From the NCBI GenBank assembly GCA_026874595.1, contig CM049306.1, positions 47,800,019 to 47,864,018 of the forward strand: DNA of 64,000 nt, read 5' to 3'. Both the position numbers and the translations under genes were made by a program. Source of the stretch: Sipunculus nudus. Taxonomy: Eukaryota > Annelida > Sipuncula > Golfingiida > Sipunculidae. Of this stretch, positions 1-64,000 are shown in pieces; position 1 is the first letter of the stretch, and each line of letters begins with the position of its first letter. The notes under the pieces were generated by a model. The model was not told the DNA's origin. It saw only the letters and a list, made by a program, of their open reading frames with translations, and searched no databases.

Positions 1-980
1 TAATCAATATCCATGCAAAGAATCTTGGTGATCCCTGCAATATTTTTGTTCAGATACTTGAGCTTATGTATCAAATTTTCCATTATTCTGAGGGATACTT
101 CGGAGTCCTATAGCGTGAAGGATATCGGTAACAGAGACCTAATTTCAGGTTCCACAGACACTTTTCATGGGCCTCCTTGCATGAAAAGAATGAAGATTCT
201 AGGTCCAGTTGTTACGATTTGTACCCTGTTTACAGATACCCACATCATTAAAGGTCTCTAAATAGAGAAAAAAGTTCGTAAAAATTTGAAACAAAATAGA
301 GGTGGCGCACCCAGTCTGCAGAAACTGATGGAACATCTCATGATCAATATGTATGCCAAAAATCATGACTATCAGTGTTGTATTTATTGAGATTCTGCAG
401 TTTTTGTATCAAATTTTTCATTATTCTGGGGGGAGGTATTTTGGAGCCATACAGCTTAAAGGATATGGGTAACAGAGACCTAATTTCAGGTTTCCATGGA
501 GACTTTTCATTGGTCTCTCTGTGTGTCAAGTTACAAGATTCTAGGTCCAGTTGTTATGATTTGGACTCTGTTAACAGATATTCATATCTTTAAAGGTCTC
601 AAAAATAGAGAAAACAATTCGTAAAAAAATCGAAAAACACAAGTGGCGACACCAGTCTGCAGAAACTGATGGAACATCTCATGATCAATATGTATGCCAA
701 ATATCATGATCATCAGTGATGTAATTAATGAGATATTGAAGTTTTGTATGAAATCTTATACTATTCCGGGGAATATTCTTTTGGGGCCCCATAGCTCGAA
801 GGATATAGGGAACAGAGATCGAATTTCTGGTTTCCAAGGAGATTTTTCATGGACCTCTCTGAATGTCAAGTTACAAGATTCTAGGTCCAGCGGTAACGAT
901 TTGTGCCTGGTTAACGGGCAGACAGACGGACGGACAGACGGACAGACGGACGACGGACAAAGAGTGATAGCTATGTACGT
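1..980 (+). repeat. 338-bp satellite (family A), copy 1, about three units
   Basis: The block with TCTGCAGAAACTGATGGAAC recurs at about 317 and 656 (339 bp). Each unit also holds CTAGGTCCAG..GTTAACAG and GGTAACAGAGACCTAATTTC. The array ends in a GACGGACGGACA run followed by AAAGAGTGATAGCT (918-975), as does the copy near 15.47 kb. It lies in the presumed plexin intron that runs off the left edge. Confidence 0.85.
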
Positions 981-2300
981 GAAGTTCTTTATGGGAATAT
1001 ACCTGTTTCTACCAGCGCGGAACAAGATTGGTTCATTTTTTTAAATCATTCTTTAAACACATTGCAAGTTAACTGACATTAATATAAACTGATGTGACAC
1101 CATTTAGAGAACAGAGAGCTTGACTTGTACGAGATATATCTTGTGTTTATATGTTCTTTTAATGAGATAAACACCCAGTTTGACAGATGTATTCTGTAAC
1201 CAGCTGACCTGAAACTCCTTTTCCTCAAATTGATCATACTATTCAAAATTGATTGAGTGTATCTGTTGTATATTATGTGTGAATATTGATGCCTATTTAA
1301 AATTAATATTGAGATAATGGCTGATACTGTAAACTATATTCATTTATACCATAGTAATATTAGGATAATTTTATTAATATTGGTTAATGTGAATACCATT
1401 AGTGTCTTCACTGTTTATATGTTTATGAGCTGAAGTGATACTGTTAAGAAGTATAATGTTTATTTTGTTATTTTCATAATGTTTTATGGAGTGACTTATG
1501 TCATATGGTCAGAAGTTAAACTATTGTAGAGAACACATGGGAGTCGGGCTATTGATGTTTATGGACCATGTTTTTATTAATGTTTTGTGATAAGAGAAGA
1601 AGATTAAAACTATTAGTGTTAGGATTTACACTGAGATAACACACAGATGTGTGACATGTTATGATTGCTACTTAAATGTGTAGAGATCCAACTTTTACTA
1701 GTGAGTGAGGAAACTGTATGACTATGAATCATTATTATAATTCATTTGTTTTATGTATTTGATGATTTATTACAGTTTAAAGGTACTATCGTATTTATAA
1801 TAAGTGTATACATGTGATCTGATTGGTTTATTGACTATTCGTCATAACTGAGACCACCATTCAGTGATAATACAAAAACAGATAGACGTTACATACTGCA
1901 TAGTGTATGAACATGCATACCAAGGACTTCTATAAGTTGTTTTATTGTAGAATGTCGAGCCTTGAAGGTCAGCCACCGTTTTCTTTTCTTGTTTTATGTA
2001 CCGGTATTAATTTGAGCATCTGTGACTGTACTTTGCATCAGATTCCCAGCCAATAAACCTGATTTTCTTGACGAATGGCTACTTTCTCAACCTCGCACCC
2101 CTGACACACCATTTACTCCCTTTGTTCCTTCATTTAAATGGACTCTATTACTTCTTATTATGATCACACGGCTCACTTTTATAAAGTAGAGGGCTGGTAA
2201 AGGTGCCTTTTTGCCATGTGTGATATAATCAACCATCTTCAACAAACATTGTATTTTTCTCATATGATACCACTGACTATGCTCACTTCTCTGTCTGTCT
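981..2300. other. AT-rich presumed plexin intron, no feature seen
   Basis: No open frame, splice-bounded exon or repeat that I can recognise on either strand. Probably intron sequence between visible exon 17 and exons beyond the left edge. Confidence 0.4.
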
Positions 2301-2309
2301 CTTGGGCAC

Positions 2310-2383
2310 CTTTGAAGAAAAAGATCTTTGGCTGCTCCACTGTATCTAACTGACTGCCAGTCACAGTGATCATTCTACCACCC
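2310..2383 (-). CDS. PLXN: Plexin exon 17: core of IPT3 (last exon visible)
   Basis: Acceptor CTCATTTTAG; GG|G joins exon 16 in frame and gives GGGRMITVTGSQLDTVEQPK then IFFFK, a typical IPT core. The proposed donor AAAG|GTGCCC is weak. Reading through it instead gives GAQETDREVSIVSGII and a stop, which would truncate the receptor. The next exon is not visible in 1-2300. Confidence 0.75.
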
Positions 2384-5300
2384 CTAAAATGAGCAAGGAC
2401 AAATAGTGTAAGGATGAACTGTAAGCACAAGCAGAAACACTGACCGAATTTTGAAATATTTTACTTATGCATGAAAACATAAAACATGTAAAATGCACCC
2501 ATTACTACGTTTCCACATATTTTAACAGTAAAAATAGTAATAAATTCCTTTTGAAAACACATAGCTTGTAAACATAAATCTCTCATAAACAACAAATTAT
2601 TTGCAGATTTCTATAAATTTATGTTGTGAAACAAAAATATAAAATATACATTAATTTCAAAACATATATGTCCTTTTGATACTAAGACAGGAAATTAATA
2701 CAGCACCCAATGATCACAGCCCTGTCTAACTCAGCAAGTTTCTCAAGTTGTTTTTCTGAAATATCTAGAAATATTATTTGATTTCACCTGGGCCGACTTA
2801 CCCTTTGAAGAATTTGAGAGGTGTGATCCCTATAACAACCGGATCATCAGTAAAACTAAAGACTTGGCTGAGTGTCCTTCGAGCATCAATTCCGTCAAAC
2901 TCGATGATGAAAATACTCTTTGTTACAGCAGCTGAAACATTTCTCGTCCTGCACTGGAGAGCTACATCAGTGATTCTGGAAGATAGATTAGCTTTGAAAT
3001 TTGAAATACTTTTAGTAATAAAACTTCCAAAAGTGAACCAAATCAAAAGTTAGAAACTTCATAAAATATCTTTAAAATTAAATGTAAAGATTTAAATGCT
3101 TGTATTGGCAAATAAAGTGTTGAAACAAAATATATTATATAAATTTTATGTAGATGTCATTTATTTATATAAAGGAAATATTCAAAAGTACATGGCACAT
3201 GGTATGGCTGAAAGCCATAATTATAATATAGATATGACATGATAAATATAATGACAGCATAAACAATGCAAGATATGTTTTTTGGTTCACACAATTGGCT
3301 CCAAAGGAGCATGTTTGATACACTTCAAATTGTCATAATGTCTGTTACAAATAGCTGAAATGTTCAGGCTTTGCAATGGACTAGTTAAATTAACCTACGT
3401 GTTTGCTATGATATCACATCTGACATCTCCAACATAAGCCTTCATCTTCTGAATAGAACCAGTGTTTAACCCAGTGCCATTCACATTGATTAATGTACCA
3501 CCAGAAGTGGGGCCTTTGGTAGGATGAATAAACAAGATCTGTGGATCCTGCAACAAACGACTATATCTCAAATGCGATTCTGAGAATGTACAAAAGGAAA
3601 TCCTATTTCTATATATGGCAAACAATTGCTTTGATGTATAGTAACAGAACAGAGTGTAACAGCTATCTGTTGTATTAATGTTCCTTGTCTATAAATAGTA
3701 ATTACATATATTATAATTTATGCAAGTAAATTATGTTTATTTTATATCGTTTAGTACAACTTCACAGGTATTTGAATCAACATTCTTTTATTAATTTACA
3801 TATATGAAAGAATCCTCAACAAAGTGATTACTTCTTCTTTAGTAAAGAAGTTCATGTCAAGATTGCGCAATGCTTAATTTGTGAAATAAGTTATTTCCAT
3901 ATTGGGCTCTACTTATTTTGTTTAGTACGTTACGTACAAATTAAGTACTACTTTCTTTGTAACTTAATGATGTCCAAAGTAATCATTACTTACATTGTAC
4001 ATGAAATTTATGTTTCCCACTGTGTTTCCTCTGATGGTTACTTGAACAACACCTATGGTAGGCCGTGATGGAGGTACCCGACACACAATTCTGAAATTAA
4101 ATAATTAAATATGTAATGATTAAAAAAAGAATTTCTGAAAAATTTAAACTTGCATTTTTTACATAAATACACACAGTAATGTCTGCGTATATATATTTGT
4201 GAATATCTAAATATACCAATCATGAAATCAAGGGAATCTCTGCATCCTTCGATTTAAATGAATGTCAATTTCATGTGTATATGGTTTGTGAATCCTTTGA
4301 TTTCATGACTTTGTTATACTTTTCTGCAAAGTACTACCAACCTTCTTGAGACCAAGTACAGGTTGGCCTGAACATCACACTGCTGGCCAGCTACAGTGAC
4401 GCTTTCAACATCTCCTACTTTAGTGCCAAGATTCCTCCCTTCAATCGTTACCAATGTCCCTCCCTCACGCGGGGCACTTGTTGGATATACCTGGAAACAA
4501 GTCGCAATCCTTCATGTTTTTATATTTCACATTTGATCAAACATTGTTACATGACGAACGCCTTCATATTTTACTCCCTGTTGAACAATATTAAAGAAAG
4601 ACCAGTATCAATTTTTACATATATATTTATGCAGTATGTGTTATATCATTGCATGTTTTCTCACTTAAACTCAATGAAGCAAGGAATAATTGTATCCCAC
4701 TGTTCATATTGATAAACTGAACATAAAGAAGATGTATTGTTTCTGTCTCTACCATACTAACACACTACTGTTAAATTCCATGCTGCTTTGCAGATCATTC
4801 TTTGTTATTTGATATTTCAACGTCTTAAACTGCAATGACTTTAAAAATAATTATGAAACAAACCCTGAAAAGTAAACTAGAATATGAAAATCAAATGTAA
4901 TCTTTCAACAATGTGAGGGAAAATGTTGACTTCTGATATTATTATTTAATAAAGTCTCACCTTATACACTATGTGTTTTGGACAAGATGTCTGGATGCTC
5001 CTACCAGTAGTCCAACACTGCCCTTCATACAGACACGAATGTCCACAATACCTACACTTGTATCGTGGCTGTGTGGTAGATAGACTGTGGCACTGGCTGC
5101 AGTCTGGACCCTTAATCACACATTTGAACAGTTCAGCTGTAAAGGAAAGGAGAATACAATAGTTTTTTGCATCCTTGTCTTCTTTATTATTATATGTCAA
5201 AAAAGCTGAATTTCCGAACAATATAATTTGCATCCAATAGTATCCTATTATTGATCTGGAAAAAACACAGTTATATATTTTATTTACATTATTTACATTA

Positions 5301-8300
5301 TTAAATGTATTTTTTGTTCACATTCTAGAACGTTTACTCAACTTTAAATACATACAATCTACCTAGTTCTCCTCTATTTAAATAATGGATATTGGTAACA
5401 ATTTGTCTGATTCTAAAGGAATACAAACCTTCTGTATTGCGTGTATCATCCACTTGATGGTTTGTATTCCACACGAGCTTTAAGCTCAACCTTTTCTCAG
5501 CAATATTCTCATTATACGTCCACTGTGAGAAAAAAATGAAACATTAATTTCAGTTGTTTTTGAGCATGACATGCAGTAAAACAGTTTAATTTATAACATT
5601 TTATCTTCATGAATTGGAAAAGCTGAATAAACTGAAACACTAGATCTATAGGCATCTAAAACTGAAACATTACAAATCAAAACGAAAGTTCAACGACAGC
5701 TCACCTTGTTTGACTGACATTCTAATTCATTTGAGTTTATTCTATCTGCTCCAGTGCTTCCTACTGAACGTGATCCATCCCAGAGCTGGCACTGGTAACC
5801 GGCCATCCCAGACTGTAAGCAGAAGCGACTACTAATCATGATATAAAGCATCCTCCTATATACTTTGTTCATCATATGTATGTTCAAAAGTATAACAAAC
5901 ACAAGGTTATTCTGTAGATATCTGTACAACATTCTTCCTCTTGAACACTTTAATTGAATTCCAGTCATGGTATGAAGTATCATATATCACAGGTGCTTGA
6001 ATTCCTGTTAGTGTAGATTTCGGTGCACAAATTTAACCGAAATTTATACTAATAGCATTTCAAGGGCCTGTGCATATATCGTTAACACCCAGGTCATAAA
6101 CCAGTGCACAATGATCTATTCTCAACTTAAGCTGCACAAAGCAATAGTGAGAAGATGCCCCTGACACACACCTAATACAATTTAAACTTGGTATTTTTTA
6201 TATTTAATTAAAACACATCAACATATCTATAACCACTGGTAGTAAAGATAGATCTACACTATTTGGCAAAGAAGAGCAGCAGCCCCTACTGTACCTTTAT
6301 TTCCGGCAAATGCTTTGCTGACAGGCGGAAAGAATATTCATAATCTGCTGGTACAATGATAGGAGACTGAGTTTGTGTGATCTGTGGGCAATATCCAGAT
6401 CCTCGGCTCCTTAGGGACTGAAAGTAACAGGCATTATCATATTGTTTAAAAATCCTCATGTTTATCATGTCTGAAAGTTACATGCGTTATCATATTGTTT
6501 ATATTGTTTAATTTTTTTTATTCTGATTGAAAACTTGATCACAGGACCATATTTTATCTTAAAAGTAATCCTCTGAATAGCTTTAGAGGTTAAATAGACC
6601 AGTTTACAGGTTATTTCTTTCCAATTCCAACAATGAAAAGCTTTATAATGGCACTGTCTTGGATGATATTTTTTTGCTTAGAAATATCTCTTATACTTGT
6701 TTCAATTGATGTGTGACATAATGTGGCTGTATCATTGTGTATTATCATAACTCTAAGCTCTCTACGTTGAATATAGCAAACAGAATATCTATACTGGGCA
6801 TGAAAGACAACACATACCTGATCTTTGCTGTACACCACTAACTCATCAGGACTGGAGCACTGGGCAGCAGAGTCATACGAGCAACGGTTGCTATAGATAC
6901 ACCAATCACATCGCCATGCACTGTCAGCACACGGGGCACAGCTGAAACATATCAGTGGTAATGTTATCTTTCAGTCTGACCAAGTGAGATGTGGTTGATT
7001 ATAATCAAAGAATTTTAATCTGTAAGTATAATCAAGCAATTGTCAAATAACTAACACAATTGGCAATTCTCCAAAGAAGTAAATAATCTTCTTTCAAGGT
7101 AAACCTTGACATTTCTTAAATGGCACAGTTCACGCAAGCATGTTCAGAAGGACAGACACAGTGGTTGACTTCGAATTCCCTGGGTAAAAATTTCATAATT
7201 TTCTACTTTTGACTGTTTCGTGAGGGTTCTTTTTTGTATCTAACCAATCAATAATCATAACGAAGTATATCCCTCATTTTATGGAATAATTGTACAAAGT
7301 TAAATGTGCGCAAAATCATCAAATTTTGATTGGGAGAGAAGGGTACATCGAACGATTAGATATCATAGATGACAGATAATATGAGGATTATATTATTAAT
7401 AATACCTATCTTAGAGTAACCGTAACATACATGATCGATTATTTTTTATAAATCATTCTTTTGTCTTATGACTTGTCTTCAATGAAGGGGCCTTTTATTC
7501 ACAAGATTTTATTTTTTGCGATAATGTTACTTTCGCAATCATTACGAGTTGGAAACCCCTGCATTTAAAAAGGGTACCACAGTATATAAAGGACTCGAGT
7601 AGAAAAAGCTACTGTCTCAGATCACAGTATTTTAACAGTTTTTCCACAAGCAGCTTAGTGTTACAATAAATAAAATGTTTGCTTACACATCTTTTACACT
7701 GAAATTATTGACAATAACATATGTTTTCTCTGACATTTTAATAATCGTGAAACAATATCTGAACAGAACTTAGGAATTTAATATAAAAATTCTGAATCCT
7801 GATTGAAAGGTAAGAATTAACCAAAGCAAAACACTTCCAAGTGACAACACACTAGAACAATTAAGGGTGCATTGCAGTTTGCTTGAATATAGAAATATTA
7901 TAACAGTTGTGAATGGTATGTTGATGAATTGACACACTCACTTGATGTTAAGTAATTGTTACTGCAATTTAACATCACTGCATTTCAACCTCAACTATCT
8001 TTATCAGCTATATCAATTGGAACTACCTTTTGTGGACTGAACATTTATACATGTTGACTTTTTGTTGGGCCAGTACTTGTCCTGTGTCAGTGTTTTCCAA
8101 CTTAACCAAGATCTCTATGGCATCTGAAAGATAACCATCCCTCATTCATAACAGATATGCGGTTCAAGAAGATGTCTTTTTTTTTTTTTTTTATCAGATG
8201 TACCAGTCAATATTTTTGACACTGAAATTATAACAGCAAAAATAACATCATGATTCATGTGATGATTTTTAACTGTTGAAGAAGATAACATTTTCTGTAT

Positions 8301-11300
8301 AGTTTCATGACAAAAAAAATAAAAACTTAAATAACATTTTTCTACATTAATGTCAGGATTTGCTATCTTTCATTCATACCTTAGATAGAGAAAATATATG
8401 CTTTAATTTTTTCTCTTAATGGAAACTGTAAAATGAGACCTCTGACATGTAACCTCACAATTAACGCAAAATCATCAACAACATCCACAGCAGACTGCAT
8501 GGGTCAAGTAAAAATTAATATAATTAATCTTTCCGAGATGTAATACTAAAATACAAGTATATTGAACTTGTTCCCAAAATGAACTTTTTCTGTACAAAAT
8601 GAATATTATATATAATTACCTTTCCCAGAAATTAGCGGAGGAAGCTTGTCTGCTGGGGGCACCTTGCACTTTAATGTATTACCATTCCGAGTTGCCGAAA
8701 CTTGAACTGAGCCGAAAGAACACTGGTATAGTCCACCATACTTCATCTCTGGTATGATATCTAATAAAACCTCAAGCTGAAAAATGTCCTAAAAAACTAC
8801 AATTGTGTCAAGAGAAGCCTACCTTTATGAATGTTTAAAGCATGCTGTAAATTGATAGTTTCCAATCTCTCCTTCAAACTATAGCGTTACCAGTTATCAA
8901 ATCTCACAATATTTTTTTTTCTTTTTTCTTCAGTAAATACACGTACCACTAAGCCGATTAATGTTTTGCTTGTACTTTTTCCGTACTTATATCAAAGTGA
9001 ATTGATTGTTTAATAAAATCTTTATTTTTAAGTTTTAATACACATCTGTCAATGTTTTATCAAATTTTGAAGTTCCCTTATATAAATGGCCACTGCTTCA
9101 AAATTACAGTAGTGGGTATTCTAAGATTAATTACATGAGTATCTTTCTCCAGTGAGATGTTAGTGGGTTCCCACCGGATCAGTTTGAAACACTTTGTCTC
9201 CTTCCTGGAGAGCCAACGGAATAACAGATTATTGTTCTCACATTCTTCTTTTAGAGAGCATCTGCAACAAACAATGGAACACATGAAAAGGAGCCCAAAC
9301 CACAAACAATCTGTGTAAAATGATTTCACTCAATCAATTTAACATATTTCAATGAGTTCAATAATTTCAATAAGCACATCCATGCATACAATTTATTTAA
9401 AAGAAACATTAACCATTAGGAGATATCAGTTCCAAGAAATAGAGAGATCATTTGCCAGAATGCTGAAAGCTTGACAAAAAAAATTAAGAAGAATTTGTTT
9501 ATTAAAGAACTCACATTTAAATTTTGAAAAAAAAAATTAACAAGAATAGAAAAAAATAAAGATTAGGCCACACCAAGCTAAAAAATAGTTATAATTATTT
9601 GTAGAGACACAATATGTAGAATTTGCAAGATAGCAAAGAGAAATAAAACACTCTTCATATCTTTAGATGGTGCATAAAATCCGGACAAGATTAGCGCATT
9701 TCCCAACAACTTTAAGCATTCTTTGAAGGAATCGAAGCAAGGGCTCTTTTAAAAATTACCCACGAGAATAACTCCAGGACATCTTATTTTGTGGCCTTAC
9801 TGCTCGAAATCACAACGTGATTCCAAAAGTTAAGGACCAAATATAAAGTCTCTTCTATGTATTTTTGTGTGTGGTCCCTATATCCATCCAACGGATTGAC
9901 TTTGACCGTTTGAGGTGCTTCTAGGAACAGACCTAGGACTGTATTGAGACGGGTAACTACGTAGTGCTGGATACGGACTTCAGCCGTTGGAGCCTTTGAC
10001 TCTGGGCTCATCAAGATCATTCTTCACGCGGTGAAAAAAACAGTGAATACGTACGTTAAAACGGACATACTGCTGCAAGAATCATTTGTGAGAAGGATCC
10101 TCTTAAATCCTTGTGCTCGTGTACCGGTGCCAGGGACGCTCTGTGTTCATCTATAGAACAGCTCCGGACTACGTGAGGGCATCTGTCATGTAACCAGGTG
10201 TCCACAAGAACAATATTGTCTGTATTGAATTAAAGGAATGGTGTTTAACTGTGTTTTCAACACTTGTGTAGGTGTGGGTAGTATGCCTCACCAGAGATAT
10301 GTAAGTAACTTCTTTCTTTGTTATTATATTTTTTTTACTTTACACAGGTCTCAGAGTCTTTTTGGAGGACGTGTGTATGTGGCCAGCCATTTGATATAAC
10401 TGTTTTAAAAGAACCTGGACATTCAAATCCCAAGCGGTGTGAATATATATATACGAGTATATCAGACAGTAAAACAGCCTTAATTACCATTAAAAATAAA
10501 TAATATGAAAGTAACTAGATTTACCTATAATGGTATAATTTTTACTATCAAAAGAGTGACATGGGCTGTAATTTTATTTTATTTACCAGAGCCTGAAAAA
10601 ACGATGCACCAAGTCTCCAAATATCAAAATAGGAGTGCTACGGCTGACATTTACATCTCAAGTTTGATCACCTTTGTGCTCCTGTCTCTGACGCTCACTG
10701 TACGGGGGCGACATCTGATGGATAAAGGGACAATTTCTGGTTACATCTTTATGCGTTCCCTTGACCTGTGCGTATGGTCCGTCACTCAATTTGCAGGACC
10801 GTGATTTTATTAGTTATTTTTTATTACAGCAGTAAATCTAAAAAATTAAAACCATATCTATACATTTAGAAATATTCGACTCAGGTCTTTTTTATATATC
10901 CATTTCACAAAAGACTTTTCTCATGTTTTTTTTCATCAATAATCAATCAACAGACACATGTCAAGATTGAGAGGCGTGACCGGAAGCGGATCCAGGGGTG
11001 TCCAGGGGGTCAAGACACGCCGCAACCTTGTTTTGGTTTCTGGCCAATGTTTGTGGCCTGGACACCCCTATTCTTGACCTAGGGACCATTTTTATAAGCT
11101 TTGTCATTAGCTCTCCTGGGTTGGACCCCCCTGTCTTAAATCCTGGATCCGGCCCTGATGACATCATGTTTTAACCAACTGTGTGTTCTGATCTGTTGTA
11201 AGACATATTTTGATCATTCAGTGAATATTTACTTGTTTTCAAGAGAGCACCATCCACAGTAGGGGTCGTTTGCCTGAGTGCAGGAATCACAACTCGTGAA

Positions 11301-14300
11301 CTCACTACATTTCTGAACAGGTATCCTGTACACCTGGAAAAAAAATAAAATAAAACACTTAAGTTGATATCATACTAAATATGACAGAAAATGGAAAAAA
11401 GACATGCACGCACAACCTCACGAACACATATATACATATATATACATATATATACATGTATTTACCTAATATAAGTGATCTGTAATAAAAACTCAATCAT
11501 ACAAAACCAGCCGATGTACTGGCGTCATAGTATGGACGTTGTTTTAAATATTATCACCAAAAAATGAGAGTTTCGGAACAAGGCCATAATACCTACATCA
11601 AACATATTCGCCATACACAAACATGCACTACCTTGGGGTTTAAACATTGAAGAACAATTGTACCTTTTAATTCACTTAAATCATTATAAATTGAATTCAG
11701 CTGATCTTACTTTGTTCTTTGATGTCAGATAGACATGAGATTTATCCCGCTGTATGATCATATCACTGTTGATAGGACTCCCCTCCTGTATAACAATGGA
11801 AGAGTATGTGGTTCCTCTCCTAGAGTCTTCAAGTATTACCTAAAATAGGGATTATATACAAATCATAATCATGTACTTTACATGTATACAGATAAGGATG
11901 TTGAATCTCAATCTTGTAAAAATAAGAATGTTGAATATTCAATAACAAATAGTCCTGTTATTATTCAGAAAGAAAAGCAACAAACAGACACTTCATATAA
12001 TGGTCCAAAGACGGAAATATTGATATATGATCTCTGAGTAATTTCATTCAGCAGAGATTATGAAAAATACTGTTCACCTTAATTTCGAATGTACTGCTGG
12101 GATGATGTAGTTCACATGACAAATAGCTACACAGTAGCTATCAGCTACTTTCATATAAAAAATCTCTAGGAACGATGACCGGGTGATATATACTTTTTAT
12201 TTGGATTTTTAACATGTCTCTTTCCTCATGGAAATGTCTGGATTTGGGGCATCTGATTTCCAACCCATTCAAAAGCACTTTGAATACAAATCACTTGGAG
12301 CTTTCTGTGTTTTTGTAATAATTATCTCATTGTCTAAGAGCCACTAAGGGATGTTTATCCAGATTCCCTAGGCCAACCATGAGCTCGACCTTCATGCTTA
12401 TTTGGAATTTACCATCTTAATCAGCTTGAATAGTGCAAGTGTGTGGATATTAAAGCTGAACACCATGTTATGAGACACACAAATCGAGGTGAAAACTAGA
12501 ATGAGTTGGTTTTTATTTTGCATAAAGAGTTATATGTCTCCCCTCCCTATGGGCCTCTCATCCCCAAATTTAGGGGGGGGGGGATATTGAATACTTTGGG
12601 TTCACAAAATCCTAGATATCTGAAGATTTTACCTTGAAGTTAAAAATCAAGGTTACCAATATTCCACCACATCAGAGATTTTCGTTGAAACAATTCACGT
12701 ATCAAATATCTGAATATATACTTTATTTTGTTAACAAATAATATCCATTCCAGCTGATCTGACCCCAGTGATAAAAGTCCAGTACACTAATTTGTTTCCA
12801 TCATGTTTGAGAACTTGGTTGAAACAACTTGAGTATCAAATTTGGATAAAGAATATGCAGTGCCTCAAAAGTTACCATTTCAAAAGAAACTGAGTAAACA
12901 ATGTGCAATAATTCTGTTAATTTGACCTTGAATATCCAAGTCAAGGTCAACAGTTTTCTAGCTCAACAAAAGACCTGGTTGAAACAATAGGTGATTCAAA
13001 TTTGAGGAAAACGTGATACTTAAAAAATTATGGGGTTCACAAAAACATTTAATTTCAGCCTAATTGAACTTGATGGTAAAGGTCAACGTCACGAGTTTTC
13101 AAACTTGTCCGACATATTTGTAGAAACTATCGTCACCAATCCATTAAAAAAAAACTTGTACCAATTTTGACATTCTGACACTTGCCTTTTTCAGATGACC
13201 CATGCTGGTGCCCACAAAGGCAACTGTTTCGTCTCTGACGGTACTGACTGTCAGACCTGTCATCTGCTCCCCGGACCACGTGGTCACTGCCTCAGCTTCT
13301 AGAGGTAGTTCACAACTCAGAGGGGGTTTCAGTGTCTGAGTGCAGAAGTCATTTAACCCTTGCAAATTATCCTACAAACAGGATAAAAAGGTTAAAATAC
13401 CATGTGAGTATTTTAGTTAAGAGAAAAGGTTATAGCATTTTACAGTACCGTAACACCATAAATGAAAAAAAAACGTGATTACTGCATTTGACACCAAGCT
13501 ATGTAAATTTAACAAACAAAAGTAATTATACATATAAACTTATGGTTTTTTTTCTCAAGTTTACACGATATATCCTAATTGTGCTTTATGTTTTCACTCT
13601 ATATTGATTTCCAGTGACCTCAAATTCCTTTAAAACCAGAAAATCGGCAGTCGCATGCAACCACAGGTATCTATTATATCACAGAGGCAAAGGTAAAATA
13701 AGGCATTGAATGTTCCTGACAAGACATTACTCCAAATCTATAGCATCAGAGATGTCGAAGTATCCCAAGACAGATGGATGGACGAAACTAAAGAAATATG
13801 GGCAGACGAAAAGCGAAAACAAGTATTTACAGAGCCATGGATAAAGTGAGGGGATGGAAGGTTTCCTGGCATGATTGGTCTCAATATTTGTTGCATGAGA
13901 GATGCAAAAATGTCTCACAGTGGAAAACGTCATGGTAGGTGGTGGTACTTGTGTCTAGAACAAAGTTAACCAAGAACAATAAACTTTGTCAATTCCAGGT
14001 TTATACAGCCTTTGGGCCATGAGAAATTTTCACCAAAAACTGATCTACAGATGGGTACAGAAGGGTACGACATTGATTGTAGGTGGCCCAGGAGTCTTGT
14101 ATACAAGATAAACCATTCCCATATCTATGTACATGCAAACTATCAGGTCAATACATCAAACCAATCCTTAGGAAAAGGTAACATATTCTACAACAAGTGA
14201 CCCATGGGTCATGGCGCTCAGCCGACTAACAATGTTGACAATATGTCCTTGCGCAGGCAACTAATTAAGAAAATGTAGGTGGCATCATCGTTCATGCATA

Positions 14301-17300
14301 TCAGTTTAAGACACATAAGCACACCAAATTTGATGACAATCCAACAAGCCTTGTCTGAGGAATCTGGCAATTTGTGTGTGTTTTGCAATATTTCTTGGGT
14401 GCTCAAGCGTACCCCAAAACTCTGAGCATATAGATCACAATAACCCAATTTCAGGATGTCAAGTTAGAAGATTCTGGGTCCAATGGTTATGATTTGTGCC
14501 CTACTTTGGTGTCATATTTTCAATTTTGGAGTTACTGCTAGGCCCCATAGCTCGGAGAATATGGGTAACAGAGACCTAATTAAAGGTTTCCTGGGAGGTT
14601 TTTCATGGACCTCCCTTGATGTCAAGTAAGAAGATTCCAGGTCCATTGGTTACAATTTGTGCCCTGTTAACAGACGACCACATCTTTAAAGGTCTAAAAA
14701 ATAGAGAGAAATGCGTAAAAATTAGAAGAAAAAAACAGGTGGCGCCACCAGTCTGCAAGAGCTGATGTAACACTCCATGATGAATATGCGTGCAAAGAAT
14801 CATGGTGATCAATGCATTAGTTGTCCAGATACTGGAGCTTTTGTATCAAATTTTTAGTTATTGCAGGGGTTACTTCTGAGCCCCTAAGCTCGGAGGATCT
14901 GGGTAACATAGACCGAAAATCAGGTTTATGGAGATTTTTATAGACCTCCGGGGATGTCAAGTTAAAAGATTCCAACTAGGTCCAATGGTTACAATTGGTG
15001 CCCTATTAACAGACGACAACATCTTTAAAGGTCTCAGAAAAAAAATAAAAATGCATAAAAATTCGAAAAGAAGTCCAGGTGAAGCACCAGTCTGCATGAA
15101 CTGATGAAACACTCCATAATGAATATGCATGCAAAAAAATCATGTCGATCAATGCACTAGTTGTTCAGATACAAGAGCTTTCGTATAAAATTTTTAGTTA
15201 TTCTGTAGGTACTTCTAAGCCCCATAGCTCGGACAATATTGGATAAAGACCTAATTTCAGATTTCCATGGAGACTTTTCATGGGCCTCCCTACATATCAA
15301 AATACAAGATTCTAGGTCCAGTCATTACGATTTGTGCCCTGTTAACAGATGACGACATCTTTAAAGGTTTCAAAACAGAGGTAAAAATTATTAAAAGATC
15401 TAAAAAATACAGGTGGCGCCACCAGTCTGCAGAAACTGTTGAAACATATCTTGATTGGACGACCGGACGGAAGACGGACAAAGAGTGATTGCTAAAGCTA
15501 AGATGACTTAAAGTCAGCTGGGCTAAAAACCAACAGGTAGGTGGCGCCACCTGTCTTATCTATGAAGGATCTCCTCTATGTGAAAACGATTGTAGGTGGC
15601 GCCACCAGGTTTGTCTTCAAGATGTTCGATTCGAAATCTCTGGTCAGTCTCGTGAATGAGAAATCTACCCAAAATGGATGAACATGCTTAATTTCAAGCT
15701 GAGACACCAAAAACCACTGAGAAAAAGTTCTTCAGTTTATTCTACAAAACGGAACAGAAGCTGTCCGGTCTACAACAAAGCTATCCAAATCGGATAAATA
15801 TACAAACTCTCCTGATATGAGCTATTTTTAATCAAAGTAAACATGCTATTTGAAGTATTTACCAAATGTTCGAGTACATCATTTTTATACTTCTTTGATT
15901 GTACATCAAATATTAAAATAAAGATTACTATTTTATTTGAATATATGTTATTCATCATTTTTTATTTCGATATAAATGTTAAGTTGACCATCCAACTTAA
16001 TTTGGTCCTGCTGAAATGCCGATAATATAACAAGGCAATGCATGGTTGGAGCATCAACAGTGCCATCTGTCGCCAATTGAGATCACCAACAATAAAATAT
16101 GCCATTATTTCACTATGCCTCACCTACGTGTATGTAATGGTCAGTTTGTGTTGTTTTGGAAAGATGTGAAAATGTGAATTTTTATCCATGATTTAGCACT
16201 AGCGGGTGTTGTATATTTTACTCATGCACCTCACAACATAGGTTATTTATATTCAAGAAGGGATTCAGGCAAAACAGGGAAGGAACAGAACAAATACTTA
16301 CACAACTGCTGGAAGTGCCAATGTTTTGGAAATATTCGACTCTTTCAAAATCACTGCATTTCCTTGCGTTTTCTATAAATTTTTCTCGGATTTTCCTTAT
16401 TGTAAAGATACAAAGAGCTGATCCTTGTTGTCCATTGAACACAGAGTACACCACATCTTCACAGTCTTCAACACCAAGACTGTCTGCCAGACGTTTTCCT
16501 GGCTTAGCTAAGATGGCCGAGGAGATGCTGGAGTAATAGGTTGACCCAGATTTACATTTGATAGGCATTTCAACAAATGACTGATATTCCTTGGCATCTT
16601 TGCAAATTTGGCCCATGTTTGACACTTTATATGCTTTATTCTGTTTAAGATAGAAAAAGTAGGCATAATTCCCAGAGTAGAAGCCTGACACATACTTAAT
16701 ATCATTTGAGATACTATTTTTAAAAGAAAGAGCACTGTATTTTTCTGTTAAACCATCATCAACACGGTAATAAAGCTGCAGAGGTCCATTGGTTAAGCTA
16801 CGGGAGCTCACAGCTGTTGTGGTCTTTTTAAGAATAGGATCTCTAGCACGTATAAAAGAGACCGCAACATATAGAACCTCCTCTGATGCACCTGGTCCGA
16901 GAAATGCTACTGTTGCAGGTTGTTCCGCAGAACTTGACACTTTTACATCACTTGTGGATTTAACAGACAAATCTGCTGGATTATGGAAGCTGCATGTCTG
17001 ACTACTACTGCAACTGATGATATATGATGGGTGTATTAGGCCAAAAAAAATTAAAGGTATGGTTCTCAGGCACCGCCCGCATCAATTTTAAACCCCCGCA
17101 TCAAAACTTTTTATTTTGATTTTCAATATAAATTTTCCAATTATGAGCTGCTGCCGCTCCGAAATTTCTTTCAAGAAGATAAAACCATACAATTTCCTTT
17201 GTTTTGTAGTGCTTTTACTTATTTAGCAAAATAAAACTGTTATTTTCTTGCTTTACCCTTATCATCTGACATTTTTATCGAAACATACCAAAAAATTTAA

Positions 17301-17646
17301 AATAAAAAAAGCGCCCGCCCGCATTGATTTCTGAAAAAAAGTGCCTGAGAACCATACCTTTTTTTTATTTTGGCCTTACTAGGATCTGATTGAATATACC
17401 AGTTCCCGTGGAAACATGAGTGACTTTTTCCAAACGTTCATTCAATTTAATTAGTTTATTTTCAGCTCCAATATATATATTCCCGCTTCTGTTGTCATAT
17501 GCCAGATGTTGAATATTTAGTTGTGCTTCATCGCCACTGTTTGCCCATGCTATATTTACTGAGCACGTTCCAGGTACCACCATCAGGAAAACCATCAGCA
17601 GACGACACGTGCATGGCGTCTCACGTGACAGGGTGTATAACGACAT
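2310..17646 (-). CDS. PLXN: Plexin (semaphorin receptor), 5' part of gene, 17 coding exons, partial
   Basis: Plexins are single-pass cell-surface receptors that bind semaphorins through an N-terminal sema domain and signal through a cytoplasmic Ras/Rap GAP domain in axon guidance and cell adhesion. Chaining 17 minus-strand exons by splice site and phase gives about 1023 residues: signal peptide (1-30), sema (about 35-440), PSI1 (about 445-490), a linker IPT-like region, PSI2 (about 603-645), PSI3 (about 753-809), IPT1 (810-891), IPT2 (892-980) and the start of IPT3. Diagnostic stretches are CGWCSLENKCSLKEEC, KCSVHKSCAPC, QEGSP and GGTLVTIEG. The exon phases agree at every junction. The rest of IPT3, later IPT, transmembrane and GAP regions must lie left of the window. 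I cannot tell class A from class B. The sema exon is interrupted by a MITE at 17039-17375. Confidence 0.93.
2802..2975 (-). CDS. PLXN: Plexin exon 16: end of IPT2 and start of IPT3
   Basis: Acceptor CTATCTTCCAG, donor AAAGG|GTAAGT, 174 nt, phase 2 to 2. Residues ITDVALQCRTRNVS and VFSFTDDPVVIGITPLKFF give the LQCRT..F.F.DDP transition seen between plexin IPT domains. Confidence 0.88.
3399..3547 (-). CDS. PLXN: Plexin exon 15: second IPT/TIG domain
   Basis: Acceptor TTTGTTGCAG, donor AACAC|GTAGGT, 149 nt, phase 0 to 2. DPQILFIHPTKGPTSGGTLI continues NVNGTGLNTGS and YVGDVRCDI, an IPT start. Confidence 0.92.
3994..4090 (-). CDS. PLXN: Plexin exon 14: end of IPT1
   Basis: Acceptor TTAATTTCAG, donor AAT|GTAAGT, 97 nt, phase 2 to 0. 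RIVCRVPPSRPTIGVVQVTI followed by NFMYN is the conserved C-terminal half of an IPT fold (IVC..P..V.V..F.Y). Confidence 0.92.
4342..4490 (-). CDS. PLXN: Plexin exon 13: first IPT/TIG domain
   Basis: Acceptor TTGTTTCCAG, donor AAG|GTTGGT, 149 nt, phase 0 to 2. PTSAPREGGTLVTIEGRNLG is a textbook IPT start (P..G..GGT..TI.G.NLG), followed by VTVAGQQCDV. Confidence 0.93.
4961..5136 (-). CDS. PLXN: Plexin exon 12: third PSI domain
   Basis: Acceptor CCTTTACAG, donor AAG|GTGAGA, 176 nt, phase 1 to 0. Encodes LFKCVIKGPDCSQC, YKCRYCG and CWTTG..SCPKHIVYK, the plexin PSI3 with eight cysteines. The usual CGWC is CRYCGH here. Confidence 0.92.
5429..5522 (-). CDS. PLXN: Plexin exon 11: strand with LVWN motif
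   Basis: Acceptor TTCTCACAG, donor GAAG|GTTTGT, 94 nt, phase 0 to 1. ENIAEKRLSLKLVWNTNHQVDD corresponds to the plexin LSVVWNGNF..DNP segment before PSI3. Confidence 0.88.
5705..5812 (-). CDS. PLXN: Plexin exon 10: second linker, GYQC segment
   Basis: Acceptor TGCTTACAG, donor AAG|GTGAGC, 108 nt, phase 0 to 0. GMAGYQCQLW and INSNELECQSNK match the GYEC..LQCQ cysteine pair of plexins. Confidence 0.9.
6295..6417 (-). CDS. PLXN: Plexin exon 9: start of second linker (CPQI segment)
   Basis: Acceptor TTACTTTCAG, donor AAG|GTACAG, 123 nt, phase 0 to 0. YCPQITQTQSPIIVPADYEY matches the plexin CPQI..VPVG segment that follows PSI2. Confidence 0.9.
6818..6941 (-). CDS. PLXN: Plexin exon 8: second PSI domain
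   Basis: Acceptor TATGTTTCAG, donor CAG|GTATGT, 124 nt, phase 2 to 0. Encodes SCAPCADSAWRCDWCIYSNRC, then DSAAQC, the short plexin PSI2 pattern. Confidence 0.93.
8027..8123 (-). CDS. PLXN: Plexin exon 7: linker strand ending KCSVHK
   Basis: Acceptor TATCTTTCAG, donor AAAG|GTAGTT, 97 nt, phase 1 to 2. The peptide AIEILVKLENTDTG..VNMYKCSVHK corresponds to the plexin block that ends FYNCSVHQ before PSI2. Confidence 0.9.
8620..8776 (-). CDS. PLXN: Plexin exon 6: Ig-like/IPT linker between PSI1 and PSI2
   Basis: Acceptor CATTTTTCAG, donor AAAG|GTAATT, 157 nt, phase 0 to 1. Encodes LEVLLDIIPEMKYGGLYQCSFG and NTLKCKVPPADKLPP, the plexin beta-sandwich with its paired cysteines. Confidence 0.88.
9135..9261 (-). 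CDS. PLXN: Plexin exon 5: end of PSI1 and start of linker
   Basis: Acceptor TTTGTTGCAG; one base completes a Lys codon from exon 4, giving LENKCSLKEEC. Donor CAT|GTAATT, 127 nt, ending phase 0 after LEKDTH. A later GT at ACT|GTAATT is possible, but the first joins best to exon 6. Confidence 0.85.
9262..10980. other. Plexin intron 4, left part, no feature seen
   Basis: AT-rich sequence between exon 5 and the small MITE at 10981. Short open frames on both strands lack family resemblance and splice support. Confidence 0.4.
10981..11157. mobile_element. Small MITE (family G) copy 1
   Basis: The ends CGGAAGCGGATCCAGG and the reverse complement CAGGGCCGGATCCAGG form 16-bp inverted repeats. Flanks are GTGAC and ATGAC, compatible with a 5-bp target duplication with one change. 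The interior holds G-rich and C-rich tracts and a GTCATTAG..GTTGGACCCC block shared with the copies near 30.0 and 30.8 kb. It lies in plexin intron 4. Confidence 0.7.
11233..11333 (-). CDS. PLXN: Plexin exon 4: first PSI domain
   Basis: Acceptor TTTTTCCAG, donor AA|GTAAAT, 101 nt, phase 0 to 2. Encodes VYRIPVQKCSEFTSC, then DSC and ANDPYCGWCSLEN, the standard plexin PSI1 signature (C..C..C..DPYCGWC). Confidence 0.93.
11711..11839 (-). CDS. PLXN: Plexin exon 3: last sema strands with QEGSP motif
   Basis: Acceptor TATTTTAG, donor AAA|GTAAGA, 129 nt, phase 0 to 0. The peptide contains TTYSSIVIQEGSPINSDM and SHVYLTSKNK, matching the conserved plexin stretch in which a Gln/Asp-Glu-Gly-Ser-Pro motif precedes the final strand leading into the first PSI domain. 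Confidence 0.9.
12650..13120 (+). repeat. Diverged tandem array, period about 144 bp
   Basis: The block GTTGAAACAA..TATCAAAT recurs at about 12684, 12829 and 12972. Units are strongly diverged. It lies in the intron between plexin exons 2 and 3. Confidence 0.5.
13186..13371 (-). CDS. PLXN: Plexin exon 2: C-terminal sema blade
   Basis: Acceptor TTTGTAG at 13372-13373, then DNLQGLNDFC and LTVSTVRDETVAFVGTSMGHLKK, the typical end of a plexin sema domain. 186 nt, phase 0 to 0. The best donor is AAAAAG|GCAAGT, a GC donor. Joining there gives GHLKK-VILEDSRRG, the expected plexin order. A GT donor 10 codons later (TTG|GTACAA) is a weaker alternative that would insert ASVRMSKL-type residues. Confidence 0.85.
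14440..15500 (+). repeat. 338-bp satellite (family A), copy 2, inside plexin intron 1
   Basis: The palindrome-linked block ..CCACCAGTCTGCA recurs at about 14749, 15086 and 15421 (336-337 bp). Units contain GTTAACAGA(T)GACGAC, CATCTTTAAAGGT and CCCCATAGCTCGGA. It ends with GACGGACAAAGAGTGATTGCT at about 15473, like copy 1. Confidence 0.85.
15539..15607. repeat. Two extra AGGTGGCGCCACC palindromes
   Basis: AGGTGGCGCCACCT at 15539-15552 and AGGTGGCGCCACCA at 15594-15607, just outside family A copy 2, 55 bp apart. Same core as in families A and B. Confidence 0.8.
15608..16301. other. Plexin intron 1, 5' part, no feature seen
   Basis: AT-rich; no motif or repeat recognised between the palindromes and exon 1. 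Confidence 0.4.
16302..17038 (-). CDS. PLXN: Plexin exon 1, 3' segment: central sema domain
   Basis: After the MITE the frame resumes as IHPSYIISCSSSQTCSFHN, which matches the plexin sema pattern of a beta strand followed by Cys-X-Ser..Cys. It continues with ATVAFLGPG, SSRSL, YVSGFYSGNYAYFFYL, FVEMPIKC, LAKPGKRLADSLGV, DVVYSVFNGQQGSALCIF and IREKFIENARKC, all hallmarks of plexin sema domains. The donor is TGT|GTAAGT after Cys, phase 0. Without the MITE and one TSD copy, the coding part of exon 1 is 1005 nt (335 codons), similar to the single large sema exon of other plexins. Confidence 0.92.
17036..17378. mobile_element. 337-bp MITE with TTA target duplication inserted in the plexin sema exon
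   Basis: The element proper is 17039-17375. Its ends are inverted repeats of about 35 bp, starting GGCCAAAA and containing the shared block AAAGGTATGGTTCTCAGGCAC. TTA stands immediately outside both ends (17036-17038, 17376-17378). A 3-bp TWA duplication and a GG-starting TIR are typical of PIF/Harbinger transposons, so I assign it there by inference. It carries no transposase frame, so it is non-autonomous. Deleting the element plus one TTA joins the flanks in frame. Confidence 0.88.
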
Positions 17647-17707
17647 GCTGTACGTCCTTGATAATCCAAACGACTGATTATTCAATTCTGTCTCTTTCCA
17701 GAAGGGT
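17376..17707 (-). CDS. PLXN: Plexin exon 1, 5' segment: 5' UTR, signal peptide and start of sema domain
   Basis: The acceptor is a pyrimidine-rich tract ending AG, so the exon begins at 17707. The first in-frame ATG is at 17646-17644 and starts MSLYTLSRETPCTCRL. A hydrophobic core LLMVFLMVVPGTC follows, a good signal peptide. Then come sema blade-1 features NIYIGAENKLIKLN and the segment FNQILV. The frame is open upstream of the ATG as far as the acceptor but has no other Met in the exon. On the genomic strand the frame runs into the inserted MITE, where it meets a stop after four residues (VRPK). Confidence 0.85.
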
Positions 17708-17809
17708 CTTAAAATAGTAAAAAACAGAGTTTTAATTTCACATATATCAGAGTAACAAATATAGACAGAGTTACTAATATAAACTTTAATATTTATCATC
17801 TTTCTCATT

Positions 17810-17860
<51 letters not shown>
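17810..17860. repeat. C-run plus (CT)n/(CA)n microsatellite
   Basis: About ten C followed by about fifteen CT and a short CA tract, just upstream of plexin exon 1. Read on the minus strand it gives an RERERER open frame that is a repeat artefact. Confidence 0.9.
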
Positions 17861-18561
17861 AAGTGAACCATGTGACAAAAATATCTTGCAGCGTAAGAAA
17901 TATTATACCATGTATATACAGATGAATAAATACGTATCTCATTAAGGCTACAGACTTGACTTTTGGTCTAAATAACTGAGTTTTTTACATGTTGCTGCAC
18001 CCATGATTCAAGAGTGAAGATTTAAATAAACCAGAAATCTGCATTTTTATTAATGCAAGCCCCCGCCATTCATTTATTCGGCCTATATTCCCAGTTTCAT
18101 TCGTGCAAAAGGGATTGTAGATCTGTGACTATTCTTAGATGACGTTCTCAGCTGTATCCGGATCACGTGTTGGATCCACGTCAAAGTCTAATCGGTTCTT
18201 CATTGGTTATTCCAAAAATGCCCTGAATCTTTCATCCGATTCCGTTCATGACTGCATGATTCGTGTTGTGAACACAAACATAAACACTAACACACAAAAA
18301 CACGAACGGGAATGAACGCATACCCTCCTGGCGGAAGCAATAATCGCATTAATTTGTGTTTGTTTTTCTAATTCATAATTTTTGTTCACATTTCATAAAC
18401 ACTGAGCGCATGTACGTGTACCTTTTATGACCATTTATCAATCCATCACACTTTCAAGTATCTATAATTTTTCCAGGTAAAATGGCCTAATTTAGGACTA
18501 ATTTAAGGTAGTATAAATTTAGGATACAAAATTGGCTGCTTTCAGGCACACGGAAACGTGG

Positions 18562-18562
18562 G

Positions 18563-18617
<55 letters not shown>
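18562..18617. repeat. (AC)n(AT)n microsatellite
   Basis: About eleven AC followed by about sixteen AT. Confidence 0.9.
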
Positions 18618-18619
<2 letters not shown>

Positions 18620-18779
18620 TTAAAGGCAGTGGAACCACTAAATATTTTAAGTGTTCTCTTGAAACAAGGCGGGGTTGTATGGTGAGTTCTTTGTTATTTT
18701 CCTAATTTATAAATGAATTTTATCATCTTTTGAATACTTCAAACTGTCAGGGAATGTATATAAATGAAAATATACCAAA

Positions 18780-19674
18780 TTTAATTATGTTAATGTTTGC
18801 TGGACCAAAACTCTACAGCAAAACTCAACAGCAACAAGTGATGCAAGCTAATAAAGCAGTCTGTGTCATCAAAAGTTAAAGCAAAGGTGTCATTATATAA
18901 AAGTGAAACAGCTTTTCTATTTATATGATAACATGGTGGTACCAATTTTATTATATGGTTGTGAACTGTAGGGTTACACCACGGTTGAATTCATAAAGAG
19001 GGTACAGATTAAATTCTGTAAATTTGTTTTAAAAGTTGGGTCAAATACTCCTAACGTAACAGTTTTAGGTGAATGTGGTCGATTTCCTTTATTTATAAAA
19101 TTCTCCATCCGATGTTTAAAGTATTGGGTTAAGCTTTTGTATATGGTTGATAAGCGGTTTCCAAAACACATATATAATATTTTTTACCAGTTAGATGACA
19201 GAGGGAAAACAAGTTGGGTCACACATGTAAGATCATTGTTATTTCAAGCTGGTTTTGGATATATTTGGATGGCTAGAGATATGTGTCACAAATAAAGGTT
19301 ATAGAACTGCTTTCGCAAAATTTAGATGTGTAAATCATACATTGGCAGTAGAAAATGGTCGACATAAAGGTATCCCGAGAGAAGAGAGAATATGTATATT
19401 TTGTTTAAAAATGGATATAATATAATTGAGGATGAAACTCATTTTCTATTGGAATGTTCTTTATATACTGATCTGCGGAACAAATATATACCAAAGAAAT
19501 TCCATGAACCAAATGAATATATTTCAAGTTGATACTGAATTTTGATAACCTATTCCAGATAACAAATTTAGCAGCTTACATGAAATTTTTCTAGAAATAT
19601 TAAAACTGTAAATATTTTAAAGTAACAAATATGAACCCTTACCCTGATTCAATCCATTCAGCAATAGTCAATAG

Positions 19675-19720
<46 letters not shown>

Positions 19721-20245
19721 TTTGTAGATGTATATTGCTTGACTATAGGTTAATATATGAAGGTTAATATAGGAAAGTATAGTTATATTTTTAAAAAAAT
19801 GAGACATATTAGAAATATAATGTCTTTCATGTATATGTATATATTTTAGTTGTGTAAGTGCTTGAATTTGGTATTGGAAATTATCTTTTAATGCATGTAA
19901 AATTAAAGTTAAGGATGTCTATTGATTATAGATTATCATTTTAATAGTTATCACTATTATTATTACTATTACTATTATTCTTATTTATTTGCAAACAGGT
20001 TATTTTATCACTTCTTGTTCCATACTTAGTTTTAAGATACAATGTTACTTGGTTTTATGTTTATTTATTATTATTATTCTTTGTTTGTTTGTTGTTTGTT
20101 TGATTGTTTGTTTACGATTTAAATTAATTATAACTATGAACTCTCCATTTTTGCTTGTATAATAAGACTTGTAAATGTTTATTGTATTGTAGGAACTATG
20201 GGCCTGTGGCCTTTATTTCCAGAATAAACTTTCTTCTTCTTCTAT
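18780..20245 (+). mobile_element. Degenerate LINE, 3' end of reverse-transcriptase ORF plus 3' UTR
   Basis: Plus-strand frames, broken by stops and shifts, read PILLYGCE-like, then EFIKRVQIKFCKFVLKVG, GRFPLFIKFSIRCLKYWVKLLY and TPNVTVLGE. Further on come PREERICIFC and ETHFLLECSLYTDLRNKYIP. This is the C-terminal region typical of invertebrate non-LTR retrotransposon ORF2, with its zinc-knuckle-like ICxxC..HFLLxC. A tail reading GGCCTTTATTTCC..AATAAACTTTCTTCTTCTTC at about 20208-20240 looks like the 3' end. An (AT)n tract interrupts it near 19677-19718. 5'-truncated and dead. Confidence 0.8.
19677..19718. repeat. (AT)n microsatellite
   Basis: About 21 AT units within the LINE remnant. Confidence 0.9.
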
Positions 20246-20626
20246 ATATATAAATATATATATACATGCGATCTCGTGACGCATCTATGCACCATTGCCT
20301 ATATACCAACAAAAAAAAACCCGCTCTCTGAATTATATTGTCCTAACAGTCGTCATCAATGTCTGGTTGCCTGTGTATATTACGTGTCGAAACTCTAAAC
20401 TTAGATCTTGTGAATGTCAGCTTGTATACATATGGATCTCTGGGAGCAGAGGGGATGAGGATGAGGGGAGCAGAGTTTAGACATGTGTCTGTCAGGGTGG
20501 ATAATTTAAATAATTTTGATATTTTATTAAAGACACTAAGGATCGTGTTATATGACTCATGCATGGCCGTATGGAACGCCCTTTTGGTGTTGAAAAGATG
20601 TCCATATGTTCTTATATACCAATGAT

Positions 20627-20629
<3 letters not shown>

Positions 20630-20678
<49 letters not shown>
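20630..20678. repeat. (AT)n microsatellite
   Basis: About 24 TA units. The YIYIYI frame read through it is an artefact. Confidence 0.9.
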
Positions 20679-20682
<4 letters not shown>

Positions 20683-20919
20683 AAGAAAACACTTTCCGTA
20701 ATCGATATATATTTGAATAACAGATTCGTATACTGCAAAATTGTGATGCCGTATTCGATGGTGTCGTGCCTCAGAGGATAGTGACAGGGGCTGACAATCA
20801 AACAGACAAACACCAATGTCGACAAAATCGATTATGTATCGTACTTATATGGCTCCTTCAAAGAGAGACATAAAATATATAAGATTTACTAGAATCCACA
20901 CGAAGAACGTACGACTTAC

Positions 20920-21029
20920 CACCGCAACGCAGTCGGATCTTCAGCATTGTGTCAGTCATGTGATGTGTATAAGGAAGTTTAGCGAGACGTCCCATAAATG
21001 ACACAGTGTACTCTATACCTGTAATTATA
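20920..21029 (-). promoter_or_regulatory. Candidate minus-strand TATA box and first exon
   Basis: On the minus strand GCATATAATT (21022-21031) is followed about 30 nt later by ATGGGACGTCTCGC. A frame MGRLAKLPYTHHMTDTMLKI ends in RLRCG at a consensus donor G|GTAAGT (exon end 20920, phase 1). Joined to plexin exon 1 it would give a short upstream ORF that stops after about nine codons. It therefore fits a 5' UTR exon of plexin, or exon 1 of another gene whose next exon I cannot find. Confidence 0.35.
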
Positions 21030-21479
21030 TGCTAAAGGGGAAGTTAACAGAACGCGGTATTTGGGCTCAAAATTTATTTCGCTAATGTGAACAAATAGTG
21101 TAATTATAAACAAGGACGGACAGCAGACCCAAAGAAATATCACACAAACATATACGATTACACCAATTCATTGCTTGAAAAAAAAATAAAAAACAAAAAT
21201 ATATTATACATAATCACTTTATCCTGTTCGTGTAATGAACATAAAGGATGGGTTTGGAGGGCCGGCAAAACAAGGGCGTGGTCGTCGTGGACCCGAGTTG
21301 TACGATTAGGCCCCTGTGGGTGTTAGACACGGACGACGGCACAGTGAACGGAACGGTGTATGTGTTACTCACCCGCAAATAATAATTCTTAACACATTTA
21401 ATAAACACTTAATTTAAACTGAAATGAAAGAGGTAAACTTTATATCGTTATTACAGGGGTGTATGTGTGTTTGAGCCTG

Positions 21480-21640
21480 TTTGCGGATCTGGCCAATCTG
21501 CCGATGGGCTTGGCCAATATGAGGATCCGTTATTGGACTGCCCATCTGCAGATGGGCAGCCCAGTAACGGATTTGATACCATGCACTTTCAGGCCCATCT
21601 GAAGATGGGCTTGGCCCAATAACCGATTTTAGTTTTTGTC
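21480..21640. repeat. Palindrome cluster
   Basis: 21525-21572 is a 48-bp palindrome centred on CTGCAG with two mismatched pairs. Flanking copies of GGCCAAT, GATGGGCTTGGCC and CCATCTGAAGATGGGC repeat the same modules on both sides. Confidence 0.85.
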
Positions 21641-22065
21641 AGTAATCCGTTATTATTTTATTATCTTGATGTGTGTGTCACGAAGGCGCGGTGGGTGCAT
21701 TAATTTCCCAGTTGGAGAATATTCGATACCTGCAGAATCATTCTTCGAGAGCTGTATACGTCAAAACGAAAAACCTGGCTAAAACATGCAGTGCAGCTAC
21801 GCTACCACTACATGCGTCATCTGGTGAAAAAGAGTTCAACGTTCATAATGTGTAAAGATAAAGTAGTTTATATTAAGCAGATAAATTCTTTTTTGAAGCA
21901 GATTTCTTTTTATGTTAATTTTACGGTGACTGATTTAGGACACAGGACAATTTTGATCATGTTTTGGGGTCTCGACAATATCTCGCGATCTCGAGAAATT
22001 TTTTTAAATATAAACTTTATTTATTTAAAATGGATTGTACAACTAGTTATGATAAATAATACAAG

Positions 22066-22222
22066 GCACTCTCCATGGCTCGGATCTTGGCGCTCGGTAG
22101 CCGGTAAGGGTGGAGGAAACCGGAGTACCCGGAGAAAACCACCGACCTTGGACGGGCAACTACAACCCACTCTCATAGCCACGCCGGGAATCGAACCCGG
22201 GTTGCCAGCGGGAAGGCCACTG
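22066..22222 (-). mobile_element. tRNA-related SINE, 5'-truncated
   Basis: On the minus strand a perfect tRNA B box GGTTCGATTCC (22197-22187) follows TGGCAACCCGG. After it comes a body including CGGTGGTTTTCTCCGG and TACTCCGGTTTCCTCC, a sequence widely dispersed in marine invertebrate genomes. No convincing A box is left upstream, so the 5' end is missing or decayed. Confidence 0.65.
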
Positions 22223-23164
22223 ATAAAATTTCACAGAAAGAAAAATTATTTCAAGTCCCTGTTCGAGTGGTAACAACCATTCAATGCTTAATTGGTGAGA
22301 TAAAGTTTAGGGGACCCATTCCGTTATCTGACGTTTATTAAATAAACATAATTCTTGTATTAAAAAAGAAGAACCATTCACACGGTGTTCAGGTTCTCCT
22401 TTTTGTTTATATCCACGTGTTTATAACTGGGGGGGGGGGTGCCGGTCGTAATCGAAAGACTTCCAGCAAAGACATCTGGCTGCCATTCAGACGAACTGGA
22501 GTTTTAATAATGACAAAAGATTGCGTTGACTGTTATGCTCCAGCCAACACACAACTATAGGGAATGAATCACCTTCTGTTGTATACGTCTTTGCTGTATG
22601 TCAACATCAGCCCGTGCAACTTGTGTTTTAACAGCCTGTAGATAAAAGGCATAAACCTCAGTCACGGAGTTTTTATCAGAAACTTTCATAGCAGTGATAA
22701 GCAACAGTTCTTCAATAACTACTTATGTCCAACCACATTTTTTTACCCAAATAATATAAAAAATATATATGAATAGAGTAATCGTTTGGCGATTGCATGT
22801 GGTGTAAGGGGTGTTCAAGCGCCCGACACTACGATATGTAGTGCTGGGGTCGACAAGTCCTTCTGGGCAAAAAGTGAAAATTAGTAGCCTGCCGACAAAC
22901 CGTTGAGCACCCAAGCCAACCTCACCTCCTCGTGGTTCACCCAGGTAACTGGCACCTCACGGTGTCAGGCTAACGAGGCTCTGGCTAAGGGAACCCGCCT
23001 AGTTCAGCCAACTGTTACGGAAACTTCAAGTGAATTCCACAGGAATTCAGCGGAAGCTGGAAATGGCGTTTGGATGGCGACAGTCCAAGTACCTGATAAT
23101 GATAAAGTCAGATTTGTGAACAATATGACGCTTTTGGATATCCAAATACGACATAATAATGAAA

Positions 23165-23480
23165 ACTGGAATAAGATGAATAAGTGAAGTAGTTAAGATC
23201 AACAGATGGAGGTGGACAGGGCATGTCTTGATGATGTAGGAGGATAACAACTGCAGAGTGGCGCTGACATGGAGACCGGAGGGAGAGAGGAACTCAGGAC
23301 GTCCCCGAACCACGTGGAGAAGAACTGTCGGAAGTAAAAGTAGAGAACTAAGGTGAAGTCGTTTGAACATATAGCCAGAACCATAGCCAGGGACAGAACA
23401 AACTGGAGGGAACAGACTGCAGCGTTATATAGGACACGTGCACAGAGCCCGAAGAGGAAGGTGAGGTGAGGTGGCGATTG
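23165..23480 (+). mobile_element. Degenerate non-LTR retrotransposon ORF2 C-terminus (second LINE)
   Basis: Plus-strand frames read INRWRWTGHVL, then ALTWRPEGERNSGRPRTTWR and RTVGSKSREL, then RDRTNW-like and ARRGR. The RWRW.GHV...LTW.P.G.R..GRP..TWRR pattern is the C-terminal signature of RTE/Jockey-group elements. Several stops and frameshifts; 5' part absent. This element is different from the LINE at 18.8-20.2 kb. Confidence 0.78.
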
Positions 23481-24403
23481 CATCCTGAAACCTATGACAG
23501 GATTATCTTCCTACAACACGGGATCTGGGAGTAATACTGCGCAGAGTCGGACTCACAAGAGTAGGACTGCTGTTTAGGGTTTATGAGCGTCACAATCTTA
23601 CTACCACAATGCACCGCGGATTCTACATACACCAGCGACGTAGATTAAAATGTAGTGAAGAGGTTAATGTAGTCCGTTTAAATATGTTGGATAATATAGT
23701 GTTTTTAAGGCAATATACATACACATGGGTGTTTTGTGGTAGGACTTCAGGGAATTAGTAATATTTTGTACGCATACGCATGAGAAATATAAACAGAAGC
23801 TGTTTCCTTGAAATGTAAAAAAAAATTGATTTTAAAGTTTGACAACTGAAACAAGTAGTCCCTGTCGCCCAACATTGCCTATCAGGAAGAGCTTCGTTTC
23901 GAGTAGAATTTAAACGACCTCTGGCGGAAGGATACACAGGAGTTGCGGACACTTTGTCGACCCATGCAGTGACGTACATTCAACTACAGAAACACGTTAT
24001 GTATAGTCAGTCGGCACCTTGTGCGTAGGCCTATCTTCCGCAAATTTGGTTCCCTCGTTCAAATGTAACATAAGCATTTGCAATAGTATGTATTTCATCT
24101 CGCGCTATCATTTTATTTTAATTGAAAACAAAGGTTTCTCAGCAAAACCCTCTCGGGAGTCGGTACGCAGAATGAATGTCTCCAATTCACATGTTTTATA
24201 CGTTGTTGTGGCTCCATGTGTTAGTATACACATTACACGCATGTTCGTTTTCCCTAACAAGACTGGGTGACCACATGTCCGATCTTGCGAGAAAACTCCC
24301 AAACGATTTGAAAGAAAACTACTAAACAAAAAGAAACATAAAAGAAGAACACAGAAAAAAAACAGGTTAGAAGCTTGATAATTCTTGTTTGATGAAGCTG
24401 CGC

Positions 24404-24420
24404 GGTATTGCCACCAGGTG
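24404..24420. promoter_or_regulatory. CTCF-like motif, single copy
   Basis: CCACCAGGTGGCGTG matches the CTCF core consensus CCASYAGRKGGCRSY at all but one position. It stands alone in unique sequence, unlike the palindromic copies in the repeats. Motif match only. Confidence 0.3.
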
Positions 24421-24830
24421 GCGTGCGCGCTATATTTGTTTTGTGCCACTGATCTCTCTCCACTGATTAATTAACTCCACTTGTTTTCAGACGTGAGAAA
24501 ACGGTTTTAAATATGAATATTGACAGATACAATAATATTTGAAGGAAAAGCATAATTTAGTTCATGTAAAATTAATATAACTGGTATATTAAATGACTGG
24601 TTACTGCATTCTGTGATATTTTAGGCATACTGCTCTAAATCATCATCTGTTCATAGTGGTCACACAAGTCTATTGTCACGCATCACCTCATTGGGCACGC
24701 CGCAGAAATGCAAGGTTTTTTTCTTGTAAAGTCGAGAGTAATGCAGGGTGTTTCCTAAAGGGGGTCATTTCCTATATTTTCACCTAAATCCTGAGATATT
24801 TCAATTAATTTTTCCCAAGAGTCGATTGAA

Positions 24831-25163
24831 GTGCCCTCTTTCAAACTACACCAGACCATTAAAAACAGGTGTAGTACACTAGTTTTACCACTAGAGGACA
24901 GCACTTCATCTAAAGTTCCTGTGCCATGTGCCTTTGTTAAAAGCAAAGGTTTGGGCCCTTTTTTAAATAACTATAATAAATTCCGAAAAAAAACTTGCGT
25001 AACGTGGAATTCCTTGTCTCAGATTTCCGGCCTGAATGAACTGAAGCAAAAATTTCCCCTAAAATCAGTCCTAAACAAGCATTTGGATGCCATATCTATT
25101 ACTGGTCAGAGATTTAAACAAATAATAGATAAACTCGGTAAGTTTTGGCTGAGATTATACTAA
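24831..25163 (+). pseudogene. 110-codon open frame, possible retroelement remnant
   Basis: Contains VTWNSLSQISGLNELKQKF, which resembles the WNSLP..S..FK..L tail of some non-LTR retrotransposon proteins. Nothing else is recognisable, and an (AT)n tract follows directly. Weak assignment. Confidence 0.3.
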
Positions 25164-25173
25164 ACACATATAA

Positions 25174-25176
<3 letters not shown>

Positions 25177-25228
<52 letters not shown>
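25177..25228. repeat. (AT)n microsatellite
   Basis: About 25 AT units. Confidence 0.9.
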
Positions 25229-25230
<2 letters not shown>

Positions 25231-25571
25231 AACAACCTAGCATAGTGGCTAAAATTATTAAATAATCTATTTTATTCTCAAGGCCCTCGATCAGATCCCG
25301 GGTAATGGACTTCAACTGATTTGGGTCATGTTGACTTACCTGTGGAAATCGAGATCAGCACAACCCCGATTGAAATCCCGCAAACGTGTCCAAACGCTAG
25401 CATCCAATACTATACCATATAAATTTATAATGAGTGGAACTTGTATAGGTCTAAAAAGTAGAAAGACACGACAAAATATATATATTTTCGCTAAAAGTAT
25501 CAGTAAATAAAAAAGTATAAAGACAGGACAGAGCAGCAGCAGAAGAAGTTTACACTCACCGAGCAGCTACA

Positions 25572-26031
25572 GGTTAAGTCAACCTATTCCACGTGCGTTT
25601 GTTATGTCATAGGAGGATTTCACCCAGATCCCAGACTTTGCCCTGATTTGATTGGCTGGTACACATGTGACATTATGAACTGAATTTTATAAGGAACTCA
25701 GATCTATTAATACATGTTGTTTTTATTTTCTCCTGAAAATTTGGGACTGACAGTGGCAGAAATACTATGCTTTTACTGAGATTTAAAATTTAATGTCACA
25801 AGGGGTTTTCCAGTGGCTGCCGTCAGTGCAGAGTTGACAGTGTTCATGCCTGTGCTGATAGCTCCTAAACAAATCACACAACCTCTGTGTTTTTGTGTAA
25901 AAATAAATAGGAAAAATGTTTTTTCTGCCAGGAAATGGTCTCATTTTATATAAAATCTATATTAATTAATTATCTAGGGGTCAAAGTGTTACATGATAAT
26001 AAAATGGGACCTGGAATAGGTTTGCCTAACC
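25572..26031. mobile_element. 460-bp MITE with TACA target duplication
   Basis: The left end GGTTAAGTCAACCTATTCCA and the reverse complement of the right end GGTTAGGCAAACCTATTCCA agree at 16 of 20 positions. Each end can also fold on itself (GGTT..AACC). TACA lies directly outside both ends (25568-25571, 26032-26035). No transposase frame. Confidence 0.72.
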
Positions 26032-27321
26032 TACAGGTTGCTGTGGTCAAGACCTCAGCCCTGTGCGCTCCTTAAGCATGTTCTCCGAGCCAACAGACAT
26101 GGTGCCACACCAAGCCAAGCAAAGAGCCGCGAGAGACCGCCACCGTACATCCCGAACCGGTGATCTTGCAGGAAAGCTACAGCACCAACAGCCGCAAAGG
26201 CAGAAGCAACCTACATTCCCTCTACCGATCCCAGCAGCGGAGACCCAAGCATGACATTCGAGAGCCGAACCCGATCTTGTGAACGACAGTGTTTCGAAAC
26301 GGATCGCCCTTTTATACTTGCAGTTTCGGCCATTTAGACCGTATTAGCAAGTTTACAAGTTTAGCAATTTTTTTCGTCATCAGCATAAACAGGACAGATA
26401 TTCGTTCATTTTCTAGATTATAACTGACGGTGGTGGCATTTCCTCAAGCATTTCCTCCAACGGATACACCTCGGAAATTCACGTTCTGGACCTGATGTAT
26501 TAGGAACGATGCCAAGTTTGTCGTAAGGGAGTTTTCCATATTTTCCATTAATTCTGAGGAAATCGATATTATTTTCGCGATTTTTCTATCACAGCACCAT
26601 CTATCAGAAACTACAAGGACAACGTGTGCATCCATCATATAAACTCGGCACATGGTCAACCCCCCCCCCCCCCCCTCCCGATATGAGAATAAATAATTTT
26701 TTATTTGCACGTCATTTTTAAGTGATTTTTGCATGCACGGTTTAAATTATGTTTAAAACAGCCGAACTGCATGTGTTCGGCAAAGAACGGAAGGTTTGTA
26801 CTAGTTTTATTAAAAACACAGGCCTCCAGGATTAAGGTCTATTGAGCATATGAATTACCCCTGCCGTCAGTGACGGATTTAAGCATGTTTGGCCTGACAT
26901 TGACCAAGTCAATACTGACCAACTTACAGAATCAGTAAATATGAAAAAAAAAACATGTGAATCTCGATTCCTTGGCACTCATTTCTTATTTCAGCATGCA
27001 ATAATGATTAATTCCCTAATGCATTGAGGTAATAATTTTGTATAATTGGCCTGAATCCCTTAAAATGTTGCGGAGGCGGGAAAAGGGGGATTCGATCCCC
27101 TCCCCCCCCCCCCCGCCTTTTGAGCTGTCTCTGTTTAAGGTTAACATAAACAGATGTATGAATTTCTTGCCACGAACAGAGTGCCACAAAATAAATGTAG
27201 AAATATTTGTTCATGCCTTATTGAGAAAGTATTCAACTGAAAATCTTATTTATTTTAACTTTTGTTAATAAAAAAAATCCTCATTTCATTTAACACATCC
27301 CAACCCCGTTAAAAAGCCCGG

Positions 27322-27381
<60 letters not shown>
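27322..27381. repeat. (AT)n microsatellite
   Basis: About 29 TA units. Confidence 0.9.
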
Positions 27382-27387
<6 letters not shown>

Positions 27388-27921
27388 CTGCAAGGTAAAT
27401 TACTCGGATAATATTCAAATATAGAAAGATGAAATTTTAAAACGGCTTTTTTCTGTATTATTTTATAAAGTTGCAGTTTATTATTGGGTGATTATGAGAA
27501 CATAGGGCGAAATAGTGCCCCATACACTGTTCAGGGTTTGAAACTATTTTATTACTTGTTATTTGATAACACTTACCATTTTAGGAATATCAGCTGTTCC
27601 AGGCAAAAAATAGTAACTAAATAAGAAATACGAAGCAATAGTGTTTTCACGACACCAGGCAGACCTAAAGTTTGATAATAGTTGTCCAAATACAAGGTAT
27701 CCAAATTTTGATAACTATTTCAGCATTTTAACCACAACATGCCAGGTATATTTATATTTGTTTGTGTATAAAGTGTTGTATAAATATTGATTTTTCCGGG
27801 GGAAAAAAAACTGGTTGATTATAACTTGAATAATTTTATTGAAAAAGTTTATCGGTATCTCATCAAACATCATATTCATTTCCTATACTAACTCTTTACC
27901 GTGTGATTTTTAGCTTGCCAT

Positions 27922-27998
27922 ACATTAAAAATCATCAGCTCTGTTACATCAATACTGTAACGGTGTTGATGTAATGGAGTTGATGGATTTTTTAAAAA
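27922..27998. repeat. Imperfect inverted repeat, arms about 30 bp
   Basis: The left arm contains ATCAGCTCTGTTACATCAAT and the right arm its near complement, with the GTTGATGTAATGGAGTTGAT block. The arms are separated by about 5-10 bp. Confidence 0.6.
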
Positions 27999-29429
27999 AG
28001 CGTTACATGTTAGAGGTGAATGAAAAATTACTCATTATAATTGCAGATTTTAAAGCTTGAGTAAATGTGTATACTCTTTGATCGTGGTCAACTAGACGCC
28101 TATACTCATGTTTTTATGACCTAAATAGCATAACGACAGTCTAGTAAGGATACTGGAGAAAAAGAAACAACTTTTACAATAGTATGCCATGCATGTCGCC
28201 CATGTCGCTCCATCTGTAGTCTATCTTAATGAATATTACAGTATTGTTTTCAGATAAATTGTTCCGTCTCCTCAGCCATGATTGTTTTACAAGTTTTTTC
28301 CATTGCAAAACAGGTATTAATTCCATTACAGTCGTGTTCTAAAAGTTCTTGTCTGCATCTTACAATGATAGTTTTGTTGAAGGATAAGGAGTTCATGCAA
28401 AGTTATGTTCTTCATGCATGCATGGTTTATTGGTAATGTCTGTGATAATAATGGACAGATGGTAGCTATGATATAAAGATGGTATGAGTAGATGCGTACT
28501 TTACACACTGAACATTACATTTGTGAAACTAGAATCGAAAGGTCATAGTCAAGTTTAGAACTCCGTTTTTTATTTAATTTTTTTCCTAATGATCAATGCT
28601 TCTGAATGTGAGAGACCTGTGATGGTTCCTATCATATTTTTCTTTAAACTTATATATAGGCTTACATAAGTCTATTTTTGTGGGATTTGGATGGAAGTAC
28701 AGCTTTTTATATGTATTTTCAATGAAATCATGCATTTTTAAAATAAAGGCTTGTAACGGAGCTGACATTGCAGTTTTTATTAGTAGACCCCAATATAGGC
28801 TTATTTTTACCCGTCAAAAAAATTGGTTCAAGTGAAAACAAATTTTTGTTGGTGTTGTTTCAGAAGCCTAGCGTATGCATTCTTAAGAAAACATTTGAAT
28901 CATTCACTGGGAATGTTATTTTATTTTCAGTTCTGAAACCCTTCAATGTGTCCCCCCTTATCTCAGAATCACCCAATTTATAAGCTATTTATCATATATT
29001 TGTTGAACAAATATGTTTCTCAATTAAAATAAATAAGGTTTTGTTGTAATAAGATGTTTAAAGCTCTTTATATAGGACTTATTCAATTTTAAAGAATGAT
29101 TAGCTCGATAAATTAAGACACAAGCGTAATTAATAAGACTTTCACCCCCCCCCCCCCTTCTATATGGAAGTATTTCTCAAATGTTATTCGAGGGGCTCTA
29201 CGTACCGAACCAAGCTCGTTTTATTTTTTGGCGGGCTGTGTCCTTTAGGCAAAGTACCAAGGTTAAAAATAGTTTCCTGATCTGAACTTCAATTTTGAGT
29301 TGATGAGGGATCTTTGAGGCGACACGTGCAATGTTTTAATAAAACGCTGATGTCAGCTTTGCAAGGCGTCGTCTGCAAAGTGGAAGCAGACGACAGACCG
29401 TGGCGAGACGCGCGAGCAACAAGTTCTAT

Positions 29430-29515
29430 TATAAACTGCTGCGCACGGCCGGTGACTGTCGTAACTCTACAGAGAAGAAGTTTTTAACTTATATGAAATT
29501 CCTCTGCAGGTAAGT
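29430..29515 (+). promoter_or_regulatory. Candidate plus-strand TATA promoter with short first exon
   Basis: TATAAA at 29430-29435 lies in the only clearly CpG-rich stretch of the region (about 29320-29450, with CGAGACGCGCGAG and GCGCACGGCCGG). About 58 nt after it, ATG at 29493 begins MKFLCR, which would be the start of a signal peptide. The consensus donor CTCTGCAG|GTAAGT follows (exon end 29509, phase 2). No downstream partner exon could be identified. Confidence 0.4.
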
Positions 29516-29867
29516 TATGTTTCCACACGTTGACCCCGTTGACCGGTGATGACACGGTTCAATGATTTCTAACAGGTCGCGGTCGGGCCGTCTCAGAGGT
29601 GGGCGTGGGTGGGTTCACATAACTGGAAAGCGTGCACTGCAATACACAGGTAATATGTACCGGGCCCTGTGTACCAGTGTTACTTGCAGCAAGTATTGAG
29701 AGAATTTACTAACACCGGCCAGTTCCCATTAATGAAAATACATAAATATCGAATAACTCTGACGGCAGATACAGGATACATAATTGGTGATAACTGGTTA
29801 AATGGTACGTCTGTTATTTAATATTTTAACACTTTTGAGTATTGTCTACTCTTACACTCCATTATAG

Positions 29868-30072
29868 TGGGAGTCGGGGGGGGGGGGGGGGGGGGAATCC
29901 GGAAGCCCCCCCCCCCCTTCAGCTGCCGCAATCTTATTTTAACTTTAAGGGTTGAAACCAATTTTTTGCTGCCTGGACCGCCGCCTTTCTGGAAGTGGGG
30001 ACCATTTTTCAAGTTTTGTCATTAGTCCTGTGTTGGACCCCTCCTTTTTCCTAAATCCTAGATATGTCCCTG
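29868..30072. mobile_element. Small MITE (family G) copy 2, decayed
   Basis: Shares GCCGCAATCTTATTTT, GGGACCATTTTT..TTTGTCATTAG, GTTGGACCCC and AAATCCTAGAT..GTCCCTG with the copy at 10981. It carries long G and C homopolymers near 29875-29895 and 29907-29920. The left terminus is not clear. Confidence 0.6.
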
Positions 30073-30729
30073 GAAAGATCTAAAATTAAACCAGCTACTA
30101 AGTTTTCTTACAATACAATATAGCAGCACAAATTTGATCATTTATATACATATCATTGGGAAATAATAAGCAGAATGAAAGGTACCTATTCTCTGTGGCA
30201 AGATTAATAACCTTGCTGTTAATTTGAATCAGTCGGTCTGTCTGGCCTGTTTTTATGTGCCTTTGTAGAAACTGCCTAAAAATAAGTGATCTATTTGTTT
30301 AGTAAGGTTTAGCATGTTGATTGAGTAAACCTAGATACATGTAGGAATATATATATATGTTGAAAAGGTCCTACTTGATCTCCCAGCAAAATGTTCCATG
30401 GAGACGTTTGAATTATAACTAAAGCTGTCAATTGTCTGTGATGATATTTAATAATATGTGTTAAATTAAATTCTAGAACATCGGGTACTTATTTATATAA
30501 TGATCATAAGATTTTTAATTGTTGGTATCTAATATCTTTGGTTCTAAATATGTTCAAATCTGGTGTAAATTATGCAGGGTAAATTTGGAAATATGAATGT
30601 GTTTGAGTCTGTAATAAAACAATGCAACATTTCTTTTACATAACATTATGCCATTTAAGAAAAAGATTGTGCAGATGATTTATTATTTGCATTGAGAATG
30701 TGAACATTAAAAGTGAACCCATTTGATTA

Positions 30730-30944
30730 GTTAACAGAAGCAGATCCAGGGGGAGGGTCCAGGGGGTCTGCAACCCCCTTTTTTCCAGCTACTGCAACCT
30801 TGTTTTATGGGGCCCAGACCAATTTTTACAGCCGGCACCCCCCCCCCCCCCCCAACCCCCTTTGCTGGATTCGAGGCCTTTACTCTTTAGTCTTTCTGGG
30901 TTGGAGATTTTCTTTCTCCAAATCCTGGATCTGCCCCTGGTTAA
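30730..30944. mobile_element. Small MITE (family G) copy 3 with GTTAA duplication
   Basis: The element is 30735-30939, with ends CAGAAGCAGATCCAGG and reverse complement CAGGGGCAGATCCAGG, flanked on both sides by GTTAA. Interior homopolymers of C and the TTGGAGA..AATCCTGGATCTG end match the family. Confidence 0.72.
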
Positions 30945-31110
30945 CATGGTAATTTGGCTATAGGTAAATTACATGCATGAATGGAAGCCAGATGAATGAT
31001 CAATGTTATATTGATTTACTAAAGTTGCACCTTACCAGTGCCAACATTGCTCCTGATAAATTCAATGATTACTTTAGTTTTTATGGGAAAAATTGTGATC
31101 ATTTTCTTAA

Positions 31111-31340
31111 TTCAACTGAATCCAGTTTCAGTTACCATAAAACTCCCATTCTGAATCATCCAAATTTACTACAGCATCCTCCCAGTTTATATTATCACAG
31201 GTATTGAACTGGACATCTTCCTATTAGCAAGTCTCTGGTGGCTATGCTTACAGAGACCTTGCTTCATCAAGCCACTCTTAATTCATCTGAATCCAATTTT
31301 AGTTCCCATAAAACTCCCATTCTGAATCGTCCAAAATTAA
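31111..31340 (+). repeat. Two direct copies of a 58-bp block, 171 bp apart
   Basis: CATAAAACTCCCATTCTGAA and its surroundings occur at 31111-31168 and again from 31282 with a few changes. The intervening sequence is unrelated. Confidence 0.6.
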
Positions 31341-32838
31341 TAAGCTACTCTTGATGTATGTGTATATAAAAACATAATTTGTTTATCCAGATTACCTCCT
31401 AAATTTAATGAATTTCCATGTGTGTAACTTTAACCCTCCACAAATTTCATCAAAATCTGTTCATAATTTTTTGGGTAATGTTACTTGCAGGATAACCAAT
31501 GAACAATCAAATCAAGGAAACATGTTACCTTCCTGAGGGTGACGTAATAAAAAAAATTTGTGTTATATATGTTGGGAATAAATATTGTGTCATGCAGCAG
31601 GAGACTAGATTATATATTGTGCTGTGACCTGTTAACCAAGATTGACAGTCCAGTATCATTCAAGAGCCAAGATTATCTGCCTTGTTTCATGGCTCATCTG
31701 TCAAGAATATCTGCTATGTCTTAGCTGTTTGTTACTGTTGATATCTTTAGACTTATTTCAGATAACAGCTAATGAGACTAAAGTTATACTGTATAAACCA
31801 GGATTAAGATTCAGACGATCTTATCCCAGTTGAACATTTAGATGAAAAGAAATACACATGATATTTAGGACGAACTGCGCTATAAAGTTATAACAGCGCT
31901 TTAATTATTAGTGCAGGTGCCTGTCATGTATCCAAATTTTACACTGATTCAATGAAAAAGTACTAAGTGATCTTGTTGCTGGGTAGGTTGAAAATGCTTA
32001 TGAGACGGATATTATTAGTTTTGAATGTGTGCCATTAACCACGCCTCTGTTTTTAGCAGGAGCTGTACGTACAGGTTTTTACGTGATGAAGTGAGAAGTG
32101 TGGCATTCATCACATGTCAGACATGTGGTTTACACTCAGTAAATAACCACATTTAGCAGGTTCTGTGGTTAGAAAAAAAATCATGTCATAGATGGACCAT
32201 TTTTATTAATGCCATTTTCTTGGCATCAGCCCACATAATTTATAACCATGCATACAAAATCATACTTTTTTTTAAATAAGTAGAGCCTTTTTATGAACCT
32301 GATATAAAATTTTTCAACAGAGAAGGTGATTTTCTGTTCAGTATGATGGCTTTTATGTTTGTTGGTAGGATAATTGATAATTCACTTAACTAGTGTTCTT
32401 GGAATTCTTTTATTTTGTCATTGTACCAGGAGCAAGTATAGAGTTTTCAATGTTGAAAATTTTTCTTGATTCACTCCATTTGTATCACTCCATAATCATC
32501 AGATAAAGTTTAATTAGAAAGTAGTCCAAGACCACATATGTACCTCAGCCAGAGTCCTTATCAAAATTTGGTGTGCCACACAAGTACAGGAATGATCAAA
32601 ATGCAAATCCAGAAAAAATGTGCATGTGACATGGTTCACAAACTTCATGATTGATTCACAGGTCAGCTCTGCTTATTTCCCCACAAAATTTTTACATGAA
32701 TCGGTTCATGCCTTTTTGAAAACAGTTGCTACCAGTCAAACCTCTCATGTGATCACTAGGTAGTTGCAAACATTTGCTTCTTCATAGTTTTCAATTTTTT
32801 AAATTGTTATGTTTGATGGATGTAAAAAGACGGCCACT
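31341..32838. other. No gene or repeat recognised
   Basis: AT-rich unique sequence. Open frames are under 70 codons and lack resemblance to anything known. Confidence 0.4.
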
Positions 32839-32839
32839 T

Positions 32840-33842
32840 ATTGTATCTGCCAAAAGTAGGTTTTGCGGATACTATGTTTTTGAATGGGTTCCACCGCAGC
32901 GGCGTTTTTTCCGGGGATTGAAACTCTGAGACCACTGGACAGATTTTTCCAAAACTTAACACAGTTATCAGGTCACATGTGAACTGGTGCCAAAATATTT
33001 TGCGTTGACCCTTGACCTTTCCTCTCTCCTGTGCGTCCATCTGTGTGTCTGTTTTGACACATAAACCCACACCTTCTGACTTGTTTGACCAATCAGGCTA
33101 AAAATTTTGCACAAATGTAGCCCTTGGATAGCTATATAACATACATAAAAAATGGTGGCTCCACCTGCAACCATTTTTGCACAGCATCCATCTGTTCATT
33201 TGCCTCAATTTGTAGACCTCACATAGCTCTCTATCATACGCAAAACTAGTGGCGCCACCTGCAACCATTTTTGCACAGCGTCCGTCTGATAGTCTGCCCT
33301 GGGATAAAATCACTCATATCTTGGCAAGGGTCTGACTTGTCTGCCTAAAACTTTTCATGTACATGTATATACATCTTGGAGAGCTTTCTTGATTTTGTGG
33401 CAGGTGGCACCACCTACATTCACGTTCAGGCTGCAGACATCCAGGCTTATATCTTAGGACTGGTTTAACGTATCCTCCTGAAATTTTGCATGTGTATAGA
33501 TCTCACATAGCTCTTTATCATACACAAAACTGGTGGTGCCACCTGCAACCATTTTTGCTCGGCATCCGTCTGTTTGTCCGCCATGGGATAAAATCACTCA
33601 TATCTCACCAGTGGTTTATTATCTGCCTAAAATATTGCAATTGTATACAACTTGGATCACTTTTTGGATTTTGTTGCAGGTGATGCCACCTACATACACA
33701 TTTCTGCTGCAGACATCCATGCTAATATGCAACACACCTCACTCTATTTCCCCTTGCCACTCAATCCATGCCTCACTTCACCCGTCCAACTCTGATTTCG
33801 TCCCACTCTGATACACATAGTCGCTTGTCGAATACCTTCCAG
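32840..33842 (+). mobile_element. Helentron-like element (family B) copy 1
   Basis: The 5' end TGTATCTGCCAAAAGTAGG is followed by TTTTGCGGATACTATG, making a hairpin. Inside are alternating half-units with GGTGGC.CCACCTGCAACCAT and AGGTGGCACCACCTACATT (about 33131, 33250, 33406, 33533, 33677). The 3' end reads GATACACATAGTCGCTTGTC, then GAATACCTTCCAG. The 3' terminus is more decayed than in other copies. Confidence 0.75.
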
Positions 33843-35516
33843 TTCTTTCAGCTTTGGCCCTTCAACATGGCTGATCACCATGGGGGATCTCCAAATGAAT
33901 TGTGTTCTGACCCTAACCTCTGAAAAAACCCTAGCCAATTGTTAAAATCTGGTCATTACTTTTTGATTAAAATTGTTAACATACAAACTAACCAGCCTAA
34001 AAACACAATAACATGATACTGCCTGGTAGGGCAGTAATGAATATAAAATAAGAAGTGCATGATGGAGTGGTGTCCTTTAATGGTGGTTCCACTGGATTGG
34101 GATATGGGTGATTATGTTGTGTGGTTCAGTAACCATATTGAGCTTCAGTGTAGTGACCCTGTGGCTCTTAAACTGGTTACATGTACTCAGCGGGGTATTA
34201 GACGTCCATTAAACTGTCACAAAGAAAGAGCTGTAAAATGATTTTATTAGATGTACACCACCTGATGCGGAACAAATGTATCACTACAGTCAAGTCTTTG
34301 CTACATGTTTTATCTGCTAGCAAGAATAGACTGGTGCACCAGGCAGCCTGGACCTCAAAAGCAAACCATTAGTTAATAGAATATGCCAGTGTCTCATTGA
34401 ACATAGACATAAATGTTTGCAGCTGATATATAAGTCACTGTACAGTTTATCCTGGTCCTTTTACCGTCATTTTATCAAGTCTTTTCCCATTATCAAGCTG
34501 GAAATAAATAATTTCTTCAAATGTGTTAATGGCTTACTGGACAATGAATACTTTGAACAGCCAGCTGTTTGGATAATACTATTTAGCAGGAAGTCTTTGA
34601 TCAAATAATTGGTACTGGATTCTGTGGTCTGTTGCATAGTCATCACAATTCTGTGAGATATGGAAATTTTTCATTGGAACAATATTATCTACAACAGGGC
34701 TTGACATTAACATTTTGAAAGATGTGTCCCAGTTGGGCAAATAATGTCTAGTTTTAACTTGCCTACATAAACTTTTACTTTCCATGCAAAAATTAGTGAT
34801 CACAGCCATGAACAGTGTGTTCGGAATGATTGTGTTGCATGTTTTATTGCATGTGAGATAAAGAAAGTGTTCAATTGTTGATAATGAAAGTGTTCTAATG
34901 TTATTTGTTAGGTAATTTTTTCTTTATTATTTGTTCATATTAACACACAGGTAATTAAGAAAAAAATATGATTTAATTTGTCCAAGGGAATGAAGAGATA
35001 AAATGGGTAACTTAAAATTAGATGTGATACAGTCATTTTGGCAAAAGTTCATGTTGGACCCCTTTGCCCTGTCATTTATGTGGGAAGCAACTTTTTGTTG
35101 CCTGACCATTTTCTGGAACTTTTACTTGCCCCTTTGCATGTGCATACCTATTAATGTTGAGCCCTGTTAAAAGGGCTGTAACAATCAATACATAATCTCA
35201 TGATGCATGTGTAATTCTTCTTAGACAATATGTTTCAAGATATCATACATACAAGTTAATAACCACCTTGTGTGAACCAGGAGCAGATCACAGGACTCAA
35301 AACGTGGAAGTCACGAGTTCAAATCTCAGCTGAGGAGGGGTTAGATTTTCACAGTCAGCCCTCACCTAGGTGAGTATTTTGCAGGCTTAATGGGAAATTT
35401 ATAAAAAAAAAAATGTTTAAGGACATTTTACTTGCAAATGGTGCAATATGGCTTACTTATAAAGCATTGTTACATATATATGTTTAAGAACAGTTCCTTA
35501 ATTAATTTAATTAATT

Positions 35517-35660
35517 AAGTTTTGGAACACTTCCCTTTTAGTTACATGCAGTATTTTATTTTGTAACTTATTTTAGAATTACTCGCAGAAGTTTTGGAAC
35601 ACTTCCCTTTTAGTTACATGCAGTATTTTATTTTGTAACTTATTTTAGAATTACTCGCAG
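35517..35660 (+). repeat. Perfect 72-bp tandem duplication
   Basis: Copies 35517-35588 and 35589-35660 are identical by eye. The second is followed by a partial AAGTT. Confidence 0.92.
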
Positions 35661-36339
35661 AAGTTAATGCCATCATCATAAAAAGTACAGATTGTTACCA
35701 CTGTGTCCTTTTCAGGAATCAGAGAGATTATACTTGTTTACACAATTCTTAGTACTGAGTCAATAACAAATGTGGTTTTGACCACAAATTAACAATAACT
35801 CATGATTAGGTGATGTGGGCTTGTACCCTTGGATAACCTCATGGAACGTGATTTAGAATCAGGATCTGACTTGGACAGATGATACACAATGTGGTATCCT
35901 GTAGGGTGGAGCCTGGTACTTGTGGTGGGATCACATGGATGATAAATTAAGATGAAATTATATGTCAGTGTGGCAATACACTAGCTCGAGCCATGGGACA
36001 TACAGTGCAACATGTGCATTGTATGTGGTATCACAACCATTCATGGTGCAAACTGACAGATTGTTTCTTGATATTTCTCTGAAATCATAAATCTGATCAT
36101 TGTATCAGGGTAAGGGAGTTTTGTTATTGTATCCTCTGAAATAGAGTTTTGTGGACATTATCTTACCGCACTGTTTCTGCCCTACTACCAGGTTCATCTA
36201 CTGAGTACTCCACTGAAACCCTTGAACATGATTAGTTGTATCACAAACAATCATTTTCAAGTGGTGTCCATGCATCTTTTCATCTTTTTTAATGAAAATA
36301 GCACATATCTGAGCAGTGGTTCAGTGTATTTTGCTTAAA

Positions 36340-36700
36340 TTGTGCATGTTCTTAGGTCTAGAGCTTGAATACCTTCTCATACTCGAGACTGGTGGTGCCA
36401 TCGGCAATCGTTTTTGCATGGATCCACCCTGCTTTGGATGAAAATCACTCATATCAAAGCATCAGCCCAAGTATCAGAAATATTGCATGTGCACTCATCC
36501 ATAGTGGATAGCTTTCTCATACACAAGACAGGTTGAGACACCAACTATCATGTATTTATAAAATATATTTACACATTTTACCTCAGGATTGGTTTTACAT
36601 ATCAGCTTGAATTTTGCATGCTATAGATCTAGGATAGCATTATCTTGTACAGGTGACTGGTGGTGCCACCTGCAATTTTTTTTTATTTTCTTGTGGTTTG
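36340..36700 (+). mobile_element. Family B remnant
   Basis: Degraded internal units with GACTGGTGGTGCCATCGGCAA (about 36390) and GACTGGTGGTGCCACCTGCAA (about 36656), plus AAATCACTCATATC. No termini recognisable. Confidence 0.55.
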
Positions 36701-38602
36701 TCAGTGTACAGTGTAGCCTGTGATTTATAAATTATGTGTTTAAAACTCAGTATTTACTGTTTTCTGAGTTCTTGGAATTTCTACCATCCCTCTATAGATA
36801 TTCAGATAGCAAGCCAGGCCAACCTTTCTTTTGCCTGTGATGATAAATATGTTTTCTCAGCTTGTTATATTGTCATGTCAGTTGGATAATCCTAAGTCAC
36901 CTGTGCTACTGTAGATTGATTCCTTCTATGTCTCTTAACTGGGAGTATGTTTTGTGAGTTGTCTATAAATTACTGCAGGAAATGTCTTTTATGCTCATCA
37001 GAATTGTATTTGCACTGCAAGATACATGAAGCTAGTGGCCAAACGCTGTCTGTATGGACACCACTGAGTCTGTAAATCAATAAACAGGGCTGTATGAGCC
37101 CTCACTGTGGATTTATAAAATAGATTTAATCAATCAGGCATGAAAATTTAATGTCTTTCCTATAAAAAAAACTAACATTAGTACTTAAGATGATTGCTGT
37201 ATTATTTCAAAATGCCATCGTATATGAAAAATGCAAACAGATATATATCATATATTTGGCTGCTAGCCTGTATATCACTGAAATGAACTTGTAATGGCAG
37301 CATGTAAGAGTATGGATTGTAAATAGTCATTTTCAAGGTCAGCGGCTCCATAATGGACATTTGTATATGAGCCAGTTAATTGTTTTCCTGTCGCCAAAGA
37401 CAGATTATTAAAGTGCAGGAAGCCCAATAAGTAAGATAATGTGAGAGACAGGGAATTCTTTAATGGTTCTTCTGAGACATCAAATTAATACCATCGATGA
37501 TGAATGAGACATTATCCCAGCTTGCATGACATGCTTGGACCATTTTTATACAACATAGGGGTGATGTTCTGCTAAATGTTAGCCAGCTTTCCCAACTCGC
37601 ATTATCTGGCCAAATAAAGTCTTTGTGACCACCAAGGTTGCACCCATTAGCTGTAATGCTTGGCAGTTGGGACTTGCTCAGCTGGAATTATATATAGCAG
37701 CAGCAAGGAATGGTCTAATAGTACTAAGATCTAGATTTAGTTAGCACATGTTTAATATGAGGTAATGAAGGTTGACTGTTGTCCCATGGGGTCAGACTTG
37801 GGTTAATGCGCTAATACAGAGGTATTTGCGGTGTATAAATACCTCAGAGAACACCCAGGACTTGAATGACACCTGTTCATGGCATCGATTATTGACCTTT
37901 ATGTCAGGTTTATTTGGTGCCATTGTTTCTCTTGATTTCTTGTGAAATAACTGACTCTGGAAAAAAGAGTCGGCAGAAATGCCAAGCCCAAAAAATTCTG
38001 TAAGCTGGAACATGATGGCTGTGGTCCAAATGAAGTAATTTATTTTTTCTCTTAGCTGGTTCTGCCACAGGAAATGTATTTAACAGGGTTCACAACCTTA
38101 TGGGAATATTGTGGTAATGTACTATTGATTTATACAGTGTTGCCTGGTTTACAGAGGTCTCCAAGATAATGGAATTGATATTTGTACATTGATTGTTTCA
38201 TTCTCCTTGTAGAATTGCTTAAAAGTAAAATCTACAGATATTTTGCTTAGATTGACTCAGATAAGTATTTAATTTAACAGATTAAGTGTTTTTTTTTCTG
38301 TCACTTGAAAAGGAGTTATTTTCAAAAAACCACAGAAGGTTAAAATATTTTAAACCTAGAATGGCACTCAATGGAGTGCATGCATACCTCTGCCAAGGGA
38401 AATGATGCTTACTAAATGCACCTCTCTTCCCTGATTCCCACCAAAACCTATAGGGATCTCCACCAGCCAGCAAATATCCACCTCTCATCATCATTTAGGG
38501 GAAATTTGTTCTGTAGTGTTTACATTATCCTGAAAATTAGAAATAGCACTCAGTACATTACACAAATATCTACAACATCAGAAGTATTTTGATGGCTCTG
38601 CT

Positions 38603-39225
38603 CATTGTTCTTCACCATCGCTGTAGGCGAGAGACATAGTTATGGTGAGCGTCTGTCCGTCTTTCCATCTGTCTGTCTCACATTTTTTAACATAATAACT
38701 AAAAAAAATTTGAGGTATAGTCACTAAATTTGCAGCATTGATGCACCTAATCAAGGGCTACCATAGTTCAAGTTTGAACATGGATGACCGTGACACAAGG
38801 TCACAGTGGTAATACTACTAAAATGATATCAACGCAATAAACCAAAAAAGAATTTGAGTTACAGTCACCAAACTTGCAGTATTGATGCATCTTATCAAGC
38901 GCTAGGTCAAGATTGAACATGGATGACCTTGAGACTTTTTTCAAGGTCACAGGGGTGATATTGCTAAAATGATGTCAACCCAGTAACTGAAAAAGAATTA
39001 GATGTTAAGTCACCAAACTTACAGCATTGATGCACCTTGTCAAGGGCTAGTCCAAGTTTAAACATGGATGACCTTGAAGCATTTTCAAGGTCTCAGCAGT
39101 GATAATGCTTAAAGAATATTAATGCAAGAACTCAAAAAGAATTTAAGGTACAGTCACCAAACTTACAGCATTAGTGCACCTAATCAAGGGCTGTCATAGT
39201 GTAAGTTTGAAAATGAATGACCTCA
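38603..39225 (+). repeat. 145-bp tandem family C, about four units
   Basis: The block GCATTGATGCACCTAATCAA (with variants) recurs at about 38735, 38877, 39023 and 39169, together with GAACATGGATGACC and CAAGGTCACAG. A CACCAT..ATGGTG hairpin and GTCTGTCCGTCTTTCC precede the array. It abuts family A. Confidence 0.8.
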
Positions 39226-41092
39226 ATGCATTTTTAGCTCAGCTGACTGAAAGTCATCTGAAAGTCAAGAACCTTGTAAATTGGGATTCTGAGAGGTCCA
39301 TGAAAAATCTCCTTGGAAACCAGAAATTAGGTCTCTGTTACCCATATCCTTTGCGCTATGGGTCCCCAAAGTACCCCCCAGAAAAGTCAAAAATTTCATA
39401 CAAAAACTTCAATATCTCATTAACTACTTGACTGATGGTCATGATTTTTGGCATACATATTGATCATGAGATGTTCCATCACTTCCTGCAGACTGGTGGC
39501 GCCACCTGTATTTTTCGATTTTTTACAATTTTTTTTCTCTATTTTTGAGACCTTTAAAAATGTGAACATCTGTTAACAAGGCACAAATCGTTAAGACTAG
39601 ACCTAGAATCTTCATTCTTGATACACTTAGAGGTCCATGAAAAATCACCTTGGAAACCAGAAATTAGGTATCTGTTACCCATATCCTTCGAGCTATGGGG
39701 CCCCAAAGTACCCCCCAGAATAGTAAAAAATTTCATACAAAAACTTCAATATCTCAATAACTACATCACTGATGGTCATGATTTTTGGCATACATATTGA
39801 TCATGAGATGTTCCATAAGTTCCTGCAGACTAGTGGCGCCACCTGTATTTTTCGATTTTTTAACGATTTTTTCCTCTATTTTTGAGACGTTTAAAGATGC
39901 TGTCATCTGTTAACGTGGCACAAATCGTAACCCCCCAGAATAATGGAAAATTTGATAAAAACACACTGCAACATCTCAATAACTACAACACAGATGGTCA
40001 TGATTTTTGGCATACATATTGATCAAGAGGTGTTTTATCAGTACCTGCAGACTGGTGGCGCCACCTGTATTTTTTCAAATTTTCACAATTTTTTTCTCCT
40101 ATTTTTGAGACCTTTAAGGATGTAGTTATGTGTCAACAGGGTACAAATCGTAACAACTGGACCTAGAATCTTCATTCTTGACACACAGGGAGACTCATGA
40201 TAAGTCTCCATGGAAACCTGAAATTAGGTCTCTGTTACCCATATCCTTTGAGCTATGGCACTCCAAAGTACAGCACAGAATAATGGAAAATTTGATACAA
40301 AAGCTGAAGTATCTGAACAACTAATGCAGAGATCACCATAATTGTTTTCATGGATATTGATCATGGAGTGTTTCATCAGTTTCTGCAGACTGGTGGCACC
40401 ACCTGTATTTGTTCAGGTTTTTTTACGAATTTTTTCTCTATTTTTGAGACCTTTAAAGTTATGAACATCTGTTAACAGGGCACAAATCATTAAAACTGGA
40501 CCTAGAATCTTCATTCTTGACACACAGGGAGACCCATGAAAAGTCTCCATGGAAACCTGAAATTAGGTCTCTGTTACCCATATTCTTTAAGCTGTATGGC
40601 TCCAAATTACCCCCCAGAATAATGGAAAATTTGATAAAAACACACTACAACATCTCAATAACTACAACACAGATGGTAATGATTTTTGACATACATATTG
40701 ATCATGACCTGTTCCATCAGTTTCTGCAGACTGGGTGCGCCACCTCTATTTTTTTCAAATTTTTATGATTTATTTTCTCTTTTTTCGATACCCTTAAAGA
40801 TGTGGTTATCTGTCAACAGAGTACAAATCGCAACAGCTGTACCTATAATCTTCATTCTTGTCATGCAAGGAGGCCCATGAAAAGTGCCTGTGGAAACTTA
40901 AAATTAGGTCTCTGTTACCCATATCCTTCAAGCCATAGGACTCCGAAGTATCCCTCTGAATAATGGACAATTTGATACAAAAGCTGAAGTATCTGAACAA
41001 CTAATGCAGAGATCACCATGATTCTTTGCATGGATATTGATCATTAAGTGTTTTTATTAGTTTCTGCAGACTGGTGGAGCCACCTGTATTTT
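39226..41092 (-). repeat. 338-bp satellite (family A), copy 3, six units, inverted
   Basis: CTGCAGACTGGTGGCGCCAC (or variants) occurs at about 39487, 39823, 40047, 40383, 40724 and 41063. Spacings are 336, 224, 336, 341 and 339 bp. The short interval is a roughly 115-bp internal deletion near 39930. The left end is TTTTTAGCTCAGCTGACTG with an immediate AGTCATCTGA complement. Orientation is opposite to copies 1 and 2. Confidence 0.88.
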
Positions 41093-41987
41093 TGTACCCG
41101 CCAAAATGAAGTTTTGCGGATACTATGTTTTTGACCGGGTTCCTCCGCTGTTGCCGCATTCGTTTCTAGAGAGCTCCTCTGGGACTTGATTTTATGAGCT
41201 TTCCAAGCTCATATCTCTGGAACCTTTTGACTGATCAGTAAATAAAATTTATACAAATGTAGCCCTTGGATAGCTCTCTAACATACACAAAAAAATGGTG
41301 GCGCCACCTGTAACCATGTTCGCACAGTGTCCATCTGTTCATCTGCCTTTGATTAAAATCACTCATATCTCTGCAGTGAATTGACTAATTCACCTGAAAT
41401 TCGGCATGCGTACCATGCGTACCTGCAACAGTTTTTGCACAGTGTCTGTCTGTTTGTCTGCCATGCAATAAAGTCACTCACATCCTGGCAGTGGTTTGAC
41501 ATGTCTGCCTAGAATTTTGCAGTTTTATACATCCTGGAAAGCTCTCTTGATTTTATGACAGATGGCGCCACCTACATTCTAGTTTATGCTGCAGACATCC
41601 AAGCTCATATCTCGGGAACTGTTTGACGGATTGGGCCAAAGTTTTGCATATGTATAGATCTCATATAGCTCTTTATCATACGCAAAACTGGTGGCGCCAC
41701 CTGCAACCATTTTTGCACAACATCCGTCAGTTTGTCTGCCATGGGCTAAAATCACTCGTGTACATGTATAGTGGTTTGACTTATCAGCCTTGTATACAAC
41801 TTGGACAGCTTTCTGGATTTTGTGGTAGGTGGCACAACCTACATACACATTTCAGCTGCAGACATCTATGCTAATATGCAACACTTCACTCTATTTCCCC
41901 TTGCCACTCAGTCCATGCCTCACTTTACCCATTCCCCTCTTATTTTGGCGGATACACCTAGTCGCTTGTCGACTACCCGTATTCTAG
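41093..41987 (+). mobile_element. Helentron-like element (family B) copy 2
   Basis: Begins TTTGTACCCGCCAAAATGAA with the GTTTTGCGGATAC hairpin partner. Internal palindromes at about 41297, 41562, 41690 and 41825. It ends GGCGGATACACCTAGTCG, then a TAGTCG/CGACTA stem-loop and CCCGTATTCTAG (41976-41987) before TT. It directly adjoins the family A array. Confidence 0.8.
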
Positions 41988-42540
41988 TTCTAACATTATT
42001 TTTAACACAAAGGTAAAGGTATATGGTTTATATACAAATTACTCGGAGGACTTGGTGTTTGATAGGAAAAAAGGTATCTGAGGTTTATATGCCGACCTTG
42101 TCAGTATGGTCAGTCTCATCCAACCTTACACTTTTATTTCATGCATGGCTAATTAGGCCTGTTCACTAGTGCAGCTTTTCCTGCCATATTGGGAGCTATG
42201 AGTTTGTCCATGACCATCTATAGTGCCCATGCATTCACTACTGGCAGACTGGACCTTCGAAGATATGTAGGTTGGAAAGTTTCCCAGTTGGCTGATATGG
42301 TATGTGGTAAACAAAGCTTGATGCTGGTACATTGATAGTAAATAGTTGATCCTGGTGAGCCAACGGTATTAAATTTCAACTTTCAGCTTCGTTCACCGAC
42401 CGTGACTCCATATCTAAGAAGTACATGTATTTAAAAAATGTAAATGCATTAAAATGTGGAAACATATAGATATGTTCCAGGGATAAGTCAGGATGTGATT
42501 TGTCTAAATTGTTGTATTTAACATTTTTATTCATTATTAA

Positions 42541-43720
42541 TTGTATCCGCCAAAACAGAGTTTTGCGGATACTATGTTTTCAGCCCCCCGCCGCAGCCGC
42601 GTAGGTGTCTGGAGAACTCCTTCTTTACCGCTGGGCGGAATTTTACGAAACCCTGGATTATATTTGGATCACGTTAACTGCTGTGAAATTTTGTTTTGAC
42701 CTCTGACCTTTCCTCTGCGCTCTGCGTCCATCTGTGCGTCTGTGTTCACACATAAACCCCCATATCTCTGGACTCGTTTGACCAATTGGGCTGAAATTTT
42801 GCACGTTTATACATCTTGGATAGGTTTTCAATTTTTGTGACAGGTGGCGCCACCTACCTCCCCGTTTACGCTCCAGACATTCATGCAAATATTTCAGGAC
42901 TGGTTTGATGGATCAACCTGACATTTTGCATATGTATAGGTCTTACATAGCCCTTAACATATCCAAAACAGGTGGCACTACCTGCAACCATTTTTGCACA
43001 GCGGCCATCTGTTTATCTGCCTTTGGATAAAATCATGCATATCTCTGCAGTGGTTGGACTTATTCTCCTGAAATTTTGCACGTTTATACATTTTGGATAG
43101 ATTTTTTGTTGATATGACAGGTGGCGCCACGTATCTATGTGTTTGCAGTGCAGACATCCATGCTGACATCTCAGGACTCGTTTGACCGATTGGGCTGAAA
43201 TTTTACGTTTATTCATCTTGGATAGTTTATTTCATTTTTGTGACAGGTGGCGCCACTTACCTCTCCGTTTATGGTCCTGACAACCATGCTAATATCTCAG
43301 GACTGGTTTAATTGACATATCAGCCTGAAATTTTGCATGTGTATTGGTCAAACATAGCCCTTTATTATACCCAAAACTGGTGGCTGCACCTGCAACTGTT
43401 TTTGCACAGCGTCTGCCTTCGGATAAAATCATGCATATCTCTGCAGTGGTTGGACTTATTCACATGAAATTTTGCACATGTATACATCTTGGATAGGTTT
43501 GTTTTGTTGCTATGACAGGTGGCGCCACCTATCTCCCTCCCTCCAGGTGATTCAGCCTTTACATCATAACAATACCAACTAATCTATATCTCTCATGTAA
43601 TATGTCATCTGCCACATAAGGTATTAACATTACCTCTGTATCCTATCACCACTTCGACCGCACCTCTCTGATTTAGGCGGATACACATAGTCACTTGTCG
43701 ACTCTCCATATTCGAGTTTT
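42541..43720 (+). mobile_element. Helentron-like element (family B) copy 3
   Basis: 5' TTGTATCCGCCAAAACAGAG pairs with TTTTGCGGATAC. Internal half-units at about 42844, 42970, 43121, 43245, 43378 and 43518. The 3' subterminal repeat GGCGGATACACATAGTC is at about 43677. The terminal stem-loop and CTAG are changed to TCTCCATATTCGAG. Confidence 0.82.
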
Positions 43721-45711
43721 CATCTGCCCTTGTTTCATTCAAGAGATATGTGCATATGGCGACCTTGTATGTTAGATGATGTGGAATTGTATGACTTAAA
43801 ACAAGACGAGTCACAACTATTGCCATTCGGAAAAATGGATCTTGTTTTTAAGTTGTTTGTCTATTTGTAAGTGATACAATATATGAAATCTCCAAGCAGG
43901 GCTGTATTTTGTAATAAAAGTTTATTCCTGTATCAACATAGACAGAATATTCTAGTACTGTCTGTAAAATTAAACTCTGTAATGTTCAACTCTTGTTGCT
44001 GGCAGCAAATTAATCCTGTAGCTATTTTGTTACATTTCAAAAATGCAGTATGTTCTTCTCAAAAGATGTATTATCTCCCCATTTGTTATTGTTAAGTCTA
44101 GTTTTTTTAATTGAAGACCTGAATCTTGGGCGTTAGCATGCACCATCAGATGTATCTTAAATGAACTTTAACCATGCATACTGATGCCAGTTAGATCATC
44201 TGCTCAAGACTAGTCTTACTATTTTAGTTAAAAAAAATACTCTGTCATACAAAATCTGTCGGCCAAAGTTCTGCCAGGCCAGGTGATTTGAGAAAAAAAT
44301 TACAGTGACATCTGTTGATAAAGCTAAAGAACTAGCTGTCACACACTTCCAGACCATAAAGGAAGTGTCCAACAGGAAATAAAATAGCATTCAGGTTTTG
44401 AAAATTCATTGAACTTAGGTGTTTAGTGTTGTATTTTGCTGGCAATTTTCCTTTTATATATAGACAAGAATGTCTCTTTCCAGCAGTTATTTGACAAAAT
44501 ATTTCCTGATATAATATTGTATGGTTTGACACTGGCACATAAATATGAGGTTGATTGAAATGGTAACAATTTCACACCAATGATTTTACAGAAGACATCT
44601 CTGAAGTGATGGTCGCTCATTCAAAAAAGTTTCTGTAGCTCTTTGTTTAAACCCTTGTTTCAATCAGTTTATGTTAAAATAAATTAGGCTCAACTGATAA
44701 TCCTCAGTACTGCACACTTTCTGTTGTAGAATTATATTTAGTGTTATATGCAAATGTAGTGACCATAGGTCCATTTGTTCCCTCTTGTTTGTTTCATTTG
44801 ATAAGGCTTTGCAGTTTTGACCTTATTAAAATAATAAACTGTCTCAAGAATATTTCTCAGTGGTACCCTGATTGTGCTACTCCCATATCCAGACCATTTT
44901 GCCAATTAATGGCACTGCATCATAGTGTGACTGTGAAAAAAAAACCCTCCTCACTTCATCAGGTAAAAATGTTTGTTGCGTTTGTCAGGCCAGAATTGAG
45001 TGTCTGATTACTGATGTAAAATTCTATTTTTGTGTCTACCAAGCCACTTGTACCAGCAGTCAAAGCCTTCAGGGTTCTGGCTAGAAGTGAATTTTTAGAG
45101 CAATCTTGCCAGCAACTGTTGCCTTAAGCCTCCTTGAAGCTGTTTGCAGAAGTAGTGCAAATATGAAGTGGGTAAAAAAGATTTTGGATGAGTCTGCAGC
45201 CAGCAGAAACCATATTTGTGCTTGCAGTAAAATGACAGCAGTTTCAGATCAAGAGAGGTTGTCGGACCATTACTGCTATCTAACAGTAGAACATGTGGTG
45301 CAGAAAGGACGTTTAACCACCGAACGTCTGGTCCACTTGTTGTAAAAAAAATTTGTCAGCTGGAAGGATTTCTACTTCACAAGAGATCAATACATGGACT
45401 TAAGTGAACTGTCACATGCAGAGCTGATATGAGAGTTCCAGAATTTCATTTTCTGCTGATGTTCTCTAGTTAGCTTGCTGAATCATCCATCTGATTGAAC
45501 AATAGTTGAAAATGTTTAATGCTGAGTATTGTTAGGTGCACGATGTCTGTGTACCTTAAGATTGACTCGTTAGAAAGTAATTTATAAAACAAAATGAAAA
45601 ATCAGTTTTATATTATAATCAGAGAATTTCAGTATTTTTGAAATATGTAATGCAGTTTATAAATATTAGTTGCATTTTAAACTATATTTAAGTATATCTA
45701 CATATATGTTA
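43721..45711. other. No gene or repeat recognised
   Basis: Open frames at 44741-45007 and 45106-45345 (plus strand, 88 and 79 codons) lack splice support and known motifs. Confidence 0.4.
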
Positions 45712-46314
45712 CAGTGCACATATATTGGGAATCCAGTTCAGTTCGGAACTCAACTAGTTCAGATGGGAATTCCCACGTCAACTAGTTGAGATGAGAATTC
45801 CCGTGAAAACTGGTTAACTCAAGTTTACATGGGAATTCCCTTCTCAATGGTTACCTTAGAATAGTCACTGTTATTCCAATTTCAACCAGTTTAGTTTGGA
45901 ATATTCAAATGTACATTGATTGACATGGGGATATCCTGAAGTCAATCATTTGACTTTGGAATATCATGGAATACACTATAGTTTACTGTAGACATTGACT
46001 AGTAAAGTATTTACTTGAATGAGAGAATAGTTTGGATTTGGGAAAATATTTCCATTATTTTATAGTAAAAATGTATGTATTATCACCTTATGATCAGTCA
46101 AACATTTGTTACACATTTGTTATTCAGTGTAAAAGAATATAGACAGATTGATCATCTAGATATTCCTAAGTAAAAAATGTCAACCAGTGTACTTTGGAAT
46201 ATTCCAAGTTCAACTAGTTGAGATGGGAATTCCCATCTCAACCAGTTGACTTGGGAATTCCCATCTTAACTGACTCAGTTCCAAACTCAACTGGATTCCC
46301 ATGTACACTAGCTG
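45712..46314. mobile_element. 603-bp foldback-type MITE with nested palindromes
   Basis: Terminal inverted repeats of about 55 bp: left CAGTGCACATATATTGGG then AATCCAGTT; right, reverse-complemented, CAGCTAGTGTACATGGG then AATCCAGTT. Both continue into GATGGGAATTCCC. A 40-bp near-perfect palindrome at 46210-46249 is centred on GGGAATTCCC. Target duplication not clear. Confidence 0.75.
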
Positions 46315-46639
46315 TGACATGTATTCACATAAATTAAGTCTTTGAATTTCAAAGCAGTTATAAGAGGTTTTATGGGGTATGTATGTAAATATATGATTAA
46401 TGAAATTTTTACCTGTAGGCCACATCAGTTCCACTGAGTAATTAACAGAGAAAAGCTGCATGCTTATTAATCTGAAAACTTTTTGACCTATTTATTTTTT
46501 ACAATGACATCCCTTCAGATATTATGTTGAAGGTCATATGTGTGACATTGTTGCTTCAGTGTACCTGAAAGAAGAAAGTTTGTGTATGACCTGATGTTGT
46601 CAGAGTAGCAGATCCTGGTAAGAGGCCTGTACAGGAGAC

Positions 46640-47205
46640 GGCTCCTATTTATCACCGAGGTAGTCTGGTAGATGTTGGCCAGATACATTTGGTTGTCAAA
46701 AGTGCATTTGCTTTTGGCATGAAAAGGCAGGTCCCTTTGGGGTACCGGTTTGCCTGATAGGCCAGAAGAGGAAATAGCCTCAGCCGCATTAGATGTAAAA
46801 ATATGAACCCCGCCTCATAATACGGAAACATTATCAATACCCATCTGACAAACCGTCCTCTTGACTGAATGCAGCCCTATCATGGATATTGATTTTGGTC
46901 ATTTGTGATCTATGGCAGTAACTGCTTTGGACGGTGAACTTTTCTTGGTTGTCCCTGCTGGGGCCTGTGTGTCCCCTGTAATTGGCCAGAACTCTTTAGC
47001 TGCTCATCCCCTTGTCCCAGCAAAGCTTGTTGTTGAAACAGAACAGTCTGCCTGTCTGGTTCCCCAAAAGAGCTTCCAGATTCTGCCATCTAACTCTGTG
47101 TGCAAGAACTTCAATTATGCAGTGATGAAACTGAGAAATTTAATCACGTGCCAAAGAACTTCAGATTTAATCATTGCAGGAATTCGAAGTTTTGGCCCAT
47201 TTTAG
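46640..47205. other. GC-richer block, unique sequence
   Basis: Base composition is clearly less AT-rich than the surroundings. The plus-strand 97-codon frame at 46912-47205 has no family resemblance or splice sites. Could be a regulatory or conserved non-coding element; nothing in the sequence proves it. Confidence 0.25.
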
Positions 47206-47954
47206 ACAGATAAGTTTTTATTCCTTGAATAATTAAATACTTTGTTAATTGTCTTAGGATGTGTAACCATAGCTGAAATGAACAATTGGAATTTTGTTTA
47301 TTGTTTTAAATTGAAACAAGGTGGCTTTACAAAACCTTTTAAATAATATATGCAGTCAAGGCTAAAGTATGCTTAGAGCATGATTGTATTATCAGCGGCT
47401 CACACTTTTTAGATCAGTTAATATTCAATTGCCCTAACACAAATTTTCCAATTCCTGTGCCCACTATTTGAATACTTTAAAATATTGTCAGCTTCTGCTT
47501 CCATGCTAAAAGCTAGAGAAGTGTGGCCTAAAAAACAGAAACCTATAAAAAATTTCACTGTTTATGCTCCCGACAGGGCTTCCGATGACTCCTATATATT
47601 TTCTTTATATTCCTATATTTTCCTGTGAAAAAAATATCTTCCATAATTTCCGACATTTTCCAGCATTTTGGCCATAATCTCCCTTATACTTGAATATTCT
47701 CTTCACTGCATAATCATATTTCCAGTATAATGTTAATTGTTGAATAATTATAGTTGTTACTTGTATATATATGACCTCCTGTTATGGTACATACACATTC
47801 AAGTCTTTTGTAGAAGTATGCATTTTAAGTGTTGCAGATATACAAGTATACAGCTATCTAAACCATTTAAACAGACATTAAGATGCTGCCTCAAGAAATG
47901 ATAGTCATTGTAAGGAATTCAACTGAGTAAAACAAGATTGTTCAGTAGAGACTA

Positions 47955-49141
47955 TATTTGTGTCCACCAAAATGAAGTTTTGCCGATACTATGTTCTTGA
48001 CTGGTTTCCGCCGCCGCCGTAATCTTTCCGGAGAACTCCTCTGAGACTACTGGACTGATTTTTCCGAAACTTACACCAATTATCGGGTCACATGTGAACT
48101 GGTGCCTAACCAATGTGCGTTGACCTCTGACCTTTCCTCTCTGCCCAGCTTCCATTTGTACGTCTGTTTCCATACATAAACCTACATATCTCGGGAACCG
48201 TTTGACTGATTAGGAATCCAATTTTGTACAAATGTAGCCCTTCCTTGGATAGCTTTATAATATACACAAAAAATGGTGGAACCACCTGCAACCATGTTTA
48301 CACAGTGTCCATCTGTTCATCTGCCTTGGGTTAAAATCACTTATATCTCTGCAGTGGTTTGTCAAATTCACCTGATATTTGGCATGCATATACATCCTGG
48401 ATAGCTTTCTTGATTTTATGACAGATGGCGCCACCTACATTCTAATTTACGCTGCAGACATCCAATCTCATATCTCGGGAACCATTTGACCGATTGGGCC
48501 AAAATTTTGCATGTGTATAGATCTCACATAGCTCTTTATCATAGGCAAAACTGGTGGCGCCACCTGCAACCATTTTTCCACAGCATACGTCTGTTTGTCT
48601 GCCATGGGATAAAATCACTCATATCTTGGCAGTGGTTTGACATATCTGCCTAAAATTTTGCAGGTTTATACATCTTGGATAGCTTTCTCGATTTTTTTGG
48701 CAGGTGGTGCCACCTACATTTATGTTAACGCTGCAGACATTCAGGCTTATATCTCAGGACTGGTTGGACATATCTCCCTGAAAATTTGCATGTGAATAGA
48801 TCTAACACAGCTCTTTATCATATGCAAAACTGGTGGCGCCACCTGCCACCATTTTTGCACAAGTCCTTCTGTTTGTCTGCTGTGGGATAAAATCACTCAT
48901 ATACATGTAGTGGTTTGACTTATCTGCCTAAAATTTTGCATTGGTATACAACTTGGACAGCTTACTTGATTTTGTGGTATGTGGCGCAACCTACATGCAC
49001 ATTTTGGCTGCAGACATCCATGCTAATATGCAACACACCTCACTCTATTTCCCCTTGCCACTCAATCCATGCCTAACTTCACCCGTTCCACTCTGATTTT
49101 GACGGATACACATATTCGCTTGTCAACTACCCATATTCTAG
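47955..49141 (+). mobile_element. Helentron-like element (family B) copy 4
   Basis: 5' TTGTGTCCACCAAAATGAAG. Internal palindromes at about 48273, 48424, 48553, 48701, 48831 and 48976. 3' GACGGATACACATATTCG, then CTTGTCAACTACCCATATTC and TAG, ending CTAG at 49138-49141 before TT. Confidence 0.82.
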
Positions 49142-49198
49142 TTTCCTATTTTTCTGGCAGGGAATTCCTATATGTAATTATCAAGTGCTCTTATAAAA

Positions 49199-49480
49199 TT
49201 CCTTTGTTTCTTCAGGGGCTTAATGTGAGCCCTGCCTTGAAAATTAAGGCTCTCTTAAAATACTGTAATATATTCATTCAGTATTTGAGAAATTCCTTTA
49301 TTTCTCCAGGGGCTTAATGGGAGCCCTGCTTTGAAAATTAAGGCTCTCTAAAAATACTGTAATATATTCATTCAGTATTTGAGAAATTCCTTTATTTCTC
49401 CAGGGGCTTAATGGGAGCCCTGCTTTGAAAATTAAGGCTCTCTAAAAATTCTGTAATATTTTCATTCAGTATTTGAGAAA
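49199..49480 (+). repeat. 94-bp tandem triplication
   Basis: CAGGGGCTTAATG recurs at 49213, 49307 and 49401. Units 2 and 3 are nearly identical; unit 1 differs at several sites. It starts 57 bp after family B copy 4. Confidence 0.9.
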
Positions 49481-51890
49481 AAATATGAGTTATTTTGTGA
49501 TTTCAGTTTGGATAATAAATAATTGGGGGTAGTTCCTTTTACTGTAGTGGGAAAATATCCACACGGCTGAATTATCTGGAATCCATCGAGGTAATGAATT
49601 AAAAGAAAGACATTTTATTTTATTGTGCAGATATGTCTCAAATCTCTGTACAAGGCTGACATAGCTGTTTTGTGCCTGGATGTTGTTCTCCAAAACACAG
49701 ACACTTCCAGTACGCAAGAGAGGCCATGATCAGCTTTCTAAATAGCAAGTCATTTATAATGAGAATTTTATCTCCAGTATGATAATGAAGTGTTATTTCA
49801 GTAATCTCCCAACACAAAATACAAGACTCATTGGTGATCTTTAATGGATACCTATGCTTAGATAATTATGCTCACCTGTGTGACTTCTGTAGATTGATAA
49901 TAGGATCAAACTGCTTTCCCCTAAGAAGGTAATCAACGTGTAACTTGAAGCTGAATTACCTGCTAATAAAAAATTTAAATAATGTCTGTTTCAGTGATAG
50001 GTTTGCAAATCAGCAGAGCCTCATGACCCCACGAGTGTTTTGTCTTACTCATTGAAGTTTCGCACAGCTTCAGGTATCACTGACTTCAGAAGAAATTGTA
50101 AGATACACTTAACAAGACCAAAGCTGCAGATTGCTGACTAGTCTGCAGTGGAAATAAGATCATCTTGGTCCATGCGGAATAACTTATTTGCTTTCTATAT
50201 AATTGCAGCAAGCAAACTTGGGACCTAGTATCTATTGTGACATTGTTTGGTTATTATATGGCAGGTTTTAGCTTTAAAATGTGTCATTTTATATATTGAA
50301 GAAGTAGACAGATTCTGGAAATATTTCCCCCAGTAGGGACGTTCAGTTCTGTAGACAAAGATTTAAAGTTTGAAGGGAGAAGCAGAGGTGATATTATTTG
50401 AACATTCAATGGCGGGAGATTTGACACCTCATATAGGGGGAATGTATTATGTGGCCATCATAGTGTTATGGCCCAGAAGTAATACCTCTGTGAGTGGAAT
50501 GGCAAAGTAGATCCACCACAGACTGTGGCTTGTATAATGCTGGCAAAACAAATTTCTCCCTCGGTTGAAGATGGTGCCAAGAATGCAGATGCAGCACCTC
50601 CGTCAATGACTGGACATAGAAGATTTACAGGGCAAAGTAGATGGGGGTTTAGTCAAGCAGAAAATTGTCAAATCCCTTCCCGGCTTGTGTTGCTTCCATT
50701 TAGCAAATTGATGTACTGGCCCAAGCGTATTTGTGGTGTGAGGAATGAAGCGGGTGCTTTTTCGGGGCGAGTGATTAATCATGTGTGAAGGCATTATATT
50801 GAGGACAATATAGGCCCCCAGCCTGTGTCGTCCTTCTTGTTTACAGATGACTGCGGGACACTCCTGGTCCTTCCAAGATGGATAACCCTTGTCACACCAG
50901 TGTTAGCATCCATTTCTGAGCATCGATTAGACCTCCGATGTGTCCTCCTGGAAACGCTGTCTCTGGATGGTTAAGGACCAGGAGAGGACTCCCTCTATTA
51001 ATTGATAGGTGGCCTTTTCACTCCCAACATAACCTTCTACCTTCTTGGCATCCCAAAGCTTTTATTTAACATCTCTTGTGGCACCTTCCAAGAACCACTG
51101 GCTTCTGTCTTGTCATCTGACTGTCAGATTTTCACATTTTATGCCCACTTGTGGGTTTTCTGAAATGATGAATGCATCAAAATGCTCTTGCTCCAATATC
51201 AAAAGGTAATTGCATCATTAGTGGAGAACTCCCATCAGTTATATACATCTCTCAAATGTGCAATAATCAATCAACTGAAGGGCACTTACTGTGGGAAATA
51301 ATTAAGGAAAAGCTGGGTGAAGGACATGCAAATTGTCCATGTGAGTGTCTAAAATGAGACCCCTCAATTAGTTGGCTCCAAATTAATGCTATAATGTTCT
51401 TTGTATTTCTTTTCACTCATCAGAATGTTGTATTCCCCAAGCAGGCATGCCTGAGCTATATCACAAAGGGTTTAATGAGTTCTTTTTGTCAGCTGATTTC
51501 TTGATCTAATCAGACAAATTAATTTACTAATGTTCATTAGTTATATATAAAATGTATATGTATAAATCTTGTAGTTTTGCACCCAGTAGGGGTCTCTTGT
51601 GCAATGTTGGTGCATTGACATTCACATTCATTTGAATCGCTGGAGGTTTCTTTCAAAGGAAATGCTTTGATCAACTTCATCAGGTCTTATATATTAGCTA
51701 CAGCTGTACTCTGCCGAGCCCTTACCTTCACCAAGGCAAAACATTCCTGCTCATATTGCTCCTGTGTCTGGACCTGCACCAAACTTTGATGTGGTGTTTT
51801 CTGGCCTGTGTCTCAACCTTCCACTGTACTAAGTGCTGCAGAAGTTCTTTCTTTTATTTTTGTGTAATCCTGCTAAAAACTTATACAAAA
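49481..51890. other. No gene recognised; GC-richer stretch at 50300-51350
   Basis: The frame at 50525-50788 and others resemble nothing. The block 50300-51350 is noticeably GC-richer than its neighbours and repeat-free, so it is a candidate conserved non-coding region. Confidence 0.3.
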
Positions 51891-51899
51891 ACTGTCGCC

Positions 51900-52160
51900 A
51901 TCTAGATAATGACCAGTTACCGATCGAGTTCGCATTTCGTCCAGGTTGACCTACTTTTGACTGTTTTATGGCTCCTAAACTTAGAAAATTTCATGAATTA
52001 TAGAAATTTTCATGACAAATACACATGTACGGAATTTTTTTCACAATACCTGCAGATATTGGCCTGATTTTTGGTGTGTGGGCAGATAATGACCAGTTAC
52101 AGATCAAGTTCGCGGGATTTAGTCCAGGTTGACCTACTTTTGACCGTTTTGTCATGTGCC
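51900..52160 (+). repeat. Two copies of a block with period about 180 bp
   Basis: AGATAATGACCAGTTAC followed by GATC.AGTTCGC and GTCCAGGTTGACCTACTTTT occurs from 51904 and again from 52084. Confidence 0.75.
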
Positions 52161-55100
52161 AGAACACTTTAATATGTAACTACATAAATAAATGCATACA
52201 ATTCTCAAACTGCAAGCATACATAAGAAACCTATTTCAGATTTCAGAATCATATAGTCTGTCAATAATGGAAGAGCATTGTGGTTTGTACAAGTTTAGAC
52301 CATTTGATAGTATTATACAAAGATATTATAAATACATATGAGGCCAGCAATAAAATCTTGTAAACTTATTAGCCTAGGTTTAATATAAGTTTTAAAGATA
52401 CAATGTGAGATACATATTTATATTTTGGTATATTGCCTAACCTCAGCTGAGTATTTTGTTCTTGGATAGTGTAAAGATTCAGTAAGAGATGAAGGGTACC
52501 TTTGAATAAAGAGGTCAGCTGAGCATCATGATCTGTTGTTAAAGAATCCTTGAAGTCAAACAGGTAGGGTGACCTTTTGATAGGGTCTTCAGCTGAGTTT
52601 CATGATCTATTGGTCACTTTTTAACTCCTGCCATAAATACCCACACACTATCCCTGAAGTGGGACCTCTGTTAATCGAACCTCAGTAGCCAAGTTGCTGG
52701 CTGTACCAGTGGTTTATGATTTAATGAATTTATGATGACAATATAAAACCAACAGCCCAGAAAACTGTATTGCTTTTTCTATTAATTGTCAAGAAATCCT
52801 CTAGGATGGGCATCCTAAATGTCATAGTTTAATTAGTTTATGCTGGAACACACATGGGAGAATCCAGCTGATTACTTTATAGTTACTGCTGTATGGTGGG
52901 TGGTCAGGCGAATGCCACCAAAAGCCTAAAATAGAACTTGTCTATATATAGAATGGCTGTCAATTCACACATCATGGCTATAAATTATTTTCCTCAAGGT
53001 ATGGATGTGCATGTTTTAAGTTCAGTAGATGACATATGCATTATTTGGTTTCGGTAAGCAAAGTGTGCAAGTAAGTAGTTCCATCTTCACCAATGCTTAA
53101 TTCGCTGACATGCAATCTATCGATCTGCAACATAATGAAAGCTCCAACATAATGCTTACATGACTGAAAGGAAAAGCAAAATTCCAATTTTCTTATGAAA
53201 AAACCTGTTGTGCAGTAAAACAGAATTTTTCAGATAACAGAGCTTATCAGCTCTTTTCACTCTCTTTCATTGAGCAGATTATATATTCTGGAGTGCATAA
53301 AATCACTTAACACTCCATTTAATTGTTACAACTTGCCAGACTAGTAAATGTAGGAGTGTGGTTAATTTTATTAAGTTTGCCTGGCATAAGGTGGTTTACT
53401 TTGAAAGATTGCGGCAAAATGGTATTATTGGTTCATGTCAGCCATTGGGTATTATGATGGATTTGTTGGGGTTGACACCTGAGTCATTGTGACCCAGAGT
53501 GCAATGAGTTTGCCCTAACAGATTCCCCAGTGTCCATGCCACAACAAGAGGATTAGTATAGATGCCTCTATACACGTAGCACCAACATACCATGGGTCTC
53601 AGGCAGTGAAAACACCCCAGATTAAACTATGACAACAAGCACAGCAGCACCAAAGTTTGAATTGTCTTTGACATAAATTCTGTGACCCTGCCTGGTAATG
53701 GCAGGTGATATAGTGACCATGTATTTGAATAATGTATGAAGCTGGAACAAAGGGAATGGTATCGGTTCTGTATGATAGATTTAGCACCGGTTGTGTATTG
53801 GTGGCCTTCATTTAACCTATGGTTGTCACTGTGACTGCCATGATGACATCCAGAGTCCCAGACTTCATGTTTATGGTTAAAAGTTAGATGAGGTTTGGAG
53901 CCAGTTATATGAAGTTTTATCAGGGACTGTATACTGATCGGATAGTTTTGTTCAGGATCATCTATGTAATAACAATAAAATAGATTATGTTATAACAATA
54001 AACAATTACAATATTATCCTATAAAACAGAATGTTATAAAAACAACATTAAATCTGTCATTTGCTCTGGAGTTTTTATGTTTATATAAAATCAGGAAAAA
54101 ATGGATCACATTATGTCTCCACATATGACATTTGATCATCGGACAATGATCTTTGGATGTTTGTTCAATGTAAATTGTTTTACTACAGTATTAAATGAAG
54201 GATTCACCTGTATTACATCTCAAATTTTGTAGGCTAATTTATAGTTATATGATTATAATACTGATAGGATAATCGCTGTTGTTTTATGAATATTGTTTGA
54301 CCAGTAACTCATTACAGCTTTGACTAAGATTCAGTCAGGTTTAAATTACAGGAGATTATGGGTATACTTTAAAAAAATCATTAATCATTCTGAATACATT
54401 TGGAAAAAAATGCTTCAAATGTTCATTAAAATATAGCCATATGGTTGACCTAGGAAATTGTAGAAATAGTTTATAACCTTAGCATATAAAGGGCACCAGA
54501 TGGAAAATACAATTTCTATACATTCTGTGCCCTTTTCCACCTAGCTTTTCAAGAAAGACGTAAAACCCATCAATCAGCTTGTTTTTATGAAGGTATTTTG
54601 TAAAAGCCTTGTCTACCATACAGTTTATAGGAATGAAGATCCCAGGATTTATCTCATGATTAGTTCTTGTACTAGTTCTCAGAATTATTCTACTGCTGTG
54701 CATGTTCTTGAAACTATGTGCCTCCAGTTAATTCAGACAGTATCTTTTACCTTTATATTACTTCATTATTGTAGATGAATTTTCATGTTCATACAGTTTT
54801 CATACTTGTAATGATGTTAAGGCATGACAATATTACACACCTGCAGAATTTTTTTACATTTATGTTTTGCAAAGTTCTGATGCACTGATACATGTTAATT
54901 TATTGAAGAATTTGCTCAGGCAACAGCACCCTTTTCCAGAAATATAACTAAGAAGAGGTCTTAAATAATTGGACATTATTATAAATGACAAAAGAATGAT
55001 TAATGGACACATATAATGAAACCTTCAATTGTAAAATTAGAGAAAAAGTAACAAAGCTCAAGCAGTGCTTAAACCTTTCACTGTTTAAAAATATTAGACT

Positions 55101-57970
55101 CTTTACATTGACATGACAGACAAATATTTTGTTAAACGGTCATTGTATCTGTGCTAAATTTTCTGCAGTTCTTACAGAGGGGGTTTGCTTTAGGTTAATA
55201 GGAATGTTCAAGAATAAAAAATAAATATGCAATATGGTTGACCTGAGTGATTCTAGCCATATAGGGAGTTCTTGATTCCAATTTCATTGGGCCTCTGAGG
55301 TGTGAGTTTTTTATCCTGAATCTTTATATAGCTATTAATGCTGACAGAGATAAAAACATTACAGCTGTCTAGGATTAAATATTGATGTTCTCAGCTGCTG
55401 TTATTAATCATGACATATTTGTTTTCTCTCCAAAAATAATGCTATTGGGAATGTCTGCTAAAGCAAGCTGATAGACATTGGATTCGTTATTTTTATCATA
55501 CTGACATTTATTCAGATAATTGTTCTTGGATAAAAGTGCAAAGAACCTTTGTGGCAGCAGCCTTTACAGGTGAATTACTGGCATTTCTTTTGTCTTTTTG
55601 ATTAAGTACAAGTAGATATGCTGCCCAGTAGTGATGGGTTGCATTTTATAACAATGCCTGGAATAACTCACTGACATGACCTTTTTTGTTTACTTTGAAA
55701 TAAAAATAAATGAAACTTTATGGATTAACACTAAAATCAAATCACAAAGAGCAATACACCACATATTGCCTTTGTACATTTGTCTTATTAAAGTAAAATA
55801 CACACATTGAAGGGCAACATATTTTAAACAGTTAGTCCATATGTTTTGAATTTCTGTCTTGAATGCTGTTGTCTGCTGGACAAATCATGTGACAGAAGAA
55901 TACTTTGTTTCATGAATCATTTATCCACCGTATTTCAGAAGTAAAAGTTTGAAGTCCTCAACATAATCCTGCATCCCAATCAACACCAAATTTAATAGTC
56001 TCTTCCTTATACCAGTCATCCAACTGATCAGAAAAACACATTGTGAGTAATCATTGTAAGAATGGATGACAAATTACCACATGGTAGTCATGCAAAAGCA
56101 AGCAAAAATGCCTTCTTTGGTGAAAGAAATAAAGTGATTCCCATGAAAATGTTAGCTGGTTTTGCTGATTTAATATGGTTATAGAATAATGTGGGTAGTT
56201 TTAAGGTAACATAAATAATATTTCCAAACCCAAAGGATAACTCAAGTGGGGTATGATTGATTACATCTGTACATTTATCCATTTTGTACAGAGTGCTCTA
56301 CTTCCAAAACATCCAAATTACTTACTGTCTAAATTACATACAGTATGTATAGCCTCTCATTAGTGGAGGTTTTTTTACTCACATCAATGATAGGTGATTG
56401 AATTGAAATTGTTTTATTTCAGGAATAATTAGATAAGGAAATCAAATAATCCATGATCCAGTGATAGCCACCAAAACACCAAGCATGCTACTTTGTGTGT
56501 GTTGACTAGGCCATCATAAGGAAGAACATTAACTTGTTCGTGATCTGCCCATTTTATGACATCAATTATCAATTTTTGTGTATGTTTATTTTTTAATAGT
56601 TTATGCATGCATGGCATTTCCTTGAGTTCATTTGTAGGCCAGATCCAGGTGTTTGAATTCATTTGCTTGTCAAACCAGTCATGAGAACGGGACAAAAGCT
56701 AATTAGTTTCTCACCTCACAATGTATAAAGAACAAACTTTCTTCTTCAATACTGGTGTCACAGTATGCAGGAGAAAATGAATATTTGGAAAGGCTGTAAT
56801 TCTTATTATATTCAAGTTCATGCTGCAAATGTTCAGCAAGCTTGTGATGAGTTGGCTGCAGTTTTCTTGGGGTCTCTATATTTCCTGGCAAGAGAGAGGA
56901 TACTCAGGCAATCATGTTCCTATTAACACTGCACAAGAATTGCAGGTCCAAGTTAAAGGAAACAAAAAAAAAAAGATACAAAATAAGCCTCCTGTATAAG
57001 GAATTGAATTCTTGACTCACTGTAATGAGGTACACACATTTCTTCTCTGGTTCTCTTTGGGACTTTCTGCATTTTTTGACAAAAAAGGGATACTAGATGA
57101 TCACATGCCTTAGTGGTGTAGAAGTGGCAGGCCCATGTTACATTAAAAAGCAGTTGGAGACAGCATAAATACCTCTGCCAACATCATAAGATATGGAATA
57201 TTATCCTGATCCTGATCAAACTTGCTACAGTTGCATCACATGTTAGCTCTGCTCACTAGAATTAAGGAAGCTTCAGTTTGGTGATAGCCATGAACACTAA
57301 CCTTGCTTGTACTTGGGGATGGTGATCTTCTTGATTGCCCTGTCTTTCAGAGGAATGAATTTTTCAAACAAAGTAAAAATCTTACTTGTACAATATCATC
57401 ATGTTTATTATTAAAGATTTCTTAACATTTACTTAATAATTAAAAGTTAACACATTTTAAAATAAAAATATAGCTCTTGTTAAGTTGAAGTACTTCTGCT
57501 AATGGGAATCCCTAGCATCATGAACTTTCACACTTCAGTGGCAATATTACATAACTTAATTTGTGAACACATGGTTATATTAGCACTTTTGCCAATATGT
57601 ATCAACAGTCTGGAAACAAATCTCTGTTTAACATAAAAATGATAAAATTCATCTTGTCAGTAGAGCTGGAACTCCCTAGTCAAGTAACATAACAGCTTGG
57701 CCAGGTGGGGCCATTTACCACTCACAGCACACCTGTGACACAGGTTGGCCTTGATCTGAACAATATTTGACATAATCACATTGTCTTTGAAAAGCTACAT
57801 TTTCTCATCACTTGCTTTCATATTTCACAATTTGAAATAAGCGTAAATCAACTGTGCATCCAGCGAAGAAATGTGCCCTTGTCAAAGTGGGGCAAAATTT
57901 AAAGGAGTAATATTTCATTTAAGCAAACACAAAAATATTGATCTATTTTATGGAATATATTGATCAGAGA
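52161..57970. other. No gene or repeat recognised
   Basis: Long AT-rich stretch. All open frames are under 90 codons, with no splice-bounded coding signal or known domain on either strand. Confidence 0.4.
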
Positions 57971-57977
57971 CTTTTTT

Positions 57978-58095
57978 TGGATTGAACCCCTTTATTCCAT
58001 GAATCTCTTTTCTAGGATTCAACCCTTTTATTCAATGAATCTCTAGATCGAGCTCTACTTGGATTGAACCCCTTTATTCCAATAATCTGGTTCCT
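57978..58095 (+). repeat. Short imperfect tandem triplet
   Basis: GATTGAACCCCTTTATTCCA and variants at about 57981, 58016 and 58062, with AATCTC spacers. Confidence 0.6.
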
Positions 58096-58411
58096 AGGAC
58101 TGATGTTAAAGGAAATGAAAATCTATACATATATGTAAATTTTCAGGTAACAAGAGTTTGTTTTTTATATGGGTATTAAGCCATGTGAGGCGCACTGCAA
58201 CATGTTATGTTATGAATCAGTTAATTATTCATTATTGCCATGTATAAGCATACAAGTTTAGCTCCACTGAAATTTGAAAAAAAAATTGAAAATCACCTGA
58301 GCTATATAAACTGCAGTAAGGGTGTCCCTTCCATTGTTTAGCAAGCCATCTAACAGCTAGTTAACAGCTAGATTATATGTTAAACCTGTGTGGAAAGTTT
58401 ATTTCCATATG

Positions 58412-59906
58412 TATGTCAAGGCCCAGATTGCGAACTGGACGGATCTTAGATCTGTCCAGCCCAAATTGCGATTGCAGTTCAGGCCGGCCCAAATTGATGC
58501 GATGATTTGGAAGAGGAGGTAGGCAAGTGCAGGTTTTTTGTGGTAATATAAGCTGTATTATGAGCTGATTGTGTTTAACTCAAGTTATGTAAGATTATGA
58601 TAATATCCTTGGAGACAGGGAAGAGGATTGATGTCATTTATATGATATACAGTTGGAAATAGTGTGCTGTTTTCACATAGGTTTTGACTTGGCCATATAA
58701 CTTATCTACATTGCAGTAGAATTATTTGAAAAAAACCTGTCCATTATCAGTCATTGTAATTCTGATTTTTACAAATGAAAACTGGTTATTCCTGCCCAAG
58801 AATAAAACTTTAATAATATAATCGAAATAAATGATTATTAAAATAATATTATAGAATATATTCATGAATACATTCATGATTACATTTTGAAAGTATTTGC
58901 ATTTGTATTCAAATACTTTCATTTATACCTTTATTCCTATTTTTATGCATGAAATTATGGAGTACATATATTCATATTAGCATTCAAATATATTTACAAA
59001 GTATTAAAATGATGTCTGGTATTTATTCAGTTTCAGCAAAACAAAGTTCTTGAGAATCCAGAATTTACTAATTTCACAAATTGATCATAAGTATAATCAT
59101 AATGATCATAAGTACCTGGTTTTATGGCTTTAATTTATTTTTAAACATAAAACTATTATATTCACTTTGGACTACTTTCACATCAATCTAAGCACATAGC
59201 AAAAGTCTTATGACAATTATAAACATTACAGAAATCATAAAGAGAACTTGTCTAAGATCTGATTTTTTATCATATTTAAATATTTTTATTTTTTTTTTTA
59301 ATGTAAAAAAAAATTAAAAGCAATCTCAGCTATGAAACCATTATTAGAATAAAAAATAACTCAAGCATAAGAAGACCCTATATATTGTACAAGGAGAAAA
59401 CTAGAGATGGGCAAGTTTAATTTTATTAACATAAATTGAGGAACCAGCAACACAGATTTTGATTATTTACATAGTCTTGTGACAGCTGATACAGCCATGA
59501 GTCTTAATATTATCAGTTAAATATATTGACATATTTAATCAGTACTTGTCTGTGTAAATTTTAAAATTTTGACATATATTATTTTTTTTTTAATTTTAAA
59601 ATAACTATAAATTAACAAGCTGAAACACTTGGATCGCATGGATTGCAATATGGGCTGGTCAAGTTTAGGATCGCAATCTTGACTGGACAGATCTTAGATC
59701 TGTCCAGTCCAGATTGCGATCCTGAAGCAAGAAAGACAGGATTGCAGTCTGGGCCGGACTAAACTGCGATCGCAATCTAGGCTGGACAGATCTAAGATCT
59801 GGCCAGCCTGGATTGCGATCGCAGTTTGGGCCGGCCTGAACTGCGATCGCAATTTGGGCTGGACAGATCTAAGATCCGTCCAGATCGCAATCTGGGCCTT
59901 GACATA
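58412..59906. mobile_element. 1.49-kb foldback element with about 90-bp inverted ends
   Basis: The element is 58414-59904. Ends begin TGTCAAGGCCCAGATTGCGA and stay nearly identical for about 90 bp, including GGACGGATCTTAGATCTGTC and TTCAGGCCGGCCCAAA. TA stands outside both ends, suggesting a Tc1/mariner-type duplication. The right end is expanded with more GCGATCGC-centred and AGATCT-based palindromes (59685-59850). The core (58520-59640) is AT-rich and non-coding. Confidence 0.78.
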
Positions 59907-60493
59907 TACATGTGCATCTAATATTTCCTCAGAAACCCAGAACAGCAAGTTAAGAGTGACATGTATTCTGTGAGCTAGGGTTTTTAGCACTTGGAAAGTC
60001 ACACTTTCATTAGTAATTAAGGTATGCTGAACTTAAGAGACACAAGATCTAAAACTTTTCATTTTATTTTGACCAATTTTAATTGTAAATTTGATAAAAT
60101 TTGAAATAGAATTCATGTAATAGTTTTAGTTCTGCAGCCATGCATTTACTTGAATCATGAATTCGAAATAATGCATTTCTTCAAGAATTGTATCATGGTT
60201 TCCAAAAAAAGTGGCCCAACCAGTTCTTTGAACATATCATTTGCTGTATTTGAGTAAAATGTCATACAAATGCTCTTACTTCTCAATAACTGATGCATAG
60301 ACTGCTCTGGTGGTCTGATAGCTTTCTTGGATATATAAAACTAGCAGCATATAACATTGTCTTTCCTACATTTTCCAAGTTTCATTAAAAGTTTATAGTA
60401 ATTTAAAAATGACAAGTAGAACAAATTGAATAGTTATAACTTTGCATTAAAATATTTCATTTCCTTTTCAGTCATTTAACTGAAAAAATGTAA

Positions 60494-61936
60494 TTGTATC
60501 CGCCAAAACAGAGTTTTGCGGATACTATGTTTTCAGCTGCACGCCGCCGCCGCGTAGGTGTCCGGAGAACTCCTCCGTAACCGCTGGACGGAATTTTACG
60601 AAACCCGGGATTATGTTCGGGTCACATGTGAACTGCTGCGCCCCGATTTTGTTTTGACCTCCTACCTTTCCTCTGCGCTCTGGGTCTGTTTGTGCGTCTG
60701 TTTCCACACATAAACCCACATATCTCGGGAACCGTTTGACCGATCAAGAAAATTTTTTTGCACAAATGTAGCCCTTGGAGAGCTTTATAACATACACAAA
60801 AAAGGTGGCACCACCTGCAACCATGTTTGCACAGTGTCCATCTGTTCGTCTGCCTTGGGTTAAATCACTCATATCTCTGCAGTGACTAGACTAATTCACC
60901 AGAAATTCGGCATGCGTAAACATCCTGGATAGCTTTTCTGATTTTATGACAGGTGGCGCCACCTACATTCACATTTACGCTGCAGACATCCAAGCTCATA
61001 TCTTGGGAACCGTTTGACCGATCAGGAAAATTTTTTTGCACAAATGTAGCCCTTGGAGAGCTTTATAACATACACAAAAAATGGTGGCGCCACCTGCAAC
61101 CATGTTTGCACAGTGTCCATCTGTTCGTCTGCCTTGGGTTAAAATCACTCATATCTCTGCAGTGACTTGACTAATTCACCTGAAATTCGGCATGCGTATA
61201 CATCCTGGATAGCTTTTCTGATTTTATGGGGCCACCTACATTCACGTTTACGCTGCAGACATCCAAGCTCATATCTCAGGAACCGTTTGACCGATTGGGC
61301 CAAAATTTTGCATGTGTATAGATCTCACATAGCTCTTCATCATACGCAAAACTGGTGGCGCCACCTGCAGCCATTTTTGCACAGCTCCTGTCTGTTTGTC
61401 TGCCATGGGATAAAATCACTCATATCTCGGCAGTGGTTTGACATATCTTCCTAAAATTTTACAGGTTTATACATCCCCGACAGCTCTCTTGATTTTATGA
61501 CAGGTGGCGCAACCTGCATTCTAGTTTATGCAGCAGACATCCAAGCTCATATCTTGGGAACCGTTTGACCGATTGGGCCAAAGTTTTGCATGTGTATAGT
61601 TCTCACATAGCTCTTTATCATACGCAAAACTGGTGGTGTCACCTGCAACCATTTTTGCTCAGCGTCCATCTGTTTGTCTGCCACGGGCTAAAATCACTCG
61701 TATACATGTAGTGGTTTGACTTATCTGCCTTAAATTTTGCATATGTATACAACTTGGACGGCTTTCTGGATTTTGTGGTGGGGGGGGGCAACTTACATAC
61801 ACAATTTGGCTGCAGACATCCATGCTAATATGCAACACACTATTTCCCCTTGCCACTCAATTCATGCCTCACTTCACCCGTTCCACTCTGATTTAGGCGG
61901 AAACACGTAGTCGCTTGTTGACTACCCGTATTCTAG
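60494..61936 (+). mobile_element. Helentron-like element (family B) copy 5, longest
   Basis: 5' TTGTATCCGCCAAAACAGAG with hairpin partner TTTTGCGGATAC. Eight internal half-units: about 60803, 60951, 61083, 61226, 61352, 61501, 61631 and 61780. 3' GGCGGAAACACGTAGTCG, then stem-loop, then CCCGTATTCTAG with CTAG at 61933-61936 before TT. A G homopolymer lies at about 61778-61786. Confidence 0.85.
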
Positions 61937-64000
61937 TTCATTCAGGTATATATAGCCCTGTCATCATGTCAAGTGTGATTTGAATTGTGCCACTCATTTC
62001 TTCAAAAATATTAGCCCAGCTTGCCAGTTGAGGGTTGATATCTCAGGCAGATATGTCAAACCATTCATTAGATAAGGACATGGGTGTATTCCACAAAAAA
62101 AAAGTGATTGTATGGCATGACCGCTCGATTACTTGTTGAGTAAACAGTGAAATCCTGCCTGACAACCACCCTGCTATCAAGACCACCCCACTGAGGTGAC
62201 CACTTTTTTGGTCATGGATTAATTAATGTAAATCATCGTAGAAACATCCAACTCATATGACCACCCTGCTAACATGACCACTTATGCTGGTCTGGCAGAC
62301 AGTAGTATAAGAGCGATTTCACTGCTCTCTTAAAAGGACTCCCTTCTCAGCCTTTCTGTTCAAACACACACAAACACACTCATAAAATCACATAAGCAAC
62401 AATAGGAATATATTGAGATTTTTTAGGTGTTCCTGTAATAGACTCATCAGATATAAACTTTTTCAAGGGGTCCTCTTGTCTGCAAATTTGTTTTGGTATG
62501 TGAATGATGAATGACATACTGTAAAAATCGTACACTACAACATTGGCCATGTAGCAAATCACACACCACAACATTGACCATGGAGCTTCATGTAAGGACA
62601 GTTTAGGGATATTTCAAGCATCACATCTGGTTGATTATCTATCTATATGTAATGAGAGTGAGGGGACCTGTATCTCAGATGGGTTATCTGTCCTTTGATG
62701 TAGAAATACCAGGCTTATTGATCATAGTAAACAGGGCCCAGACAGACTGCTGTCACCGCTTTACCAGGTGACACTGCCAGTCTTTGACTGCATACTGTTT
62801 TCCACGCTTTAATAATGTTTCTGCCCACAGTATACCGAGGGAAAAATATCCTTCTATAGTGCCAGGTGCCCCAGGTTGAAAAATCATGAAAAAGCTGATG
62901 AACTTTTTTGTTTGTTTCTGTTTCATATACCCAGATGGGACCATATGTGGCCTTTGGAACAGTTTATAGCTTGGAGTAATTTTGCAAGAAAATATAATCA
63001 AATATTTTGAAGATGCCATTTTTGTTATCTAGATCAGAGTAGGTGATCCCTCACATCTTCCAGACTGTGTTGCTTTTATTTTCCACTTGGCTTTTTAGTA
63101 GATTAAAATGTCAGTGTCAAATAAGAAAAAAAAGGACTTCAGTTATATTCTTCATACATAGAGTAGAAAAAAGGGTTTAGGTAATTTATATTGCAGTTAG
63201 TATGCTGAAATTATACTTGATATTAATCTTTTTACTCTTTATCATCCACAAGCTATTTCTGTCTGACATTTGAGATTACTCTGGCATATTTACCCACAAA
63301 TTGACCCTGACATATGCTGCCAAAGGACAAGATAAATTTAATTAACATTAGAAGTATTTTTTTTTATTTGACTTTCATGATTCTTTTTTCAATTTCAAAG
63401 TCACCATTTTGTATACTAGTATTGAGAGGATCTGCAACCATAATTGAAAACCAACACTATATTTGTACACCTTGAGGGAGTGTTTTGTGGACAGTCAGCA
63501 TGTAACAATAAACCAGCTGCAGGGCACTGCTATATCATGATACACAGTCTCATATTGTACCAGTGATTCAAGGTCTCTGTTTATTGATACACTGATGTAT
63601 TTGATCATCTTGTGGAAAAGTACATTTTAATAACAGCCCCTCATGACCATATAAGGCATGTATGGTAAAAAGGTATAGTTCAAATATAAGTCAATGGGTC
63701 TCTAATTGATATATTATTGGTTGAGAATACATTTTATGAGAAAAAGATATATCAAGTATAAATGAGCAAGGGGGAACATTAGTTTGGAATGTAGACTGTA
63801 ATATATTAATGCCTTATTAACCTAGCTAATGCTAGGTATCACATCAGTATTGTGCATGTGTTTCCTTTCATTGGTGAAATATTGTGATACCTATCATTAT
63901 TGCAGATAATTTATCATAACAGTCTTAAGTGTAGACAGTGTTAATTCAACTAATCTTGATATGATGCATGAGACTTATAAAAATACTTTGATTCAATTCA
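61937..64000. other. No gene or repeat recognised
   Basis: AT-rich unique sequence to the right edge. The minus-strand frame at 62753-63019 has no recognisable motif. Confidence 0.4.

Follow-up and report, generated by a model that had tools for sequence, protein, structure and literature searches.

A PIF/Harbinger-type MITE in the first exon of a truncated plexin-type gene of Sipunculus nudus: a probable recent gene inactivation

A transposable element that comes to lie within a coding exon may destroy the gene that it enters or, if the splicing machinery removes it, may become an intron. This question is raised by a locus of the sipunculan Sipunculus nudus at which a miniature inverted-repeat transposable element (MITE) interrupts the open reading frame of a plexin sema domain. 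The original prediction, made from the nucleotide sequence alone, left the choice between a recent knock-out or polymorphic allele and an element that is removed by splicing. Splicing, if true, would place a DNA transposon at the first step toward an intron in an animal; otherwise the locus shows how DNA transposons ordinarily disrupt copies of genes. We analysed the whole stretch of 64,000 nucleotides (C1:47800019-47864018; hereafter the window) within an assembly of 1.43 Gb in 153 contigs. The gene concerned is encoded on the minus strand and is referred to here as gene B; two neighbouring plexin-type paralogues are referred to as genes A and C.

The element and its family

The MITE is 337 bp in length and lies within exon 1 of gene B (Table 1). 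Its inverted arms extend over 36 nt with 92% complementarity (32 of 35 positions identical when 35 bp are compared), and its ends read GGCCAAAA...GGTATGGTTCTCAGGCAC. A search of the window for the 18-mer GGTATGGTTCTCAGGCAC, allowing up to three mismatches, returned two matches, one in each arm, against a chance mean of 0.02. The list of open reading frames of the window contains no stop-to-stop frame of 100 amino acids in the interior of the element. The interval originally predicted, 17036-17378, is correct to the base and comprises the element together with both copies of its target site; the 35-bp inverted ends and the TTA on either side, which had also been predicted, were both recovered.

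A genome-wide search with the element listed 41 copies, including the window copy, at 97-100% identity. All but one of these span all 337 bases, the remaining copy starting from base 3; the best 40 of 2,030 candidates were scored for this listing, and the true copy number is higher. An exact 34-base piece of the element matches the genome 1,293 times (645 forward and 648 reverse), compared with 0 and 0 for the reversed-pattern control. Flanking sequences were examined for 28 of the 41 listed copies, taken best matches first from a family of more than a thousand. An identical TTA or TAA is found on both flanks in 26 of these 28, the window copy included; the exceptions are L003 and L062. Around the 26 sites with matching duplications, oriented to TTA, the adjacent positions carry little signal, and a symmetric excess of A/T is seen at -11/+11 (16/26 each), at the edge of the span. 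The 28 copies differ pairwise by 2.0% on average (range 0.3-4.2%), a low divergence that is partly the result of selection, since the copies were picked as best matches to the window copy. Compared with the majority sequence, the window copy shows three differences, two of which recur in nine and ten other copies, so that it carries one private change among the 28. Copy L006 (C4:59473708-59474141) has partial matches of 82-85% to the same element on both sides, as though it had landed in an older relative; at C10:52807128-52808698, three copies lie inside 1.6 kb.

The 3-bp TTA/TAA duplication and the terminal inverted repeats fit PIF/Harbinger MITEs. Tc1/mariner elements duplicate TA and other families duplicate TTAA, and both are ruled out by the duplications observed. 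The Harbinger-type transposase domain PF13359 has at least 150 matches in the genome, all above the cut-off, among the best 150 of 701 candidates scored. Tourist-type PIF/Harbinger MITEs such as mPing of rice are likewise short, non-coding and many times repeated in near-identical copies, with inverted ends and a 3-bp TTA/TAA duplication, but belong to another host, and the kinship of the Sipunculus element with them is judged from structural features. The PIF/Harbinger-like identity originally proposed is thus supported by near-identical copies with TTA/TAA duplications. One report on mPing gives TAA as its target-site duplication and describes its excision in yeast as precise in 109 of 110 cases (PMC2836001), and precise excision is also stated for elements of the PIF/Harbinger superfamily (PMC4561436). 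DNA transposons and MITEs are reported to abound in bivalve genomes (PMC10294476).

The interrupted exon and its paralogues

Upstream of the insert the frame of gene B reads ...GIFNQILV and then continues for RPK to a stop inside the element; immediately past the element it picks up again at IHPSYIISCSSSQTC. When the element and one TTA are left out, exon 1 becomes 335 stop-free codons. The best match of the restored peptide among solved plexin structures is 'Plexin A, isoform A' (6fkm), which we take to be from Drosophila, with an E value of 1e-24. The aligned stretch, residues 79-321, crosses the joint at residue 90, where FNQILVIH..PSYIISCSS..SQTC lies under YNKVLLIDRATSRLIACGSLFQGTC (dots represent gaps). 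The location within a coding exon, the restored sema frame and the stop within four residues are therefore as the original prediction had them. It had also named two findings that would tell against its observation, a normal intron unrelated to the element at this site and a failure of the element-free frame to align with plexin sema domains; the frame aligns as described, and neither paralogue has an intron at the site.

Genes A, B and C lie on the same chromosome within about 210 kb, in the regions C1:47716001-47826000 and C1:47955501-48031500 (L029-L048). Exon 1 of gene A (C1:47756745-47757755, minus strand) and exon 1 of gene C (C1:47967330-47968298, plus strand) show 87 and 88% protein identity, respectively, to that of gene B. 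At the insertion site gene A has the uninterrupted sequence CAGGTCCTAGTAATTCATCC and gene C has CAGGTCTTAGTAATACATCC, each with a single TAA, whereas gene B has CAGATCCTAGTAA-[element]-TAATACACCC. Since both paralogues are uninterrupted, the site holds no conserved or old intron, and this candidate was rejected.

Table 1. Features of gene B and of the inserted element (window coordinates unless C1 is given)
Feature	Position	Strand	Remarks
MITE, PIF/Harbinger type	17039..17375	.	Terminal inverted repeats, TTA duplication, near-identical family copies
Target-site copy TTA (gene strand TAA), 3' side in gene orientation	17036..17038	.	Single copy in paralogues A and C
Target-site copy TTA (gene strand TAA), 5' side in gene orientation	17376..17378	.	
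Terminal inverted repeat, arm 1	17039..17073	+	32/35 positions identical to arm 2
Terminal inverted repeat, arm 2	17341..17375	-	32/35 positions identical to arm 1
Exon 1, 5' part	17376..17646	-	Start codon at 17646, to ...FNQILV; first TAA copy included
Exon 1, 3' part	16302..17038	-	IHPSYIISCSSS... to ...SSSC; second TAA copy included; donor GTAAGT
Exon 2 (sema)	13186..13371	-	Donor GC (AAG/GCAAGT); GT in A and C
Exon 3 (sema)	11711..11839	-	
Exon 4 (PSI)	11233..11333	-	
Exon 5	9135..9261	-	
Exon 6	8620..8776	-	
Exon 7	8027..8123	-	
Exon 8 (plexin A/B-type PSI)	6818..6941	-	26.4 bits alone (cut-off 25); 22.3 within the whole protein
Exon 9	6295..6417	-	
Exon 10	5705..5812	-	
Exon 11	5429..5522	-	
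Exon 12 (PSI-like)	4961..5136	-	Plexin-B PSI model 18.2 bits, under its cut-off of 27
Exon 13	4342..4490	-	
Exon 14	3994..4090	-	
Exon 15	3399..3547	-	
Exon 16	2802..2975	-	
Exon 17	2287..2383	-	
Exons 18-20	Left of window	-	Exon 20 starts at C1:47785110

Gene B comprises 19 ectodomain exons, whose order matches that of genes A and C. Once the element and one TAA are removed, no stop occurs in the 1,170 codons of exons 1-19, and all splice dinucleotides are present, the donor of exon 2 being GC instead of GT. None of the three genes has a stop over the 1,130-1,135 codons compared. Over 1,130-1,131 aligned codons the branch dN/dS is 0.385 for gene B (bootstrap 0.29-0.52), 0.277 for gene A (0.18-0.41) and 0.235 for gene C (0.17-0.31); the value is the highest of the three in gene B, with overlapping bootstrap ranges. 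Gene B was thus constrained over much of its existence, if perhaps a little less than genes A and C, and the stop-free 1,170 codons together with the branch dN/dS leave a long-dead pseudogene unsupported.

The synonymous branch of gene B since the paralogue split (dS of about 0.10) also bears on the age of the insertion. Set against the one private change of the window copy, it indicates that the insertion is probably far more recent than the duplication, a rough dating only, as it relies on that single change in copies chosen for likeness.

Plexins combine an ectodomain of sema, PSI and IPT/TIG domains with a membrane segment and a cytoplasmic RasGAP domain. Sema, PSI and TIG domains are likewise found in gene B, but its membrane segment and GAP exons were not. 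Exon 20 of gene B ends with YEQSCYN and a stop ahead of any membrane segment, that of gene A contains a hydrophobic membrane-type stretch followed by a short tail and a stop, and that of gene C runs on into a hydrophobic membrane-type stretch, the membrane segments being judged by eye. Gene C has three further stretches that match the plexin RasGAP domain, and Pfam confirms one of these. A tblastn search with one GAP exon of gene C and a human plexin GAP stretch gave no GAP match in 60.3 kb of gene B or 41.9 kb of gene A. Downstream sequence is common to genes A and B and is unmatched in gene C. Because gene B stops before the membrane segment and has no GAP match, it most likely encoded a secreted ectodomain, and it is a truncated duplicate that the MITE interrupts and not the fuller receptor, gene C. 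Genes A and B are possible decoy plexins. The original prediction overlooked this arrangement, in which gene B is a truncated duplicate beside a gene C with membrane and GAP exons.

Splicing and other explanations of the insert

Could the element be spliced out as a new, introner-like intron, from a donor CTA/GTAAGG to an AG downstream of the element? The donor is the one point in favour of this idea, since GTAA of the host and the first GG of the element together form a fair site, with the exon end at 17380 and the GT at 17379-17378. It scores 6.1, and the 18 genuine donors of gene B span 4.8-10.6. Joined to an acceptor that lies 398 bases beyond the element (score 8.5), it leaves the frame open and reaches the highest pair sum, 14.7, at the cost of 133 sema-domain residues; the created donor and this in-frame pair count against inactivation. 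Elements with inverted repeats and target-site duplications that have turned into introns are known, some of them adding or deleting codons, according to one account (PMC9860276). As in introners, an element bearing such repeats and duplications lies here in a coding exon and its target-site duplication helps to make the splice-like GTAAGG; in contrast to them, it offers no pair of sites for exact removal, and the copies examined show no excess of open frames. The splice weights behind these scores are generic metazoan values, which were checked in each of the three genes on 18 donors and as many acceptors. Two enumerations were made, one of GT/GC-AG pairs, starting with donors 150 bases ahead of the element (141 open in-frame pairs), and one of GT-AG, GC-AG and AT-AC pairs ordered by size of change (438 pairs). 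No GT-AG, GC-AG or AT-AC pair removes exactly the element and one TTA, and the smallest 12 of the 438 changes require either AT-AC ends or a GC donor scoring -3.0 (seven residues lost). The AT-AC ends do not look to us like U12 sites. In the full list for the created donor, each of the five in-frame acceptors within the element leaves a stop, while the ten beyond it are all open; the nearest of these, at +41, scores 1.2 and costs 14 residues, VIHPSYIISCSSSQ, which include a cysteine aligned to Plexin A. A pair formed by an upstream donor (4.5) and an acceptor at +66 (4.9) loses 29 residues. The weakness of an acceptor does not by itself exclude splicing, since one real acceptor of gene A goes down to 1.4 (real acceptors: A, 1.4-12.2; B, 3.7-15.4; C, 3.8-13.3).

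The other copies sampled likewise give no sign that the family consists of introners. Only one of the 27 others examined (L055) lies in a frame that is open across the 234 bp of its empty site, against a background of 7.5-12% for stretches of this length (300 open among 4,000 random places in window 20000-64000, and 109 among 896 in the flanks of L002-L008); open frames are therefore not over-represented at these sites, for 28 copies examined of 41 listed in a family of more than a thousand. Introners are moreover given as limited to two groups, both of them animals, among the animals and land plants studied in the account cited above (PMC9860276). The splicing branch of the original prediction thus finds little support, in the lack of an exact pair, the weak sites of the low-loss pairs and the ordinary frequency of open frames, and we regard it as very improbable. 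That some transcripts splice the element from the GTAAGG donor to an acceptor further down the exon, yielding a shortened plexin ectodomain, appears a shade less probable still. A better case, if still an unlikely one, can be made for gene B having been a dying duplicate already, in which the MITE is a passenger in neutral sequence. The end of exon 20 before the membrane segment, the failure to find GAP exons, the GC donor at exon 2 and the highest branch dN/dS of the three genes agree with this. Against it stand 1,170 codons free of stops and frameshifts despite about 10% synonymous divergence, splice dinucleotides that are all present apart from the single GC, a bootstrap upper bound of 0.52 for dN/dS, and the example of paralogue A, which is also constrained and in which GAP exons were likewise not found. 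The least probable explanation is an assembly error that joined a repeat into the exon; it could appeal to the single assembly and to the locus being found at 100% in one copy only, but a misjoin is not expected to yield an element that is complete at both ends and flanked by a perfect 3-bp duplication.

A probable course of the inactivation

We therefore favour a recent insertion of a PIF/Harbinger-type MITE that very probably inactivates the truncated plexin-type duplicate, gene B. The knock-out branch of the original prediction is supported by the near-identical family with TTA/TAA duplications and by the empty site in two paralogues. A non-autonomous MITE, presumably mobilized in trans by a Harbinger transposase from elsewhere in the genome, entered exon 1 of the tandemly duplicated gene B at TAA and duplicated it. 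The element brings in an in-frame stop, three codons beyond the last codon that is shared, so that translation is predicted to yield 93 residues and to halt ahead of the greater part of the sema domain. As the early stop is followed by many introns, the transcript is probably a target of nonsense-mediated decay, through which, together with the stop itself, gene B would be inactivated. Lacking a membrane segment, gene B may already have been selected weakly, or not at all, when it was hit.

The 3-bp duplication and the usually precise excision of PIF/Harbinger elements suggest that the damage may be reversible at the level of the DNA. Precise excision takes one target copy with it and would leave the single TAA seen in genes A and C, and even if both copies of TAA were left behind, one codon would be added and the frame would remain unshifted. 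Given this behaviour, the allele may be unstable or polymorphic for presence and absence. The insertion has an ordinary explanation, a mutation by jumping DNA of a kind already known, of which it is a very clean example: a roughly datable natural knock-out, as it would seem, caused by a MITE of recent activity, for which two uninterrupted paralogues serve as controls. Should the allele be polymorphic, it could readily be used to learn what truncated and probably soluble copies of plexins do, and whether genes in animals are restored when a PIF/Harbinger element excises precisely.

Of the 25 open reading frames listed for the window, eight gave no Pfam match. Repeat units of about 337-341 bp form tandem arrays at 110-903, 14528-15446, 39292-39928 and 39930-41093, and stretches similar to the array at 14528-15446 occur in introns of gene C. 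Two further tandem arrays, at 48269-49029 and 60791-61774, consist of 278-bp units containing GGTGGCGCCACC, and GGTGGCGCCAC occurs 17 times on the plus strand of the window, in some cases outside the arrays of 278-bp units.
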